The position numbers and the translations under genes are program-made. The notes below the pieces were generated by a model that searched no databases, was not told the DNA's origin, and saw only the letters and a list, made by a program, of their open reading frames with translations. DNA of 64,000 bases. Source: Tsuneonella deserti (GTDB taxonomy: Bacteria > Pseudomonadota > Alphaproteobacteria > Sphingomonadales > Sphingomonadaceae). Where the stretch lies: the NCBI RefSeq assembly GCF_014644315.1, contig NZ_BMKL01000001.1, forward strand, positions 1,003,001 to 1,067,000. The letters run 5' to 3'. Shown piece by piece: positions 1 to 64,000 of the stretch (the stretch's first letter is position 1; the number at the start of each line of letters is the position of its first letter).

Positions 1-398
1 GTGTCGGGCAGGCCCCAGCCGGCGAGGGACCACGTAGTGGGTTCTACATGAAGGCGCAGGGTCTCTTCACTCTCATCGTAACGCCAGCGCAGAAGCTCTA
101 GGCTGCCCTGCTCCGCAGGACCGGCGCAACCGAAGGGTACGCTCAGCTCAAAACGCCGCCCTACTGCTGATCTAATTTTCCCTGGGACTGGCGCTCCAGC
201 CACCAACGCGTCGGTCGCAGTAGCGACCATGGCGATGATGTCGGCTCTGCCGAGAACGGGGTCGCTATCGGTTGACGGGCTTGGACCCGGCGTTGGCCGC
301 GCAATCGCACGAGAATGGGCATCCGCAGCCTTCGGTGCACTGGCGCGGCCAACGTAGAAACCTGCGCTCCCAACCACGATCGCCGCGATGTGAACCAT
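1..398 (-). CDS. Partial membrane-anchored hypothetical protein, 3' end outside the window
   Basis: An open frame runs leftwards from an ATG at 398 to the window edge without a stop, giving at least 132 residues. The start MVHIAAIVVGSAGFYVG is a short hydrophobic signal-anchor. A Pro/Ser-rich linker follows, and then a segment beginning RRFELSVPFGCAGPAEQGS with regular alternation of charged and hydrophobic residues that looks like a beta-rich extracytoplasmic domain. I do not recognise a named family, although the amino-acid pattern is clearly that of coding sequence. If this is an ordinary chromosomal gene, then any element carried by the nearby recombinase gene is short or decayed. Confidence 0.6.
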   Translation of the reverse strand, partial: MVHIAAIVVGSAGFYVGRASAPKAADAHSRAIARPTPGPSPSTDSDPVLGRADIIAMVATATDALVAGAPVPGKIRSAVGRRFELSVPFGCAGPAEQGSLELLRWRYDESEETLRLHVEPTTWSLAGWGLPD

Positions 399-1045
399 GA
401 CTGGCACATCACACCCGCTGAACTTGCCTCCGCGGCGCTGATTTAGGCGGCGGAAGCTTTGCCAAGATTTCTCTGCAGGTGGGGAAGCTGCGCCGAAAGA
501 GTACCGGACCGTTGCGCTTCTTGAAAGGAGGCGTTCGCCGGGATTTGAGCGGGTCTTGCTCCCCCCGGCGCAAGCGACGGCAACGGACCGAACGAACTGC
601 TCCGGACCTGGCCTTCGGGCACCGTGATCAAGGGTACACGCGAGCCACCGGCCGGAATCTTTGAGCACCAGTCAAAGGGTGGTCGCCGTGCCGACGGGAT
701 GTCATCTCGAAAACCAGATTTTGATAGCTAGCGGCAGGAATCAGCGTCCGCGGAACTTGTGTTAGGCGTGAGGCCCATGCCTTTTAGGCATCGGGCCCAT
801 GCCCGCTTTGCACCCCATTTCAGGCATCGATATCGATCCGTGATCTCACGGAGAAGCATGTATGATCTGAGGAGTTCAAGGATAAACCTCGAACGTGCGA
901 GGTGAGGGCGCAATGCTGCTATCTGCGCTAGGCTGAACGAACGGCCGCTTTCGGGGCAATAGTCGCGTCCACTCGAATGGCCGAGATTGGGCGCGGAGCT
1001 GAAGAACATCGCTAACGCAGATCACGCAACGACGATGCGCTCTTT
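399..1045. other. About 650 bp without a convincing gene
   Basis: Short open frames occur on both strands, but none has a ribosome binding site, a recognisable product or normal codon use. Around 774-812 the decamer GGCCCATGCC occurs twice and flanks a small hairpin, ATGCC-tttta-GGCAT. The stretch separates the recombinase 3' end from the left-edge gene and may be decayed DNA of an integrated element. I looked for a copy of the tRNA-Pro 3' end here and did not find one. Confidence 0.5.
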
Positions 1046-3040
1046 CTAAACATTCGCGTTCAGGCGTGCAGATCGTTCCGCGGGCTCAGCGCGAGGCCGC
1101 CCCCTTGGGCTGCCGAAACACATCCGCTCGGTAGGCCTCATTTTGAGCGGCATAGGGCGTAGGTGTTCAAAGAAGGCATCCAGACCGGCGATCGCATCTC
1201 TGACTAGTGCAAGATCAGGATCTGCCTCGTATACTTCCACTCCGACGGTCCCATCGACGTGACCGGAGATGTAATTACGCATCGGCAACTCAACACCAAA
1301 GTCCCGAAGAGCTGTGCGTCCGGTTCCGCGCAGCGAATGGCCGTCCGGAGCTTTGCCATGCAGTTCCAAGCCGGTTCCGCCCGGGAAGTGAAATTTCCGA
1401 GCGGGGTCGATGGCTCGCTTCCGCATCATCCAGTCGAAATCCAGCAGTCCATCCGGATGCACGAATTCAGGAAATAGGGCGGCGTGACCAGCTGCTTGAA
1501 CTGCTCGAACGTAGTCCAAGAAGCCGAGCTCGATAACTTTCTGGCTAACAGCGACCTTCCGCTCCCCTTCATCAACCTTGAGGCCACGGAGGCGGTTTGG
1601 GCGCACGTAGATGTATGGAACGGGAGCGTCGGGAAAGACGTCGACGGATTCGAGCCCGGCTCCCTCGCTAGGGCGCCCGCAAATGTTCAAGTTGACCAGT
1701 GGCGACCAGTAGACGCCGTCGTGGATCACGTGAGCTCCAGGTTTGAATCGGTTGTCGATCCCGGCGCATCCCTCGTAAACAGGCCCTGAAGTTAGCTTCG
1801 CGAACGCTTCCACCGTCCAGTTGGGCCGTTTCTCATTCTTCTTGCGCTTATCAGTTTTCTTCGTTTGCTTTGCGTTATGCCGTAGTCCCTTGAAGTCTAG
1901 TGAGTGCTTGGCGAAGCCAGCCGTCGCGGCCCCCTCGATCACAGCTTTCAACCAGCAAAGATGCTTGTTGCGGGTGCCAGAGTGGAGGCCGATTTTTCGA
2001 AGGCGCGCGTGCTCCTGGTCCTCGGTTTCCTTGTCCGGCGGCTCCACGGATGCAAGAGCCGCAGCGAACCCTCCCTGGCCCTTGACCATGAAGTGGTTGT
2101 AGCGTTTTGGCAGCCGCCCCATCAATTTGACGCATTCGAACAAATGCTGCTGCTTGATCGAGGAGAACGGGATGTCGCCGTTGGCACCGACTAATAGGTT
2201 CACGCTAGCGCTGACTTCCCTTGCTCGATCGTCGTCCCACAGGCCTTCCCTTTTCCTATTTTCGATGACGATCTCTGCCACCTGGCTGAAGGGTCCGTCG
2301 CGACAACCGTCATTCAAAGGCACTGGGGTGCCGCTTTCGTCCTGGGAGGCCGGGGCGATCGCTTCGCAGATCCATCGCGCGCTCTGGGATCCAAATAGAG
2401 CCATTGCTCGCGGTGACGGCACGCCCAGCTTTACTGGTACACCGCTGTCTGACGCAGCTGCGAGGCAAGCCTCCGCCATGGCCGCGGCTGCGGTTGCGCG
2501 GGCCCGTGCAATATTGTCGGTGGTAACAGGGTAGCCAAGATTCGTCAGTTGTATGGCGAGCTGGCCATCGCTGATGAGCGAGCTCCGGTCGCCATAAGCT
2601 TCGATCGTCTCGATCACATCGAGGATTTCGCGTTCGCTGAAGCCGGCAGCCTGGCCTGCCTCCACCGCCAAGCTACGCGACGGCGGTTCACCATTTTTCG
2701 GTGACAAGGCGTACATCCGTGCGTGCGCTAGGTCGATGCGATCGTGAAATGGGGAGGGCTGGCCAAGTCGATCTCCGCGGATACGATCGAGCGCCCTTTC
2801 TGCCATCGCTTTGTAAAGCTGGCCGAGCCCATCGTGTCCTACCTGAAAATGCCTCATCGCACGCACCTCTTCCATCCGCGCCTCGAGCTGGACGGAGTAG
2901 CGCTGTGCGGTCACCGCGCAGCCCGTCTTGAGGCTGATACGAAGGATTATAGGACATTTTTCTGGCGGTCGGCGGGACGCCCGCCAACGCCACCACCAGG
3001 TCCGGCCGCGGAGGTATCGGTCAGCGGCCACAGCACTCAC
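1046..3040 (-). CDS. Tyrosine recombinase / phage-type integrase
   Basis: Predicted site-specific DNA recombinase of about 664 residues. The C-terminal half holds the family signature: a box I arginine in NICGRPSEGAGL, H568-S-L-R571, H594 in ISGH and the nucleophile Y604 in VEVY (numbering from the chosen start). The N-terminus, with RTWWWRWRA and then SLKTGCAVTAQRYSVQLE, resembles the SAM-like/DUF6538 start of large proteobacterial integrases. I chose the GTG at 3040 because upstream codons look like intergenic sequence; a start as far out as 3163 is possible. The gene begins about 150 bp past the 3' end of tRNA-Pro and reads away from it, the usual layout of an element integrated in a tRNA gene. 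No excisionase or cargo gene is visible. Confidence 0.8.
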   Translation of the reverse strand: MSAVAADRYLRGRTWWWRWRASRRPPEKCPIILRISLKTGCAVTAQRYSVQLEARMEEVRAMRHFQVGHDGLGQLYKAMAERALDRIRGDRLGQPSPFHDRIDLAHARMYALSPKNGEPPSRSLAVEAGQAAGFSEREILDVIETIEAYGDRSSLISDGQLAIQLTNLGYPVTTDNIARARATAAAAMAEACLAAASDSGVPVKLGVPSPRAMALFGSQSARWICEAIAPASQDESGTPVPLNDGCRDGPFSQVAEIVIENRKREGLWDDDRAREVSASVNLLVGANGDIPFSSIKQQHLFECVKLMGRLPKRYNHFMVKGQGGFAAALASVEPPDKETEDQEHARLRKIGLHSGTRNKHLCWLKAVIEGAATAGFAKHSLDFKGLRHNAKQTKKTDKRKKNEKRPNWTVEAFAKLTSGPVYEGCAGIDNRFKPGAHVIHDGVYWSPLVNLNICGRPSEGAGLESVDVFPDAPVPYIYVRPNRLRGLKVDEGERKVAVSQKVIELGFLDYVRAVQAAGHAALFPEFVHPDGLLDFDWMMRKRAIDPARKFHFPGGTGLELHGKAPDGHSLRGTGRTALRDFGVELPMRNYISGHVDGTVGVEVYEADPDLALVRDAIAGLDAFFEHLRPMPLKMRPTERMCFGSPRGRPRAEPAERSARLNANV

Positions 3041-3186
3041 CCGAGCGCGGGTCGCTGCAGCACAATGTTGGACACGATCTTGGGCACAAAATGGGGCACA
3101 AATGCCCGAAAAAATCCTCGACCAATTACTCGCCTCCGCCGCTAAGGGACGGAATTCAGGCACTTAGCGGCGATGAGGGCGAAAAT

Positions 3187-3263
3187 TGGTCGGGGAAAGA
3201 GGATTCGAACCTCCGGCCCCTGCCTCCCGAAGACAGTGCTCTACCAGGCTGAGCTATTCCCCG
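3187..3263 (-). tRNA. tRNA-Pro(CGG)
   Basis: A complete 77-nt cloverleaf on the minus strand: acceptor CGGGGAA pairs with TTCCCCG, the D-arm includes AGCCTGGTAGAGC, the anticodon loop is TTCGGGA (anticodon CGG), the T-arm is GGAGG-TTCGAAT-CCTCT, and CCA is encoded. Its 3' end faces the recombinase gene and is the probable attachment site. Confidence 0.95.
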
Positions 3264-3366
3264 ACCGATCTCATCCCAACACGTATGGCTGGGCGAGGCA
3301 GGTGCGGGCCTATAGGGATGGGCAGGACGGGTGGCAAGCGGGCAATTGCCGGTCTAGGGCGGAGCC

Positions 3367-4323
3367 ATGGCCAGCGCCTCTCCGCTTCGCGATTCTCCGC
3401 CTGCCCGCCATCCCGAATGGCAATACCTCGACCTGATGCGCCGAATCTGGAGCGAAGGCTCCGAACGGATCGACCGTACGGGAATCGGCACCCGGTCGGT
3501 ATTCGGCGCCACGCTGCGATTCGACCTGACCGATCGCGCGATGCCGCTCATCACGACCAAGCGGGTGTACTGGAAGACCGCGACCCGCGAACTGCTGTGG
3601 TTCCTTACCGGCGAGACCAACATTCGCCCGTTGGTGCTCCAGGGCGTGCACATCTGGGACGACTGGCCGCATGCACGATACGTGCGCGAGACCGGTGACG
3701 AGATTACGATCGAACTTTTTATCGAGCGCATTGCGAATGACGAAACCTTCGCCGCCAACTGGGGCGATCTTGGACCGGTCTATGGCAAACAGTGGGTCGA
3801 TTGGCCCACCTACCGCTACCGGCCGGACGGGCTCTACGAGCCAGGCGAGGGGATCAACCAGGTCGCCCAGGTCGTCAAATCGCTGAGAACGAATCCCGGC
3901 AGCCGGCGCCACATCATCGAGGGCTGGAACGTCGCCGAGCTTGACCGGATGGCGCTGCCGCCGTGCCACAAGACCTACCAGTATCACGTTGCCGACGGAA
4001 AGCTGAACGGGTTGCTCTACCAGCGCAGCTGCGACGTCGCGCTCGGGCTGCCGTTCAACCTGTGGTCGGCGGCTCTGCTCCAGAGGATGCTCGCCCAGCA
4101 GGCAGACCTCGAGCCGGGCGAGCTGATATGGATGGGCGGTGACGTCCACCTCTACCTCAATCATGCCGAACTGATCGAGGAGCAGCTCGTCCGGGAACCT
4201 CAGGGCGTCCCACGGCTTGAAATCCTGCGGCGGCCGGCGACGATCTTCGATTACTCAATCGAGGATTTCGCGGTTTCGGACTACGCGCCGCTCGGGGCTC
4301 TCAAGGCGCCGGTGGCGGTCTAG
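3367..4323 (+). CDS. thyA: Thymidylate synthase
   Basis: Converts dUMP and methylene-tetrahydrofolate to dTMP and dihydrofolate in the cytoplasm. The 318-residue protein has the family hallmarks in order: RTGIGTRSVFG near the N-terminus (phosphate-binding Arg), the LLWFLTGETNI segment, the active-site Cys200 in ALPPCHKTYQ, QRSCDVALGLPFN and the folate-side HLYLNH. It is somewhat longer than the 264-residue E. coli enzyme, partly through a central insertion around TYRYRPDGLYEPGEG, which is common in alphaproteobacteria. It lies about 100 bp after tRNA-Pro on the opposite strand and about 80 bp before the branched-chain dehydrogenase operon, and appears to be monocistronic. Confidence 0.97.
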   Translation: MASASPLRDSPPARHPEWQYLDLMRRIWSEGSERIDRTGIGTRSVFGATLRFDLTDRAMPLITTKRVYWKTATRELLWFLTGETNIRPLVLQGVHIWDDWPHARYVRETGDEITIELFIERIANDETFAANWGDLGPVYGKQWVDWPTYRYRPDGLYEPGEGINQVAQVVKSLRTNPGSRRHIIEGWNVAELDRMALPPCHKTYQYHVADGKLNGLLYQRSCDVALGLPFNLWSAALLQRMLAQQADLEPGELIWMGGDVHLYLNHAELIEEQLVREPQGVPRLEILRRPATIFDYSIEDFAVSDYAPLGALKAPVAV

Positions 4324-4402
4324 CGGCTTCTTGACTCGCGCCGGGGCTTTGAAATAAAATAACCCGGTCTTATAAGATTGCTTCTAACGCGGGGAGAGCG
4401 CG

Positions 4403-5695
4403 ATGGCCACCAGGCCGAGCGGGACGGGACAGGCGGGGCACAATCGCCCGGCGCTGAGCTTCCACGTTCCCGAACCCAAGTACCGGCCGGGCGATGCGGT
4501 CGATTTTTCCGATTTGAAGATCAGCGAACCCGGCGCGCAGCCGCGTCCGGACGAGACCTGTCTGGCGATCGAGACCGCGCCGCTCGCCAACGATCTCATC
4601 CGCGTGCTGGGCGACGACAACCAGGCGCACGGCCCGTGGGACCCGCGGCTCGATCCCGAAACGCTGCGCGCGATGCTGCGTAACATGGCGCTTACCCGTG
4701 CTTTCGACGAGCGGATGTATCGCGGCCAGCGCCAGGGCAAGACCAGCTTCTACATGAAGTGCACCGGCGAGGAAGCGACCTCGATTGCCGCCTCGATGGC
4801 GCTGGCCGCCGATGACATGGTCTTTCCCAGCTATCGCCAGCAAGGCATCCTGATCGCGCGCGGCTACCCCCTGGTCGAGATGATCAACCAGATCTACTCG
4901 AACCGGGGCGACAAGCTGAAGGGCCGCCAGCTGCCGATCATGTATTCGAGCCGGGCGCACAGCTTCTTCACCATCAGCGGCAACCTGGCCACGCAGACCC
5001 CGCAGGCGGTCGGCTGGGCGATGGCGAGCGCGATGCGCGGCGACAGCCGGATCGCGGCGACCTGGGTGGGCGAGGGCAGCACGGCGGAGGGCGACTTCCA
5101 CGCCGCCTGCCTGTTCGCAACAGTCTACAACGCGCCCGTCATCCTCAACGTCGTGAACAACCAGTGGGCGATCTCGAGCTTCTCGGGGTTTGCCGGTGGT
5201 GAGCGGGCGACCTTCGCGGCGCGCGGAGTGGGCTACGGCATCGCTTCGCTGAGGGTGGACGGCAACGACCCACTGGCATGTTACGCCGCCGAGTTATGGG
5301 CCGCCAATCGAGCCCGCGCCAACGCCGGGCCGACGCTGATTGAACACTTCAGCTACCGCGCGGAAGGGCACTCCACGTCTGACGATCCGAGCCAGTACCG
5401 CAGCGCGCAAGAGCGCGCCGAATGGCCGCTGGGCGATCCGATCATGCGCCTGAAGGATCACCTCATCGCGCTCGGTGAATGGGACGACGAGCGGCAGGAA
5501 AAGCTCGACCTGGAAAGCGCCGAGCAGGTCAAGGCAGCGACCAAGGAAGCCGAGAAGAACGGCATCCTGGGTCACGGCCTCCACCACCCGTTCCACACGA
5601 TGTTCGAGGATGTGTTCGAGGAACTGCCCTGGCATCTCGAGGAACAGGCCGCGCAGGCGATCCGCGAAAGGGAAATCAAGTGGCCACAACCCTGA
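4403..5695 (+). CDS. bkdA1: Branched-chain 2-oxoacid dehydrogenase E1 subunit alpha
   Basis: The alpha chain of the thiamine-diphosphate E1 component, which decarboxylates the 2-oxo acids from Val, Leu and Ile. The 430-residue protein carries the ThDP/Mg motif (GEGSTAEGDFH through VVNNQWAIS) and the loop RAEGHSTSDDPSQYR characteristic of the branched-chain type rather than pyruvate dehydrogenase. The N-terminal about 100 residues before RAFDERMYRGQRQGK are also typical of the branched-chain form. The start is supported by GGGGAGAG just upstream. First gene of an operon with E1 beta (overlap of 16 bases) and E2; no E3 gene is adjacent, so lipoamide dehydrogenase must be supplied from elsewhere. 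Confidence 0.93.
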   Translation: MATRPSGTGQAGHNRPALSFHVPEPKYRPGDAVDFSDLKISEPGAQPRPDETCLAIETAPLANDLIRVLGDDNQAHGPWDPRLDPETLRAMLRNMALTRAFDERMYRGQRQGKTSFYMKCTGEEATSIAASMALAADDMVFPSYRQQGILIARGYPLVEMINQIYSNRGDKLKGRQLPIMYSSRAHSFFTISGNLATQTPQAVGWAMASAMRGDSRIAATWVGEGSTAEGDFHAACLFATVYNAPVILNVVNNQWAISSFSGFAGGERATFAARGVGYGIASLRVDGNDPLACYAAELWAANRARANAGPTLIEHFSYRAEGHSTSDDPSQYRSAQERAEWPLGDPIMRLKDHLIALGEWDDERQEKLDLESAEQVKAATKEAEKNGILGHGLHHPFHTMFEDVFEELPWHLEEQAAQAIREREIKWPQP

Positions 5696-6744
5696 TCGAC
5701 GATACGCCGGTCGGCCTCGCCGACGCGCCGGCGCGCAACCTCAACATGATCGAGGCGATCAACGACGCGCTCGACATCATGCTCAGCCACGACCCGACCG
5801 TGATCATCATGGGCGAGGATGTCGGCTATTTCGGCGGCGTGTTCCGCGCGACCGCGGGCCTGCAGGAAAAGCACGGCAAGAACCGCGTGTTCGACACACC
5901 GATCTCCGAATGCGGCATCATCGGCGCGGCGGTGGGCATGGGCGCCTACGGCCTGCGCCCGGTGCCCGAGATTCAGTTCGCGGACTACATTTACCCCGGG
6001 ATGGACCAGCTCATCAGCGAGGCGGCACGCCTTCGCTATCGTTCGGCGGGCGAATTCATCGCGCCCCTGACCGTGCGCAGCCCGTTCGGCGGCGGCATTT
6101 TCGGCGGGCAGACGCACAGCCAGAGCCCTGAATCGCTGTTCACCCATGTCGCGGGCCTGAAGACGGTCATCCCTTCCACCCCGTACGATGCCAAGGGCCT
6201 GCTGATCGCGGCGATCGAGGACAACGATCCGGTCATTTTCTTCGAGCCGAAGCGGATCTACAACGGCCCGTTCAACGGCTACTACGACAAACCGGTCGAG
6301 CCGTGGAAGAACCACAAGGATAGCCGGGTTCCCGAAGGCTACTATTCCATCCCGCTCGGCAAGGCGCGCACCGTGCGCAAGGGCGATGCGCTGACCGTGC
6401 TTACCTACGGCACCATGGTCCACGTCTCCGAAGCGGTATGCCGCGAGAAGGGCGTGGATGCCGAGATCATCGACCTGCGCACGCTGGTGCCGCTCGACAT
6501 CGAGGCGATCGAGGCTTCGGTCGAGAAGACCGGCCGCTGCCTGATCGTGCACGAGGCGACCCGTACCAGCGGTTTCGGCGCGGAGCTTTCTGCCCTCGTG
6601 ACCGAGCGCTGCTTCTACCACCTCGAAGCCCCGGTCGAGCGCGTGACCGGCTTCGACACTCCCTATCCGCATAGCCTCGAGTGGGCTTACTTCCCCGGAC
6701 CGATCCGCATCGGCGAGGCGATAGACAAGATTCTGGAGGCCTGA
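5680..6744 (+). CDS. bkdA2: Branched-chain 2-oxoacid dehydrogenase E1 subunit beta
   Basis: Partner of the E1 alpha chain in the alpha2beta2 decarboxylase. The frame is open far upstream inside bkdA1, but homology begins at NMIEAINDALDIMLSHDPTV, so I use the GTG at 5680, preceded by GAAAGGGA and overlapping the end of bkdA1; this gives 354 residues. Visible family features are GEDVGYFGGVFRAT, the transketolase-type pyrimidine-binding region (FADYIYPGMDQLISEAARLRY) and the C-terminal transketolase domain containing LRTLVPLD and the HEATRTSGFGAE segment. The stop overlaps the E2 start in TGATG, indicating translational coupling. Confidence 0.93.
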   Translation: MATTLIDDTPVGLADAPARNLNMIEAINDALDIMLSHDPTVIIMGEDVGYFGGVFRATAGLQEKHGKNRVFDTPISECGIIGAAVGMGAYGLRPVPEIQFADYIYPGMDQLISEAARLRYRSAGEFIAPLTVRSPFGGGIFGGQTHSQSPESLFTHVAGLKTVIPSTPYDAKGLLIAAIEDNDPVIFFEPKRIYNGPFNGYYDKPVEPWKNHKDSRVPEGYYSIPLGKARTVRKGDALTVLTYGTMVHVSEAVCREKGVDAEIIDLRTLVPLDIEAIEASVEKTGRCLIVHEATRTSGFGAELSALVTERCFYHLEAPVERVTGFDTPYPHSLEWAYFPGPIRIGEAIDKILEA

Positions 6745-8090
6745 TGGCTCGCTATACCTTCAACCTCCCCGACATCGGCGAAGGCATCGCCGAGGCGGAG
6801 ATCGTGGCCTTTCACGTCAAGCCCGGCGACCGGGTCGAGGAAGACCAGCAGATTGCGGACATGATGACCGACAAGGCGACGGTCGAGATGGAAAGCCCGG
6901 TCACGGGCACCGTCCTCGAAGTCGCGGGCGAGGTGGGCGACGTGATTGCCATCGGCTCGATGCTGGTGGTGATCGAAACCGAGGGTGAGGCGAGCGAAAG
7001 CGCGACGCCCGCCGAAGTCGCACCGGCGCCCAAGTCCCCGGAAATCGAGCGGCGGATCGAGGTCGAGAATCCCGACGCGAGCGATGCCGACGATGCGATC
7101 GCGGCGGAGCCGAAGGCTTCCCCGCCGCCTCCGGCCGCCGCGCCGGAGCCGGCTCCTGCACCCAAGCCTGCCGCAGCGCCACGGGCTGCACCCGCTCCGG
7201 CAATGCCACAGTCGTCGATGAAGGTGCTTGCCACCCCCGCCGTGCGCCAGCGCGCGCGCGATCTGGGCATCGACCTGGCCGAGGTCCGTCCGAGCGAGGA
7301 GGGGCGCATCCGCCACTCCGATCTCGATGCGTTCATCTCCTACGGAGCGGCCAGTGGCCATGCCCCGGCCGGGCGCACCCGCGCCGACGAGACCATCAAG
7401 GTTATCGGCCTGCGCCGCCGGATCGCGGAGAACATGGCGGCGGCCAAGCGGCACATCCCGCACTTTACCTATGTCGAAGAGTGCGATGTCACCGAACTTG
7501 AGCGCCTGCGCGAACAGCTCAATGCAGCGCGCGGCGACAAGCCCAAGCTGACGATGCTGCCGCTGCTGATCGCCGCGATTTGCAAGACGATCCCCGACTT
7601 CCCGATGATCAACGCCCGCTACGATGACGAGGCGGGTGTGGTCACGCGGCACGGAGCGGTCCACCTCGGTATGGCGACCCAGACCGATGGCGGGCTGATG
7701 GTGCCGGTCATCCGCGATGCACAGGCGAAGAACCTGTGGCAGCTCGCGACCGAGATCCGCCGCCTGGCGGAAGCCGCCCGGAGCGGTTCGGCCAAGTCGA
7801 ACGAACTGTCCGGCTCGACCCTGACGGTCACCTCGCTAGGACCGTTGGGCGGAGTCGCCACCACGCCGGTCATCAATCGCCCCGAAGTCGCGATCATCGG
7901 ACCCAACCGCATCGTCGAGCGGCCGATGTTCGTGCCTGATGGCATGGGCGGCGAGCGGGTCGAGAAGCGCAAGCTCATGAACATCTCGATCTCGTGCGAC
8001 CACCGGGTGGTCGATGGTTGGGATGCTGCCAGCTTCATCCAGGCGGTCCGCAAGCTGATCGAGACGCCGGCTCTGTTGCTGGTCGGCTGA
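6744..8090 (+). CDS. bkdB: Dihydrolipoyl acyltransferase (E2) of branched-chain 2-oxoacid dehydrogenase
   Basis: The acyltransferase core of the complex, passing the acyl group from lipoamide to CoA. Domains in order over 448 residues: a lipoyl domain with the lipoylated Lys44 in MTDKATVEM; an Ala/Pro-rich linker (about residues 95-155); the peripheral subunit-binding domain starting at VLATPAVRQRARDLGIDL; and the catalytic domain ending in the HxxxDG active-site motif SCDHRVVDGWDAASF. One lipoyl domain is present, as in most branched-chain E2 proteins. The start is fixed by the TGATG overlap with E1 beta. It closes the bkd operon. Confidence 0.94.
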   Translation: MARYTFNLPDIGEGIAEAEIVAFHVKPGDRVEEDQQIADMMTDKATVEMESPVTGTVLEVAGEVGDVIAIGSMLVVIETEGEASESATPAEVAPAPKSPEIERRIEVENPDASDADDAIAAEPKASPPPPAAAPEPAPAPKPAAAPRAAPAPAMPQSSMKVLATPAVRQRARDLGIDLAEVRPSEEGRIRHSDLDAFISYGAASGHAPAGRTRADETIKVIGLRRRIAENMAAAKRHIPHFTYVEECDVTELERLREQLNAARGDKPKLTMLPLLIAAICKTIPDFPMINARYDDEAGVVTRHGAVHLGMATQTDGGLMVPVIRDAQAKNLWQLATEIRRLAEAARSGSAKSNELSGSTLTVTSLGPLGGVATTPVINRPEVAIIGPNRIVERPMFVPDGMGGERVEKRKLMNISISCDHRVVDGWDAASFIQAVRKLIETPALLLVG

Positions 8091-8128
8091 CCGGGTTATG
8101 CTTTCCCTCCTGGTTGGGGGAGACGCCC

Positions 8129-8716
8129 GTGAAGACCGACCCGCGCATTGACGCGTACATCGCCAACGCCGCAGAGTTCGCGCGGCCGATCCTAACGCGT
8201 CTGCGAGCCCTGGTCCACTCGGCGCTGCCGCAGGCGGAAGAGACGATCAAGTGGTCGATGCCGCACTTCACGGTGCTTGGCAAAAACGTTGCCGGCATGG
8301 CCGCGTTCAAGGCGCATTGCGCGTTCACGATCCACGGCGAGGGTCGGGCCGGAACCGAAGGGATGGGGCAGCACGGCAAGCTTGCCTCGGTCGAGGATAT
8401 CCCGCCCGACGCTGAACTTGTTGCCAAACTCATCGCGGCGACCGCGCGCATCGAAAGCGATGGCAGCGCCACGAAGGCGCGTTCGCGATCCGCGCCGAAA
8501 ACGGAAATACCGATGCCGGAAGATTTCGCAGCTGCGCTCGCAGGCAACCCGCAGGCGCGCGCGACGCTCGAAGGTTTCGCGCCGTCACACCGGCGAGAAT
8601 ATGTTCAGTGGGTGACCGAGGCAAAGCGCGAAGAAACCCGCGCGAAGCGCATCGCCCAGTCGGTCGAGTGGCTGGCCGAGGGAAAGAAGCGCAACTGGAA
8701 ATACGAGCGGTGCTGA
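8129..8716 (+). CDS. DUF1801/YdeI-type protein
   Basis: About 195 residues with a two-part layout: an N-terminal DUF1801-like fold (IKWSMPHFTVLGKNVAGMAAFKAHC) and a C-terminal YdeI/OmpD-associated region (SHRREYVQWVTEAKREETRAKR followed by LAEGKKRNWKY). The biochemical role of this family is not established. The GTG at 8129 is chosen because GGGGGAGA precedes it and the DUF1801 part begins directly after; the frame is open further upstream inside bkdB. It follows bkdB by 38 bp and may be read from the same transcript, without an obvious functional link. Confidence 0.8.
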   Translation: MKTDPRIDAYIANAAEFARPILTRLRALVHSALPQAEETIKWSMPHFTVLGKNVAGMAAFKAHCAFTIHGEGRAGTEGMGQHGKLASVEDIPPDAELVAKLIAATARIESDGSATKARSRSAPKTEIPMPEDFAAALAGNPQARATLEGFAPSHRREYVQWVTEAKREETRAKRIAQSVEWLAEGKKRNWKYERC

Positions 8717-8720
8717 AGGG

Positions 8721-9143
8721 TCAGCGAACGATCGCGCTGTAGGTCATCCGTCCCTCCGGCGCCGAAGCAGGCACCCGCAGCCGCAGGTGGGTCACGTCTT
8801 CCGCCGATGCGATGCGCTGCCCGAGTCGGAGCGCGCCGAGGCGGCCCCAGGTGCGTCCGTTATCGATCGACACCTGGACCGCTTCACTGCCAGCGCGCTG
8901 GAAGGCGAGGGTGCGCGGCACTGCCGCTTCGACGGTGAGTGGGCGGCCAGGCATGGCGGTGCGCCATTCGACGACGAGGACCACCTTGTCGCCACTCTTG
9001 AGAGTGGTTGCCGGCTCGAGCGCCCGCACGCCGTCATCGCGCCGTTCGACATAGACCGAGCGATTGACGTCGATCGCCTCGCTCGCCGCGGCCGAGCCCC
9101 CCAGCAGGCACGCCAGAGCTCCCAGAACCAGTCCCATGCGCAT
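8721..9143 (-). CDS. Small secreted protein with a beta-sandwich-like domain
   Basis: 140 residues with a clear Sec signal peptide (MRMGLVLGALACLLGGSAAASEA, cleavage probably near residue 21). The mature part alternates strands: IDVNRSVYVERR, LKSGDKVVLVVEW, TVEAAVPRTLAFQRAG, VQVSIDNGRTWGRLG and LRLRVPASAPEGRMTYSAIVR. This pattern resembles DUF11-like periplasmic or surface domains, but I assign no function. It converges on the YdeI-type gene with a gap of only a few bases and is followed upstream by the tRNA-Asp region. Confidence 0.65.
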   Translation of the reverse strand: MRMGLVLGALACLLGGSAAASEAIDVNRSVYVERRDDGVRALEPATTLKSGDKVVLVVEWRTAMPGRPLTVEAAVPRTLAFQRAGSEAVQVSIDNGRTWGRLGALRLGQRIASAEDVTHLRLRVPASAPEGRMTYSAIVR

Positions 9144-9312
9144 GATTAAATTTCCCCCAAGGCCCCGCTTTCCGGGCAGGCGGACCTTCGGAGGATATGG
9201 TTAATTTTCGGTGCACCATGACGTGTGCGAAAAGGTGCCGGAAGCGCGGTTGACAGCCCCTGTCCGACGCCTTAGTGGCGCGGCTCCCAAGCGGTGCAAG
9301 CCCCTTAAATGC

Positions 9313-9389
9313 GCGGGTGTAGCTCAGTTGGTTAGAGTGCCGGCCTGTCACGCCGGAGGTCGCGGGTTCAAGTCCCGTCACTCGCGCCA
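9313..9389 (+). tRNA. tRNA-Asp(GTC)
   Basis: A 77-nt cloverleaf: acceptor GCGGGTG/CACTCGC, D-arm AGCTCAGTTGGTTAGAG, anticodon loop CTGTCAC (anticodon GTC), T-arm CGCGGG-TTCAAGT-CCCG and encoded CCA. Confidence 0.96.
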
Positions 9390-9419
9390 CTTGGGACTTT
9401 TAGCGACAATTCATGCGGT

Positions 9420-9445
9420 CCGCCTCAACCTTTCGGTTGGGGCGG
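9420..9445 (+). terminator. Strong hairpin between convergent tRNA-Asp and DUF2842
   Basis: An 11-bp stem, CCGCCTCAACC/GGTTGGGGCGG, with a TTTC loop lies 30 bp past tRNA-Asp and just beyond the DUF2842 stop. There is no long T-run, so it could act as an RNA-processing or attenuating structure rather than a classical terminator. Confidence 0.5.
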
Positions 9446-9452
9446 ACGCGCG

Positions 9453-9686
9453 TCACTCGTCGGCGCGGGGCGGGCTCCAGCGTCCGGTTTCCATCCAGAT
9501 CAGGAATCGCCTCAGCGGCATCAGCCATACGATGCCGAGGAGAAGGTAAGCGATCGCCTGCGCCCAGGCCGGCCACGTCCCGACCAATTCAGGCAGGTAG
9601 CGCGCCACGACCAGTGCGTAGGCGCCGAGCATCGATAGCAGGCCGAGAATCCCGAGCGGGATTCGCAAAGTGGGCTCGGTCCTCAC
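9453..9686 (-). CDS. DUF2842 small inner-membrane protein
   Basis: 77 residues from the GTG at 9686, which overlaps the stop of the cyclo-ligase gene by four bases. Two transmembrane helices are evident (IPLGILGLLSMLGAYALVVARYL and AQAIAYLLLGIVWLMPL), followed by the conserved tail LRRFLIWMETGRW, the family's most recognisable part. A longer frame to 9782 exists but its extra residues are Arg/Ser-rich and lie inside the upstream gene. Function unknown. Confidence 0.8.
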   Translation of the reverse strand: MRTEPTLRIPLGILGLLSMLGAYALVVARYLPELVGTWPAWAQAIAYLLLGIVWLMPLRRFLIWMETGRWSPPRADE

Positions 9687-10258
9687 GCGAACGGCCCGTA
9701 CAGACGGGTCGGAGTGACTACCGCTGCGAGCGGGTGGTCGTGCTCTTCGTGTGGAAGATCTTCCACCAGCTGACAATCCCATGCGAGGCCGATGGCGAGT
9801 GTTCCCGGGTTGCTCGCCAACCAGCGGTCGTAGTGGCCGCCGCCCTGGCCGAGCCGGAGCCCGTCGGCGGTGAAGCCTACCAACGGGACGATCAGCACTT
9901 CGGGCACCACCGCTTCGGCTTCCGCGAGAGGCTGCAAAACGGTGAACGGACCCGTCTCGAGGTCGCTTTCCTCGAAAGGATCCGAATGGAGCGCGAACTC
10001 CATCGGTGCATCACGCATGGCGAAGCGGGGCAGGGCGATACGATGACCGCGCTCGAGAAAGTGGCGGGCATACCCTGCCGCGGGAGCCTCGTTTGGCCCC
10101 GTGCGGTAAAGGCCGATAGTCGCCTGCGGCGGGATCAATGCGGATAAAGGAGCGGGAGGCACGCGAAAGAGCAGGGCCCGTGTCACATCGGGCAGGGCTG
10201 CGACGTAGCGGCGGCGCTCGGCCTTGAGCGTCTGGCGCAGTTTGGTCTTGGTGGACAT
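9683..10258 (-). CDS. fau: 5-formyltetrahydrofolate cyclo-ligase
   Basis: ATP-dependent cyclisation of 5-formyl-THF to 5,10-methenyl-THF. The 191-residue protein has the basic N-terminus KTKLRQTLKAERRRY, IGLYRTGPNE, the folate pocket LIVPLVGFTADGLRLGQGGGHYDRWLA with the signature GGGHYDR, and the closing AVVTPTRL. It lies immediately downstream of the 6S RNA gene on the same strand, the ssrS-ygfA arrangement conserved in proteobacteria, so the mRNA may be processed from a 6S RNA transcript that reads through. Confidence 0.93.
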   Translation of the reverse strand: MSTKTKLRQTLKAERRRYVAALPDVTRALLFRVPPAPLSALIPPQATIGLYRTGPNEAPAAGYARHFLERGHRIALPRFAMRDAPMEFALHSDPFEESDLETGPFTVLQPLAEAEAVVPEVLIVPLVGFTADGLRLGQGGGHYDRWLASNPGTLAIGLAWDCQLVEDLPHEEHDHPLAAVVTPTRLYGPFA

Positions 10259-10311
10259 CGACCCTCCCTAGACGGACACGTCCCGACAAGTCGAGCAGCG
10301 CTCCCACGAAC

Positions 10312-10470
10312 GCGCCAGGGGAAATGTGGCGGAACCACCATGGGTCTTGCCCCAGTATCCTCTGACGCCGAACGTCAGGTGGGGACCATGTACCCCGGTC
10401 CCCGGGACGGACCCGGTCGCCAGGGCAGGGACAGCCCCCAGGATGTGCTTATAGCCCCAGGGATATTGAT
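10312..10470 (-). ncRNA. ssrS: 6S RNA
   Basis: A long, near-continuous hairpin of about 160 nt between zapA and the cyclo-ligase gene. The closing stem is CCTGGGG (5' side) with CCCCTGG (3' side). The apex reads CCGGG-TCCGT-CCCGG, the same TCCGT loop within a GC stem as the apical hairpin of E. coli 6S RNA (CUCGG-UCCGU-CCGAG), and the arms between are interrupted by bulges as expected for the sigma70-holoenzyme-binding open bubble. Family knowledge: 6S RNA mimics open promoter DNA and sequesters sigma70 RNA polymerase in stationary phase. The ends are estimated from the closing stem. Confidence 0.85.
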
Positions 10471-10504
10471 GCGGCTCGTGCCGGGCAGTCCCGCCGAGGT
10501 CTAT

Positions 10505-11116
10505 CTAGGGTGCGGGAAGGGCGCGCTCAAGCTTGTCGGCGCATTGTTCGAGCATTTCGGCGAGGCTTTCGAGCGCAGGCGCGAGATCCGCGTGTTCAGC
10601 GGAAGGAGTCCCTGCCGCAGCCGACGCGTCAGCGGGGGCGTTGTTCGAGACAAGAGCCTCACGCTCCTGTGTCAGCTCATCGACACGTTCGCGAAGTGCG
10701 GCCTCGTTCGACTGGTGCTCGCCGATCCTTTCGTTCAGCTCCGCGATCAGCGCCTGGGCGGTCGCCAGCTCATGCGCGATATCCTGCCGCTCGGTTTGCG
10801 CCCGCTCGAACTCGGCATCGCGATTGGCGAGAACGGCTTTGAGCTCGTCAAGCTGGCCGACCGCGGTTTCCGCGGCAGCGCGCGCTTGCGCGATCTCGTC
10901 GTCTGCCCGGCTGACGGTGTCCCCGCCCTCGTGCACCTGGTCTGCCAGCAAAAGCGCGGCGAACAGGATGTTCTGCGCCTCGTGTCCCGACAGGTTGCCC
11001 ATTGAAGCGAGCTTTTCGTTGATGAGCGCGCCGAGCCGGCCCACCCGTTCTTCTTCGCCGGGAGCGCAGGCGACGCGGAACACGCGGCCGCCGATCGAAA
11101 GGGCAACTTCGCTCAT
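10505..11116 (-). CDS. zapA: Cell division protein ZapA with extended C-terminal coiled coil
   Basis: Stimulates FtsZ ring assembly. Residues 1-90 match ZapA: VALSIGGRVFRVACAPGEEERV, then LINEKL and the helix HEAQNILFAALLLADQV. The remaining about 110 residues are a charged coiled coil (ERAQTERQDIAHELATAQALIAEL) with a low-complexity Ala-rich linker, making the protein (203 aa) roughly twice the length of E. coli ZapA; long forms are common in alphaproteobacteria. It overlaps the small upstream gene by four bases, and 6S RNA follows. Confidence 0.85.
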   Translation of the reverse strand: MSEVALSIGGRVFRVACAPGEEERVGRLGALINEKLASMGNLSGHEAQNILFAALLLADQVHEGGDTVSRADDEIAQARAAAETAVGQLDELKAVLANRDAEFERAQTERQDIAHELATAQALIAELNERIGEHQSNEAALRERVDELTQEREALVSNNAPADASAAAGTPSAEHADLAPALESLAEMLEQCADKLERALPAP

Positions 11117-11319
11117 TGTTCGAGTTCGCCCAGCAGGCTGTCCAGTTCGCCCAGTGCCTGGGCCACCTTCTCACGCAGGCTCTCGTGCCGCTCGACCAGC
11201 GCCGATACCAAAGGAGGAGGCGCAGGCCCAAGCTCGCGCGAGCGGTCTGCCGCCTGTGCGATGCGCGCCAGCGCGGCTTCGATCCGCTGCACCGCGGCTT
11301 CCGTCCGGTCCCCCGTCAT
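11113..11319 (-). CDS. Small coiled-coil protein upstream of ZapA
   Basis: 68 residues from the ATG at 11319, nearly all predicted helix with heptad spacing (AAVQRIEAALARIAQA and LVERHESLREKVAQALGELDSLLGELE). A small coiled-coil gene directly before zapA is a recurring arrangement in alphaproteobacteria (some members are called DUF4164). The four-base overlap with zapA supports co-translation and a possible division-related role, which is an inference from context. A longer frame extends upstream, but those codons overlap the tkt promoter and 5' region and do not look coding. Confidence 0.7.
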   Translation of the reverse strand: MTGDRTEAAVQRIEAALARIAQAADRSRELGPAPPPLVSALVERHESLREKVAQALGELDSLLGELEQ

Positions 11320-11491
11320 GAACGGCGATTTACCGTCTTTCGCCCGTTCACGCAAAGCTTTGCCGCCACCTGTTGATAAATGGTGCGGGATTGGCGGCGG
11401 GTGACGAGGCGAGCGCTCGCCTTGACCTTCCACGACCCGTCCGCGAAGGGGGCGGCGCGCGCCCGAATCGCAATGAAGGAGCCTTCCCGCG

Positions 11492-13480
11492 ATGAGTCTC
11501 GACACCGCCCGCCTGGCGCCTATGGCAAACGCCATCCGCGCCTTGTCGATGGACGCGGTGCAGGCGGCAAATTCCGGGCATCCGGGAATGCCCATGGGCA
11601 TGGCCGATGTTGCGACCGTGCTCTGGTCGAAATACCTGAAGTTCGATCCGGCCGTGCCCGACTGGGCGGATCGCGACCGTTTCGTGCTGTCGGCGGGCCA
11701 TGGCTCCATGCTGATCTACAGCCTGCTCTACCTGAGCGGCTACGAATCGCCGACGATCGAGGACATCGCCAACTTCCGCCAGCTTGGCAGCGTATGCGCC
11801 GGGCATCCGGAGAACTTTCTCATTCCCGGCGTCGAGTGCACGACGGGCCCGCTGGGGCAGGGGCTGGCGATGGCGGTCGGCATGGCAATAGCCGAGCGGC
11901 ACCTCAATGCCGAATACGGGGACGACCTGATCGATCACCACACCTGGGTGATCGCGGGCGACGGATGCCTGATGGAAGGGGTGAACCACGAGGCGATCGG
12001 CCTCGCCGGCCACCTGCGCCTGGGTCGTCTCAAGGTGCTGTGGGATTCGAACCGCATCACCATCGACGGATCGACCGACCTTTCCACCTGCGAAGATATT
12101 CCGGCGCGCTATCGCGCCTCCGGCTGGCACGTTATCGAATGTGACGGGCACGATTTTGCGGATATCGACCGCGCGCTTGCGCAGGCTGCGGCGCACGATT
12201 CCTCGCCGGTGCTCGTCGAATGCCGCACGGTGATCGGGAAGGGTGCCCCGAACAAGCAGGGTACCAGCGGAGTGCATGGCGCGGCGCTCGGAACGGAAGA
12301 AGTGGCTGCCGCGCGTGAGACGCTCGTCTGGACCGACGATCCGTTCGTGGTCCCCGAGCCGATCCTGGCGGACTGGCGTGCCACGGGAGAGCGGGGCGGG
12401 GCGACGCACCGTGAGTGGCAAGAGCGGCTCAGGCAATCGACGCGCGGTGCCGAGTTCACGGCGCGTATGGGGGGCGATTTGCCCACCGACACCGGTATCG
12501 ACGCCTATATCAATGCGTTACTAGCCGAACCGAAGACCGTTGCCACCCGCAAGGCGAGCGAGATGGCGCTTGAGGTCCTGACAGCTTCGTTGCCGGCCAT
12601 GATCGGCGGATCGGCCGATCTGACCGGATCGAACAATACCAAGACCAAATCGACCACCCCGCTTACCGCCGACGACTATGCCGGGCGCTATATCTACTAC
12701 GGAATCCGCGAATTCGGGATGGCCTGTGCGATGAACGGCATGGCGCTCCACGGCGGGGTGGTACCCTATGGCGGCACTTTCCTGATCTTCAGCGACTATT
12801 GCCGCAACGCGGTCCGCCTCAGTGCGCTTCAGCAGACCCGCGCCATTTACGTGTTCACTCACGACAGCATCGGGCTGGGCGAAGACGGCCCGACGCACCA
12901 GCCGGTCGAGCAGCTGATGAGCCTGCGGCTGATCCCTAATCTCAACGTGTTCCGTCCTTGCGACACCATCGAGACGGCGGAATGCTGGGCGCTAGCGCTA
13001 GGTGACAAGGACACTCCGTCGGTTCTCGCGCTCAGCCGGCAGAACCTGCCCCAGCTGCGCACCGAGGGCGGCAACCTTTCCGCCAAGGGTGCCTACCGCC
13101 TGCGTAGCGCGCAAGCTGAGCGCAGGGTGATCCTGATTGCCACCGGCTCCGAAGTCGAAGTCGCGTGTGCGACGGCGGAGGCGTTGGAGGCTGACGGCAT
13201 CGGCGTCGACGTGATTTCAATGCCTTGCATGGAACTGTTCGAAGCGCAGCCGCAGGCTTACCGGGATGAGCTGCTGCCCAACGTTCCCCCTGAGCGATTG
13301 CTGCGCGTCTCGATCGAGGCGGGAGTCACGCTCGGCTGGGACCGCTATACCATGGCCAACGGTCTGCGTATCGGCCTCGACCGTTTCGGCGCTTCGGCAC
13401 CTGCGGAGGACCTGTTCGAGAAGTTTGGCATCACCGCGGGTGCCATCGTGCCGCAAATTAAAGCAAAACTAGGTATTTAG
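11492..13480 (+). CDS. tkt: Transketolase
   Basis: ThDP enzyme of the non-oxidative pentose phosphate (and Calvin) pathway transferring two-carbon units. Of 662 residues, visible landmarks are [19 protein letters not shown] near the start, the ThDP/metal motif [20 protein letters not shown] with DSNRITIDG, the central pyrimidine domain with [21 protein letters not shown], and the C-terminal domain with [10 protein letters not shown] ribosome binding site (AAGGAG) lies just before the ATG. First gene of a central-carbon cluster followed by gap, pgk and fba on the same strand; gap starts 14 bp after it. Confidence 0.96.
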
Positions 13481-13494
13481 CAGGAGCTTCTTAC

Positions 13495-14502
13495 ATGGCG
13501 ACCAAGGTTGCGATCAACGGTTTCGGACGTATCGGGCGCTTGGTGGCGCGCGCGATCCTGGAGCGGAGTGACCACGATCTGGAGCTGGTCTCGATCAACG
13601 ACCTCGCCGATACGAAGTCCAATGCGCTGCTGTTCGGCTTCGACAGCACCCATGGCCGCTTCCCGGGCACGGTCGAGACCGACGGTAACGATCTGGTCGT
13701 GAATGGCCGCCACATCCACGTGACCGCCGAGCGCGATCCCGGCAAGCTGCCGCACGAGGCCAACGGCATCGACCTCGTTCTCGAATGCACCGGCTTCTTC
13801 CAGTCTGACCAGGCGAGCCGGCCGCACCTTTCCGCGGGCGCCAAGCGGGTGCTGATCTCGGCCCCGGCGGACGGGGTTTCCAAGACCATCGTCTTCGGCG
13901 TGAACCAGGACAGCCTGACCGCCGACGACGTGATCGTGTCAAACGCGAGCTGCACGACCAACTGCCTCGCCCCCGTGGCCAAGGTGCTGCACGAGGCAGT
14001 CGGCATCGAGCGCGGCTTCATGACGACGATTCACAGCTACACCAACGACCAGCGCATGCTCGACCAGATCCACAAGGACCTGCGGCGCGCGCGCGGCGGG
14101 GCGCAGAACATGATCCCGACGACCACCGGCGCAGCGCGGGCGGTGGGCCTGGTTCTGCCCGAGCTGAAAGGCAAGCTGGACGGCAGTTCGGTACGCGTGC
14201 CGACACCGAACGTGTCGCTGATCGACCTCGTGTTCACGCCGGGCCGCGACACCAGCAAGGAAGAGCTGAACGCGGCGCTGAAGGCGGCAGCCGAAGGCCC
14301 GATGAAGGGCGTGCTCGACTTCACCGACCAGCCGCTGGTTTCGAGCGATTTCAATCACTACCCGGCCTCTTCTACGGTCGACTCTCTGGAAACGGCGGTG
14401 CTCGAAGGCAAGCTGGCGCGGGTCGTTTCGTGGTACGACAACGAGTGGGGGTTCTCGAACCGTATGATCGACACCGCTGGGGTGATGGCGAAGTTCCTCT
14501 GA
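13495..14502 (+). CDS. gap: Glyceraldehyde-3-phosphate dehydrogenase, type I
   Basis: Oxidative phosphorylation of glyceraldehyde 3-phosphate. The 335-residue chain shows the NAD-binding start [16 protein letters not shown], the catalytic Cys153 in [12 protein letters not shown], the general-base histidine region [10 protein letters not shown], and the C-terminal [19 protein letters not shown] precedes the ATG. There is no extra cysteine tail as in plant GapB. Encoded in the tkt-gap-pgk-fba cluster. Confidence 0.96.
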
Positions 14503-14547
14503 GCTGCGACATGCGAATGAAGCGCTTCATTTAGGACGAAACAGCGC

Positions 14548-15762
14548 ATGAAACGGTTCAAGACGCTCGATGACCTGCCGGACGACCTGACCGGCAAGGT
14601 CGCCCTCGTCCGGGTCGATCTCAACCTGCCGATGAATGAGGGGCGAGCGAGCGACGTGACCCGGGTGGAGGCGAGCGCGCCCACGATCCTCGAGCTGGCC
14701 GATGCCGGGGCCAAGGTCCTGCTGCTGGCCCACTTCGGCCGGCCGAAGGGCGAGCGTTACTCGACCATGAGCACGAGCGTGGTGCAAGGCGACGTCGAAC
14801 GCGTGCTGGGCCGCGAGGTGATGTTCATCTCCGAGCTGTCAGGCCCTGTCGTCGAGCAGTCGATCGGCATCCTGCGTCCGGGCGACATCGGCTTGCTTGA
14901 TAACGTGCGCTTCTGGCCGGGCGAGGAGGCCAACGATCCCGCGTTCGCCAAGGCGATTGCGGCGAACGGCGACTTCTACGTCAACGACGCTTTCTCCGCC
15001 GCGCACCGCGCTCACGCCTCGACCGAAGGCCTGGCGCATTTCCTCCCGGCCTACGCCGGACGGGCGATGGAGAAGGAACTGACGGCGCTCGATGCCGCGC
15101 TCGGAAATCCGGAAACGCCGGTCGCGGCGGTTGTCGGCGGGGCCAAGGTTTCGAGCAAGCTGGCGGTGCTCGAGCATCTCGTCACCCGCGTCCAGCACCT
15201 GATCATCGGCGGCGGCATGGCCAACACCTTCCTCGCCGCGCGCGGGGTCGATGTCGGGAAATCTCTGTGCGAACACGATCTTGCCGCCACGGCGAACGCA
15301 ATCCTCGACAAGGCAGATCACGCCGGCTGCACGGTGCACCTGCCCTATGACGTCGTGGTCGCGAAGGAATTCGCGGCCAATCCGCCATCCCTGCGGACCT
15401 GCAACGTGCATGAAGTGGCGGCCGACGAGATGATCCTCGATGTAGGTCCGCAGGCGGTCGAGGCGCTGGCCGACGTGCTCAAGACCTGCCGGACCCTGGT
15501 GTGGAACGGGCCGCTCGGCGCGTTCGAGACTCCGCCGTTCGATGAAGCCACGGTTGCGCTCGCGCGCACAGCCGCGGCCTTGACGCAGGACGGCAGCCTG
15601 GTTTCGGTCGCAGGCGGCGGGGACACCGTGGCGGCGCTCAATCACGCGGGCGTGGCGGACCGGTTCAGCTATGTCTCGACTGCGGGCGGCGCGTTCCTCG
15701 AATGGATGGAAGGGCGCGAGCTGCCCGGCGTGAAGGCACTCGAATCGGAAGACCCGCGATGA
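14548..15762 (+). CDS. pgk: Phosphoglycerate kinase
   Basis: Transfers phosphate between 1,3-bisphosphoglycerate and ADP. The 404-residue protein has the substrate-binding start [25 protein letters not shown], the hinge region with [16 protein letters not shown], the nucleotide site [13 protein letters not shown] and the conserved [12 protein letters not shown]. Its stop overlaps the next start in ATGA, coupling it to the hotdog thioesterase gene. Confidence 0.95.
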
Positions 15763-16217
15763 GCGAGGAACAGGCCCAGACATCGCACGGGCCGATCGAG
15801 GTCGCCGAAGGCGAGTTCGCCGGGTGGAAGAACTGGCCGCACGACGCGTTCGAAACGCGCGCGGGCCCGTTCTATTTCCGCACCGACGAGAACGGCGAAT
15901 CGGTCTGCGCATTCCGCGCCGAGCAAAAGCACATGAACGGCGGCGGCTTCATGCACGGCGGCTGCCTGATGACTTTCGCCGACTTCGCGCTGTTCTCGAT
16001 CGCGCACAACGAGCTGAAGGAAAACTTCGCCGTCACGCTCAGCATGACGTCGGAATTTCTCGATCCCGCCCGCGTTGGCCAGTGGATCGAGGCGCGCGGC
16101 GAAGTCACCCGCGCCGGGGGCAAGACGATCTTCGTGCGCGGAACGGTGACGGCCGACGCCAAGCCCGTCTTCACTTTTACCGGGATCATCCGCAAGGTCG
16201 GCAAGCGCGGCGCCTGA
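15759..16217 (+). CDS. Hotdog-fold thioesterase (PaaI-like)
   Basis: 152 residues with a single hotdog domain: [29 protein letters not shown] corresponds to the central helix region of PaaI-type acyl-CoA thioesterases, followed by strands [27 protein letters not shown] and IFVRGTVTA. The catalytic residue identity cannot be settled by eye. The ATGA overlap with pgk fixes the start. Its presence between pgk and fba suggests cotranscription with glycolytic genes, but the substrate is unknown. Confidence 0.85.
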
Positions 16218-16255
16218 CGCCGGGTCCGCACAGCCAGAAAAACGCAGGGAGCACC

Positions 16256-17143
16256 ATGAATACCGAGGACATGACCCGCCGCATCGCCACCGGCGAAGGA
16301 TTCATCGCCGCGCTCGACCAGTCGGGCGGCTCGACGCCGAAGGCGCTGACCGGGTACGGCGTGGCCGACGGCAGCTGGTCCGGCGAGGACGAGATGTTCG
16401 CGCTGATCCATGCGATGCGCGAACGGATCATCGAAAGCCCCTGCTTCGGCAATGGCAAGGTCGTGGGCGCGATCCTGTTCGAAAAGACGATGGACGGCAC
16501 CGCCGGCGGGAAGCCGGTGCCCGAGCGGCTGAAGGAACGCGGCATCGTCCCCTTCCTCAAGGTCGACAAGGGGCTGGAGGACGAGGCGAACGGCGTCCAG
16601 CTGATGAAGCCGATGCCCGATCTTGAAAACCTGCTCGCCCGCGCGCGCGCCAAGGGCGTTTTCGGCACCAAGATGCGCTCGGTCATCAAGGCGAATGATC
16701 CGGTCGGCATCACGCAGGTCGTCCGCCAGCAGTTCGCGGAAGGAGCGCGTATCCTGGCCGCCGGCCTGGTGCCGATCCTCGAGCCGGAATACGACATCAA
16801 GGCCGCCGACCGCGCCGAGGGCGAGAAGGTACTGCTGAACGCGATCCTTGAAGGCCTCGATGCGCTGCCGGAAGGGCAGCAGGTCATGCTCAAGCTTTCG
16901 ATCCCGGTCGAGGCGAACCTCTACAAGCCGCTGATCGAACATCCCGCAGTGCTCCGCGTGGTGGCGCTATCGGGTGGCTATTCGACCGACGAGGCGTGCG
17001 AGAAGCTCGGGCAGAACCAGGGCATGATCGCCAGCTTCAGCCGCGGCCTGCTGCAGGACCTGCGCCACTACCAGAGCGACGAGGAATTCGATTCCACGCT
17101 GGGCAAGGCGATCGACCAGATCCACCTCGCCTCGGTGCGCTGA
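16256..17143 (+). CDS. fba: Fructose-bisphosphate aldolase, class I
   Basis: Schiff-base aldolase cleaving or forming fructose 1,6-bisphosphate. From the ATG at 16256 (preceded by AGGGAGC) the protein is 295 residues. It begins with the class I motif GFIAALDQSGGSTPKAL, and continues with ILFEKTMDG, LKVDKGL and the lysine-bearing strand QVMLKLSIPVEANLYKPL, where the Schiff-base lysine is expected. This short bacterial class I type is metal-independent. The same frame is open upstream through the thioesterase gene, but that part is not coding in this frame. Confidence 0.9.
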   Translation: MNTEDMTRRIATGEGFIAALDQSGGSTPKALTGYGVADGSWSGEDEMFALIHAMRERIIESPCFGNGKVVGAILFEKTMDGTAGGKPVPERLKERGIVPFLKVDKGLEDEANGVQLMKPMPDLENLLARARAKGVFGTKMRSVIKANDPVGITQVVRQQFAEGARILAAGLVPILEPEYDIKAADRAEGEKVLLNAILEGLDALPEGQQVMLKLSIPVEANLYKPLIEHPAVLRVVALSGGYSTDEACEKLGQNQGMIASFSRGLLQDLRHYQSDEEFDSTLGKAIDQIHLASVR

Positions 17144-17254
17144 GGCGAGCGTCTGCTACCCGCCATGCAGGCACTAGAACCGGACTGTCGGGAGACGACC
17201 CATTGCTGACGTCTGCGACTTCTGCTTTTTGGCTTCGCTTGGGGAGCCGATGCC

Positions 17255-18028
17255 ATGGGAATTGTAAGCGGGGCGCAACCTAGGCCAGGCATGTTACGCG
17301 CAGCGGCCGCGTTCTTGATCCTATTCGCGGTCTACCAGACTTCCGAAGGGCTGCAGACGGTGTTCGCGCCTGACAGCCCTGTCGGTCCGGCACTGATGAT
17401 TTTTGCGCTTCTACTGGCTTGGCCATTGGGACGATGGCTCGGATGGCGTGGATACGACGCTTACGGCTTAGACCGTCGACCACAGTCATTCGCGCTTCTG
17501 GCCGCAGGCATGATTTTGTCAGCGCTGGCCTTCCTTGCTTCGCGCTCCCTTGGAAGCGCGATGGGGCTCTACTCCCCGAGTGACGGCATTGCTGCGGCGT
17601 CGGTCGGCTTCCTAGCTTTCGCGGTGCTCTCGACCTTCATACCCTCCATCACAGAAGACATACTGACGCGCGGCTTCTTGCTGCGAAGCGTGCCAGCCCA
17701 ACTGACCGCCGTGTCTTATGTAGTCGGGAGCGCGCTGCTCTACACCGTCAACCACATATGGCGCTTCGACTGGGGCATGAGCGAGCAGATCCGCTTGTTT
17801 TGCCTTGGCTTGGCATATGGCGCGGCTGCGTGGCGCTGGCGAAACCTATGGGCTGCTGTCGCACTGCACTGGGGCTGGAATCTGACCAACGCTCTCGCCA
17901 GCGAACTGATGCCCACCGACACTCTATCCACCGACGCTGCCCGTTACCTCTCTGCAGCTGTAAACCTTGCAATGCTTGCCATCGTGCTCCTGTTGCCGCG
18001 CCCTTCGGAACAGCAGAACTCGCAGTGA
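17255..18028 (+). CDS. CPBP-family intramembrane metalloprotease
   Basis: 257 residues with about seven hydrophobic segments and the three CPBP (Abi, Rce1-like) motifs: motif 1 as ITEDILTRGF (ED replacing the usual EE before xxxR), motif 2 as the His in YTVNHIW, and motif 3 as HWGWN. The family includes CAAX prenyl proteases and bacteriocin self-immunity proteins; the substrate here cannot be inferred. The gene starts the accessory patch that separates fba from thiE, has lower GC than its neighbours, and stands alone with related intergenic repeats before and after it. Confidence 0.85.
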   Translation: MGIVSGAQPRPGMLRAAAAFLILFAVYQTSEGLQTVFAPDSPVGPALMIFALLLAWPLGRWLGWRGYDAYGLDRRPQSFALLAAGMILSALAFLASRSLGSAMGLYSPSDGIAAASVGFLAFAVLSTFIPSITEDILTRGFLLRSVPAQLTAVSYVVGSALLYTVNHIWRFDWGMSEQIRLFCLGLAYGAAAWRWRNLWAAVALHWGWNLTNALASELMPTDTLSTDAARYLSAAVNLAMLAIVLLLPRPSEQQNSQ

Positions 18029-18130
18029 CCCAAAGTCACATGACCAGCGCAGCGTCGGGGACAGGACCTCCTTGCATCCGCTTCTCACCCCAGTTTGCGA
18101 TCTAGGTGGCAATCATCAGGCAGCCTGAAA

Positions 18131-18156
18131 GCGGACCAGCCGCAAACGACCCCACT
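18131..18156. repeat. Dispersed intergenic repeat, copy 1
   Basis: GCGGACCAGCCGCAAACGAC followed by CCCACTG. The same unit recurs at 18491-18517 with few changes, and a shorter relative (GACGACCCATTGCTGACGTC) lies near 17194. Such CGCAAACGACCC-type sequences are scattered between genes in sphingomonad genomes. Confidence 0.6.
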
Positions 18157-18281
18157 GTCGACGTCGTCCTGAGAACAAATTTAATCTCTCAATCGGAAAG
18201 ACCTGCTGCCACCTAGTCCCAATCCAACTGATTATGAGCGCCTGTTGCAAGCAGCGAAGCCAACCTATACGCATGCTTCGG

Positions 18282-18455
18282 ATGACCAAGTCGAAAAACA
18301 TGGCCGTAGCCTTCATGGGGAGCGGTGTGGCGCTGGGGCCTGTTCTGGGACTTGCTCTCGACAACCTGGCACTCGGCATGGGTCTTGGCGTCGCGCTCGG
18401 GGCAGGCATCGCAACGGTGTTTCACGCCGCCGCCCGAGTCAAGGATCTGGATTGA
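18282..18455 (+). CDS. Small glycine-zipper membrane protein
   Basis: 57 residues from the ATG at 18282: a Lys-rich start (MTKSKNMAVAF) and then a continuous hydrophobic Gly-zipper stretch (GSGVALGPVLGLALDNLALG and GLGVALGAGIATVF). The pattern matches small glycine-zipper proteins of unknown function. In-frame starts at 18234 and 18273 would add residues without recognisable features. It stands alone between two copies of the intergenic repeat. Confidence 0.55.
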   Translation: MTKSKNMAVAFMGSGVALGPVLGLALDNLALGMGLGVALGAGIATVFHAAARVKDLD

Positions 18456-18490
18456 CGGACTGGCGGCTTTCCACCCGTTTGCGGTTACCA

Positions 18491-18517
18491 GCGGACAGAC
18501 CGCAAACGACCCCATTG
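18491..18517. repeat. Dispersed intergenic repeat, copy 2
   Basis: GCGGACAGACCGCAAACGAC followed by CCCATTG, nearly identical to 18131-18156. It is preceded by GGCGGCTTTCCACCC (around 18462-18475), itself repeated as CGGCTTTCCACCC at 18955-18967, so both sides of the barstar-like gene carry pieces of the same repeat family. Confidence 0.6.
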
Positions 18518-18549
18518 CGGACGTTCAAACCCGGTGAGACACTGCCGAG

Positions 18550-18954
18550 ATGGCGAGAGAATACATCCTCGATGGCACGAACGTCACGTCACTTGAGTCT
18601 TTTTTTGACGAGGTGAGTCGGGCCCTCATTCCGGGAGCATCTTGGGGGAAAAACCTTGATGCTTTTAACGACATCCTGCGCGGCGGCTTCGGCACGCCCG
18701 AAGAAGGATTCAGGCTTCGATGGAAGCATTCGGAGTTCTCGCGCGAGAAGCTCGGCTACCCGGAAACAGTGCGACAGCTTGAGAAGAGGCTTGAGCGCTG
18801 TCACCCCTCCAACCGAAAAAACGTGCGGAATGCGCTTAACCGCGCTCAGAGCGGTGAAGGATCAACGGTGTTTGATTGGCTGGTGGAGATTATTGGCGTG
18901 CACGATGTCGGCGGTGAAGAGTCAGAAGATAACGTGCGGCTAATTCTCGATTGA
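18550..18954 (+). CDS. Barstar-family protein (RNase inhibitor-like)
   Basis: 134 residues with the barstar fold pattern: EYILDGTNVTSLESFFDEVSRAL, then the signature WGKNLDAFNDILRGGFGTP, where barstar has its barnase-binding acidic helix, and a C-terminal extension of about 60 residues. Barstar inhibits secreted RNases of the barnase type. No RNase or toxin gene is adjacent, so this is an orphan inhibitor-like gene: it may protect against imported toxins or serve another role. It lies between copies of an intergenic repeat, in the accessory patch. Confidence 0.8.
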   Translation: MAREYILDGTNVTSLESFFDEVSRALIPGASWGKNLDAFNDILRGGFGTPEEGFRLRWKHSEFSREKLGYPETVRQLEKRLERCHPSNRKNVRNALNRAQSGEGSTVFDWLVEIIGVHDVGGEESEDNVRLILD

Positions 18955-19057
18955 CGGCTTTCCACCCCAAGATCGGACATTTGGGCTGGATTGGGTCCGG
19001 CCCGCCAGCAGACGTTCGTAACCCAGTCTGTTGTCTGGCCTTTCGGACGCGCCAGGA

Positions 19058-19465
19058 TCAGCGCGGCTCGTAGGTAAAGCGGTATTCGGCGGGCTGGATT
19101 TCGCGGTCGGTGGTCTTTTCCGGGCTCACGCCGACGAGGGCGAAGACCTCTCCGTGGGTGCCGTAGGATTCTCCGAGCGTCAGATCCTTCGTCTCACGCC
19201 ATCCGGCCCCGTCGATCCGTGTGGTGACGACGACGCGCCCGGCCCAGACGCACCGCGCGTTCATCGGGCAGCGGCTGTCCTCGACGAGTTTTTTCGGAGT
19301 GAGAACCAGGTTGCCGACATGCACCGGCACGTCGAACGGCACGGCGTATCCGGCGGGCTGCGGCGTTCCCTCGACGATCGGGGCGTTGGGGACGGCCACG
19401 CACCCCGCCAGAAGCGAGGCGGCGGCGAGGGCGACAGGGGCGGCAAGCGCGGCGATTCTGTTCAT
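19058..19465 (-). CDS. Lipoprotein of unknown function
   Basis: 135 residues with a lipobox signal peptide (AAASLLAGC, lipidated Cys about residue 22). The mature region is beta-rich with a conserved-looking CPMNARCVWAGRVVVTTRIDG segment containing two cysteines that could form a disulphide. Similar small lipoproteins with an RCP-x-ARCVWAG core are common in sphingomonads, but their role is not known. The gene lies 27 bp downstream of the DUF72 gene on the same strand and may be cotranscribed. Confidence 0.7.
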   Translation of the reverse strand: MNRIAALAAPVALAAASLLAGCVAVPNAPIVEGTPQPAGYAVPFDVPVHVGNLVLTPKKLVEDSRCPMNARCVWAGRVVVTTRIDGAGWRETKDLTLGESYGTHGEVFALVGVSPEKTTDREIQPAEYRFTYEPR

Positions 19466-19492
19466 CGGCCGCAGATATCCGAAGATCAGCTT

Positions 19493-20269
19493 TCACGCAT
19501 CTGAATGCTTTGGGGGGAGCTTCTGGCGGATCATCGCGCGCAAGGTTTGCGCATCTTCGATCGCCGCGGCCCCAATGTCGTTGTTGAAATAGGCCCAGAG
19601 GGCGCGCCCCTTACTGGCCTGCTCGACCATCCAGTCGGTCCAGGCAAGCAGTCGCTCATCAGGATAGCGGCCCGAATACTTGCCCGTCCCGCCATGGAAG
19701 CGGATGTAGGCGATGGGTCCCACAGCTTCGCGAGGGCTGGAGTTTCCGGGCATGTCGTGGACGCAGAAGCTGGCGCCGTAGCGACCGAGCAAGGCGAATA
19801 CCTCGTCACAATACCAGCTCTGTTCACGGAATTCGAAGACGTTGGTCACGCCGGGGGGCAGCAGGGCGAGAAAGCTTTCCAGCCGGTCGAGGTTCACCTT
19901 GAAGCGCGGCGGAAGCTGGTAGAGCATCGGGCCGAGCGCGCCGTCGAGCGGTTTCACTGCGTCCATCATTCGGACCAGGGGCTCCTCGCAATCCTTCAGC
20001 TTCTTGGCCTGGGTGATGAAGCGGTTCGCCTTGACGGCGTAGCAGAATCCCTCGGGCGCCTGCCTGCGCCAGGCCTCGAAGGTGCTGGCGGGCGGCAGGC
20101 GATAGAAGCTGTTATTGATCTCGACCGTGTCGAAGCTGTCGGCGTACCAGGCGAACCACCGCTTGACGGGGAGCCTTTCGGGATAGAACAGCCCGCGCCA
20201 ATGCTTGTACATCCAGCCGGAGCAGCCGATGCGCACTGGTGCCGAAGGAGCTGAATCGTGAGCGCGCAT
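19493..20269 (-). CDS. DUF72 family protein (first of two)
   Basis: 258 residues. The family hallmarks are RIGCSGWMYKHWRGLFYP, the VEINNSFYRLP strand, FCYAVKANRFITQAKKL, YQLPPRF and FEFREQSWYCDEV, with the closing YFNNDIGAAAIEDA. DUF72 (YecE-like) proteins adopt a TIM-barrel fold and have no established reaction. The ATG at 20269 overlaps the divergent thiE start by 12 bases; a GTG at 20236 just before RIGCSGW is an equally possible start, and neither has a clear ribosome binding site. A second DUF72 gene is found at 44866-45591. Confidence 0.85.
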   Translation of the reverse strand: MRAHDSAPSAPVRIGCSGWMYKHWRGLFYPERLPVKRWFAWYADSFDTVEINNSFYRLPPASTFEAWRRQAPEGFCYAVKANRFITQAKKLKDCEEPLVRMMDAVKPLDGALGPMLYQLPPRFKVNLDRLESFLALLPPGVTNVFEFREQSWYCDEVFALLGRYGASFCVHDMPGNSSPREAVGPIAYIRFHGGTGKYSGRYPDERLLAWTDWMVEQASKGRALWAYFNNDIGAAAIEDAQTLRAMIRQKLPPKHSDA

Positions 20270-20944
20270 ACCGAACAGAACGCCGGCGGCGTGCCGCAGT
20301 GCCAGCTTTACCTCATCTCCCCGCTGGAAGTGGGCGGCGACTTCCCGTCGCGGCTGGAGCGCGCGCTTGCGGCTGGCGAGGTCGCTGCGTTCCAGTTCCG
20401 GGTGAAGGGCATCGACCAGCATGCCGCGGCCGAACTCGCACGACCGCTGCAGGCGATCTGCGCGGCGCATGACTGCGCGTTCATCGTCAACGACAGCATT
20501 GCGCTCGCCAAGCGCATCGGCGCCGATGGCGTGCATCTCGGCCAGGGCGACGGCGACGTGCGCGAGGCGCGGGAAATCCTGGGACGCGAGGCGCAGATCG
20601 GCGTCACCTGTCACGCCAGCCGCGATCTCGCCCTCGAAGCGGGAGAGGCGGGAGCGGATTATGTCGCCTTCGGCAGCTTCTTTCCGAGCTCGACCAAAGC
20701 CAGCGAACACCGGCCCGATCCCGAACTGCTGACCTGGTGGCAGACCATGATCGAGCTGCCTTGCGTCGCCATCGGCGGGATCACGCCGGGAAACTGCGGC
20801 CCGCTGGTACGCGCAGGGGCGGATTTCCTCGCGGTGTCGGCAGCGGTGTGGAATGGCGACGAGGCGGAGAACGTGCGCGCCTTCCACCGCGCGATCGAGC
20901 AGGCTGCTTCCCAAGCCGCGGCGGATATGCAAACCACCGGCTGA
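20258..20944 (+). CDS. thiE: Thiamine phosphate synthase
   Basis: Joins the HMP pyrophosphate and thiazole phosphate moieties of thiamine. 228 residues from the GTG at 20258, preceded by AAGGAG with seven-base spacing. TIM-barrel markers are CQLYLISPLEVG, AFQFRVKG, FIVNDSIALAKRIGADGVHLGQGD, DYVAFGSFFPSSTK, PCVAIGGITPGN and FLAVSAAVW. It is divergent from, and overlaps, the DUF72 gene. Confidence 0.9.
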   Translation: MSAHTEQNAGGVPQCQLYLISPLEVGGDFPSRLERALAAGEVAAFQFRVKGIDQHAAAELARPLQAICAAHDCAFIVNDSIALAKRIGADGVHLGQGDGDVREAREILGREAQIGVTCHASRDLALEAGEAGADYVAFGSFFPSSTKASEHRPDPELLTWWQTMIELPCVAIGGITPGNCGPLVRAGADFLAVSAAVWNGDEAENVRAFHRAIEQAASQAAADMQTTG

Positions 20945-20968
20945 TAATACACCCCGGGGGAGGCAAGG

Positions 20969-22927
20969 ATGGCGGAGCGGATCGAGGCAGGGCGGGCGGT
21001 GCCCGAAATGACCCTGCGGGCGCTGATCATCGGCGGCCTGCTGACGTTCGTTTTTACCGCGGCCAACGTCTATTTCGGACTGCGGGTCGGCCTCACTTTC
21101 TCGACCGCGATCCCGGCGGCGGTGATCTCGATGGCGATCCTGCGCACGCTTGGCGGCTCGTCGATGGTCGAGAACAACATCGTCCAGACGATCGGCAGTG
21201 CGGCGGGCGCGGTGGCGACGATGGTGTTTGTCCTGCCCGGCCTCGTCATCGTCGGCTGGTGGACGCGGATCCCCTATTGGGAGACGATGCTGGTCTGCGC
21301 GACCGGCGGCGTGCTGGGGGTCATGCTGTCGGTCCCGATGCGCCGCGCGCTCGTGATCGATTCAGACCTTCCTTATCCCGAAGGGGTAGCGGGCGCGGAG
21401 ATCCTGCGTGTCGGCATGGCCGATGCGGAAGGCGCGCGGGAGAACAAGGCGGGTCTCACGACGATCATGTGGGGCGCGGCGGCAGGGGCGTTCTTCTACC
21501 TCCTCACCGCGATCCGCGTCGCCGCGAGCGAAGTGGCGCGCAACTTCAAGTTCGCGGGCGGCGTGAGCGGCGTGGCCGGGTCCATGTCGCTCGGCCTGTT
21601 CGCCATCGGCCACCTCATCGGGCTCACCACGGGGATCGCCATGCTGGCCGGCGTGATCACCTCGCGCTTCGTGCTGTTGCCGTGGCTGAGCTTCGGCGTG
21701 CCCGGAGCGATCGATGATGTCGCGGGAACGATCTTTTCCGAGCAGGTGAGGTTCGTCGGCGCGGGAGCGATGGCGATCGCCGCGCTCTGGGCGCTGATCC
21801 GGATCATGGGCTCGATCATGCGCGGCCTTGCCGGGATCGCCGCCACCGCGCGGGCGCGGCGCGAGGGCGCGGTGATCGACATTACCGAGCGGGATTTACC
21901 CGGTGCCTGGGTGCTCGGCGTCAGCGCGCTGATGTTCGGGCCGATCCTCTATCTCGTCTGGCAGTTCGTCCAGGGCGGCCCGCTCGCCGGTTCGATCGGC
22001 GCGGTGCTGCTGCTGGCGCTGGCGTTCATCGTCATCGTCGGCGTGTTCACCGCTGTCGTCACGGGATACATGGCGGGCCTCGTCGGTACCTCCAACAGCC
22101 CTGTCTCAGGTGTAGGCATCCTGTCGATCCTGATTGCATCGGTGCTGGTGGCCGCGGTCTTCGGCGCGGACGTGGCGCCCGACCAGCGCGCGCCGCTGAT
22201 CGCCTTCGCGCTTTTCATCGTCAGCTTCGTGTTCGGCATCGCGATCGTGGCCAACGACAACCTGCAGGACCTCAAGACGGGCCAGCTCGTCGGGTCGACC
22301 CCATGGAAGCAGCAGGTGGCGCTCATCCTCGGCGTGGTGGCCGGATCGCTGGTCCTGCCGCCGGTCCTGCAGCTTCTGGCGGACAACTTCGGCTTCCTCG
22401 GCGCGCCGGGTGCCGGACCGAACGCGCTCGCCGCCCCGCAGGCCTCGCTGTTCGCGGCGATCGCGCAAGGGGTGCTTGGCGGCTCGCTGCGGTGGGATCT
22501 CGTCGGCATCGGCGCGGGCATCGGGGTCGTCATCGTCATCATCGACGAATTGCTCGGCAAGACCGGCAAGGGCCGCTTCCCGCCGCTCGCGGTGGGCATG
22601 GGCATCTATCTGCCGGTCAGCCTCGTCCTGCCGACTGTGGTCGGCACGGTGATCGGCCACGTGTGGAACAAGATGGCGCTGACCACCGCGCGCCCGGAAT
22701 ACACCGTTCGCCTAGGCGTGCTGCTGGCCACCGGGCTCGTCGTCGGGGACAGCCTCATGGGCCTCGCCTACGCGGGCGCCGTGGGAGCGCTGGGGGATCC
22801 GGAGCGGCTGTCGGTTGTTCCCGAAGGGTTCGCTCCGGTATCCGAGTGGATCGCCATCGCCGCGCTGATCGTCCTTCTGGTCGGCGTTTACGCTCGGACC
22901 AAGGGGCAGGCGAAACGGTCCGGCTGA
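20969..22927 (+). CDS. OPT-family oligopeptide transporter
   Basis: 652 residues with about 15 hydrophobic segments. The OPT pattern is clear: MTLRALIIGGLLTFVFTAANVYFGLRVGLTF at the N-terminus, SMVENNIVQTIGSAAGA, DLPYPEGVAGAEILRVG, GYMAGLVGTSNSPVSGVGIL and a C-terminal GVLLATGLVVGDSLMG. Bacterial OPT proteins take up peptides or metal chelates; the substrate is not evident. A ribosome binding site GGGGAGG precedes the ATG, 24 bp after thiE. Probably a separate function despite the proximity. Confidence 0.92.
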   Translation: MAERIEAGRAVPEMTLRALIIGGLLTFVFTAANVYFGLRVGLTFSTAIPAAVISMAILRTLGGSSMVENNIVQTIGSAAGAVATMVFVLPGLVIVGWWTRIPYWETMLVCATGGVLGVMLSVPMRRALVIDSDLPYPEGVAGAEILRVGMADAEGARENKAGLTTIMWGAAAGAFFYLLTAIRVAASEVARNFKFAGGVSGVAGSMSLGLFAIGHLIGLTTGIAMLAGVITSRFVLLPWLSFGVPGAIDDVAGTIFSEQVRFVGAGAMAIAALWALIRIMGSIMRGLAGIAATARARREGAVIDITERDLPGAWVLGVSALMFGPILYLVWQFVQGGPLAGSIGAVLLLALAFIVIVGVFTAVVTGYMAGLVGTSNSPVSGVGILSILIASVLVAAVFGADVAPDQRAPLIAFALFIVSFVFGIAIVANDNLQDLKTGQLVGSTPWKQQVALILGVVAGSLVLPPVLQLLADNFGFLGAPGAGPNALAAPQASLFAAIAQGVLGGSLRWDLVGIGAGIGVVIVIIDELLGKTGKGRFPPLAVGMGIYLPVSLVLPTVVGTVIGHVWNKMALTTARPEYTVRLGVLLATGLVVGDSLMGLAYAGAVGALGDPERLSVVPEGFAPVSEWIAIAALIVLLVGVYARTKGQAKRSG

Positions 22928-23004
22928 CGAACCGGATACAATCGCATCATCATGTGTTGTCCTTGGCGAAGGGGCGGGTCGCGTCCCGATGCCTGGGGAT
23001 TTCA

Positions 23005-24231
23005 ATGCGATTCACGATTGCCGCCGCCTCCCTGCTTGCGCTCGCCGCGTGCGGGCTGAACGGGACCGACCGGTACAAGGACGATGAGGCCGCTGCGGAT
23101 CGCGAAGCCAACGCGACGACGCGCAACATGGCCGACACGATGGCCTCGCGCGATGGAGCCGATGCTGCGTCCGACGTGCCGAATATCCCCGACAGCGAGC
23201 AACGACCCGTGATGCAGGCGCAGGTCGTTCTCGATCGGGTGGGCTTCGGCCCCGGCGTGATCGACGGCAAGATGGGCCTGTCGACCGAGAACGCGCTTCA
23301 GGGCTTCCAGGAGGCGAACGGCCTCCAGGTCACCGGCAAGCTGGACGAGCCCACCAAGGCCAAGCTCGCGCAATGGCAGACGATCCCGGCGACCCGCGTG
23401 GTGCGGATACCTGCCGACTGGGGATCGGAGCAGTACATGCGCACGCCCGACGAGCCCGAAGACCAGGCAAAGCTCGATCGCCTGGGATACCAGAACCTCG
23501 ACGAGCGGCTGGCGGAACGCTTCCATACGACCATCGACGTGCTGAAAGCGCTCAACCCCGGCGGCAAGCCGGCGGGTATGAAGGAAGGCGCTGACGCGGG
23601 CGCCTCGCCGTCCGTGACGCCCTCTGCATCGCCCACTCCGACACCCTCGGCGAGCGCTTCGGGCAAGCCGGACGCCGCGCCGCTGCCCTCCGCTTTCGCC
23701 GCCGGCCAGCTTATCCGCGTGCCCAATATCGGGGCCGACCGGATTGCCCCGGGTGCGATCGAAGATGCCAACTGGCAACAGACGCTGCAGAGCCTGGGCG
23801 TGGGCACGGAACAGCCCAAGGTCGCCAAGGTCGTGGTCAGCAAGAGCGAGGATACGCTCAAGGCTTACGATGAAGCGGGCAAGCTGGTGGCGCTGTTCAC
23901 CGTGACTTCCGGCTCGAGCCACGATCCGCTGCCATTGGGCAATTGGAAGATCACCGGCGTGAGCCACAATCCGCCGTTCCACTACAATCCCGACCTGTTC
24001 TGGGACGCGGAGGCGACCGACGAGAAGGCGACCTTGCCGCCGGGCCCGAACGGGCCGGTGGGAGTTGTCTGGATCGACCTTTCCAAGGAGCATTACGGCA
24101 TCCATGGCACGCCCGAGCCGCAAACGATCGGCCGCACCCAGTCACACGGGTGCGTGCGCCTGACCAACTGGGACGCCGCGCGGCTGGCCCAGATGGTCGG
24201 CACCGACACCAAGGTCGTGTTCGAGGCCTGA
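23005..24231 (+). CDS. L,D-transpeptidase (YkuD) lipoprotein with peptidoglycan-binding domain
   Basis: 408 residues. A lipoprotein signal peptide (IAAASLLALAACGLNG), a PGBD1-like helical domain (AQVVLDRVGFGPGVIDGKMG to KAKLAQWQ), a second helical region (LGYQNLDERLAERFHTTIDVLKALNP), a Ser/Thr/Pro linker (about residues 195-230) and a C-terminal YkuD domain with HYGIHGTPEP and the nucleophile Cys383 in SHGCVRL. It would form 3-3 peptidoglycan cross-links or attach proteins in the periplasm. A long frame is open upstream but overlaps the OPT gene; the ATG at 23005 begins the signal peptide. Confidence 0.9.
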   Translation: MRFTIAAASLLALAACGLNGTDRYKDDEAAADREANATTRNMADTMASRDGADAASDVPNIPDSEQRPVMQAQVVLDRVGFGPGVIDGKMGLSTENALQGFQEANGLQVTGKLDEPTKAKLAQWQTIPATRVVRIPADWGSEQYMRTPDEPEDQAKLDRLGYQNLDERLAERFHTTIDVLKALNPGGKPAGMKEGADAGASPSVTPSASPTPTPSASASGKPDAAPLPSAFAAGQLIRVPNIGADRIAPGAIEDANWQQTLQSLGVGTEQPKVAKVVVSKSEDTLKAYDEAGKLVALFTVTSGSSHDPLPLGNWKITGVSHNPPFHYNPDLFWDAEATDEKATLPPGPNGPVGVVWIDLSKEHYGIHGTPEPQTIGRTQSHGCVRLTNWDAARLAQMVGTDTKVVFEA

Positions 24232-24233
24232 CG

Positions 24234-24869
24234 GTGCCGCTCCGCGCGCTCGATCGGGTGGTGACGGTACTGGTGACCGCCACCGTCACCTCGGCCGTGT
24301 GGATCGCGGCGGGGAGCACGATCCGCGACCGCGCGCGCGAGGCGAGCGGATTTGCCGCGCCCGCGATCGTCGCCCCGCGCACTGCGGCCACCCCGGTAGC
24401 GCGACAGGAAGTCGAAGCCAGGCCCGCCCCCGGAGTCGCCCTGATCATTCCGGTGCGCGGGAAAGGACCCGGGGATCTCACCGACACTTTCACCGCCGCT
24501 CGTGCTGGCGGCGCGCGGGTGCACGATGCGATCGACATCATGGCCGATGAAGGCACCCCCGTGATCGCAGCCGCCCCGGGTCGGGTCGAGAAGCTGTTCC
24601 TGTCGAAACCCGGAGGAAAGACGATCTATGTCCGATCGCCCGACGGGCAGACGATCTACTACTACGCGCACCTCAAGGACTACGCCGCGAACCTCGCCGA
24701 AGGGCAACAGGTAGCCGCCGGCCAATCGCTCGGCGAAGTCGGCCATACCGGAAACGCGAGCGTGAACGGACCGCACCTGCATTTCGCAGTCCTGAAGACC
24801 ACGCCGCAGAACAAGTGGTGGGAGCCGACGACCGCGCTCAACCCATATCCGCTGCTCGGCGGGAAGTGA
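24234..24869 (+). CDS. M23-family peptidase, membrane-anchored
   Basis: 211 residues starting at the GTG three bases after the L,D-transpeptidase stop. An N-terminal membrane anchor (VVTVLVTATVTSAVWIAAG) is followed by a linker and a C-terminal LytM/M23 domain. Zinc ligands are visible as HDAIDI (H and D) and the HLHF motif, with GHTGNASVNGPHLHFAV typical of active enzymes. It probably cleaves peptidoglycan cross-bridges and forms an envelope operon with the upstream transpeptidase. Confidence 0.88.
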   Translation: MPLRALDRVVTVLVTATVTSAVWIAAGSTIRDRAREASGFAAPAIVAPRTAATPVARQEVEARPAPGVALIIPVRGKGPGDLTDTFTAARAGGARVHDAIDIMADEGTPVIAAAPGRVEKLFLSKPGGKTIYVRSPDGQTIYYYAHLKDYAANLAEGQQVAAGQSLGEVGHTGNASVNGPHLHFAVLKTTPQNKWWEPTTALNPYPLLGGK

Positions 24870-24870
24870 C

Positions 24871-25230
24871 TTATTGTGTCCGGCCGGTCTTCACGCAGCG
24901 CATCTTCGCCAGCGGACCGGTAAGATCGGTCCGCTTGAGCGCCCGGACGCCGGTCCGCTCGAACCTCGCGCCGCGCATCGGGCCGCGGGTGAAAACAACA
25001 TCGTCCCCGGTAAGGAGGTAAGTCCCGTCGCCACCATCGGTGACGTAGCTGGAGGCGTTGATGATATCGAACCACGCCCCCTCCACCGGTCGCGAAGCGG
25101 GGCCGGCGGCATCCCCGGGCAGTTCGCACAAGTAGCGGCCGAGCGGCAGGGTGCCGAGCGGGCCCCCGGCCGCAAGCGGCGCGGCGGCTGCGGCGGCCAG
25201 TGCGATGGCAATGGAAGCGGAGCGGAACAT
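24871..25230 (-). CDS. Secreted hypothetical protein
   Basis: 119 residues with a signal peptide (MFRSASIAIALAAAAAAPLAAGG) and a small domain with two cysteines (RYLCELPGD and MRCVKTGRTQ) that could bridge its ends. The core FDIINASSYVTDGGDGTYLLTGDDVVFTRGPMRGARFERTG looks like a compact beta sheet. The frame is open to 25272, but the ATG at 25230 starts the signal peptide. It converges on the M23 gene with one base between the stops. No function assigned. Confidence 0.7.
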   Translation of the reverse strand: MFRSASIAIALAAAAAAPLAAGGPLGTLPLGRYLCELPGDAAGPASRPVEGAWFDIINASSYVTDGGDGTYLLTGDDVVFTRGPMRGARFERTGVRALKRTDLTGPLAKMRCVKTGRTQ

Positions 25231-25368
25231 CGAAGTCGGGGCTATCACGGCGAGCGCCTTGCCACCACCCACCTTGCCCGCGGCTGACCGAGCGGCTAAG
25301 GCGCGCGGCGCGCTTCGGGCCCCGGCACCGCCGGCGCGGCCCGTTTTTTCCGAGAAGGCTCCGAACCC

Positions 25369-25932
25369 ATGAAGATCTCAGGCGTGGACATCCGTCCCGG
25401 CAATATCCTCGAATACGAAGGCGGTATCTGGAAAGTTGCCAAGATCCAGCACACCCAGCCGGGCAAGGGCGGGGCTTACATGCAGGTCGAGATGAAGAAC
25501 CTGCAGGACGGGCGGAAGACCAACGTCCGCTTCCGCAGCGCCGACACGATCGAGCGCGTGCGCCTCGACCAGAAGGAATTCCAGTACCTCTACACCGACG
25601 GCGATAGCCTGGTGTTCATGGACAAGGACACTTACGAACAGATCAACCTGCCGACCGACCTCATCGGTGACGCCGCCGCGTTCCTGACCGATGGCATGGA
25701 CGTCACGCTCGAACTGTGGGACGAAAAGCCGATCTCGGTCGCGCTGCCGGACCAGGTCGAAGCCACGATCGTCGAAGCCGACGCGGTCGTGAAGGGGCAG
25801 ACTGCTTCTTCCAGCTACAAGCCGGCAATCCTGGACAATGGCGTGCGCGTGATGGTGCCGCCGCACATCGAAAGCGGCACGCGGATCGTGGTCGACGTGT
25901 ACGAGCGTACCTACGTCGGCAAGGCCGGCTGA
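25369..25932 (+). CDS. efp: Elongation factor P
   Basis: Relieves ribosome stalling at consecutive prolines. The 187-residue protein has the three-domain layout; domain I ends with the loop QPGKGGAYM carrying Lys33, the position that is beta-lysylated or otherwise modified in relatives. The C-terminal OB domain contains [30 protein letters not shown] monocistronic start or one coupled to the phosphatase gene nine bases downstream is possible. Confidence 0.96.
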
Positions 25933-25941
25933 GGACTGACG

Positions 25942-26763
25942 ATGGCTGCCGTTTCGGGTCTCATCCGCGTCATGGAAAAGGCCGCGCGCAAGGCGGGCGG
26001 CAAGCTGCGGCGCGACTTCGGCGAGGTCGAGCACCTGCAGGTCAGCCGCAAGGGGCCAGCCGATTTCGTCTCCAAGGCCGATCAGGTCGCAGAACGCACG
26101 ATCTACGACGAACTGCTGCACGCACGGCCCGACTGGGGCTTCGAGCTGGAAGAAGGCGGCACGATCGAAGGCAAGCCCGGGATGCCGAGATGGGTGGTCG
26201 ATCCCCTCGATGGCACCAGCAACTTCCTTCACGGTATTCCGCACTTCGCGATCTCCATCGCGGCGCAGGAGCCCAAGCTGGACGGATCGGGCTGGGGCGA
26301 TGTGATCGCAGGGGTCGTCTATCAGCCGATCACCGATGAGACCTTCTGGGCGGAGAAGACCCGCGGCGCCTGGCTGCAGGACAAGCGCCTGCGCGTGTCG
26401 AGCCGCAAGCATCTGGGCGACGCGCTGATTGCCACCGGTATCCCTTATGGCGGGCACGGAGACTTCGGCGAATGGACGCGCATCCTCGCGGCGATCGGAC
26501 CGCAGGTGGCCGGCATCCGCCGGTTCGGCGCGGCATCGCTCGACATGGCATGGGTGGCTGCCGGCCGCTTCGACGGCTTCTGGGAGAGCGATCTTGCTCC
26601 TTGGGACACCGCAGCCGGATGCCTGCTGGTGCGTGAGGCGGGCGGCTTCGTGACCGACTACCGCGGCCGTTCGCAGCCGATCTGCGACAGGCAGGTGCTG
26701 GCCGCGAACGACGGCCTGCATTCCAAGCTGCACAAGGCGTTGGCGACGGCTCTCAAGGGCTGA
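25942..26763 (+). CDS. suhB: Inositol-1-monophosphatase family protein (SuhB-like)
   Basis: 273 residues with Mg-dependent phosphatase motifs: DFVSKADQVAE, the metal-binding WVVDPLDGTSNFLHGIPHFAISIA, and WESDLAPWDTAAGCLLVREAGG near the C-terminus. Family members hydrolyse inositol monophosphates or related sugar phosphates; in E. coli SuhB also takes part in ribosomal RNA antitermination. It follows efp by nine bases and precedes tRNA-Leu. Confidence 0.9.
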   Translation: MAAVSGLIRVMEKAARKAGGKLRRDFGEVEHLQVSRKGPADFVSKADQVAERTIYDELLHARPDWGFELEEGGTIEGKPGMPRWVVDPLDGTSNFLHGIPHFAISIAAQEPKLDGSGWGDVIAGVVYQPITDETFWAEKTRGAWLQDKRLRVSSRKHLGDALIATGIPYGGHGDFGEWTRILAAIGPQVAGIRRFGAASLDMAWVAAGRFDGFWESDLAPWDTAAGCLLVREAGGFVTDYRGRSQPICDRQVLAANDGLHSKLHKALATALKG

Positions 26764-26818
26764 AGCCACCTTGCAGCGTAGCCGGGGCGCAGCTATCGCA
26801 CCCCGCGCAACTCGCCGC

Positions 26819-26903
26819 GCCCCCGTGGTGGAATTGGTAGACGCGCTCGACTCAAAATCGAGTTCCGAAAGGAGTGCCGGTTCGACCCCGGCCGGGGGCA
26901 CCA
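26819..26903 (+). tRNA. tRNA-Leu(CAA)
   Basis: An 85-nt class II tRNA: acceptor GCCCCCG/CGGGGGC, D-arm TGGTGGAATTGGTAGAC, anticodon stem CTCGA/TCGAG with loop CTCAAAA (anticodon CAA), a variable arm, T-arm GCCGG-TTCGACC-CCGGC and encoded CCA. A T-run follows directly at 26906-26911. Confidence 0.95.
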
Positions 26904-27035
26904 GGTTTTTTGTTCGCTACCGGCCTTTTCCCTGCGTCATCGTGGTTCGGGCCGACTTGGCGCGGGAAAGCTTCCTGACATCAACGCGCATGCGCTGAAC
27001 GGGGGGTAGCAGCGCCCGTTATCTGCGAATGACGA

Positions 27036-27063
27036 CCGCCGGAAACGGGGGAATTTCCGGCGG
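27036..27063 (-). terminator. Inverted repeat downstream of the aceA operon
   Basis: A perfect 10-bp stem, CCGCCGGAAA/TTTCCGGCGG, with an 8-base loop lies 28 bp past the stop of the small gene that follows aceA. It is the likely transcription end of the aceA unit, although no long T-run follows it. Confidence 0.6.
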
Positions 27064-27090
27064 CCGTCTCTCCTCCCCAGGAGATCCGTG

Positions 27091-27273
27091 TCAGGTGTAG
27101 CTGCCCAGCCGGTGGTGCAGCGCGTTGATCTTGGCCAGTTCCTCCCGATCGTCGATCGTGCGGGCGTAGGCGGTCAGCGCGGTGCGCAGCAGGCGGAAGT
27201 CTGCGGTGGAAAGCAGCGCCCGGGCGCGGCTGGGCTCCGGACTGGGTTCGGCGGTGCGGGTATCCTCGCTCAT
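27091..27273 (-). CDS. Small protein downstream of isocitrate lyase
   Basis: 60 residues, no signal peptide. A disordered N-terminus (SEDTRTAEPSPEPS) is followed by an amphipathic helical part, LLSTADFRLLRTALTAYARTIDDREELAKINALHHRLGSY. It starts 18 bp after the aceA stop with AAGGATCAGACA upstream, so it is probably cotranslated with isocitrate lyase. No function is known; an accessory or regulatory role for the glyoxylate shunt is only a guess from position. Confidence 0.6.
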   Translation of the reverse strand: MSEDTRTAEPSPEPSRARALLSTADFRLLRTALTAYARTIDDREELAKINALHHRLGSYT

Positions 27274-27291
27274 TGTCTGATCCTTTCGCTC

Positions 27292-28890
27292 TCAGGCAGC
27301 CGCGAACTGGTTCATGGTGTTGGCAGCGCCACCTGCCTTCAACGCGGCTTCCCCGGCGAAGTATTCCTTGTGATCGTCGCCGATGTCGCTGCCGGACATG
27401 TTCTGGTGCTTCACGCAGGCGATGCCCTGGCGGATCTCCTCGCGCTGCACGTTCTTGACGTAGCCCAGCATGCCCTGCTCGCCGAAGTATTCGCGGGCGA
27501 GGTTGTCGGTGCTGAGCGCCGCCGTGTGATAGGTCGGCAGGGTGATGAGGTGGTGGAAGATGCCCGCCTCCCGCGCAGCGTCGGCCTGGAAGGTGCGGAT
27601 GCGCTCGTCGGCCTCGGCGGCCAGCTCGGTGCCGTCGTAATCGACGCTCATCAGCTTTGCCCGGTCGTAGGCGGAGACGTCCCTGCCGGCCGCTTCCCAG
27701 GCGTCGAACACCTGCTGGCGGAAGTTCAGCGTCCAGTTGAAGCTGGGCGAGTTGTTGTACACCAGCTTCGCGTTCGGGATGACCTCGCGGATACGGCTGA
27801 CCATTCCGCCGATCTGGCCGATGTGGGGCTTCTCGGTCTCGATCCACAACAGGTCCGCGCCGTTCTGCAGCGAGGTGATGCAATCGAGCACGCAGCGGTC
27901 CTCGCCCGTGCCAGCGCGGAACTGGAACAGGTTGGAAGCCAGGCGCTTGGGCCGCAGCAGCTTGCCGTCGCGGGTGATGAGCACGTCGCCGTTGCCGATC
28001 TGGCTGGCGTCGACCTCCTCGCAATCGAGGAAGCTGTTGTACAGGTCGCCGAGGTCGCCAGGCTCCTTCGAGTAGGCGATCTGCTTCGTCAGCCCCGCGC
28101 CGAGGCTGTCGGTGCGCGCGACGATCACGCCGTCTTCGACCCCAAGCTCGAGGAAGGCGTAGCGGACCGCGCGGATCTTCTGGAGGAAGTCCTCATGCGG
28201 CACGGTGACCTTGCCGTCCTGGTGGCCGCACTGCTTCTCGTCGGACACCTGGTTCTCGATCTGGATTGCGCAGGCGCCCGCCTCGATCATCTTCTTGGCG
28301 AGCAGGTACGTCGCCTCGGCATTGCCGAAGCCGGCGTCGATGTCCGCGATGATCGGCACGACGTGGGTCTCGTGGTTGTCGATCGCCTGCTGGATGCGCG
28401 CGGCTTCGACTTCGTTGCCGCTTTCGCGCGCCTTGTCGAGTTCGCGGAAAAGCCCGCCGAGCTCGCGCGCATCGGCCTGGCGCAGGAAGGTGTAGAGTTC
28501 CTCGATCAGCGCGGGGACCGAGGTCTTCTCGTGCATCGACTGGTCAGGCAGGGGGCCGAACTCGCTGCGCAGGGCGGCGATCATCCAGCCGGAGAGGTAG
28601 AGGTAGCGCTTCTTGGTGGAGCCGAAATGCTTCTTGATCGCGATCATCTTCTGCTGGCCGATGAACCCATGCCAGCAGCCGAGCGACTGGGTGTAGGCGG
28701 CAGGATCGGCGTCGTAGGCCGCCATGTCCTCGCGCATGATCTTGGCGGTGTAGCGCGCGATGTCGAGTCCGGTGGGGAAGCGGTTCTGGAGCCGCATACG
28801 CGCGGCGCTTTCGGCGTCGATTCCATTCCACGGGGCACCCGCGCCTTCGATGGTCTGACGGAAGTCGGCGATTGAAGTCTGGTAGGTCAT
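27292..28890 (-). CDS. aceA: Isocitrate lyase
   Basis: Cleaves isocitrate to glyoxylate and succinate, first step of the glyoxylate shunt. At 532 residues it belongs to the longer isocitrate lyase group (E. coli 434). The catalytic motif is present as KQCGHQDGK with Cys221, where the classic form reads KKCGH. Other conserved segments are PIIADIDAGFGNAEATYLLAKKMIEAGACAIQIEDQ-like (here ending IQIENQ) and FQFRAGTGEDRCVLDCI. The divergent ScfR/RamB-type gene is its probable regulator. Confidence 0.94.
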   Translation of the reverse strand: MTYQTSIADFRQTIEGAGAPWNGIDAESAARMRLQNRFPTGLDIARYTAKIMREDMAAYDADPAAYTQSLGCWHGFIGQQKMIAIKKHFGSTKKRYLYLSGWMIAALRSEFGPLPDQSMHEKTSVPALIEELYTFLRQADARELGGLFRELDKARESGNEVEAARIQQAIDNHETHVVPIIADIDAGFGNAEATYLLAKKMIEAGACAIQIENQVSDEKQCGHQDGKVTVPHEDFLQKIRAVRYAFLELGVEDGVIVARTDSLGAGLTKQIAYSKEPGDLGDLYNSFLDCEEVDASQIGNGDVLITRDGKLLRPKRLASNLFQFRAGTGEDRCVLDCITSLQNGADLLWIETEKPHIGQIGGMVSRIREVIPNAKLVYNNSPSFNWTLNFRQQVFDAWEAAGRDVSAYDRAKLMSVDYDGTELAAEADERIRTFQADAAREAGIFHHLITLPTYHTAALSTDNLAREYFGEQGMLGYVKNVQREEIRQGIACVKHQNMSGSDIGDDHKEYFAGEAALKAGGAANTMNQFAAA

Positions 28891-28951
28891 GTCTGGGTCC
28901 CGTTTCGGAAGAACACGACCTGGATGACACTTGCGGCAAGGATTCGTCGCG

Positions 28952-28968
28952 GAAAATTACAAAATTTC
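28952..28968. promoter_or_regulatory. Candidate operator between aceA and its divergent regulator
   Basis: GAAAATTACAAAATTTC, an AT-rich imperfect palindrome (GAAA-TT---AA-TTTC) in an otherwise GC-rich region. ACAA-AATTTC-TTGT overlaps it, and TTACAA within it is mirrored by TTGTAA about 46 bp further on, near 29009. RamB of corynebacteria binds short AT-rich sites at aceA, so this is the best candidate site for autoregulation and aceA control. Confidence 0.45.
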
Positions 28969-29025
28969 TTGTCTCTACGGCGCGGTCAGGCCAAATACCT
29001 CTGTGACGTTGTAAAGGAATTGACA

Positions 29026-30393
29026 ATGGTCGAGAGCGCCCTCTTCGCCGGAGCGGCCATCCGCCGCCTGCGCAAGCGCGAAGGATTGACCCAGGCGGCG
29101 ATGGCCGCCCGCCTGGCGATCTCCCCCAGCTATCTCAACCTGATCGAACGCAACCAGCGGCCGCTTTCTGCGCGGGTGGTCCTGCAGGTGGCCGAACAGT
29201 TCGATTTCGATCCGCGCGCGCTGCGGGAGGATAGCTCGATCGGAGGGATCGACGGGCTGGCGAGGCGAATGGCGGACGAACGCTTCGCCGATCTCGGCAT
29301 CGATCGCGACGAGCTGGGCGAATTCCTTTCCGCCGCCCCGCAAGTGGCCGCTGCCTTCGCCAGGCTTTACGACAACGCTGCGCCCGCTGAGCGGCGCGAC
29401 GATCCGACCGATGCGGCCCGGCGCGAGATCGAGCGCTGGCGCAATCATTTTGCCGACCTCGATGCCGCTGCCGAGGCGCTGGCGGACGAGTTGCGGCTTT
29501 CCCGCGGCGATACCTATGCCGCGCTTGCGGACCGGTTGCGCGAACGGCACCAGCTCGCCATCCGCGTGCTCCCTCGCGAAGTGCTGCCAGATGCTCTGCG
29601 CCGGCTCGATCTCCATGCCCGGCAGCTCCAGCTCAACGAGATGCTCGATCCGGCCTCGCGGACCTTTCAGGCGGCGCTGCAGATCGCGCTGCTCGAATTC
29701 CGCGGGGAGATCGCCAGCCTTGGGGCAAGCGGCAATTTCTCCGACCCCGCGGCGAGGTCGTTGTTCGAGCGGCACCTGACAGGGTACGTCGCGGCCGCGC
29801 TGGTCATGCCCTATGGCCGTTTCCTGCGCGCCTGCGAAAGCACGGGTTATGACTTTCCGGTGCTCATGCGCCGCTTCGGCGTCGGGTTCGAGCAGCTCGC
29901 ACATCGGCTCACGACGCTGCAGCGGGTCGGGCAACGCGGCCTGCCTTTCTTCATGGCGCGGATCGACCGGGCAGGGCAATTCTCCAAGCGGTTCGCCGGC
30001 GCCAGCGGAGCGACCCTGCTCGAAAGCGACGACAGTTGCCCGCTGTGGCACGCACACCTTGCCTTCGAGCGGCCGGGAGAGCTCTGCGTGCAAGCCGTGC
30101 TGCAGGACGGGGCCGGAGCGGCGCCTGCGCATTGGCTGACGGTGGCCCGAACCGTGCAGGGCAGGGACGGCGCGCGCTTCGCGGTAGTGCTGGGCATCGA
30201 AGCGAGCCTCGCGTCCGATCTTGCGGCGGCGCGAGGAATCTCGCTGCGTCCCGAGGACGCGACCCTGATCGGGCTCGGCTGCTCGCGCTGCCACGTTCAC
30301 GGCTGCGTCCAGCGCTCGCAGCCCCCGAGGGGCGCGGTGCTGCAGTTCTCTTCCCTGGAACAGGGAATCACGCCCTTCCGTTTCGCCGGTTAA
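29026..30393 (+). CDS. ScfR/RamB-type transcriptional regulator
   Basis: 455 residues from the ATG at 29026, preceded by AAAGGAA. Domains: an XRE helix-turn-helix (IRRLRKREGLTQAAMAARLAISPSYLNLIERNQRPLS), a central region resembling the ImmA/IrrE-like part (IALLEFRGEIASL and the FERHLTGYVAAALVMPYGRFLRACE stretch) and a C-terminal ScfR region with cysteines CSRCHVHGCVQR. Relatives (RamB, short-chain fatty acyl regulators) control glyoxylate-shunt and acetate/propionate genes. It is divergent from aceA across a 135-bp promoter region with a palindrome. Confidence 0.88.
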   Translation: MVESALFAGAAIRRLRKREGLTQAAMAARLAISPSYLNLIERNQRPLSARVVLQVAEQFDFDPRALREDSSIGGIDGLARRMADERFADLGIDRDELGEFLSAAPQVAAAFARLYDNAAPAERRDDPTDAARREIERWRNHFADLDAAAEALADELRLSRGDTYAALADRLRERHQLAIRVLPREVLPDALRRLDLHARQLQLNEMLDPASRTFQAALQIALLEFRGEIASLGASGNFSDPAARSLFERHLTGYVAAALVMPYGRFLRACESTGYDFPVLMRRFGVGFEQLAHRLTTLQRVGQRGLPFFMARIDRAGQFSKRFAGASGATLLESDDSCPLWHAHLAFERPGELCVQAVLQDGAGAAPAHWLTVARTVQGRDGARFAVVLGIEASLASDLAAARGISLRPEDATLIGLGCSRCHVHGCVQRSQPPRGAVLQFSSLEQGITPFRFAG

Positions 30394-30460
30394 CCATTCG
30401 TCGCGGAACCGGCACGCGTGGCCGGCCGTTGCCCAGTCATAATTTCAGGGAGAAGCGAAC

Positions 30461-30751
30461 ATGGTCGAAGAACGAGTCACCGAGGTGGAAACCCCCTCCG
30501 GCAATACGCATACCACTCACACTGTCGTGACCGATGATGGAGCGCGTCGGGGAGGCGGATCGGGCTGGCTCATCGCGCTCGTCCTAATCATCGCACTGAT
30601 CGCCGGCATCTGGTTCTTTTCCGGGATGAGTAATTCGGAAGCCGCCAAGGACAACGCGATCGCGAATGCGGCCAGCGATGTCGGCGATGCCGCTCAACAG
30701 GTCGGCAATGCCGCCCAGGACGCGGCCGACAACGTTACCAACAACCAGTGA
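30461..30751 (+). CDS. Small single-pass membrane protein
   Basis: 96 residues: an acidic cytoplasmic start with Thr/Val repeats (VTEVETPSGNTHTTHTVVTDDGARRGGG), one transmembrane helix (WLIALVLIIALIAGIWFFSG) and an Ala/Asn/Asp-rich tail with heptad-like spacing (ASDVGDAAQQVGNAAQDAADNVT), predicted helical. AGGGAGAAG precedes the ATG. Not recognised; it precedes the exopolysaccharide genes, with a hairpin between. Confidence 0.65.
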   Translation: MVEERVTEVETPSGNTHTTHTVVTDDGARRGGGSGWLIALVLIIALIAGIWFFSGMSNSEAAKDNAIANAASDVGDAAQQVGNAAQDAADNVTNNQ

Positions 30752-30765
30752 TCGCTTAACCACTG

Positions 30766-30800
30766 CAGGCGCCGGTTTTCCGCACCTTGATCGGCGCCTG
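30766..30800 (+). terminator. Inverted repeat after the small membrane protein
   Basis: CAGGCGCCG at 30766-30774 pairs exactly with CGGCGCCTG at 30792-30800, followed by TAAAATTT. The 17-base loop is long for an intrinsic terminator, but the position between two transcription units fits. Confidence 0.5.
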
Positions 30801-30873
30801 TAAAATTTACCGACATTTCATTTCTCGGTCGTAGGGCTGTCCGTTCCGACAGGAGCGCGCCCGGACCGGTCCC

Positions 30874-32259
30874 ATGATCCGCCTTTTCAAGCACTATATC
30901 CCGCACGCGGTGATGCTGCTGGGGCTGTTCGATCTGCTGCTGCTGCTGGCTGCCGGCGAGATCGCCTGGCAGGTGCGCGCTTCGCAGATTGATACCGACC
31001 CCGGCGCGCTTGGCGACCGCCTGGGCATGCTTTGCGGGTTCGCAGGGACCGTCTGGCTGGCGATGATCGCGGTCGGCACATACGGAGCGGAATCGCTTCG
31101 CTCGATGCGCTATGCGGGGGCGCGGCTACTGGTCGCCGTGAGCCTGGGAATCATCGCCCTGTCGGTGATCGACTTCATGCTCCCCGGTCACACCTTCTGG
31201 CGGTCGACCCTGTTCTACGCGATGTTCCTGTCGATCGGGCTGCTGATTGCCAACCGCATGCTAATCGGAAGCGTGATCGGCACAGCGGCCTTTCGCCGCC
31301 GCGTACTGGTGCTGGGGGACGGGGAGCGCGCCCGACGCATTCGCGATCTTGCGGAGCGGCCCGAAAGCGGATTCGCGGTCGTCAGCTTCATCGGGATGAA
31401 TGAAGGTTCCCCGGTCATCCAGGAGGCGATCCCACGCGCAGCCATCCACGATCTCGGGCGCTTCGTCGAGAACATCGGCGCCAGCGAAGTCGTTCTCGCG
31501 CTGGAGGAACGGCGCAACTCGCTTCCGCTCAAGGACTTGCTGCGGATCAAGACCCACGGGGTTCACGTCAACGACTTTTCGAGCTTCCTGGAGCGGGAGA
31601 CAGGCCGGGTCGATCTCGATACTCTCAACCCAAGCTGGCTGATCTTCTCCGATGGCTTTTCGTCCGGCCGCGCCCTTTCGAGCGCGGCCAAGCGCGTGTT
31701 CGACGTTGCCGCCAGCGGCCTTCTGCTGGCGCTGTCGCTGCCGCTGATCCTGGTTTTTGCCGCCCTCGTGAAGCTGGACAGCAAGGGGCCGGCCTTCTTC
31801 CGCCAGACGCGTGTAGGGCTCTACGGCCAAAGCTTTCAACTGGTGAAGCTGCGTTCGATGCGGATGGACGCAGAGAAGGACGGCGCGCAGTGGGCGCTCA
31901 AGGACGATCCGCGGATTACCCGGCTCGGCCGCTTCATCCGCAAGGTGCGCATCGACGAGCTGCCACAGGTGTGGACGGTGCTGACCGGCAAGATGAGCTT
32001 CGTCGGCCCGCGCCCCGAGGTGCCGCAGTTCGTCGGCGACCTCGAGGACAAGCTGCCTTACTACGCCGAACGTCACATGGTGAAGCCGGGCATCACCGGC
32101 TGGGCGCAGATCAATTACCCTTATGGCGCAAGTGTAGAGGATGCCCGCGCGAAGCTGGAATACGATCTCTATTACGCCAAGAACTACACGCCCTTTCTCG
32201 ACCTGCTGATCCTGCTGCAGACCTTGCGCGTGGTGCTCTGGCCCGAAGGGGCGCGGTGA
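30874..32259 (+). CDS. Exopolysaccharide polyprenyl-phosphate sugar transferase (PEP-CTERM/XrtA type)
   Basis: 461 residues. About four N-terminal transmembrane helices, a Rossmann-like segment ([18 protein letters not shown]), then a fifth helix ([23 protein letters not shown]) and the bacterial sugar transferase domain with [48 protein letters not shown] and [15 protein letters not shown]. It would load the first sugar phosphate onto undecaprenyl phosphate in exopolysaccharide synthesis. The neighbourhood (PrsK, PrsR, PrsT) matches the XrtA/PEP-CTERM-associated variant known as TIGR03013. Confidence 0.88.
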
Positions 32260-32260
32260 G

Positions 32261-34369
32261 ATGGAAATGACGCCGGCCTGGACGCTCACCGCGTTCGCGC
32301 TCAACCTGGTGGCGGCCATCGCGAGCGCGCTGGTCGCCGTCATCCTGTGGCGCAAGGACAGTGGCAGGCGCGAACGTGCCGCGATGATTGTCGCCCTGGC
32401 GCTTACCGCTGCCTGGTGCGCCACCAACGCAGCGTGGGGTCCCGGCACCGTTTTCGCGAGCATGCTCGAGACCGCGCGCAACCTGGCCTGGATCGTGGTG
32501 GTCTATCGCCTGTTCGCCAACGACGGACGCGATGTCAGCATCGCACCCATCCGCCCGCTGGTGCTGTCGATTGCGTTCGTCGAATGCCTGCAGCCTGCTG
32601 TGACGATGCTGGGTCTGCGCCTTGCCGCCACGGAGAAAATCCACGACGTGGCATTTTCGGTTTCGTCGATGCTCCACGCACTGGTTTCGATCGGTGCGCT
32701 CGTCCTGCTGCACAACCTTTATGCAGGCGCCTCCGCGGTCTCCCGCCAGATCCTGCGTTGGCCGGCTGCCGCGCTGGGGCTTATGTGGGGGTACCAGCTG
32801 AACCTCTACACCATCGCCTGGTTCGCGCAGTCGACACCGGGGGAACTCACTGGCCTTCGCGGCCTGGTGGTGACAGCGGCGGCGCTGCTGTTTGCGATCG
32901 GGGCCAATGGCCGCGCGGCAGACATCCGGCTGGCCCCGAGCCGGACGGTCGCTTTCCAGACCCTCTCGCTGCTCCTCATCGGCGCTTATCTGCTGGCGAT
33001 GATGCTGATCTCGCAGTCGCTGAGCCTGCTGGGCGGCGACTTCGGACGGCTGACCCAGGTTGGCTTTCTGTTGGCGGCGGCGATCGCCGCGCTGCTTTGG
33101 CTGCCATCCGCCCGACTTCGCGGATGGGTACGGATGAAGGCTTTGAAGCACTTGTTCCAGCACCGCTACGACTACCGGGCCGAATGGCTTCGCTTCACCG
33201 CGACCATCGGCCGCGCGGGGCCTGACGCCCCGGCGCTGCCGGACCGCGCGGCACAGGCTCTTGCCGACATCGCCGAAAGCCAGGGCGCCGTGCTCCTGCT
33301 GCCCGGCGATGACGGGGAACTGGAGATAGCCGGCAGTTGGCAATGGCGCGAGATCGCGGTCCCCCCGCAATGCTGCCCTTCCGACCTCGTCGCGATGTTC
33401 GAGCGGACGGGGGTTGTCGTCGAGCTCGACCAGGTTCGAGCCGGTTCGGACGAGTTCGGCGAGCAGGCCGCGGTGCCGGCGTGGATGCGGCAGGACCTGA
33501 AGATCTGGGCGCTGGTGCCGCTTCTGCATTTCGGCCGCCTCGTGGGCGTAACTATCCTCGCCCGTCCCCCGGTCGCGCGGCAGCTCGATTGGGAAGATTT
33601 CGACTTGCTGAAGGTCGTGGGTGGCCAGCTCGCCAGCTACCTGGCCGAGCAGGCGGGGCACGAGGCCTTGACGGAGGCAAACCGGTTCGACGAGTTCAAT
33701 CGCCGCATCGCCTTCGTTATGCACGACATCAAGAACCTTGCCAGCCAGCTTTCGCTGCTTGCGCGGAACGCCCAAAAGCACGCGGATAATCCGGAATTCC
33801 GCAAGGACATGCTGGTAACGCTCACCAAGAGTGCGGAGAAGCTCAACGCCCTGCTGGCTCGATTGGGCCGCTACGGCGCAGCGGGACATGCTGGCCGGTC
33901 GCGGGTCGATCTCGTCGCCCTCGCCCGGAGGGTAACCGAGCGATTCAATGGAATTCATCCCGTCGAGCTGACACGGGCGGACGTCTGCCACGTGCTGGCC
34001 GATCCCGATGGCCTCGAGCAGGCGCTCGTCCATCTGGTGCAGAACGGGGTCGACGCGAGCGAGCCGGGCATGCCGGTCTATCTCGACGTTACTTGCGACG
34101 GGCTGCGCGGCTCGCTGCAAGTCGTCGACGCCGGCCACGGCATGTCGCCGCAGTTCGTTCGCGACAGTCTGTTCAAACCCTTCGTCTCCTCGAAAGACGG
34201 AGGCTTCGGCATCGGCGCGTTCGAAGCGCGAGAGCTCGTGCGGGCAATGGGCGGGCGTCTCGACGTGGACTCGCGCGAAGGGCTCGGCACCCGGTTCACC
34301 GTGCAGCTGCCCTTGGCGGCGGTTCAGGCACAGCCCAGCACCAAGACAATAGAAAGCGAGGCAGCCTGA
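32261..34369 (+). CDS. prsK: PEP-CTERM system histidine kinase PrsK
   Basis: 702 residues. The N-terminal about 290 residues form seven to eight transmembrane helices, followed by a GAF-like domain (about residues 330-460), the dimerisation/phospho-acceptor helix with FVMHDIKNLASQLSLLARN (the His in HDIKN), and the HATPase domain with LVHLVQNGVDAS, VVDAGHGMS, KPFVSSKDGGFGIGAFEARELV and GTRFTVQLPL. This is the TIGR02916 layout. It starts two bases after the sugar transferase gene and overlaps prsR in TGATG, so signal input and output are encoded in one operon with the polymer initiator. Confidence 0.9.
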   Translation: MEMTPAWTLTAFALNLVAAIASALVAVILWRKDSGRRERAAMIVALALTAAWCATNAAWGPGTVFASMLETARNLAWIVVVYRLFANDGRDVSIAPIRPLVLSIAFVECLQPAVTMLGLRLAATEKIHDVAFSVSSMLHALVSIGALVLLHNLYAGASAVSRQILRWPAAALGLMWGYQLNLYTIAWFAQSTPGELTGLRGLVVTAAALLFAIGANGRAADIRLAPSRTVAFQTLSLLLIGAYLLAMMLISQSLSLLGGDFGRLTQVGFLLAAAIAALLWLPSARLRGWVRMKALKHLFQHRYDYRAEWLRFTATIGRAGPDAPALPDRAAQALADIAESQGAVLLLPGDDGELEIAGSWQWREIAVPPQCCPSDLVAMFERTGVVVELDQVRAGSDEFGEQAAVPAWMRQDLKIWALVPLLHFGRLVGVTILARPPVARQLDWEDFDLLKVVGGQLASYLAEQAGHEALTEANRFDEFNRRIAFVMHDIKNLASQLSLLARNAQKHADNPEFRKDMLVTLTKSAEKLNALLARLGRYGAAGHAGRSRVDLVALARRVTERFNGIHPVELTRADVCHVLADPDGLEQALVHLVQNGVDASEPGMPVYLDVTCDGLRGSLQVVDAGHGMSPQFVRDSLFKPFVSSKDGGFGIGAFEARELVRAMGGRLDVDSREGLGTRFTVQLPLAAVQAQPSTKTIESEAA

Positions 34370-35736
34370 TGCCGCACGACAAGCCGCGACTGCTGATTAT
34401 CGAGGACGACGAGGGGCTGCAGGCGCAGCTCAAGTGGGCGTACGAGGACTTCGCCGTCACCGTCGTCGGCGACCGTGACAGCGCAATCGCCGCGCTGCGT
34501 GCCGAAGAGCCGGAGGTGGTGACCCTGGACCTGGGACTGCCGCCCGATCCCGACGGCACCAGCGAAGGTTTCGCCGTGCTTGACGAGATCATGGCGCTGA
34601 AGCCGGACACCAAGGTAATCGTCGCAAGCGGCCATGGCGCGCGCGAGAGCGCGCTGAAGGCGATCGAGCGCGGAGCCTATGACTTTTACCAGAAGCCGGT
34701 CGATATCGATGCGCTCGGCCTGATCGTTCGCCGCGCCCATGCGCTGCGCACGATCGAGGCGGAGAACCGCCGACTCGCCGCCAAGGTGGGCGAGGACAAG
34801 ACCGTCCTGGGCACGCTCATTACCGCCGCGCCCGAGATGGCGAAAGTCGCCCGAACCATCGAACGCGTCGCCAATACCAACGTGTCGGTCATGCTGCTCG
34901 GCGCGAGTGGTACCGGCAAGGAGCTGCTCGCGCGCGGATTGCACGAAGCCAGCGACCGGCGCGGCGGAGCATTCGTCGCGCTCAACTGCGCAGCCATTCC
35001 CGAAACCCTGCTCGAAGCGGAACTGTTCGGTCACGAGAAGGGCGCATTCACGGGCGCGGTGCGGACCAACGAGGGCAAGATAGAACTTGCGCATGGCGGC
35101 ACGCTGTTCCTCGACGAGGTGGGCGACATCCCGCTGCCGCTGCAGGTCAAGCTCCTGCGTTTCCTGCAAGAGCGGACGATCGAGCGGATCGGCGGGCGCA
35201 AGCCGATCGCGGTCGACACCCGCATCGTCTGCGCAACGCACCAGGATCTCGAGGCGATGATCGCCGCGGGCACCTTCCGCGAGGACCTGTTCTACCGTCT
35301 TGCCGAGATCGTAGTGAAGGTGCCGACCCTGGCCGAGCGGCCGGGCGACGCGGTGTTGCTCGCCAAGGCCTTCCTTGCGCGATTCGCGCGCGAGATGAAC
35401 CCTTCGGTCAAGGGCTTTGCGCCCGACGCGCTGGCAGCGATCGATGCCTGGCGTTGGCCCGGCAACGTTCGGGAGCTTGAAAACCGGGTGAAGCGCGCGG
35501 TGATCATGGCTGATGGCAAGCTGGTCGGAGCAGCGGATCTCGACCTCGAGACGGGAGCGGACGAAGAAGTCGGGGAAGTGCTTAACCTTAAGAGCGCGCG
35601 AGAAAAGGCTGACAGGACGGTAATCCGCCACGCGCTCGCCCGCAGCGAGGGGAACATCTCCAACAGCGCCAAGCTGCTCGGGATCAGCAGACCGACGCTG
35701 TACGATCTGCTCAAGCAGTATGACCTTCAGGCTTAA
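34369..35736 (+). CDS. prsR: PEP-CTERM-box response regulator PrsR (sigma54 activator)
   Basis: 455 residues in NtrC-like order: a receiver domain (LLIIEDDEGLQAQL, phospho-acceptor Asp in VVTLDLGLP, switch Lys in FYQKPVD), an AAA+ domain with Walker A GASGTGKELLARG, the sigma54-contact loop GAFTGA, Walker B GTLFLDEVGDI, and a C-terminal Fis-type helix-turn-helix (SNSAKLLGISRPTLYDLLKQY). It is therefore expected to activate sigma54-dependent promoters, paired with PrsK. The start is set by the TGATG overlap. Confidence 0.92.
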   Translation: MPHDKPRLLIIEDDEGLQAQLKWAYEDFAVTVVGDRDSAIAALRAEEPEVVTLDLGLPPDPDGTSEGFAVLDEIMALKPDTKVIVASGHGARESALKAIERGAYDFYQKPVDIDALGLIVRRAHALRTIEAENRRLAAKVGEDKTVLGTLITAAPEMAKVARTIERVANTNVSVMLLGASGTGKELLARGLHEASDRRGGAFVALNCAAIPETLLEAELFGHEKGAFTGAVRTNEGKIELAHGGTLFLDEVGDIPLPLQVKLLRFLQERTIERIGGRKPIAVDTRIVCATHQDLEAMIAAGTFREDLFYRLAEIVVKVPTLAERPGDAVLLAKAFLARFAREMNPSVKGFAPDALAAIDAWRWPGNVRELENRVKRAVIMADGKLVGAADLDLETGADEEVGEVLNLKSAREKADRTVIRHALARSEGNISNSAKLLGISRPTLYDLLKQYDLQA

Positions 35737-37255
35737 GGCAGCGATTGCGCTCGCGCTGCTGCTGACAGCCTGTGGCGCAGACGATGCTGCTGCCCCGATC
35801 GATTACAAGACCGCGCTCGCGCAGGGCGACGGTGCTGGAGCGGAACTGGCGCTGAAGCGCGAACTGGAGCGAGGCGTGCCGTCGTCGCGGCTCGCTCCCT
35901 TCCTCGGTGAGGCCGCGCTCATGCAGGGCGATCTTGTCGAAGCGCGCCACTGGCTCGCAGAAGCGGCATTCGCCCCCGATGTCGCAGCGCACGGGTTCCA
36001 CATGCTGGGCAGGCTGAGACTGCGCGAACGGGACCTTCCCGGTGCCGGCCAGGCATTCGATCGCGCCTTGCAGGATGCGCCGGACGAACCGGAGCTGTGG
36101 GTCGATATCGCCCGGTTGCGTTACCTCGGAGGAGAGCAGGCGCAAGCGCTGCAAGCGTCGCGCACTGCGCTCGCGCTGGGCCCCGGAAATCCCGCGGCGC
36201 TGCTGCTGCGGGCACAGCTCCTGCGCGACTCTGCCGGCAATGCTGCCGCTCTTTCGCTGATCGAGCGTGCCCTGAAGGGGGCGCCGGAAGACCCCGACCT
36301 TCTCGCCGAATACGCCGCGACGCTCGGCGAAGTCGGCCGGACAAGGGAAATGCTGGCCGCGGTTCGCCGGTTCGCTGAGGCAGCGCCCCAGGACCGGCGC
36401 GCGCTGTATCTCCAGGCTGTGCTTGCCGCCCGCGCGGGGCGGCATGATCTCGCCCGCAGCCTCCTCCAGCGCAGCGGCGACCTCGATCGTGCAATGCCCG
36501 CCGCAATCGTGTTGCTCGCACTCGTCGATCTCGAAAACGGCAACCCGGCCAGTGCAGCGCAAGCGCTCGATCGCCTGCTTGTCCGCCAACCCGACAACTT
36601 GCGGGTGCAAGCTCTCCTTGCCCGCGCGCTGGCTGCGGCTGGCAACGACCATGAACTCATCGCGCGGTTCGCCGGAAGGGCAGATTCACGTTACCTGGCG
36701 CTGCTGGTAGGGCGTGCCTACGAGCACCTGGGTGAACGATCGAAGGCGGCGACTCATCTGGATCGCGCATTCGCCCGGCCGGCTCCGCCCCGTCTCGTGC
36801 GACTGGCGCCAGCCGCTCCGCTGAGCGTGACGGCGCTCCGCGATCCCGCTGACGGCCCCGCCGCGGTCGCGCTGGTGCGCGGCCTGATCGCGGTAGGCAG
36901 GGCGAATGAGGCTCGCACCCGAGCTTTGTCGTGGTTGAAGCGCCATCCTGGATCGGCCGACGCCATGACGCTTGCCGGGGACGCCGCCCTGGCGGCGAAC
37001 GATCCCCGAGCGGCGCTGGCGCATTACCGATCCGCCTCGGCGATACGGCAGCCATGGCCCTTGACCAAGCGGATGGGGGCGGCGCTGGAAAGGGCGGGAC
37101 AGGCAGACGAAGCCGAACGGCTCGTCGCTCGCCATTTCCGGAACGAACCAGCCAATAACGAGGCGGCTGTCATGCTGGCGCGGCGCCTGGATGCACGGGG
37201 CGAGCGACACCGAGCGGCCGTGCTGCTGGCTCATGGACGGCTGCACGGCGGCTGA
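35720..37255 (+). CDS. TPR lipoprotein, PrsT-like
   Basis: 511 residues overlapping the end of prsR by 17 bases. A lipoprotein signal peptide (AIALALLLTACGADD) is followed by a series of about ten degenerate tetratricopeptide repeats, for example LAQGDGAGAELALKRELERG, LRERDLPGAGQAFDRALQDAP and GGEQAQALQASRTALALGPGNP. Position directly after PrsK/PrsR and the repeat content match PrsT, the TPR protein of PEP-CTERM/exosortase loci; the usual PrsT is longer, so I leave the symbol open. Probable role: periplasmic scaffold in polymer assembly or export. Confidence 0.8.
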   Translation: MTFRLKAAIALALLLTACGADDAAAPIDYKTALAQGDGAGAELALKRELERGVPSSRLAPFLGEAALMQGDLVEARHWLAEAAFAPDVAAHGFHMLGRLRLRERDLPGAGQAFDRALQDAPDEPELWVDIARLRYLGGEQAQALQASRTALALGPGNPAALLLRAQLLRDSAGNAAALSLIERALKGAPEDPDLLAEYAATLGEVGRTREMLAAVRRFAEAAPQDRRALYLQAVLAARAGRHDLARSLLQRSGDLDRAMPAAIVLLALVDLENGNPASAAQALDRLLVRQPDNLRVQALLARALAAAGNDHELIARFAGRADSRYLALLVGRAYEHLGERSKAATHLDRAFARPAPPRLVRLAPAAPLSVTALRDPADGPAAVALVRGLIAVGRANEARTRALSWLKRHPGSADAMTLAGDAALAANDPRAALAHYRSASAIRQPWPLTKRMGAALERAGQADEAERLVARHFRNEPANNEAAVMLARRLDARGERHRAAVLLAHGRLHGG

Positions 37256-37294
37256 CGCTCGACAAAGGGACCGTGCCGCGCCACTGGCCCAATC

Positions 37295-38281
37295 GTGCTG
37301 CGGCTGTTTTCCAACATCGATCCCCTGGTCCGGCTGCTGTTGCTGGCGACCCTGCTTGCCAGCGTCCTGCCGGCCACCGGAGAGACACGGGAAATCGCGC
37401 AGAACGTTTCGAACGGGGCGGTTTTCCTGCTGTTCCTGCTCAACGGCCTTCGCCTTTCGCGCAGCGCGGTAAGGCGGGGCATCGGCCACTGGCGCTTCCT
37501 CGTTCCGCTGGCCATATGGTGCTTCGCGGCGATGGCGCTGGCAGGTAAGGGCTTTGCACTGGCGTTTGCGCCAGCCCTGCCGCCGATGGTCGCGCTGGGC
37601 TTTCTCTACCTTGGCGCGCTCCCTTCGACCGTCCAGTCGGCGACCGCCTATTCATCGCTCGGCGGGGGTAACGTCGCCAACTCGGTCGTTGCGGCCGCCT
37701 TGCTCAACGTCATGGGGGTGTTCGTCAGCGCTCCGCTGTTCGCGGCGCTGGGCGGAGGCGGGGCGGCTGACATGGGTGCGGCTGGGCTGACCAAGGTCGT
37801 CCTCATCCTGATCCTGCCGTTCGCCATTGGACAGGCGTTGCAGGTGCCATTGGCGCCGTGGATCGGCGATCACCGCGCGCTGGTTACCTGGATGGACCGC
37901 CTGTCGATTGCGATCGCCGTCTATGTCGCTTTTTCCGGAGCGGTCGAACAAGGGCTCTGGACCATGGTCAGCGCCGGGGAATGGGCGCTGATCCTCGGCG
38001 GGGTAATAGCGTTCCTCGTGGTTGGCTTCGCCGGGGCCTGGCTGCTCGGCGGCGTTATCGGACTGGAGCGGGCGGATCGGATCGCGTTCCTGTTCGCCGG
38101 AGCCCACAAAAGCGTTGCGATGGGCGCACCTCTCGCCGCGGTCCTTTTCCCCCCCAAAGTGGCCGGACTGGTGCTTCTGCCGCTGCTGATTTACCACCTG
38201 CTCCAGCTGGTGGCATCGGCTCCGATCGCTAGCCGGCTTGCCCGCTCTCCTGCGCCGCCACTTCCGGATGGCGCCGGTTGA
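37295..38281 (+). CDS. SBF-like (bile acid:sodium symporter superfamily) transporter
   Basis: 328 residues with nine to ten hydrophobic segments. Features: NVSNGAVFLLFLLNGLRLSR, GFLYLGALPSTVQSATAYSSLGGGNVANSVVAAALLN (the crossover motif region of the SBF superfamily) and FLFAGAHKSVAMGAPLAAVLFP. It resembles the putative Na-dependent transporter group often called SBF-like CPA (YfeH-type). The chosen start is GTG at 37295. Its 3' end overlaps the convergent DUF475 gene by 53 bases, with no room for a terminator. Confidence 0.85.
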   Translation: MLRLFSNIDPLVRLLLLATLLASVLPATGETREIAQNVSNGAVFLLFLLNGLRLSRSAVRRGIGHWRFLVPLAIWCFAAMALAGKGFALAFAPALPPMVALGFLYLGALPSTVQSATAYSSLGGGNVANSVVAAALLNVMGVFVSAPLFAALGGGGAADMGAAGLTKVVLILILPFAIGQALQVPLAPWIGDHRALVTWMDRLSIAIAVYVAFSGAVEQGLWTMVSAGEWALILGGVIAFLVVGFAGAWLLGGVIGLERADRIAFLFAGAHKSVAMGAPLAAVLFPPKVAGLVLLPLLIYHLLQLVASAPIASRLARSPAPPLPDGAG

Positions 38282-39305
38282 AGCGGACAGACCACCATAG
38301 CGACAGGCCGATCAGGATCGCACCGATAAGGCCCGTGATGGTCTCGGAGATGTGATAGCGCGCCGACAGCAGCATGATCGCGCCCAGCACGATGATCGCC
38401 CAGAATGCACCGTGCTCAAGATAGCGGTATTGGGCGAGGGTTCCCTTTTCGACCAAGTGGATGGTCATCGATCGGACGAACATCGCCCCGATCGACAGGC
38501 CGAGTGCAATGACGATCATGTTGTTCGACAGCGCAAAGGCGCCGATCACGCCATCGAAACTGAAACTGGCATCGAGGATGTTCAGGTACAGGAATCCGCC
38601 CAGGCCGCTCCGCACCGCCGCCCCGGCCATGCGTTTCTTTTCCTCCGACAGTTCGAGCAGAGTGCTCACACCTTCCACGGCGATGAAGGTGACGAGGCCG
38701 AGGAGCCCGGAGACGAGAAACGTCAGTGCTTCGTCGCTCGGCAGCATCAGCGAAATGCCCCACAGCGCAAGCAGCAACAGGCCGATCTCGGCTGCCGGCA
38801 GGGCCGCGAAACGGCCGAGGAACTTCTCGATCGATTCGATCCAGTGCACCTCCTTCTCGCCGTCGAAAAAGAACTTCAGCCCGACCATGGCCAGAAATGC
38901 GCCGCCGAAGCCGGCGATTCCAACGTGCGCGCTGGAAACCAGGCGTTCGTACTCGGCGGGGTTGCGGAGCGACAGGTTCACCGTCTCGAGCGGCCCGATG
39001 CCGGCTGCAATGGCGACGATCGCCAGCGGGAAGACGATGCGCATGCCGAACACCGCGAACAGGATGCCCCAGGTCAGGAAGCGCTTCTGCCAGGCGCGGT
39101 CCATGTCCTTCAGGACCGAGGCGTTGACGACCGCGTTGTCGAAGCTGAGCGAGATCTCGAGGATCGAGAGAACCACGATGATCCACAGCAGCTTGGCCGT
39201 TCCGGTCACGCTGCCCGTGCTCGATAGGCCGTACCACAGGCCCAGGCCGAGGCAGATGACCGTAAAGATCAGCGATAGGCCGTAAAATCGCTTGAGCGTA
39301 TCCAT
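38229..39305 (-). CDS. DUF475 / TerC-like integral membrane protein
   Basis: 358 residues from the ATG at 39305. Nine or so hydrophobic segments with the TerC-superfamily motif SFDNAVVNASVLKDM in an early helix and its repeat SFSFDGVIGAFALSNNMIVIALGL; the acidic residues in these helices are thought to coordinate metal ions. DUF475 genes are often associated with tellurite resistance or stress islands, but here there are no ter genes nearby. Ends inside the 3' end of the SBF-like transporter gene. Confidence 0.88.
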   Translation of the reverse strand: MDTLKRFYGLSLIFTVICLGLGLWYGLSSTGSVTGTAKLLWIIVVLSILEISLSFDNAVVNASVLKDMDRAWQKRFLTWGILFAVFGMRIVFPLAIVAIAAGIGPLETVNLSLRNPAEYERLVSSAHVGIAGFGGAFLAMVGLKFFFDGEKEVHWIESIEKFLGRFAALPAAEIGLLLLALWGISLMLPSDEALTFLVSGLLGLVTFIAVEGVSTLLELSEEKKRMAGAAVRSGLGGFLYLNILDASFSFDGVIGAFALSNNMIVIALGLSIGAMFVRSMTIHLVEKGTLAQYRYLEHGAFWAIIVLGAIMLLSARYHISETITGLIGAILIGLSLWWSVRFNRRHPEVAAQESGQAG

Positions 39306-39346
39306 GAAAGGTCCAGTCCGGGAAAGTGTGTCTGGGCGCGGGCGCG

Positions 39347-40216
39347 CTATTTGGGCTGGTAGGTCTGGTCGGCCGTGGGGAATTCCCGGGCGCGCACTTC
39401 GGCAGCATAAGTGCCGGCTGCCTTCGAAATGACGCCAGCAAGATCCTCGTAGCGCTTGACGAAGCGCGGGACGCGCTCGAACATTCCGAGCATGTCTTCG
39501 GTCACCAGAACCTGGCCGTCGCACCGCGCCGACGCACCAATGCCGATGACGGGAATTTCCAGCGATCCCGTCAAGGCGACGGCGATCGGTTCGATCACGC
39601 CTTCAGCCACGACTGCGAAAGCACCGGCATCCTGCACGGCCTTGCCGTCGGCAATGATCTTGTCGTGCTCTTGCTGGCTGCGTCCGCGCGCGCCGTAGCC
39701 GCCGAGCGAATTGACCGCTTGAGGGGTAAGGCCGACATGCGCCATCACCGGAATGCCGCGTTGGGAGAGAAAGGCGATCGTCTCGGCCATCGCCTCTCCG
39801 CCTTCGAGCTTGACCGCCGCGCAGCCGGTCTCCGCCATGATCCGGCTGGCGCTCTCGAACGCCTTGGCAGGACCGCCTTCATAAGTCCCGAACGGCATGT
39901 CGACCACGACGAGGCTGTGATAGCTGCCGCGCACCACCGCGGCGCCGTGAGCGATCATCATGTCGAGCGTGACCTGCAGCGTGGAAGGCAGCCCGTAGAT
40001 CACCTGGCCGAGCGAATCCCCCACCAGCAGGATATCGCAGTGCTCGTCCAGCAACTGCGCCTGCCGGGCGGTGTAGGCGGTCAGCATCACCAGCGGATCG
40101 CGCGTCGCGCCGTCCGCCTTGCGCCCCCTGATCGCCGGAACCGTGAGCCGCCGCATCGGCTGCGGGGTGGGGTGGGCGCGGCTGGTCGCAGTGTCGAGCT
40201 GGAAGGTGGTGGACAT
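39347..40216 (-). CDS. panB: 3-methyl-2-oxobutanoate hydroxymethyltransferase
   Basis: Makes ketopantoate from 2-oxoisovalerate and methylene-THF, first step of pantothenate synthesis. 289 residues from the ATG at 40216. Conserved segments: [32 protein letters not shown] (Mg-binding DS), [34 protein letters not shown] and [18 protein letters not shown]. It lies 41 bp upstream of DUF475 on the same strand. panC is not in the window. Substrate 2-oxoisovalerate links it to ilvC and bkd metabolism. Confidence 0.93.
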
Positions 40217-40358
40217 GGCATTTGGCTCTAGCCGCGCCACGAAGACGGGGAAAGCCCTTGAGATTGCTCTTGCCATGAAAGGAGCGGGCGCTAGCTTCGC
40301 GCGCCATAGAGAGAGGCAGGCCGCATTTCGGCCGCCCACAAGAGGGGAATTCGGGTCC

Positions 40359-41933
40359 ATGCTACTCGATCGCGTAAAGCCGCTCGACGCCATCCTGGCG
40401 ACGGCGGAAAGGAAGTCACTTAAGCGTACACTCGGCTGGTTCCAGCTGACCCTGATGGGGATCGGCTGCGTCATCGGCACCGGCATCTTCGTGCTGACCG
40501 CGGTCGGCGCGCAAAAGGCCGGGCCGGGGCTGATGATCGCGTTCGCCATCGCCGGCGCTGTCTGCATCGTCGCTGCGCTCTGCTACGCCGAAATCGCCGC
40601 CATGATCCCGGTAGCGGGAAGCGCCTACACCTACAGCTACGCGACCATCGGCGAGTTCTTCGCCTGGACGGTCGGCTGGGCGTTGATCATGGAATACGCG
40701 ATCGCCGCGAGTGCGGTCTCCGTCGGATGGTCGGGATACTTCTCCGGCACTGTGCTCGGAGGGCTCGGGATAGACTTGCCAACCTGGCTAAGCGCCGGCC
40801 CGCTGGCGTTCGGCGGGGTCGAGGGTGGATTGATCAACCTGCCTGCACTTGTGATCGCTCTGCTCGTGACGTTCCTGCTCGTGATCGGCACCAGTGAAAG
40901 CGCCAAGGTCAATGCAGTGCTGGTGGCGATCAAGGTCGTCGCGCTGACGGCCTTCGTGGCGCTCACGCTGACCAGCTCTCAATTCGACGCTGAAAAGTTC
41001 AACCCCTTCCTGCCTGCCGGCATTTTCGGCGGCTGGGGCACCGGTGTGGGCGCGGTCGGCGCGGCGGCAACGATGTTCTTTGCCTATGTCGGCTTCGACG
41101 CGGTTTCGACCGCGGCGGAGGAAACCAAGAACCCGCAGCGTAACGTGCCCATCGGCCTCGTCGGCTCGCTGCTGTTCTGCACCGTGTTCTACATCCTGGT
41201 GGCAGCCGGCGCGATCGGCGCGATCGGTGGCCAACCGATCATGGACGCGATGGGGCTTCCACTCGAGGCGGGCTCGCCCGAGCTCGCGCGCCAGTGCGCG
41301 ATGCCGCAGTACGCGGACGCGCTCGTCTGCTCGAACGAGCCGCTCGCGCACGTCCTCAAGATGCTCGGCTTCACCGGCTTCGGCAACGCGATCGGCCTTG
41401 CAGCCTTCCTGGCGCTGCCTTCGGTGATCCTGGTGCTGATCTTCGGCCAGACGCGCATCTTCTTCGTGATGAGCCGTGACGGTCTTCTGCCCGAGCGGCT
41501 GAGCAGGGTGCATCCGAAGTTCCAGACGCCGCACGTGGTGACCATCATCACCGGTCTCGCGGTGGCAGTCGCCGCGGCGTTTTTCCCGGTCGGTCAGCTG
41601 GCCGACATCTCTAACGCCGGCACGCTCTACGCGTTCATGATGGTGGCAATCGCGGTCATGGTGCTGCGGGTGAAGGATCCGTCGCGCAGGCGTCACTTCA
41701 AGGTGCCTGGCGTGTGGATCATTGCTCCGTTGACGATCATCGGCTGCGTGCTGCTGTTCTTCAACCTGCCGAGCGCGGCGATGCTGTTCCTGCCCGGCTG
41801 GGGAGTGCTCGGCCTGCTCGTCTATTTCGGCTACAGCCGGAGGCAGAGCCACCTGGGCCGCGGGATCGTCGAAGTGGTCGACGATGTGGCGGGCGAGGAA
41901 CTGCAGGTGCCAATCCACCCGCCTGCGGAGTAA
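40359..41933 (+). CDS. Amino acid permease (APC family, cationic amino-acid-transporter type)
   Basis: 524 residues from the ATG at 40359, preceded by AGAGGGG; an upstream-open frame overlaps panB on the other strand. Twelve or more transmembrane helices. Typical APC segments: [88 protein letters not shown] and [28 protein letters not shown] 60-residue loop with two cysteines lies between helices seven and eight, as in the YfnA/CAT subgroup. Substrate not determinable. A strong terminator follows. Confidence 0.9.
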
Positions 41934-41950
41934 CAGGCTTCAGACAGCGA

Positions 41951-41986
41951 AAGGGCCGCCCCTCGGAATTGAGGAGCGGCCCTTTT
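41951..41986. terminator. Bidirectional rho-independent terminator
   Basis: AAGGGCCGC-C-CCTC / GAGG-A-GCGGCCCTT with a GGAATT loop and TTTTCTT tail on the plus strand. The stem is about 13 bp with one mismatch. It ends the amino acid permease gene and, read the other way with its AAA/TTT edge, also the convergent pyridoxamine-oxidase-family gene. Confidence 0.88.
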
Positions 41987-42000
41987 CTTGTCGGATGGGA

Positions 42001-42483
42001 TCAGAGTGCGGCTTCGGCGTGGCTGTCGGCAACCTCGCCGCGGACGTCCATGCCCATTGCCATCTTGGCTGTGGTGAGAATTCCCTGGTCCGCTGCCCAT
42101 AGTTCGGCATTGCCGAGGTCCATGCGGAGCATCAGCAGGTTGGGATCGTCCTTCCCTCCCGGGAAATAGGCTTCAACGAAATTGGACCACTGCTTGTCCA
42201 GCCGTTCGCGGCTGGTTTCTTCGGTCAGGTTGCCTTCGAAGCGCGCGAACATGTCGTGGTCCTTGCTCGCGAAAGTGCACGTCGCCGGGCCCATCTCGGC
42301 CAGGTGATTGTCCTTCGAGGTGAAGAACCAGATCGCGCTGTTGGCATCCTTGTCGAGTTGGGCGGTCATCACCACCGCATCGTTGGCGGTGCTTTGCAAG
42401 GACACGAAAACGAACGGCGAATCGGCGAACGCTTTCCAGAATTTCTGCTTCAGTTCCTCGGCATTGCCTTGGTCGTATTTCAT
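42001..42483 (-). CDS. Pyridoxamine 5'-phosphate oxidase-family (general stress protein 26-like)
   Basis: 160 residues with the split-barrel FMN-binding fold of the general stress protein 26 group: FVFVSLQSTANDAVVMTAQLDKDANSAIWFFTSKDNHLAEM, followed by CTFASKDHDMFARFEGNLTE and a C-terminal ELWAADQGI. An excellent ribosome binding site (AAAGGAGAT) precedes the ATG. Reaction unknown. Divergent from imuA, so it shares the 90-bp region containing a LexA box. Confidence 0.85.
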   Translation of the reverse strand: MKYDQGNAEELKQKFWKAFADSPFVFVSLQSTANDAVVMTAQLDKDANSAIWFFTSKDNHLAEMGPATCTFASKDHDMFARFEGNLTEETSRERLDKQWSNFVEAYFPGGKDDPNLLMLRMDLGNAELWAADQGILTTAKMAMGMDVRGEVADSHAEAAL

Positions 42484-42555
42484 CGTGATCTCCTTTCGAA
42501 ATGCGAACGGAGCGAGGGAAAGGTTGTTCCGGTCGTTGCGAATCGGCCGACGATG

Positions 42556-42570
42556 GAACATAACCGGAAC
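42556..42570 (+). promoter_or_regulatory. LexA (SOS) box upstream of imuA
   Basis: GAACATAACCGGAAC, an exact match to the alphaproteobacterial LexA operator GAAC-N7-GAAC. It lies between the divergent stress-protein gene and imuA. Its right edge is two bases before an ATG at 42573, so translation of imuA more likely begins at the next in-frame ATG. Confidence 0.88.
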
Positions 42571-42590
42571 AGATGAGTCGTTTCCGCGCC

Positions 42591-43376
42591 ATGTCCCTGC
42601 TTGCCGAGCCTGCCCAACCGCTTCTCTCCGGATCCGGTCTTGCGGCGGTTTCCTCACGTGCGAAGCGATGGCGGCCGGGGATCGCCGCCCCTTATCACAA
42701 CGAGGTGTTCGCTCCGGGTGGTGAGGCATCGGGGGCGGCTGCCGCGCTGGCTTTTGCAATCGATGCCTTGCGTCATGCCGAAGCCGGACCTGCTGCCGAA
42801 GCGGAAGACCGCCGCGCGCTGTTGTGGGTGCAGGACAAGGCCGCTCTCCGGTTAGGTGGGCGCCCCTACCAACCGGGACTACCGGCAGCTTTCCGTCACC
42901 GGCTGGTGCACGTGGTCTGCGAAAAGCCCGAGGACGCGCTGTTTGCGCTCGAGGAAGGGTTGCGCTGCCGGGATGTCGCCGCAGTGATCGGCGAAGTCGC
43001 GGGCAATCCCCGGGCGCTCGATTTCACTGCTTCGCGCCGGCTTACACTGACATCGGAAAAGCACGGCGTTCCCCTGTGGCTGGTGCGTCTCGATGCCACC
43101 CATGACCTGTCGTCGGCGCGGATGCGGTGGAAAGTGCGCGCCGCGCCGTCCCCGCCGCCCCGCTGGAACGCGCAGGCTCCCGGCGCTCCCCACTGGCAGG
43201 CCGAACTGTTCCGCGCCCGTCAGCATCCCCCCGGTACATGGACCTTGAGCGATGAGCAGGACCGTCTCGCCGCCGCCAAAGTCACCACCGATGATACCGC
43301 CGACAGCGAATCCGCCGCGCCGTATCCTCTCGGCCTGGCTTTCGCGGCTGGCGATCGATCGCTGGCGGCTGGCTGA
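42591..43376 (+). CDS. imuA: ImuA, SOS mutasome accessory protein
   Basis: RecA-like accessory factor of the ImuA-ImuB-DnaE2 translesion system. About 261 residues from the ATG at 42591; an ATG at 42573 is also in frame but abuts the LexA box. Features: YHNEVFAPGGEASGAAAALAFAIDAL near the N-terminus, LLWVQDKAALRLGGRPYQPGL, LVHVVCEKPEDALFALEEGLRC and the strand VAAVIGEVAGNPRALDFTASRRLTLTSEKHG. It overlaps imuB by 125 bases in another frame, an unusually long overlap that requires tight coupling. Confidence 0.87.
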   Translation: MSLLAEPAQPLLSGSGLAAVSSRAKRWRPGIAAPYHNEVFAPGGEASGAAAALAFAIDALRHAEAGPAAEAEDRRALLWVQDKAALRLGGRPYQPGLPAAFRHRLVHVVCEKPEDALFALEEGLRCRDVAAVIGEVAGNPRALDFTASRRLTLTSEKHGVPLWLVRLDATHDLSSARMRWKVRAAPSPPPRWNAQAPGAPHWQAELFRARQHPPGTWTLSDEQDRLAAAKVTTDDTADSESAAPYPLGLAFAAGDRSLAAG

Positions 43377-44877
43377 AGGCTGTGCGCCGGGGGAGGGCGC
43401 CGATGCCGAGCCGCTGGCGCTGATCACCGACACCGCGCACGGACCGCGCATCGATGCCGCCAACGATGCCGGTCTCGCGGCCGGTGCGCGCCCCGGCATG
43501 ATGCTGGCGGACGCGCGTGCGCTGTGTCCGCAAATCGGGGTGAGCCCAAGCGATCCGGCAGGCAATCACGATTTCCTCGAGAAGCTGGCGCTGTGGGCGC
43601 TTCGCTGGGGTCCGTGGTCGGCGATGGACGCGCCCGATGGGCTGCTGGTCGATATCACCGCAGTCGCTCACCTGTTCGGTGGGGAAGCGAGGTTGGTTGC
43701 TGATGTGCAAGCCCGCTTCGCCTCGCGCGGACTGGCTGCCCATGTCGCCATCGCGCCGACTGCGGGGGCGGCATGGGCGCTGTCGCATTACGGACTGCCG
43801 GGCACGATTCTTGCCCCTTCGGATGACACTGCCGCACGCCTTGCCGACCTGCCGGTGGCGGCGTTGCGGCTCGACGGCGACGTGCTCGCGGTGCTGCGAC
43901 GGCTTGGCCTCAAGCGTATTGGAGACATGACCGATCGGTTTGGCGAAAGCACGGGGCGCGATGCGCTGCATCGCCGTTTTCGCAACCGCAAGTCGCCCGG
44001 CGCCAATCCGCTTGTCCGGCTCGACCAATTGCTTGGCAAAGTGCCCGAGCCGCTCCTGCCGGTGGTGCCGACCACAATGCCTCTGGTCCAGCGCCGGCTG
44101 ATGGAACCCATCCGGCATCGCGCCCTGCTCGATACCGTTGTCGCCGATCTCGCCGCCGACATGGCTCGCACGCTGGAAGGGCTGGGGCAGGGCGCCCGTC
44201 GGCTGGAACTGGGCATGTGGCGGATCGATGGCGAAGTGGTGATCCGTCGCCTGGAGCTGGCTGCCGCCACGCGCGAGGCGGCCCATATCGTCCGCCTGTT
44301 CGCCGCCCGGCTCGATGACGTCGATGCAGGCTTCGGAATCGAGACCGTCCGCCTGCGCGCCAGCTGGGCGGAACCGCTCGCGCTGGCTCAGGCCGATATC
44401 GAGGCGGCGGCGGAGGAGCATGGCACCAGTCTAGCCGCCTGTATCGACCGCCTGACTGTCCGCTTGGGGGCCAATGCGGTGCGCCGGCCGGTGGCCTATG
44501 CCAGCCATATCCCCGAACGTGCGCAGCGTTGGCAGCCGCCGCTGGAACCCGAGCCGGCCGCGCAGGGCGAACTGGCGTTCCATGCCCGTCCTCTCAAGCT
44601 GCTCGACCGGGCAGAGAAGATCGCGGTGCTCTATTCCACTCCCGATGGCTACCCGCGCGCTTTTCGCTGGCGCGGCCGGGTTCACGAGGTTGCCCGGGTC
44701 GAAGGCCCCGAACGGATCGCGCCCGAATGGTGGCGCGAGAAAGGCAACGCCCGCCTGCGCGACTATTACCGGATCGAGGACGAGGGGGGGCGCCGTTACT
44801 GGATCTATCGTCTCGGCCTGATCGGCGATGGACGCGGCGGCCCGCCCGACTGGTTCCTGCAGGGGCTATGCGCCTGA
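43252..44877 (+). CDS. imuB: ImuB, Y-family polymerase-like mutasome protein
   Basis: 541 residues. A Y-family polymerase fold without the usual acidic active-site residues: it begins ILSAWLSRLAIDRWRLAEG, continues through GLAAGARPGMMLADARALCPQ and GLLVDITAVAHLFGGEARLVADVQARFASRGL, and ends in a C-terminal extension after the little-finger-like region. In characterised systems ImuB links the beta clamp, ImuA and DnaE2. The 125-base overlap with imuA could shorten if translation starts at the ATG at 43291. Its 3' end overlaps the convergent DUF72 gene by 12 bases. Confidence 0.88.
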   Translation: MSRTVSPPPKSPPMIPPTANPPRRILSAWLSRLAIDRWRLAEGCAPGEGADAEPLALITDTAHGPRIDAANDAGLAAGARPGMMLADARALCPQIGVSPSDPAGNHDFLEKLALWALRWGPWSAMDAPDGLLVDITAVAHLFGGEARLVADVQARFASRGLAAHVAIAPTAGAAWALSHYGLPGTILAPSDDTAARLADLPVAALRLDGDVLAVLRRLGLKRIGDMTDRFGESTGRDALHRRFRNRKSPGANPLVRLDQLLGKVPEPLLPVVPTTMPLVQRRLMEPIRHRALLDTVVADLAADMARTLEGLGQGARRLELGMWRIDGEVVIRRLELAAATREAAHIVRLFAARLDDVDAGFGIETVRLRASWAEPLALAQADIEAAAEEHGTSLAACIDRLTVRLGANAVRRPVAYASHIPERAQRWQPPLEPEPAAQGELAFHARPLKLLDRAEKIAVLYSTPDGYPRAFRWRGRVHEVARVEGPERIAPEWWREKGNARLRDYYRIEDEGGRRYWIYRLGLIGDGRGGPPDWFLQGLCA

Positions 44878-45591
44878 CGCATCCTTAAGCTCCAGCGCAT
44901 CGCCCATCGCGGCAGACGAAGCCGTATTGTCGAAGATGCACCACGCCGCGCTCCCGGTCCTTGCTGCTTCGTCAATGGTGGACGCATATGCCGCGATGCG
45001 ATCGTGGTAGCTCGAACGGTACATCACCGGCGATCCGTGCAGCCGCCAGTAGGCGAGGCCGCTCCAGCCGCCGGGTTCCCCCGCGCCCGGATGGCGTGCG
45101 GGATCGGCTGCGACGCGCGCGACGCGCAGACCTGCCAGCAGGGCATCTGCCTCGTCGGTAAACCAGCTCTGATGGCGCGGCTCGCACGCGATCGCCGCAT
45201 GACTGCGCACTGCCAGATCGGTGAAGAATGCGCGCGCGACCTGTGGATCGAGCGCCAGTTTCGGGGGCAACTGAACGAGCAGCACCGCCAGTTTTTCGCC
45301 CAGAGCCCCCACCTCGGCAAGAAAGGTGGCCAACGCTTCCTCATGGTCCGCCAGCTTGAGCTCGTGGGTGATCCGCTTGGGCACTTTGACCGAGAAGTGG
45401 AAGCCCGCCGGCACGCTGTCGCGCCACCGCTCCCAGGTCGAAACACGATGCGGGCGGTGGAAGGAACTGTTGATTTCTACCGCGTCAAACACGGCCGAGT
45501 AGCGTTCCAGGCTGCTGCCCACCGGGGGGAAGCGGTCCGCAGCCTCGCGCCCGATGCTCCATCCTGCGGTGCCGATGCGGGTCGATCCCAT
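44866..45591 (-). CDS. DUF72 family protein (second of two)
   Basis: 241 residues from the ATG at 45591. The family markers are RIGTAGWSIGREAADRFP, VEINSSFHRPHRVSTWERWRD, FHFSVKVPKRITHELKL, VQLPPKLAL, CEPRHQSWFTDEA and CIFDNTASSAAMGDALEL. It is shorter and diverged from the DUF72 protein at 19493-20269. It lies between imuB and the radical SAM gene, with its 5' end 56 bp from a LexA box it could share. The TIM-barrel fold and lack of known reaction make it a candidate uncharacterised DNA-damage factor. Confidence 0.85.
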   Translation of the reverse strand: MGSTRIGTAGWSIGREAADRFPPVGSSLERYSAVFDAVEINSSFHRPHRVSTWERWRDSVPAGFHFSVKVPKRITHELKLADHEEALATFLAEVGALGEKLAVLLVQLPPKLALDPQVARAFFTDLAVRSHAAIACEPRHQSWFTDEADALLAGLRVARVAADPARHPGAGEPGGWSGLAYWRLHGSPVMYRSSYHDRIAAYASTIDEAARTGSAAWCIFDNTASSAAMGDALELKDASGA

Positions 45592-45646
45592 ATGCGGCCA
45601 AATGCCCGACCCGTGCTGCGGTTGCCTCTTGGCGAATCTGTTGAAG

Positions 45647-45661
45647 GAACATATGTAGAAC
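45647..45661 (+). promoter_or_regulatory. LexA (SOS) box upstream of the radical SAM - UdgX - dnaE2 unit
   Basis: GAACATATGTAGAAC, an exact GAAC-N7-GAAC match, sharing GAACAT with the imuA box. It lies between the divergent DUF72 gene and the radical SAM gene, two bases before an in-frame ATG at 45664. It predicts LexA control of the three genes to its right and possibly of DUF72. Confidence 0.88.
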
Positions 45662-45678
45662 GAATGGGCCCGCAAACG

Positions 45679-46908
45679 ATGATCGAAAAGCTCGGAATTC
45701 TCGCCGACGCGGCGAAGTACGATGCTTCCTGCGCCTCTTCGGGCACCACGAAACGCAATTCGAGTGGAGGCAAGGGCATCGGCTCGACCGAGGGGATGGG
45801 CATCTGCCATGCCTACGCGCCCGATGGCCGGTGTATCTCGCTGCTCAAGATCCTGCTGACCAATCACTGCGTGTTCGATTGCCATTATTGCATCAACCGC
45901 AAGAGCTCGAACGTGCGTCGGGCGCGGTTCACGCCGCAGGAAGTGGTGGACCTGACCCTGAGTTTCTACCGGCGCAATTACATCGAAGGGCTGTTTCTTT
46001 CCTCTGGCATCGTGAAGTCCTCCAATCACACGATGGAGCAACTCGTCGAAGTCGCGCGGATGCTGCGCGAGGAGCACGATTTCCGCGGCTACATTCACCT
46101 GAAGACCATTCCCGAGGCCGACCCGGAACTGGTCCACCAGGCGGGGCTTTATGCCGACCGGGTTTCCATCAACGTCGAGCTGCCCACCGATGCCGGGCTC
46201 GTCCGCCTCGCGCCAGACAAGAGCGCGCGCCAGATCGAAGGCGCGATGGGCAAGGTGAAGAGTGATATCGTCGAGGCGAAGGATGCGAAGAAGCGCTTCC
46301 AGCACGCACCGCGCTTTGCACCGGCCGGGCAATCGACCCAGATGATCGTCGGCGCCGATGCGGCGAGCGATGCCGACATTGTGGGCAAGGCCAGCCGGCT
46401 CTACGACAGCTTCGGGCTTCGCCGGGTCTATTACAGCGCATTCTCGCCAATCCCCGATGCGAGCGCGGTGCTGCCTTTGAAGCGCCCGCCGCTGATCCGC
46501 GAGCACCGGCTTTACCAGTCTGACTGGCTGATGCGGTTTTACGGTTACAAGCCGGCCGAGGTGATGCAGGCGACCGAGGCGGATGGAAACCTGCCGCTCG
46601 ACATCGATCCCAAGCTGGCCTGGGCGCTCAAGTTTCGCGAGCGATTTCCGGTCGATGTCAACCGCGCTCCGAAGGAAGCGTTACTGCGCGTCCCGGGGCT
46701 GGGGGTGCGGGCGGTGCAGCGGATCCTTGCCAGCCGTCGCCACCGGACGATGCGCCTCGACGATGTCGCCAAGCTGACGGTGTCGATCGCCAAGGTGCGG
46801 CCTTTCATCGTCGCTGCCGACTGGCGGCCCGTTCTGCTGACGGACCGGGCGGACCTGCGCGCGCTGCTTGCTCCCAGGCAGGAGCAGCTCGAGCTGTTTG
46901 CGGCATGA
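45679..46908 (+). CDS. Putative DNA modification/repair radical SAM protein
   Basis: 409 residues from the ATG at 45679, where conserved sequence begins (IEKLGILADAAKYDASCASSG). The radical SAM cluster motif CxxxCxxC is HCVFDCHYC (Cys64, Cys68, Cys71). Additional cysteines (Cys18, Cys43, Cys52) may bind another cluster. The C-terminus has a helix-hairpin-helix DNA-binding motif, VPGLGVRAVQRILASRR. This is the TIGR03916 family, always named for DNA repair by context, with unknown chemistry. A start at 45664 abuts the LexA box. Overlaps UdgX by four bases. Confidence 0.88.
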   Translation: MIEKLGILADAAKYDASCASSGTTKRNSSGGKGIGSTEGMGICHAYAPDGRCISLLKILLTNHCVFDCHYCINRKSSNVRRARFTPQEVVDLTLSFYRRNYIEGLFLSSGIVKSSNHTMEQLVEVARMLREEHDFRGYIHLKTIPEADPELVHQAGLYADRVSINVELPTDAGLVRLAPDKSARQIEGAMGKVKSDIVEAKDAKKRFQHAPRFAPAGQSTQMIVGADAASDADIVGKASRLYDSFGLRRVYYSAFSPIPDASAVLPLKRPPLIREHRLYQSDWLMRFYGYKPAEVMQATEADGNLPLDIDPKLAWALKFRERFPVDVNRAPKEALLRVPGLGVRAVQRILASRRHRTMRLDDVAKLTVSIAKVRPFIVAADWRPVLLTDRADLRALLAPRQEQLELFAA

Positions 46909-48344
46909 GCGCGCCATTCCGCGACATGCGCCTGGCGCATACTTTCAACGTCACTTTGCCCGAATCCGACGACTTCGATTTCTGGCGCGAGCGGGCGCGT
47001 GCGCTCGTCCAGTGCGAAGTCCCGCCCGACCGGATCGCATGGGTCGAACCCGGTAGCTCAGGTGATCTTTTTTCGCATGGCGATCGCCGCCTGCCGGTGC
47101 CCCCTGCTGATGCCCCACCGGTGCGCGCGAGCAAGGCGTTCGTCCAGCTGGCGAAATCGGCGATTTGCCATTCGGAACCCGAACGCTTCGCACTGCTCTA
47201 TCGTCTCCTGTGGCGGCTGCAGACGAATCCGCGACTCCTGGAGGATGGGGCGGATCCCGATGTGCGGCGGCTCGACGAACTCGCCCGCACGGTGCGGCGC
47301 GACATTCACAAGATGCGCGCCTTCGTGCGCTTCCGGCTGGTTGAGGGAGAGGCTCACGGCGAAGAGCATTACGTCGCGTGGTTCGAACCCGAACATCACA
47401 TCCTGCGCGCCAATGCGGGTTTTTTCACGCGGCGGTTCGCCAACATGAAATGGTCGATCCTTACGCCGAGAGGATCGCTTCACTGGGACGGCCAGGTTCT
47501 GGAGGAAGGACCTCCTGCCGATCGGTCCGACGCGCCGGCGGGGGATGCCGCCGAAGACCTGTGGCGCAAATATTATGCGTCCATCTTCAATCCCGCGCGT
47601 TTGAAGATCGGGGCCATGCTCAAGGAGATGCCCCGCAAGTATTGGAAGAACATGCCCGAGGCGGCGCTCATTCCCGAGCTGGTTGCCGGGGCGCAGGCGC
47701 GGGAGTCGCAGATGGTCGCCGCCGGCACGCTGGACATGGGTGAACGGCCCGAAACGCTCGCCGCCATCGACAAGGCGATCCACGCCTGCCGGATGTGCCC
47801 TATCGGTCTGCTCGATAACAATGCGGTGATGGGCGAAGGACCGCGCGATGCCGCGCTGATGATCGTGGGCGAACAACCAGGCGACCAGGAGGACGAGAGC
47901 GGTCGTCCGTTCGTCGGCCCGGCCGGACAATTGCTCGATCGCCACCTTGAACGTGCCGGGATCGATCGGCGCAGCGCTTACGTCACCAATGCGGTCAAGC
48001 ATTTCAAGTTCGTACAGCGTGGCAAGCGGCGATTGCATCAGTCGCCGACTGCCAAGGAGATCGATATCTGCCGCTGGTGGATGGAAGGCGAGCTGGCGAT
48101 CGTGCAGCCGAAGCTGGTCCTTGCGATGGGCGCCAGCGCGGCGCGCGGAATGCTCGGCAAGACAGTGAGCATTTCAAAAGCCCGCGGTGCCCCGATGCCG
48201 CTCGAAGATGGCAGCGAATTGTGGGTGACCGCCCACCCGTCCTACCTGCTGCGTCTCGATGGTCCGGCGCGCGAGGAACAGGCACGCCTGTTCGATGCCG
48301 ATCTGGCCGCGGTGAAGGAACGGCTCGAGGAACTCGCTGGGTGA
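46905..48344 (+). CDS. udgX: DUF4130 - UdgX fusion, uracil-DNA-binding protein
   Basis: 479 residues in two parts. Residues 1-260 are DUF4130 (TIGR03915), with FRLVEGEAHGEEHYVAWFEPEHHILRANAGFFTRRFANM. From about 290 on is a family 4-like uracil-DNA glycosylase with CRMCPIGLLDNNAVMGEGP, motif A GEQPGDQEDESGRPFVGPAG, YVTNAVKHFKF and motif B HPSYLLRL. It carries the UdgX loop KRRLH with His378; in Mycobacterium UdgX the matching KRRIH histidine bonds covalently to uracil in DNA. The two four-to-five-base junctions with rSAM and dnaE2 suggest one transcript. Confidence 0.92.
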   Translation: MSAPFRDMRLAHTFNVTLPESDDFDFWRERARALVQCEVPPDRIAWVEPGSSGDLFSHGDRRLPVPPADAPPVRASKAFVQLAKSAICHSEPERFALLYRLLWRLQTNPRLLEDGADPDVRRLDELARTVRRDIHKMRAFVRFRLVEGEAHGEEHYVAWFEPEHHILRANAGFFTRRFANMKWSILTPRGSLHWDGQVLEEGPPADRSDAPAGDAAEDLWRKYYASIFNPARLKIGAMLKEMPRKYWKNMPEAALIPELVAGAQARESQMVAAGTLDMGERPETLAAIDKAIHACRMCPIGLLDNNAVMGEGPRDAALMIVGEQPGDQEDESGRPFVGPAGQLLDRHLERAGIDRRSAYVTNAVKHFKFVQRGKRRLHQSPTAKEIDICRWWMEGELAIVQPKLVLAMGASAARGMLGKTVSISKARGAPMPLEDGSELWVTAHPSYLLRLDGPAREEQARLFDADLAAVKERLEELAG

Positions 48345-48348
48345 TCGC

Positions 48349-51300
48349 GTGCCGGAAAACGATCTCCTCATGCCGCGCCGGCGGATCGAGCTCGATCCCG
48401 ATGGCATAGCCCCACCGCCGCGCAGCCCTTTCGTCGAGCTCGGCCTCGTCAGCAACTTCAGCTTTCTGCGCGGTGCATCCGATGCGGTGGATCTCGTGCT
48501 TACCGCCCATGCGCTCGGCTATGATGCGATCGGCATCGCAGACGTGAACTCGATGGCGGGCGTGGTGCGCGTGCATACCGAGGCAAAAACGCTGAAGATG
48601 CGGCCGGTTATCGGCTGCAGGCTGGAAACGGTCGAAGGTCTCGCGTTCCTTGCCTATCCCGTGGACCGCGCCGCTTACGGTCGTCTGTGCAGGCTGATCA
48701 GCGCCGGGCGCATGCGCACGCTGGAGGGGGAGTGGCAGGGCAAGGGGGTATGCGAGATCGATCTCGCCATGCTCGCCTCGCATGCGGAGGGGGTGCAGCT
48801 TGTCCTGCTACCCCCCGATGACCTGGCGCGGACGTTCACCGTTCCGGCCTGGAACAGCAACGTGGTGGCTCTCGCCGGCGGAGCGGCGCAAGACAGTGTC
48901 ACCGGCGAGTTCCAGCACATTATCAGACACCTGGCTGCGGGCCTTCCAACGTTGCGCCATCTTGCCGCCAGCTATCTTCATACCGGCGACGATATCGCCC
49001 GGATCGACCGGCTCGACGCCATGGGGCGCGAGAACGGGATGATGCTGCTCGCCACCAACGACGTGCATTACCACGCGCCCGAGCGTCGTCCGTTGCAGGA
49101 TGTAATGGTGGCGATCCGGCACAAGACCACCGTGGATCAGGCGGGGCACCTGCTGTTCGGCAATGCCGAGCGGCACCTGAAATCGCCGCGCGAAATGCAG
49201 GTCCTGTTCGCCCGCTGGCCGCACGCCATCGTGGCGGCACGCGAAGTGGCCGATGCCTGCGCCTTCACCTTGGACGAACTCAAGTACGAATATCCGGAAG
49301 AGATCTATCCCGACGGCATGACGCCACAGGAGTACCTGTCGAGCGAGACGTGGAAAGGTGCGGAATGGCGCTATCCCAATGGTTTGCCCGACAGCGTTCG
49401 CAGTACGATCGAACGCGAGCTGGCTCTGATCGGCAAGCTCGACCTCGCGCGCTACTTCCTCACCATCAAGGACATCGTCGATTACGCCCGGCACGAGGTC
49501 CAGCCGCCCATTCTGTGCCAGGGGCGCGGTTCGGCGGCGAACTCGGCGGTCTGCTATTGCCTCGGCATCACCAACGTGGATCCCGCCAAGCACCAACTCC
49601 TGTTCGATCGCTTCATCTCCGAGGAACGGAAGGAGCCGCCTGACATCGACGTCGATTTCGAGCACGAGCGGCGCGAGGAGGTGATTCAGCACATCTATGC
49701 GAAATACGGTCGCGAGCGCGCGGGCCTATGCGCCACGGTGATCCACTACCGCCCCCGCATGGCGATCCGTGAGGTCGGAAAGGCTATGGGACTGTCCGAA
49801 GACGTCACCAGCGCGCTCGCGCGCACCGTGTGGGGCGGGTGGGGCAAGGAAATCGGCGAGCGCCATGTTGAGGAAACGGGCCTCGACGTGAGCGATCCGC
49901 ACCTGCGGCGCGTTCTCAAGCTGACCGAGCAAATGATTGGTATGCCACGGCATTTATCCCAGCACGTCGGCGGCTTCATCCTTACCGAGCGAGCGCTGAC
50001 CGAAACCGTGCCGATCGGTAACGGCGCAATGCCCGATCGCAGCTTCATCGAATGGGACAAGGACGACATCGAGGCGCTCGGCATCCTCAAGGTCGACGTG
50101 CTCGCGCTGGGCATGCTGACTTGCATCAGGAAGTGTCTCGATCTGCTTGAAGAAACGCATGGCCGCCGCCTGACGCTCGCCACCGTTCCGCGCGAGGATC
50201 CCGAAACGTACGCGATGCTGCGCAAGGGGGATTCGCTCGGCGTGTTCCAGGTCGAAAGCCGCGCGCAGATGAACATGCTGCCCCGTTTGCGGCCACGCGA
50301 GTTCTACGATCTGGTCATCCAGGTCGCGATCGTGCGCCCGGGTCCGATTCAGGGGGACATGGTCCACCCCTATCTCAAGCGGCGCCGAGGTGCCGAGCAG
50401 GTGGTGATCCCCGCGCCCGGTCCCGCGCACGGGCCGCCTGACGAGCTGTCGAGCATCCTCGAACGCACGCTGGGCGTGCCGATCTTTCAGGAACAGGCGA
50501 TGAAGATCGCCCTCGACGCGGCGAAGTTCTCGTCCGCCGAGGCCAACCGCCTGCGCAAGGCGATGGCGACCTTCCGCAGCCGCGGGATGGTGGACGAGTT
50601 GCAGGACATGATGGTCGAGCGGATGGTCCACCGCGGTTATGACCGCGAATTTGCCCAGCGCTGCTTCAACCAGATTCGCGGCTTCGGCGAATACGGCTTT
50701 CCCGAAAGTCACGCGGCGAGCTTCGCGCACCTCGTTTATGTCTCGAGCTGGCTCAAATGCCACTTCCCCGCCGCGTTCGCCTGCGCATTGCTCAACTCGC
50801 AACCGATGGGCTTCTACGCCCCCGCGCAGATCGTGCGTGATGCGGCCGAACACGGGGTTCGCGTGCTGCCGGTGGACGTCAACGACAGCGAGTGGGACTG
50901 CACGCTGGAGGGACTTGGCGCGGGAAGCGCCTCGGCAGAGGACAACGGCCGTCTCGACCGGCACATTGCGCTCCGGCTCGGTCTGCGACAGATCGACGGC
51001 TTGCCCGAACACGTGGCCGCCCGGCTGATCGCCGCCCGGGCGGAGCTTGGACCTTTTGCCGATGTCGCGAGCCTGCGTGACCGGGCGGGATTAAGCCCCG
51101 CCCATATCGAGCGCCTCGCCAGTGCCGATGCGTTCCAGTCGCTCCATCTGCCGCGCCGCCAGGCCCTGTGGGACGCACGCAGTCTCGTCGGCGGACCTGA
51201 CTTGCCGCTGTTCGCCTTTGCGCAATCACGGGATGAGGGCGCCGAAGTCCGGCCCACCGCCCTCCCGCGCATGCCGCTGTCGGAAGAAGTCGTCGCCGAT

Positions 51301-51906
51301 TACCAGACCACCCGCCTCAGCCTGAAAGCGCATCCGATGGCGTTCCTGCGCGCCAGCCTGGTCGAGCGGGGCTTCGTGCGCGCGGCAGATCTGCGATCGC
51401 GCAAGTTCCGCTCGATGGTCCAGGTTGCCGGCGTAGTGCTGATCCGCCAGCGGCCGGGCAGCGCCAAGGGCGTGTGCTTCATCACGCTGGAAGACGAGAC
51501 CGGGGTGATCAACCTGGTGGTCTGGCCGGACCTCAAGGACAAGCAGCGCAAGGTGGTTATGGGATCCCGCCTGATGGAGGTGCGCGGCCGTGTCGAATAC
51601 GACGATGAGGTGATCCACGTGATCGCCCACCACATGACCGATGCGACACACGAGCTTCACCGTCTGTCGGACGAGCTCATCAAGACCCCGATCGCGCGCG
51701 CCGACCACTGCAACAACCCGCTGCCCCCCGGGTTCGGTCCGACCGGTAACTTGCGCGATGGCAAGGATGACCCGCACCGGCCGGTCGAACCTTGGCAGCC
51801 TCCGGGGCCCAACAACCGCGAGTGCGGCTTTACTGGAGGCCACCCGCGCGATGTCCGCATCGTGCCAAAGCTCATGCCGTTGCCCCCGTCGCGGGATTTC
51901 CACTAG
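48349..51906 (+). CDS. dnaE2: Error-prone DNA polymerase DnaE2
   Basis: C-family polymerase of the ImuA/ImuB/DnaE2 mutasome. 1185 residues, rather long for the family. Order: a PHP domain (FVELGLVSNFSFLRGASDAVDLVLTAHALGYDAIGIADVNSMAGVVR), the palm with GRGSAANSAVCYCLGIT and the catalytic acidic PPDIDVDFEHERREEVIQHIY, the fingers, a helix-hairpin-helix region and a C-terminal OB fold (VQVAGVVLIRQRPGSAKGVCFITLEDETGVINLVVWPDL). The start is GTG at 48349, with an ATG alternative at 48370. It follows UdgX by four bases and is thus separated from imuAB by the repair genes. Confidence 0.94.
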   Translation: MPENDLLMPRRRIELDPDGIAPPPRSPFVELGLVSNFSFLRGASDAVDLVLTAHALGYDAIGIADVNSMAGVVRVHTEAKTLKMRPVIGCRLETVEGLAFLAYPVDRAAYGRLCRLISAGRMRTLEGEWQGKGVCEIDLAMLASHAEGVQLVLLPPDDLARTFTVPAWNSNVVALAGGAAQDSVTGEFQHIIRHLAAGLPTLRHLAASYLHTGDDIARIDRLDAMGRENGMMLLATNDVHYHAPERRPLQDVMVAIRHKTTVDQAGHLLFGNAERHLKSPREMQVLFARWPHAIVAAREVADACAFTLDELKYEYPEEIYPDGMTPQEYLSSETWKGAEWRYPNGLPDSVRSTIERELALIGKLDLARYFLTIKDIVDYARHEVQPPILCQGRGSAANSAVCYCLGITNVDPAKHQLLFDRFISEERKEPPDIDVDFEHERREEVIQHIYAKYGRERAGLCATVIHYRPRMAIREVGKAMGLSEDVTSALARTVWGGWGKEIGERHVEETGLDVSDPHLRRVLKLTEQMIGMPRHLSQHVGGFILTERALTETVPIGNGAMPDRSFIEWDKDDIEALGILKVDVLALGMLTCIRKCLDLLEETHGRRLTLATVPREDPETYAMLRKGDSLGVFQVESRAQMNMLPRLRPREFYDLVIQVAIVRPGPIQGDMVHPYLKRRRGAEQVVIPAPGPAHGPPDELSSILERTLGVPIFQEQAMKIALDAAKFSSAEANRLRKAMATFRSRGMVDELQDMMVERMVHRGYDREFAQRCFNQIRGFGEYGFPESHAASFAHLVYVSSWLKCHFPAAFACALLNSQPMGFYAPAQIVRDAAEHGVRVLPVDVNDSEWDCTLEGLGAGSASAEDNGRLDRHIALRLGLRQIDGLPEHVAARLIAARAELGPFADVASLRDRAGLSPAHIERLASADAFQSLHLPRRQALWDARSLVGGPDLPLFAFAQSRDEGAEVRPTALPRMPLSEEVVADYQTTRLSLKAHPMAFLRASLVERGFVRAADLRSRKFRSMVQVAGVVLIRQRPGSAKGVCFITLEDETGVINLVVWPDLKDKQRKVVMGSRLMEVRGRVEYDDEVIHVIAHHMTDATHELHRLSDELIKTPIARADHCNNPLPPGFGPTGNLRDGKDDPHRPVEPWQPPGPNNRECGFTGGHPRDVRIVPKLMPLPPSRDFH

Positions 51907-52107
51907 GCTCGTACCATTGCAGAACACCCAAGCGCGCTGAGGCGGCCCGGCGCGCCTGTAGCTCGACCAGAGCTATTGGACTTCCGTCCCGTCCGCCGGC
52001 CAGCGCCAATAGGCGCCGGATCCTTGCGCTGCTTGCGTGCGGCGCCGCGATGGGGCAACGGGCGCACCGCGCGCAGGCGCACAACAAGAACAAACGGAGT
52101 ATCGCTG

Positions 52108-52755
52108 GTGTTCGACTGGTTTCGCCGCCTGGTTCCGAGTTCCGCCGACTTCTTCGTTCTGTTCGAACGACACTCCAGGGCTACCGTCGCTGCCGGCGAG
52201 GCGCTGGCGCAGCTCGTTCGCGGAGAGGGGGACCGCATGGGCCTCGTCGCTACGATTCGTGACCGTGAGCACGATGCGGACGACATCATCCGCGAGGTGC
52301 TGACGGAAGTCCGCCAGACGTTCCTTACCCCATTCGATCGCGGTGCGATCACCGGGCTGATCGCGGCGATGGACGACGTGACGGACGAGATCCAGTCCTG
52401 CGCCTCGGCCATCGAGACTTACGATTTCGACGATTTCGCGCCGGATATGCGCGAGATGGCGGCCCACATCTGCCGGGCTCTTCACAAGATCGACGAGGCG
52501 CTGCCGCTGCTGCGCGACGTGCCGCGGAACGGGAAGCGACTGCACGAGCTGACCGGCGAGATCGTCACAGCAGAAGGCGAGGTCGATATCATTCATACCC
52601 GCGGGCTCAAGGCCAACTTCGCCGCCGCCATGAGCAGCGGCCAGACGGTGCCCTTCATCGTCAACCGGGAGATCTTCAAGCACCTGGAGAAGATCGCCGA
52701 CGCGTTCGAGGACGTCGCCAACCAGATCGACGGCATCGTCATCGATTACGCCTGA
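52108..52755 (+). CDS. DUF47 (PhoU-like) phosphate transport regulator
   Basis: 215 residues from the GTG at 52108 with CGGAG upstream. All-helical: FDWFRRLVPSSADFFVLFERHSRATVAAGEAL, a conserved DREHDADDIIREVL, TPFDRGAITGLIAAMDDVTDEI with metal-binding acidic residues, and FKHLEKIADAFEDVANQIDGI at the C-terminus. DUF47 proteins are usually encoded directly before PiT transporters and modulate their activity. It is 13 bp upstream of the PiT gene. Confidence 0.9.
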   Translation: MFDWFRRLVPSSADFFVLFERHSRATVAAGEALAQLVRGEGDRMGLVATIRDREHDADDIIREVLTEVRQTFLTPFDRGAITGLIAAMDDVTDEIQSCASAIETYDFDDFAPDMREMAAHICRALHKIDEALPLLRDVPRNGKRLHELTGEIVTAEGEVDIIHTRGLKANFAAAMSSGQTVPFIVNREIFKHLEKIADAFEDVANQIDGIVIDYA

Positions 52756-52768
52756 AGGGGCGCCGGAC

Positions 52769-53767
52769 ATGCACGAACTCGCCTTGCCGCTGCTCGTCGC
52801 GCTGATAGCTCTGGCGCTGGCGTTCGATTTCCTGAACGGGCTGCACGATGCGGCCAACTCGATCGCGACGGTGGTTTCGACCCAGCTCCTCTCGCCGCTG
52901 ATGGCCGTGCTCTTCGCCGCGGCGGGCAACTTCCTCGCTTACTGGATTGTCGGGCTGCACGTAGCCGAGACGGTGGGGAAGGGAATTGTCGACAAGGAAA
53001 TCGTTACTCCGGCAGTCGTGTTCGGCGCGCTGATCGGTGCAATGTTCTGGAACGTGGTCACCTGGATCAAGGGAATCCCTTCTTCGTCGAGCCATGCGCT
53101 GATCGGTGGGTTGCTGGGCGCCGGGATCGCAGCGAGCGGCTTTGGGGCAATACAGGCCGAAGGTACCATCAAGACGCTTGTGGCCATTTTCCTGTCACCG
53201 ATGCTCGGCTTCGTCATCGCGATGGCTTTGATGCTTCTGACGAGCGTGCTGTTCCAGCGTTCCACTCCGCGAAAGGCGAGCAACACGTTCAAGGTGCTGC
53301 ACCTGTTCTCTTCGGCTGCCTACTCGATCAGCCATGGCGGCAACGATGCTCAGAAGACGATGGGCATCATTGCCGTCCTGCTCTATTCGACAGGGCATCT
53401 TGGAGGTGAGTTCCACGTTCCCGAATGGGTCGTGCTGAGCTGCTATGCGGCGATTTCGCTCGGCACGCTTTCAGGGGGCTGGCGCATCATCCGCACGATG
53501 GGCACCGGACTCACCAAGCTCAACCACCATTCCGGGTTTTGCGCCTCCACGGCGGGTTCCATCGTGGTGTTCGGCGCCAGCGCGATGGGCATTCCTGTGT
53601 CGACGACTCATGCGATCACGGGAAGCGTTGTCGGCACCGGCGCGGCGCGACGTACTAGCGCCGTACGCTGGACCGTTGCGACGCGGGTGGTCACGGCGTG
53701 GTTCATCACCATTCCGGCAAGCGGCCTGGTCGGAGCGGCGTTTTACCTGCTCACGCGGCTGTTCTGA
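52769..53767 (+). CDS. pit: PiT-family low-affinity phosphate transporter
   Basis: 332 residues, ten or so transmembrane helices and the two inverted PiT signatures: DFLNGLHDAANSIATVVSTQ near the N-terminus and YSISHGGNDAQKTMGIIAVLL in the second half, plus SSSHALIGGLLGAG and STTHAITGSVVGTGAARR. Moves phosphate (as a metal-phosphate complex) with protons or sodium. Expressed with the DUF47 gene upstream. Confidence 0.94.
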   Translation: MHELALPLLVALIALALAFDFLNGLHDAANSIATVVSTQLLSPLMAVLFAAAGNFLAYWIVGLHVAETVGKGIVDKEIVTPAVVFGALIGAMFWNVVTWIKGIPSSSSHALIGGLLGAGIAASGFGAIQAEGTIKTLVAIFLSPMLGFVIAMALMLLTSVLFQRSTPRKASNTFKVLHLFSSAAYSISHGGNDAQKTMGIIAVLLYSTGHLGGEFHVPEWVVLSCYAAISLGTLSGGWRIIRTMGTGLTKLNHHSGFCASTAGSIVVFGASAMGIPVSTTHAITGSVVGTGAARRTSAVRWTVATRVVTAWFITIPASGLVGAAFYLLTRLF

Positions 53768-53802
53768 TCGCTCGAAGAAATCCCCTCCTACCGGAGGGAG
53801 GT

Positions 53803-53877
53803 TGGTGACCCCTACGGGAATCGAACCCGTGTTTCAGCCGTGAGAGGGCCGCGTCCTAACCGCTAGACGAAGGGGCC
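53803..53877 (-). tRNA. tRNA-Glu(CTC)
   Basis: 75 nt, CCA encoded. Acceptor GGCCCCT/AGGGGTC; anticodon stem CGGCC/GGCTG with loop CTCTCAC (anticodon CTC); T-arm ACGGG-TTCGATT-CCCGT. Differs from the next tRNA almost only in the anticodon base. Confidence 0.95.
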
Positions 53878-53904
53878 ATCCTGCTGGACGGCGCTGCTTT
53901 CCGA

Positions 53905-53979
53905 TGGTGACCCCTACGGGAATCGAACCCGTGTTTCAGCCGTGAAAGGGCCGCGTCCTAACCGCTAGACGAAGGGGCC
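53905..53979 (-). tRNA. tRNA-Glu(TTC)
   Basis: 75 nt, CCA encoded, upstream partner of tRNA-Glu(CTC) with a 27-bp spacer. The anticodon loop is CTTTCAC (anticodon TTC). The two genes are nearly identical, a tandem duplication with one anticodon change. Confidence 0.95.
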
Positions 53980-54103
53980 ACGCCCGGAAGCGTGGCGGGC
54001 GCATTAGGGTGGAGGGGGTGCCCGGTCAAGCCTGTCTCGACGTCAATCGACCGGCGGGGCACAACAACCGGATATCGCAGAGGCCGGGCCCCCTGTTCGG
54101 GTG

Positions 54104-55888
54104 CTAGTCGGCCCAGGCGGCATCATCGACATGAAGCTCCGCCTGCGGACGGTCTCCCCAGTCGTCGATCTTGGCGCGGCCCGCCAACCACAGTCTTCGC
54201 CCGCTCGATCCGTGCACCAGTGCCTGACCCAGAGGGCTTTCGGCAGCGCGAAAGGCGATCGCCTTGAAGGTCCTTCCATCGGAACCGCTGGCAACAAGCC
54301 GGACGTGGTCCGTACCCACTACCTCCGCCCGCACCAGCCGCACGGGCCCAACCGCGATCCGGGGGCCGGGCCAGCCCATTCCAAACGGCCCCGCGCGCTC
54401 AAGTGCTTCCACCAGCTCAGGCGTCAGCCCACCCGGGGCGAGCGCCAGATCCATTGGCATCGTGCCGCTCTCCATTGCCCGTGCCACCTGCGCGCCAAGG
54501 CGGGCGTCAAGCCAGTCGGCCAAGGCGCCGAGCTTGTCCGCTTCGATCGTCAGGCCCGCCGCCATCGCGTGACCGCCGCCTGCGACCAACAGACCTTCTT
54601 CGCGCGCTGCTATGATCGCAGCGCCGAGATCGATGCCCGCGATCGAGCGTCCGGAGCCCTTGCCCGTCCCTTCATCAAGCGCGATGACAACCGCGGGCTT
54701 GCCGGTCTTTTCCTTGATCCGGCCGGCGACGATGCCGATCACGCCCGGATGCCAGCCGTGTCCGGCCAGCACGTGCACTGCGCGATTGTGCTGCCCGTCC
54801 AGCAAAGCCTCCGCCGCCGCCTGCACTTCGGCCTCGATGGCGCGACGCTCTTCGTTGAGGGCCGAAAGCTGCTGGGCGATGGCGGAGGCTTCGTCAGGAT
54901 CGTCCGTCGTCAGCAGCCTCACGCCAAGGGTCGATTCGCCTACTCGGCCGCCAGCATTGATGCGCGGGCCGAGCGCGAAGCCCAGGTCGCTGCAGACTGG
55001 TGCGCGCTTCAACCTGCTTGCGTCGATCAGCGCTGCCATCCCGATATTACCGCGCCGGGCCATGACTTTCAGGCCCTGTGCGACGAAGGCGCGGTTGAGT
55101 CCGCGGATTTGGGCCACGTCTGCGACGGTTCCGAGCGCGACGAGGTCGAGCAGGCTCATCAAATCCGGCTCGGCGCGATCCTTGAAATGGCCGTACGAGC
55201 GCAGCGTGCGAACCAGCGCGACCCCAAGGACGAATGCCACACCGACCGCCGCGAGGTGGCCATGCGCGGCGCCTATCTCGCCTTCGTCCAGCCGATTGGG
55301 ATTCACCAGTGCAGCCGCGAGTGGCAATTCGTGCGCGCACTTGTGATGGTCCACGACGATTACGTCCACGCCGGCCGCGTGCGCCTGCGCCAGCGCATCA
55401 TGCGCCATCGCTCCGCAATCGACCGTGACGATCAGGCTGGAGCCTTCTTCCGCCAGTCGCACCAGTGCCTCGCCACTCGGTCCGTAACCCTCGAGCAGTC
55501 TGTCGGGGATGTAGTAGCGGGCGCCGTGCCCCACCATCCGCAGGAGCCGGATCAGCAACGCCGCGCTCGTCGCTCCATCGACGTCATAGTCGCCGTACAC
55601 GGTGATGGTCTCGCCGCCCATCACCGCTTGCGCCAGCCTTTCGGCTGCCGCGTCCATGTCGCGAAAGTGGGAAGGGTCGGGCAGGAAGGCTCGCATCGTC
55701 GGGTTGCGGTGACGATCGAGGTCATCGCGCTCCACTCCCCGGGAGAGAAGGAGTTGGGTCACGATGTCGTCGAGCAGCCCCGCGCCCCATTGCGCGCTCA
55801 CGTCCATGTTGCCGCCGCGCCAGTGCCAGGCTTTTCCGGATAAAGATCGGTCGACGCCAAAGACGTGGTTAAGGGAGCGAGTAGGCAT
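54104..55888 (-). CDS. recJ: Single-stranded-DNA exonuclease RecJ
   Basis: 594 residues from the ATG at 55888 (AGGTGA upstream). DHH-family 5'-3' exonuclease of recombination and mismatch repair. Motifs: VYGDYDVDGATSAALLIRLL (motif I), IVTVDCGAMAHDAL, VIVVDHHKCAHE (motif III with DHH), RINAGGRVGESTLGVRLL and the DHHA1 domain with GSGRSIAGIDLGAAI and LLVAGGGHAMAAGLTI, then an OB-fold C-terminus. Repair gene, but with no LexA box seen upstream. Confidence 0.95.
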   Translation of the reverse strand: MPTRSLNHVFGVDRSLSGKAWHWRGGNMDVSAQWGAGLLDDIVTQLLLSRGVERDDLDRHRNPTMRAFLPDPSHFRDMDAAAERLAQAVMGGETITVYGDYDVDGATSAALLIRLLRMVGHGARYYIPDRLLEGYGPSGEALVRLAEEGSSLIVTVDCGAMAHDALAQAHAAGVDVIVVDHHKCAHELPLAAALVNPNRLDEGEIGAAHGHLAAVGVAFVLGVALVRTLRSYGHFKDRAEPDLMSLLDLVALGTVADVAQIRGLNRAFVAQGLKVMARRGNIGMAALIDASRLKRAPVCSDLGFALGPRINAGGRVGESTLGVRLLTTDDPDEASAIAQQLSALNEERRAIEAEVQAAAEALLDGQHNRAVHVLAGHGWHPGVIGIVAGRIKEKTGKPAVVIALDEGTGKGSGRSIAGIDLGAAIIAAREEGLLVAGGGHAMAAGLTIEADKLGALADWLDARLGAQVARAMESGTMPMDLALAPGGLTPELVEALERAGPFGMGWPGPRIAVGPVRLVRAEVVGTDHVRLVASGSDGRTFKAIAFRAAESPLGQALVHGSSGRRLWLAGRAKIDDWGDRPQAELHVDDAAWAD

Positions 55889-55968
55889 TCCGCTCACCTA
55901 TCCGACCCCGGCGCGGGCGGCAAACCCGCTCGTGGTTGACAACCGGCACCCAGGGGCGATGGTTACCT

Positions 55969-56451
55969 GTGGAGCGCCATTTGTTGATCGTCTGGCACAG
56001 CCGCACCGGCGCGGCGGAGGCCATGGCCCGCGCGGCATTCGAGGCTGCGGAGGGACGTGCGCGAATTCTACCTGCGTACGAGACGCAGCCCGAAGATCTG
56101 TTGTCCGCCAGCGGGTACCTGTTCGCCTGCCCCGAAAACCTGGCCAGCATGAGCGGCCTTATGAAGGAGATGTTTGACCGCTGCTATTATCCGGTACTGG
56201 GGCGGTTGGAGGGACGCGGCTACGCTACGATGATTGCGGCCGGATCGGACGGCAAAGGCGCCGAGCGGCAGATCGACCGGATCGCCACCGGCTGGCGGCT
56301 GCGCAGGGTGGCCGACGGAATCATCGTGAATCTCTCAGCCCAGACTCCCGAGGCAATTCTTGCACCGAAGTCGATCCCGGACCCGGACCTGCAAGCCTGT
56401 CGGGTTCTGGGTTGTGCCTTGGCCGAAGGCCTGATGTTAGGCGTCTTTTAG
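55969..56451 (+). CDS. Flavodoxin-like NAD(P)H-dependent FMN reductase family
   Basis: 160 residues from the GTG at 55969, preceded by AGGGGCGA; an in-frame TTG at 55936 lacks support. Flavodoxin-like fold: HLLIVWHSRTGAAEAMARAAFEAA (FMN phosphate loop, WHSRTG) and ASGYLFACPENLASMSGLMKEMFDRCYYPVLGRLEGRGYATMIAAGSDGKGAERQIDRI. It faces away from recJ and starts 80 bp from it. Redox partner unknown. Confidence 0.75.
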   Translation: MERHLLIVWHSRTGAAEAMARAAFEAAEGRARILPAYETQPEDLLSASGYLFACPENLASMSGLMKEMFDRCYYPVLGRLEGRGYATMIAAGSDGKGAERQIDRIATGWRLRRVADGIIVNLSAQTPEAILAPKSIPDPDLQACRVLGCALAEGLMLGVF

Positions 56452-56643
56452 GCGGACTGCCCCGAATCGGAGCGATCTCCTTGTACGAGACTCGACGAAG
56501 CGCCTGTATTACTGCACAAAAATTGGCTGGGGGTTTAGTCGAAAAGGGTTGTTTCGATTCCGGGTAGGGATAACGCGCCGACCGTTGCGGAAGATGGAGC
56601 TCTTCTGCTGCTGTTCCCCGCCGGGGAGCGGCCGGGCGTAGCC

Positions 56644-57324
56644 TTGCTCCGGGAAGTCGTCCGCGGCAGCAGGCGGCTCTCTCTGACCGGCGTGCTGGGC
56701 GGCAAGGTTGCGGACGAGTTCGAGGGGTTGGAGCTTCTGAGCAACGGGATGACCTACGATCTTGTCGGGGCATCACCGGGGCGGTCATTCGAAGTTCCTG
56801 TTCCCATCTACCGGTTCGGCCTGCCTCCCGACACTACTATCGAGGGTTCCGAGGCGCTTTGCATCTATCCGGGACCGCACCTTGCATCGGGCGCCCGCAC
56901 GGTTCCGGTCGTTCGCACGATGATGAGCGTTGCGGCGATGATCGTTGCCCACTTGCCCCGCCTGCAGGCGATTTCGTGGCCTGCTGCCCGAACAGTTATC
57001 GGGGTCGACTTCTTCGTTTCGATCATGACCGCCTGGACTGCTGGGGGCGCCTTTCCCGCGTTGGGGCTCACCGCCTTTGCTGCCGATGCCGACGGAAGCT
57101 TACGCAGCGAAGGTCTTGCTTTCTTCACCGGACAGGAACTGCGGATCGAGCCCGCCCTTGCGAAGGATAAGGCGGCTGCCACGCGGCTCGGAATTCGATT
57201 GGTCAACCAACTTGTGGGCCGAGGAAGGCTGGAGAGCGCCGAAGCCATCCTTGGACCAGCCGGAGAGAGGCTGACGCTCGAGCCTGTGGAAAGGGACCGC
57301 GTAATCGGTGTGCGCCGCAGGTGA
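56644..57324 (+). CDS. Conserved protein of unknown function; true start uncertain
   Basis: 226 residues from the TTG at 56644. No family recognised. The chain has no signal peptide; hydrophobic segments (VVRTMMSVAAMIVAHLPRL and VIGVDFFVSIMTAWTAGGAFPALGLTAF) look like buried secondary structure. Coding-like sequence continues upstream to 56539 (ALLLLFPAGERPGVALLREV), but there is no ATG, GTG or TTG there. The nearest suitable signal is AAAAGGG (56542-56548) eight bases before an ATT at 56557. Either a rare ATT start or a CTG start is used, or the 5' end carries a mutation. Confidence 0.6.
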   Translation: MLREVVRGSRRLSLTGVLGGKVADEFEGLELLSNGMTYDLVGASPGRSFEVPVPIYRFGLPPDTTIEGSEALCIYPGPHLASGARTVPVVRTMMSVAAMIVAHLPRLQAISWPAARTVIGVDFFVSIMTAWTAGGAFPALGLTAFAADADGSLRSEGLAFFTGQELRIEPALAKDKAAATRLGIRLVNQLVGRGRLESAEAILGPAGERLTLEPVERDRVIGVRRR

Positions 57325-57911
57325 GAGAAAGCTGCAGTCTCGTTCGAAGCAATCGTCAGTGAGCGGGCCAGTCGGCGCCCGCGCCAGACTTCCCTTTCGT
57401 GCAGTAAACCGCCGCAACAGTGCGAGTTACGATCCCGGACTGCAGCGGCATCACCTGCTGCCGTGCCAACTGCGGACCCGGGGCTGTTTCACGAAGATGT
57501 TCTCCCTGCTCGATCCGCTGAGGCTGGGGTTCGACGATTTTCGCCGAAACGGCATGCTGCTGCCGGCACGGAGCGAGGCGGCTCGGCGGCTTGGTCTGCC
57601 CTTACATCGCGGCCCTCATCGGGATTACAACGCGATGGTCATGGCCCGCGTCGGCCAGATCGAGGCCGCATGGTCCACGCGTTCACTCCGATCGTCGCGC
57701 GAGGCGGGCGAGGAGGCATTGTTCCGGCTGGGATTGCTGCAGCAAACCTTGCGCCGGCGCCTCCTAGACCCTCCCGGCCGGCCACTGCTTCTCAACCGCC
57801 ACGATCCCGTGGGCACGGGGGTTCGACTTTGCCGAACTCGACGCGATGGCCGACGCGCTATGGGACGGTACTCAGATCATCCTGGCCGAAAGCTCGACCT
57901 TGGCGCGTTGA
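57308..57911 (+). pseudogene. AHH-type nuclease domain gene broken by a frameshift
   Basis: The AHH/HNH-superfamily nuclease signature is intact: QRHHLLPCQL near the start, FDDFRRNGMLLPA in the centre and LPLHRGPHRDYNAMV towards the end of the motif region. After LLLNRHDPVGTG the frame is lost at a run of five G (57817-57821). Removing one G joins it to DFAELDAMADALWDGTQIIL and a stop at 57909-57911. The break is thus a +1 insertion, either real or a homopolymer reading error. In frame the protein would be about 200 residues, and its end overlaps the convergent nitronate monooxygenase gene by 40 bases. Confidence 0.7.
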
Positions 57912-58846
57912 TACTCGGCTTCGAGCCGGTCCACCCGCTCGGCGACACTTTCAACCGCCTGCACCATGCCGACACCTTGACCCGAGCCCCAGATATCTTT
58001 CCACGCCTTGGCTTCGGTATTGCCGCCCGAGCCGAAGTTCATCGCCGATGGATCGCTGACCGGCAGGTTGTCCGGGTCCATCCCTGCGGCCTCGATCGAG
58101 GAGCGCAGGTAATTGCCGTGTACTCCTGTAAAAAGGTTGGAATAGACGATCCCGTCGGCGCGTGCCTCGACGATGGCTTCCTTGTAGCGCTGGTCGGCAT
58201 TCGCCTCGTGCGTGGCAATCCAGGGAGAGCCGATGTAGGCGAAGTCCGCTCCCATTGCCTGGGCGGCAAGCACCGATCGGCCATGTGAGATCGCGCCCGA
58301 CAACGCGACGAGGCCATCGAACCAGCTGCGGATCTCTTGCATCAGCGCGAACGGCGACAGCGTGCCTGCGTGCCCGCCTGCGCCGGCGGCCACCGGGATG
58401 AGCCCCGTAGCGCCTTTCTCGATCGCCTTGCGAGCGAAGCGGTCGTTGATCACGTCGTGCAGCGTGATTCCACCCCAACCGGCCACCGCGGCGAACACAT
58501 CCTCGCGCGCACCCAGCGACGTGATCACCATCGGCACCTGCCACTTGGCGCAAACCTCCATGTCCTCGTCGAGCCGGTTGTTCGACTTGTGGACGATCTG
58601 GTTGACCGCGTAGGGTGCCGCGGGACGGTCCGGATTGTCGCGATTGTGCGCCGCCAGTTCCTCGGTGATCCGGTGGAGCCATTCGTCGAGCACCCCCGAT
58701 GGCCGCGCGTTCAGCGCCGGGAAGCTGCCGACAATACCCGCCTTGCACTGGGCAATCACCAGTTCGGGTCCCGATACGATGAACAGCGGCGAGCCGATGA
58801 CAGGCAGGCGCAGGCGATCGAACGGGGCGGGCAGGTTGGTCGGCAT
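57872..58846 (-). CDS. Nitronate monooxygenase-like flavoprotein
   Basis: 324 residues, FMN-binding TIM barrel. Markers are LRLPVIGSPLFIVSGPELVIAQCKAGIVGSFPALNARP, ITSLGAREDVFAAV, GLIPVAAGAGGHAGTLSPFALMQEIR, GAISHGRSVLAAQAMGADFAYIGSPWIATHEA and SGQGVGMV near the C-terminus. Nitronate monooxygenases oxidise alkyl nitronates such as propionate-3-nitronate. Encoded downstream of the amidohydrolase on the same strand with 71 bases between; a shared catabolic role is possible. Confidence 0.88.
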   Translation of the reverse strand: MPTNLPAPFDRLRLPVIGSPLFIVSGPELVIAQCKAGIVGSFPALNARPSGVLDEWLHRITEELAAHNRDNPDRPAAPYAVNQIVHKSNNRLDEDMEVCAKWQVPMVITSLGAREDVFAAVAGWGGITLHDVINDRFARKAIEKGATGLIPVAAGAGGHAGTLSPFALMQEIRSWFDGLVALSGAISHGRSVLAAQAMGADFAYIGSPWIATHEANADQRYKEAIVEARADGIVYSNLFTGVHGNYLRSSIEAAGMDPDNLPVSDPSAMNFGSGGNTEAKAWKDIWGSGQGVGMVQAVESVAERVDRLEAEYQRAKVELSARMI

Positions 58847-58917
58847 AGTGCGCGCAACTCCGGTTGCTGATTGAAACCTGAGCCGTGCCTATCCTGCCGC
58901 GCCCCGGCTGTCGAGCG

Positions 58918-59961
58918 TCACCCGGGCAGCAGGTGTTCCAGGCCATAGACCCGCGCGGCTGTGCCCGCGAACAGGTCGCGCTTTTCGGCGTCCGAAGCGC
59001 CGATGACGAGGCGTTTGAAGGCGTTCCACAGCACCGGGTAGCTCGCGCCCCAGCGATCGACCGGGTAATTGCTCTCGAACATCGAACGCGATGGGCCGAA
59101 CGCCTCGATGCACGTTTCGATATACGGCCGCCACATCGCGGCAAGCGTCTCAGAGCCGAGGCCCTTGGCCGGGCCTTCGTCGGGCAACTGGCAGAACGCC
59201 ATCGCCAGTCCGCCCAGCTTGACGGTGACGTTCTGGCATTCGGCGATCGAGCGGACCGCATGACGCCAACGGTCGAAATGCTCGGGCAGCTTGCCGCGAT
59301 AGCTGGCGATGCCCAGAGGCGTGCCGCAGTGATCCAGCACGATCGGTTGATCGGGGAAGGCGCGCGCGAGATCGAGCACGTCCTCGAGTTGGGGCTCGAG
59401 CAGCCAGGCGTCGAAAGTCAGCCCACGCTTGCCGAGCTCGGCAAATCCTTCGCGGAATGCGGCATCGCGGTAGAGCCCCTGGGGTGCATGGAACGGAGGG
59501 CCGAGCACTTCGGGATCGGCGTCCCACGCGGCGGCATGGCGAATGCCGACGAAGCGGTGGCTTGCCGCATGCAGCGCGTCGAGCACCTCGCCCGCGCGCG
59601 CGCCGAGCGTGAGATCGGCATGGCCGACGATCGCGGCGCAGGGCCTGTAGTCGCCGTATAGTCCGCTCGCCCCCTGGGCGGCGACACCGTTGACGAATTC
59701 GACCTCACCGACAACCTTCAGTTCCTCGCTCCGGCTGCCGTCGTAGAACGCGCCGCATTCCATGAACACGGTGCCGACCACGTTGTGACCCGACTGGGTA
59801 TCTGCGTGGAGCTGGTCGAACGTGTAGTACGCCGCGCCGACCAGCGCCTCGAGGAAGTCGTGCCGAGGCTCGGGAAACGCGGGAATGACCGGCCGCAAGT
59901 CCCACAAGTGGTGATGCGGATCGATGATCGGCAGCTCGGGTTCGATGATCGCTTCGGTCAT
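58918..59961 (-). CDS. Amidohydrolase-family (amidohydrolase 2) metal-dependent hydrolase
   Basis: 347 residues from the ATG at 59961, where GGGAG lies eight bases upstream. TIM-barrel hydrolase with IIDPHHHLWDL (metal-binding HxH-type), AAIVGHADLTLG, FVGIRHAAAWD, LDHCGTPLG with the barrel His, VTVKLGGLAM and MFESNYPVDRWGASY with the closing Asp. Related to lactone and dicarboxylate hydrolases such as LigI or PDC hydrolase; substrate unknown. It would be transcribed from the region with the palindrome at 60000. Confidence 0.85.
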   Translation of the reverse strand: MTEAIIEPELPIIDPHHHLWDLRPVIPAFPEPRHDFLEALVGAAYYTFDQLHADTQSGHNVVGTVFMECGAFYDGSRSEELKVVGEVEFVNGVAAQGASGLYGDYRPCAAIVGHADLTLGARAGEVLDALHAASHRFVGIRHAAAWDADPEVLGPPFHAPQGLYRDAAFREGFAELGKRGLTFDAWLLEPQLEDVLDLARAFPDQPIVLDHCGTPLGIASYRGKLPEHFDRWRHAVRSIAECQNVTVKLGGLAMAFCQLPDEGPAKGLGSETLAAMWRPYIETCIEAFGPSRSMFESNYPVDRWGASYPVLWNAFKRLVIGASDAEKRDLFAGTAARVYGLEHLLPG

Positions 59962-59999
59962 GCGCACAACTCCCTCAGTTCAAAGCTTTTGTAGGATCG

Positions 60000-60017
60000 G
60001 TGGACCACATGGACCAC
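60000..60017. promoter_or_regulatory. Palindromic operator candidate upstream of the amidohydrolase gene
   Basis: GTGGACCACATGGACCAC: two TGGACCA half-sites forming both a direct repeat and an imperfect palindrome, 39 bp before the amidohydrolase start. The size and position suit a one-component repressor such as a GntR-type protein, but no regulator gene is next to it. Confidence 0.45.
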
Positions 60018-60018
60018 A

Positions 60019-60041
60019 GTCCTGGAGAAAGTTTCCAGGAC
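60019..60041. repeat. Perfect inverted repeat next to the operator candidate
   Basis: Arms GTCCTGGA and TCCAGGAC around a 7-base centre. It begins one base after the palindrome at 60000-60017 and may be a second regulatory site or an RNA hairpin at the 5' end of a plus-strand transcript. Confidence 0.5.
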
Positions 60042-60378
60042 AGCTCGCTGGCCGCTTCAGGCGCGCGGATTGGATCACATTCGGTCATTGCGCACATCTA
60101 TGCAGAAACGGGCTGGGTAGGAAAGCGGGCTGCGGCGCCGTGGATCTGCTCTGCAGGGGCCCGAACCCCTTTTTCCTGCGAGGACCTGCACGCCGCGAAG
60201 CGGGACCGCAGCGCCATGCGCCCGTCACGCCATCGGACTAGTCGATCGCGGCATGGGGTAGGTTGCCCGCGCTGCGGCATTAGTAACGCCCGTGGAGGTG
60301 GCCCCCGCGGCCTCTGACCCGGTGGCGAGCCGACCGGGGAGGCTCCCGATTACAGCCTGACTTACGTGCGCTTAGCCA

Positions 60379-62067
60379 TCACCGTCGTTCAACTCCCACC
60401 GCGGAATTCGCGGCGCTCAGCACCGCGCGCACACTGGCGGTGGCGATGTCGGTGTCGATCCCGCAACCCCAGACACGCTCGCCGGAAGGCAGCGCGCAGA
60501 GGATGTAGGCGGCCGCCCGCGCGTCGGAGCCGGTGGACAGCGCATGCTCCGAATAATCGAGCACCTCGAGCTCCACTTCGAAGGCGTCCTTCAAGGTCGC
60601 CACAACGGACGAGATCAAGCCGTTGCCGCGCCCGCTGACCGATTGGGCGCGCCCTGCCACCTCGATCGTGCCTGCGAACACTCGGGTGCCGTCGGCGGCG
60701 CGGGTTTCCTCGTAACCGACCAGTTCGAAATGATCGCCCGGCGTCTGGACATGGTAGGCGGCGCGGAAGGCCCGCCAGATGTCGGAGGCGTTGAGCTCGC
60801 GGCCCAGTTCGTCGGCCATGCGCTGGACGTGCTTCGAGAAATCGGCCTGCATCGCCTTGGGCAACTTGAGGCCCTGGTCCTGCTCTAGCACCCAGGCGAA
60901 GCCGCCTTTGCCGGATTGCGAGTTGACCCGGATGACCGCTTCGTAGTTGCGGCCCAGGTCGGCCGGGTCGATCGGCAGATACGGCACGCGCCAACGTTCG
61001 TCGTTCTGGCGCTGGCGCGCTTCGAAGCCCTTCTTGATGGCGTCCTGGTGGCTGCCGGAGAAGGCCGTGAACACCAGTTCTCCGCCGTAGGGATGCCGCT
61101 GGTGAACCGGAATCTGGTTGCAGTATTCCACGGTCTCGATGATCCGGTCGATGTTGGAGAAATCGAGCGCGGGATCAACGCCTTGCGTGTACATGTTGAG
61201 AGCGACTGTCACCAGGCAGCAGTTGCCAGTGCGCTCGCCGTTGCCGAACAGGCAGCCTTCCACGCGGTCCGCGCCCGCCATCAGGCCGAGTTCGGCGGCG
61301 GCAACGCCCGTGCCGCGGTCGTTATGGGTGTGGAGGGAGATCACCGCCCGCTCCCGCCCGGGCAGGTTGCGGCAGAAGTATTCGATCTGGTCGGCGTAGA
61401 TATTGGGCGTCGCCGCCTCGACCGTGGCCGGCAGGTTGAGGATGATCGGCTTGTCCGCAGTCGGCTGCAGCACCTCCATCACCGCCTCGCAGACCTCGAT
61501 GCTGAAATCGAGCTCTGCGGTGGAGAACGTCTCCGGGCTGTATTCGAACTGCCAGTCGGTGCCAGGGCGCTTCGCCGCCTCGTCGCGCAGGATCCTGGCG
61601 CCCTCGACCGCGATCTGGCGCACCTCGTCCTTGCTCATGCGAAAGACGATCTCGCGCCAGGCGGGGCTGACGGCGTTGTAGAGGTGCACGATCGCCGAGC
61701 GCGCGCCTTCGAGGCTTTCGAACGAGGTGCGGATGAGATCGGCACGGCTCTGCGTGAGGACCTGGACGGTCACATCGTCGGGAATGCGGCCCGAGCGGAC
61801 GAGGCCGAAGATGAAATCGAACTCGGTCGCTCCCGCACTGGGGAAGCCTACCTCGATCTCCTTCACCCCTATCTCGACCAGCAGGTCGAAGAAGCGGTTT
61901 TTCTTCACCGCGTCCATCGGATCGACAATCGCCTGGTTGCCGTCTCGCAGGTCGGTCGAGAGCCAGCGCGGCGGGGTGGTGATCGTCCGGGACGGCCACT
62001 GGCGGTCAGCCAGCGGAACTTGCGGGAAGGGGCTGTACTTGACGCTCGGATTGCGGAGCATGGACAT
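60379..62067 (-). CDS. leuA: 2-isopropylmalate synthase
   Basis: Condenses acetyl-CoA and 2-oxoisovalerate, first committed step of leucine synthesis. 562 residues, the long (type 2, actinobacterial-like) form. Catalytic region: TDLRDGNQAIVDPMDAVKKNRFFDLLVEIGVKEIEVGFPSAG, metal ligands in SLHTHNDRGTG, GNGERTGNCCLVTVALNMYTQGVDP, and the C-terminal regulatory (LeuA allosteric) domain with GTIEVAGRAQSVSGRGNGLISSVVATL. ATGs at 62067 and 62061 are both possible. A stable 108-nt structured leader ends 15 bases upstream. Confidence 0.95.
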   Translation of the reverse strand: MSMLRNPSVKYSPFPQVPLADRQWPSRTITTPPRWLSTDLRDGNQAIVDPMDAVKKNRFFDLLVEIGVKEIEVGFPSAGATEFDFIFGLVRSGRIPDDVTVQVLTQSRADLIRTSFESLEGARSAIVHLYNAVSPAWREIVFRMSKDEVRQIAVEGARILRDEAAKRPGTDWQFEYSPETFSTAELDFSIEVCEAVMEVLQPTADKPIILNLPATVEAATPNIYADQIEYFCRNLPGRERAVISLHTHNDRGTGVAAAELGLMAGADRVEGCLFGNGERTGNCCLVTVALNMYTQGVDPALDFSNIDRIIETVEYCNQIPVHQRHPYGGELVFTAFSGSHQDAIKKGFEARQRQNDERWRVPYLPIDPADLGRNYEAVIRVNSQSGKGGFAWVLEQDQGLKLPKAMQADFSKHVQRMADELGRELNASDIWRAFRAAYHVQTPGDHFELVGYEETRAADGTRVFAGTIEVAGRAQSVSGRGNGLISSVVATLKDAFEVELEVLDYSEHALSTGSDARAAAYILCALPSGERVWGCGIDTDIATASVRAVLSAANSAVGVERR

Positions 62068-62082
62068 GGCGGAACTCGCGAC

Positions 62083-62190
62083 GCTTCGACTGTGGGGCGG
62101 GTGGCCAATCGGCCAGTTACCCTTGGGAGCGCCCGGCGGGCCCCATTTGGCCGCGCGTCAGGTCACGCCCAAGGGCGGATAAGTCGAAGC
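62083..62190 (-). promoter_or_regulatory. Structured leader RNA of leuA
   Basis: In the leuA transcript the 5' arm GCUUCGACU (62182-62190) pairs with AGUCGAAGC (62083-62091), a perfect 9-bp closing helix. Inside, CCCUUGGG (62168-62175) is the exact complement of CCCAAGGG (62120-62127), and GGCC-AAAUGG-GGCC and UGGCC-GAU-UGGCC(A) add two hairpins. CCCUUGGG can also fold locally with its GC flanks, giving an alternative state. No leucine-rich leader peptide or known riboswitch pattern is recognised. Confidence 0.55.
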
Positions 62191-62269
62191 AGGTCTAGCG
62201 CGCGACGGGCCACGCCATGCTGCATGCGCGAAAAGACGCGCCGCCGCAAATGTTACAATTGCAACCGCT

Positions 62270-63142
62270 TCAGCCGCAACGAGCGGAGCGGATGACGTCG
62301 GTTCCCTTTTCCATCGTTACGTTGAGACGATCGGAGCGGTAGTCCATCGTCACGACGCTGTCGGGATAGAGCCAGCGTATCGACTTCGCGCCGGTCGCGG
62401 CTTGGACCGCGGCGCGCACCTCGGGAGTCGCTTTCTTGCCGAACCAGGCGTTCGCCTTGTCCGCGCGGCAGGCATTGGCAGGCGGCTCGGCGGCGGGCTC
62501 AGGCTCGCCGGCCGTCCTTTCGAACGCGGCGGTGAGATCCAGCTCGACCTCATCGGATACCAAGGGGATGCCGGTGGTGATGCCGAAATCGCTCCGCTTG
62601 ATGAGGGCGCGTCCCGAAAACCCGACAGTCTCCTTGCCCATCATTGACCCGGCCCCGGTGAACCGCGCCTGGATCGCCACCGGGCGGGTATGTCCGTTTA
62701 GCGTCAGGTCGCCGACGATATATGCGCCAAGCCCGTCGACGCTTGGCGAAACGCTGGTCGAGACGAAGCGCGCGGGCTGCGGGGAGGGGCCGAAGAAGTC
62801 GGGCTTGCCGCCGTCCTTGCCCGGACGCAGCAAGTGGTCGTGCAGACCCTGGCTCGCGACGACGGGAGCGATCGGGATCGTCACGTCCACCTTGGCCGCG
62901 GCCGGGTGCGCCGGATCGAGCGTGAGCGTGCCGGTCACGTCTCCGAACAATCCGAAATAGTCGCTGAAGCCGAGGTGATCGACCCGCCAGCCGACGAGAG
63001 TGTGATTGGGATCCGCCTGGTAGGTCCCGCCAGTCACGCGCGAGACATCCATCGCTCCCGGCTTTTCGGTCGGCATCTGGGCGACCGCGACACTGCCGAG
63101 GGCGGCAGCGGCGAGGAGTGTGATCGGCAGCAATCGGGGCAT
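62270..63142 (-). CDS. YceI-domain protein fused to an I78 peptidase-inhibitor domain
   Basis: 290 residues from the ATG at 63142 (CGGAG upstream). A signal peptide (LLPITLLAAAALGSVAVAQ), then YceI (about residues 40-200): GTYQADPNHTLVGWRVDHLGFSDYFGLFG, ADVTIPIAPV-like strand, and FVSTSVSPSVDGLGAYIVGDLTLNGHTRPV. YceI is a periplasmic lipocalin-like fold binding isoprenoid lipids. After a short Pro/Glu linker the C-terminal about 70 residues match the I78 (Elastase inhibitor AFLEI) pattern: CRADKANAWFGKKATPEV and VTMDYRSDRLNVTMEKG with the closing ARCG. Confidence 0.85.
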   Translation of the reverse strand: MPRLLPITLLAAAALGSVAVAQMPTEKPGAMDVSRVTGGTYQADPNHTLVGWRVDHLGFSDYFGLFGDVTGTLTLDPAHPAAAKVDVTIPIAPVVASQGLHDHLLRPGKDGGKPDFFGPSPQPARFVSTSVSPSVDGLGAYIVGDLTLNGHTRPVAIQARFTGAGSMMGKETVGFSGRALIKRSDFGITTGIPLVSDEVELDLTAAFERTAGEPEPAAEPPANACRADKANAWFGKKATPEVRAAVQAATGAKSIRWLYPDSVVTMDYRSDRLNVTMEKGTDVIRSARCG

Positions 63143-63203
63143 CGGCAATCTCCGGCAATGAGGCCGAAGATTGCCGCCGAAACGTGCCCAAGTCCACCGC
63201 GTG

Positions 63204-64000
<797 letters not shown>

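Follow-up and report, generated by a model that had tools for sequence, protein, structure and literature searches.

Organization of the locus

The locus was analysed within a window of 64,000 nucleotides from the Tsuneonella deserti genome (contig NZ_BMKL01000001.1). It consists of two units on the plus strand, each preceded by a LexA box, with a gene encoding a DUF72 protein between them on the opposite strand. The features, numbered by position in the window, are as follows.

42001–42483, minus strand: pyridoxamine-5'-phosphate-oxidase-like gene, divergent from imuA (PF16242, 73.5 bits)
42556–42570, plus strand: LexA box 1, GAACATAACCGGAAC, ahead of imuA
42573–43376, plus strand: imuA, preceding imuB (NF033429, 26.2 bits)
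43252–44877, plus strand: imuB (PF00817, 34.8 bits; PF20114, 35.3 bits; each above cut-off)
44866–45591, minus strand: DUF72 gene (PF01904, 169.7 bits)
45647–45661, plus strand: LexA box 2, GAACATATGTAGAAC, ahead of the radical SAM gene and the closest box upstream of dnaE2
45664–46908, plus strand: radical SAM (rSAM) gene (TIGR03916, rSAM_link_UDG, 580 bits, cut-off 343.5)
46905–48344, plus strand: DUF4130-UdgX fusion gene (TIGR03915, 226 bits; TIGR03914, 314.9 bits; both above cut-off)
48349–51906, plus strand: dnaE2, error-prone DNA polymerase III alpha (NF004225, 1388.3 bits, cut-off 939)
19541–20236, minus strand: second DUF72 gene, elsewhere in the window

The boxes, gene order and protein families first described from the sequence are confirmed. 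Both boxes match the alphaproteobacterial LexA consensus perfectly and precede imuA-imuB and rSAM-DUF4130/UdgX-dnaE2, respectively. The genes overlap or nearly touch, as had been noted, with a 4-nt overlap between the stop of the rSAM gene and the start of DUF4130, and a 4-nt gap from UdgX to dnaE2. A scan from box 2 to the end of dnaE2 revealed no further LexA box. The coordinates of imuB are those of the longest frame, which overlaps imuA by 125 nt, and the real start may lie further in; for the rSAM gene, an ATG at 45679 is an alternative possible start.

The ImuA model NF033429 missed its threshold (26.2 bits, cut-off 150), and imuA is called from its position together with this weak match. 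The IMS and DUF6504 models both match ImuB above cut-off, with PF11799 slightly under (20.1 bits, cut-off 20.7). The C terminus of ImuB corresponds to ImuB-C/DUF6504; the available portion of Aravind et al. 2013 (PMC3765255) uses the name ImuB-C for the domain at the C terminus of ImuB, and the place of this domain suggests that it is the same as Pfam DUF6504. The pyridoxamine-5'-phosphate-oxidase-like gene is treated as a flank marker; genes of this PF16242 type gave 18 matches across the 100 fetched stretches.

The DUF72 gene had been counted as part of the SOS island, an assignment that we reject. It lies on the minus strand with its start 55 nt from box 2, no DUF72 relative occurs in the 100 fetched stretches or the 80 named loci (180 in all), none being kept at this slot, and its best tblastn match outside the window has an E-value of 0.014. 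The gap between imuB and the rSAM gene carries other, unrelated genes in different species, and DUF72 is a passenger.

The radical SAM and DUF4130-UdgX proteins

The rSAM protein carries a CX3CX2C motif (C69, C73 and C76) and three additional cysteines (C23, C48 and C57), all of which are invariant in alignments A1 and A3. A weak C-terminal helix-hairpin-helix (HhH) match, below the cut-off of its model, lies at 330–360 (PF12836, 21.9 bits, cut-off 27). The description of the TIGR03916 family, which we take to be the same as COG4277, includes pairing with TIGR03915/DUF4130, and the two are indeed adjacent in the window. DUF4130 likewise adjoins rSAM in all 43 of the phylum loci examined. Caulobacter crescentus, which served as a control in the survey of carriers, has a member of the family.

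Two other assignments for the rSAM protein were considered and found to be unsupported. For spore photoproduct lyase (SplB), a search of the A1 profile against PDB chains gave no match at E ≤ 0.01, and none of the best 50 of 62 fold matches (E ≤ 0.001), with HydE at the top, bears that name; the library may hold no such structure. As to a phage or defence origin, a confirmed relative was found on two viral contigs, rSAM gave one weak PHROG match, and PADLOC returned no match for rSAM, DUF4130-UdgX or DUF72.

In the fusion protein, DUF4130 spans residues ~21–253 and UdgX residues ~255–470. The UdgX domain scores 314.9 bits against a TIGR03914 cut-off of 189.95 and matches UdgX crystal structures (6ail, E-value 1e-44). 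Its assignment as UdgX is borne out by motif A (GEQPG) and the R-loop (KRRLH), since both the motif A glutamine and the cross-linking R-loop histidine are present, as they are in 70/70 rows of the alignment, the window included (counts were taken from the alignment; a loose regular expression missed many rows). Compared with mycobacterial UdgX (6ail), the domain shares the GEQPG motif A, a KRR-x-H R-loop with its cross-linking histidine, and the HPS of motif B, but differs in being fused to DUF4130 and in having leucine in place of isoleucine in the R-loop. UdgX serves as a tool, yet the accessible text of PMC10359453 calls its role in physiology largely unknown.

For DUF4130, a fold search against PDB and viral models gave nothing at E ≤ 0.001, and sequence and fold comparison yielded no readable activity. 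The available portion of PMC3765255 presents DUF4130 as a predicted mutagenesis-related enzyme tied to radical SAM and UDG genes. UdgX is missing from 13 of the 42 assessable DUF4130 genes, and LexA boxes remain at the rSAM-DUF4130 loci that lack it; such pairs point to rSAM-DUF4130 as the part to be assayed first.

Conservation of the LexA operators

The number of boxes in the window was rejected as evidence: four boxes are present where 1.7 would be expected, a count attained by 8 of 100 shuffles. These figures lend some weight to the view that the boxes are chance matches and that there is no SOS island. The case for SOS control is built on the position of the boxes and their conservation.

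The box ahead of the rSAM gene is kept in 41 of 42 relatives within the order, in 26/26 genomes from other families of the class, and in 78/80 named loci; these samples overlap, and random windows taken from these loci, with the real boxes left in, contain a box in 5.2% and 2.9% of cases. For the unlinked relatives, the comparison within the order gives 24 of 25. A perfect rSAM box is missing in G002, L117, L132, L233 and L249, and the box differs from perfect by one letter in L149, L158 and L159. Upstream of imuA, a perfect box occurs within 300 nt in 27/27 relatives. In other classes, the alphaproteobacterial box is absent (0/17 genomes) and CTGT-N8-ACAG is found upstream in 12/17 (2.3% in random windows); seven operator patterns were tried on the genomes of the class and of other classes, and only the alphaproteobacterial patterns and CTGT-N8-ACAG were used. 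As the operator is both conserved among relatives and swapped in a class-specific manner, the box ahead of the rSAM gene is, as judged from these comparisons, not due to chance. The chance explanation is refuted as far as sequence can refute it and is hardly credible.

Among 86 sites in the genome of T. deserti, box 1 ranks fifth and box 2 second by site score. The score was trained on the rSAM boxes of relatives, one of which is identical to box 2, so that the rank of box 2 is partly circular, while that of box 1 is not. The genome has a single gene with a LexA DNA-binding domain, with a LexA box directly upstream, and another box precedes uvrA (named by eye). The best-scoring LexA box of the genome precedes a separate SplB-like radical SAM gene, also named by eye.

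SOS control of a UDG/COG4277 pair is already published: Sanchez-Osuna et al. 2021 (PMC8565304), in its available text, describes a LexA-regulated UDG-COG4277 two-gene operon as a putative base excision repair system and refers to other studies of SOS control in Verrucomicrobia and Alphaproteobacteria. The present unit resembles that operon in the placement of a UDG-family gene beside a COG4277 gene under SOS control, here predicted from the operator. It differs in that, in the same text, the operon is not placed within or divergent from imuA-imuB-dnaE2, and neither DUF4130 nor UdgX is named.

Relation of the repair unit to the mutasome

The rSAM unit lies between imuB and dnaE2 in 18 of the 43 carriers in the order, all within one sphingomonad clade; these 18 genomes are kin and represent far fewer than 18 events. 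In two other lineages, the unit is divergent from imuA, in one of them with a single common LexA box. The two units are united at three separate places on the tree (FastTree only, unrooted), and their co-location is better than chance, in keeping with the sequence-only reading. Six of the fetched relatives have no rSAM unit, and in four of these imuB touches dnaE2. No LexA box of its own was found within 300 nt of dnaE2 in any of the 17 linked relatives (17/17). We found no union of rSAM-DUF4130/UdgX with imuAB-dnaE2 in the literature searched.

This arrangement could reflect convenience, with the imuB-dnaE2 junction being permissive and already supplied with a LexA promoter, so that the units have only induction in common. 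The unrelated cargo that the imuB-rSAM gap takes from species to species, DUF72 here, fits such a view, as do the several switches of linkage state within the sphingomonad clade of the unrooted FastTree tree. It is harder to reconcile with the meeting of these two units at three separate places on the tree and with the LexA box that the rSAM unit carries nearly everywhere; we consider this explanation possible, though on the unlikely side.

The sequence-only reading had gone further and proposed that the rSAM enzyme and UdgX are damage-induced partners of DnaE2. Its premise of LexA-type operators before both units, which would make the genes damage-induced, is upheld by their conservation; a dedicated partnership with DnaE2, in which rSAM and UdgX would clear or cap uracil, or some other base, immediately in front of the polymerase, is supported only in part. 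Several observations do lean towards it. The union occurs at three separate places on the tree, in one of which both units share an operator, and in the linked clade dnaE2 follows closely behind UdgX with no other box nearby. DnaE2 is also commoner among rSAM carriers, both in the phylum (intact in 45/53 carriers, or 46 including the split gene of G199, versus 69/246 non-carriers) and in the order (42/43 versus 44/104), although these counts are uncorrected for kinship and split DnaE2 genes were considered among carriers only. Loci with fused UdgX are richer in DnaE2 (27/29, G199 included, versus 9/14 unfused loci; p 0.03, uncorrected for kinship, or 0.09 when G199, whose DnaE2 gene is split over two frames, is counted as lacking it), an association that leans weakly towards partnership.

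Against this, each component also occurs without the other. Seven of the 53 phylum carriers have no DnaE2, and the rSAM box is perfect or near perfect in six of these and absent in L117. At least two sphingomonads keep the boxed unit and show no DnaE2; it is retained in G134 (99% complete) and in the genome of L196, both with only a lower-scoring, replicative-type DnaE, and in the genome of L197, a MAG whose completeness is unknown, where no DnaE2 was seen. Conversely, 44 of the 86 DnaE2 genomes of the order have no rSAM unit. The five plasmids viewed carry no annotated imu gene within 8 kb of the unit, and UdgX is absent from the 13 DUF4130 genes mentioned above. A dedicated partnership appears distinctly improbable.

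We favour, as the probable reading of these comparisons, two SOS modules that are co-regulated by LexA, have been joined repeatedly and act in parallel, with DUF72 as a passenger. The first module would be the ImuA-ImuB-DnaE2 mutasome, and the second a repair unit of rSAM and DUF4130, to which UdgX is fused here. In an ancestor of the Erythrobacteraceae/Novosphingobium group, the repair unit probably came to lie, together with its LexA operator, between imuB and dnaE2, which would leave dnaE2 behind the repair unit and with no operator of its own nearby. Upon damage, activation of RecA and cleavage of LexA would switch on both units together. The rSAM protein, perhaps anchored to DNA through its HhH region, would then most likely act with DUF4130 in the radical reversal or modification of a damaged base, which is conjecture, while the UdgX domain would remove uracil and cap the resulting abasic site covalently, and DnaE2 with ImuB would copy past the remaining lesions. 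Both units could work in this way on the same damaged DNA with no need for a standing complex.

A stronger version holds that rSAM-DUF4130 is a widespread SOS enzyme with novel DNA-base chemistry, its operator having been remade as the specificity of LexA shifted from one class to another, and that among the genomes sampled it was joined with the mutasome on three occasions to give a coupled restore-or-cap and copy-past response, produced in the linked clade from one transcript and possibly as one complex. We regard this version as unlikely.

Relative to the ImuA-ImuB-DnaE2 mutagenesis cassette, all three genes are present with a LexA box ahead of imuA, but here the repair unit parts imuB from dnaE2, which is behind the second box. 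The association of DUF4130, SplB-like radical SAM and UDG genes in PMC3765255 likewise places DUF4130 beside radical SAM and UDG genes; unlike the present locus, the available portion of that work has a stand-alone ImuB-C by SplB-like genes and no rSAM unit between imuB and dnaE2.

The conserved predicted operator would set the time of action of the rSAM-DUF4130 pair after DNA damage, and this SOS switch, kept in nearly every examined carrier, makes the chemistry of the repair unit worth testing, even as the units also occur apart. The DnaE2-less genomes and the clade in which the unit is tied to dnaE2 form a natural contrast on whether the two act together.

Layout of the locus and conservation of its operators

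The SOS arrangement is real and conserved, and its families are ordinary; what is new, as far as searched, is the way in which they are joined. Both LexA boxes of the alpha type (GAAC-N7-GAAC) and every gene named in the sequence-only reading were found at the positions it gave.

42556-42570: box 1, 2 nt ahead of the imuA start as listed
45647-45661: box 2, 2 nt ahead of the first ATG of the radical SAM gene (rSAM, TIGR03916)

Box 2 is located within the 72-nt gap separating the divergent DUF72 and rSAM genes; rSAM has a second ATG at 45679. The close packing claimed for the second unit is borne out, with a 4-nt overlap between rSAM and the DUF4130-UdgX fusion gene and a distance of 4 nt from the latter to dnaE2. 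The region 3' of dnaE2 (51976-55897) encodes a DUF47/PhoU-like protein and a phosphate transporter, and also contains recJ (PF01368, PF02272, PF17768) in minus orientation.

The window contains four alpha boxes versus 1.7 expected, which is not remarkable as a count; it is conservation, and not the window count, that decides that the boxes are real. TIGR03916 scored over its cut-off in 43 of the 147 Sphingomonadales genomes searched (order sample), own genome included. A perfect box is present within 200 nt upstream of rSAM in 41 of the 42 relatives (17/17 with the unit linked to dnaE2, 24/25 unlinked), the sole exception being a fragmented genome (G002); random 245-nt windows of the same loci, real boxes included, contain one in 5.2% of cases. 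Across Pseudomonadota (phylum sample), rSAM was found in 53 of 299 genomes, of which 43 outside the window's family were taken for operator analysis. The alpha box precedes rSAM in all 26 genomes of the same class. Among the 17 genomes of other classes, it is found in none; 12 have CTGT-N8-ACAG, the usual LexA box in beta- and gammaproteobacteria, three a one-letter departure from it, and two neither, with CTGT-N8-ACAG occurring in 2.3% of random windows (same loci, real boxes included). Among the named loci (best 80 of at least 578 confirmed), an alpha box lies within 250 nt in 78, all but L233 and L249, versus 2.9% of random 295-nt windows, real boxes included. The three samples overlap (e.g. 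L061 and L190, whose contigs are equally long), and their counts must not be summed. Together, these patterns argue strongly for co-regulation by LexA.

In the own genome, the alpha box matches 86 times versus 54 for a reversed control. The single gene with a LexA DNA-binding domain (contig position C1:1166175) has a box directly upstream, starting at C1:1166128, and boxes also lie ahead of uvrA, an RmuC-like gene and an SplB-like radical SAM gene (all three named by eye). The top-scoring box (G000:C1:1250495, L073) is the one preceding the SplB-like gene, so two different radical SAM enzymes are apparently under LexA in this genome.

Joining of the unit to the mutasome genes

In the order sample, rSAM lies less than 2 kb from dnaE2 in 18 of the 43 carriers. 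The order imuA-imuB-(variable gap)-rSAM-DUF4130/UdgX-dnaE2 is found in 16 of the 17 linked relatives fetched; imuA and imuB are absent from the fetched stretch of the other (L066). None of the 17 has a box within 300 nt upstream of dnaE2. Since four of the six unit-free family members that were fetched (L171, L174, L175, L176) have imuB touching dnaE2, insertion of the unit between these two genes is most likely; the gap is about 0.5 and 1.4 kb in the remaining two (L172, L173). A different junction is found in family f14, where in four of five carriers (L127-L130) the unit and imuA-imuB-dnaE2 point away from each other and the interval separating them holds just one box; in Henriciella pelagia (L217), the arrangement is again divergent, but there are two boxes. 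In the named loci (best 80 of at least 578), imu genes or dnaE2 lie within the fetched flank in 16, and for six of the unlinked loci this flank is too short to judge linkage.

A FastTree tree was built from 147 radical SAM rows, 141 of which carry a label. Rows labelled as linked fall in three separate places, and this label requires 10 changes, at least six of them forced by starred branches, versus a mean of about 34 for shuffled labels. Several changes within the sphingomonad clade are probably losses of linkage, although the change count by itself does not distinguish gains from losses. In the window, imuA has a divergent neighbor of the pyridoxamine-oxidase-like kind (42001-42483). This gene is also found near rSAM in loci without imuAB at that spot (L047, L048, L068, L179, L182), and is a possible marker of lost linkage.

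The DUF72 gene does lie between the two units, as claimed, but on the strand opposite to the imu and rSAM genes. A relative of its protein was found neither in 100 fetched stretches (best tblastn E 0.014), which include short ones and several from one and the same genome, nor in the named loci (best 80 of at least 578), and the imuB-rSAM gap of relatives holds other genes, several common only to near kin. DUF72 was thus rejected as a component of the system and is a passenger. The window contains a second DUF72 gene (19541-20236, minus strand; PF01904, 219 bits), about 35% identical to the first (44866-45591).

SOS control of a UDG-COG4277 operon has been published for Bacteroidetes, with Verrucomicrobia and Alphaproteobacteria cited (PMC8565304), as has a context link of DUF4130 to radical SAM and UDG genes (PMC3765255). 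A search of titles and abstract starts, with few subscription journals covered, found no description of the physical union of the unit with imuA-imuB-dnaE2, or of a single operator shared by the unit and imu genes.

Relation of the unit to DnaE2 and UdgX

The rSAM enzyme and UdgX had been proposed as partners of error-prone synthesis. In favor of this, DnaE2 is present in 42 of 43 order carriers versus 44 of 104 other genomes, and in 45 of 53 phylum carriers (46 with G199, whose DnaE2 is split over two frames at G199:C28, possibly by sequencing error) versus 69 of 246, kinship being ignored in both comparisons. However, seven of the 53 phylum carriers show no DnaE2, each having on direct recheck only a lower-scoring, replicative-type DnaE. 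Of eight sphingomonad genomes chosen for an unlinked unit, five have DnaE2 elsewhere, and it was not found in G134 or the genomes of L196 (Qipengyuania algicida) and L197 (a MAG). An obligate partnership is therefore unlikely.

Of the 43 phylum loci, 29 encode a DUF4130-UdgX fusion; one of the 14 others (L131) is truncated where its contig stops. These 14 have a perfect class-type box in 10 cases, a near box in three and none in one, and since boxes are kept at most of them, the predicted LexA control tracks the rSAM-DUF4130 pair whether or not UdgX is present. DnaE2 accompanies 27 of 29 fused (G199 included) versus nine of 14 unfused loci (p 0.03, or 0.09 if G199 is scored as lacking DnaE2; kinship ignored), an association that counts against reading unit and mutasome as parallel modules.

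Plasmids carry the rSAM gene as well: at E <= 1e-40 it was matched in 158 of 72,556 plasmid records, alphaproteobacterial plus some others. In the five plasmids viewed (L259-L263), a box lies ahead of rSAM in all and UdgX follows in four, the fifth match being at the end of its record; no imu genes are annotated within 8 kb of rSAM in their incomplete gene table.

Protein features

The CX3CX2C motif of rSAM comprises C69, C73 and C76. Three additional cysteines, C23, C48 and C57, are invariant in 20/20 and 37/37 aligned sequences; their position upstream of the SAM motif is reminiscent of the auxiliary-cluster cysteines of lipoyl synthase. rSAM has no sequence relative in the PDB at E <= 0.01. 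Its predicted model (mean pLDDT 81; below 50 for residues 24-47 and 51-56) resembles HydE, PFL activating enzyme, MiaB, biotin synthase and lipoyl synthase in fold. For the DUF4130 model (pLDDT 88), comparison with solved folds gave nothing at E <= 0.001, so the activity of DUF4130 cannot be read from its model. A repair role for rSAM-DUF4130 is likely. The window UdgX domain aligns to UdgX structures, and the motif A Gln and R-loop His are kept in all 70 rows, window included. UdgX of G030 (L066) matches as two pieces in different frames, possibly from a sequencing error. A hemerythrin-domain gene (PF01814, 63.6 bits) sits between rSAM and DUF4130-UdgX at L206:8297-8776, and likewise, by eye, in the Sphingomonas-type loci L193, L198, L203, L205, L210 and L232.
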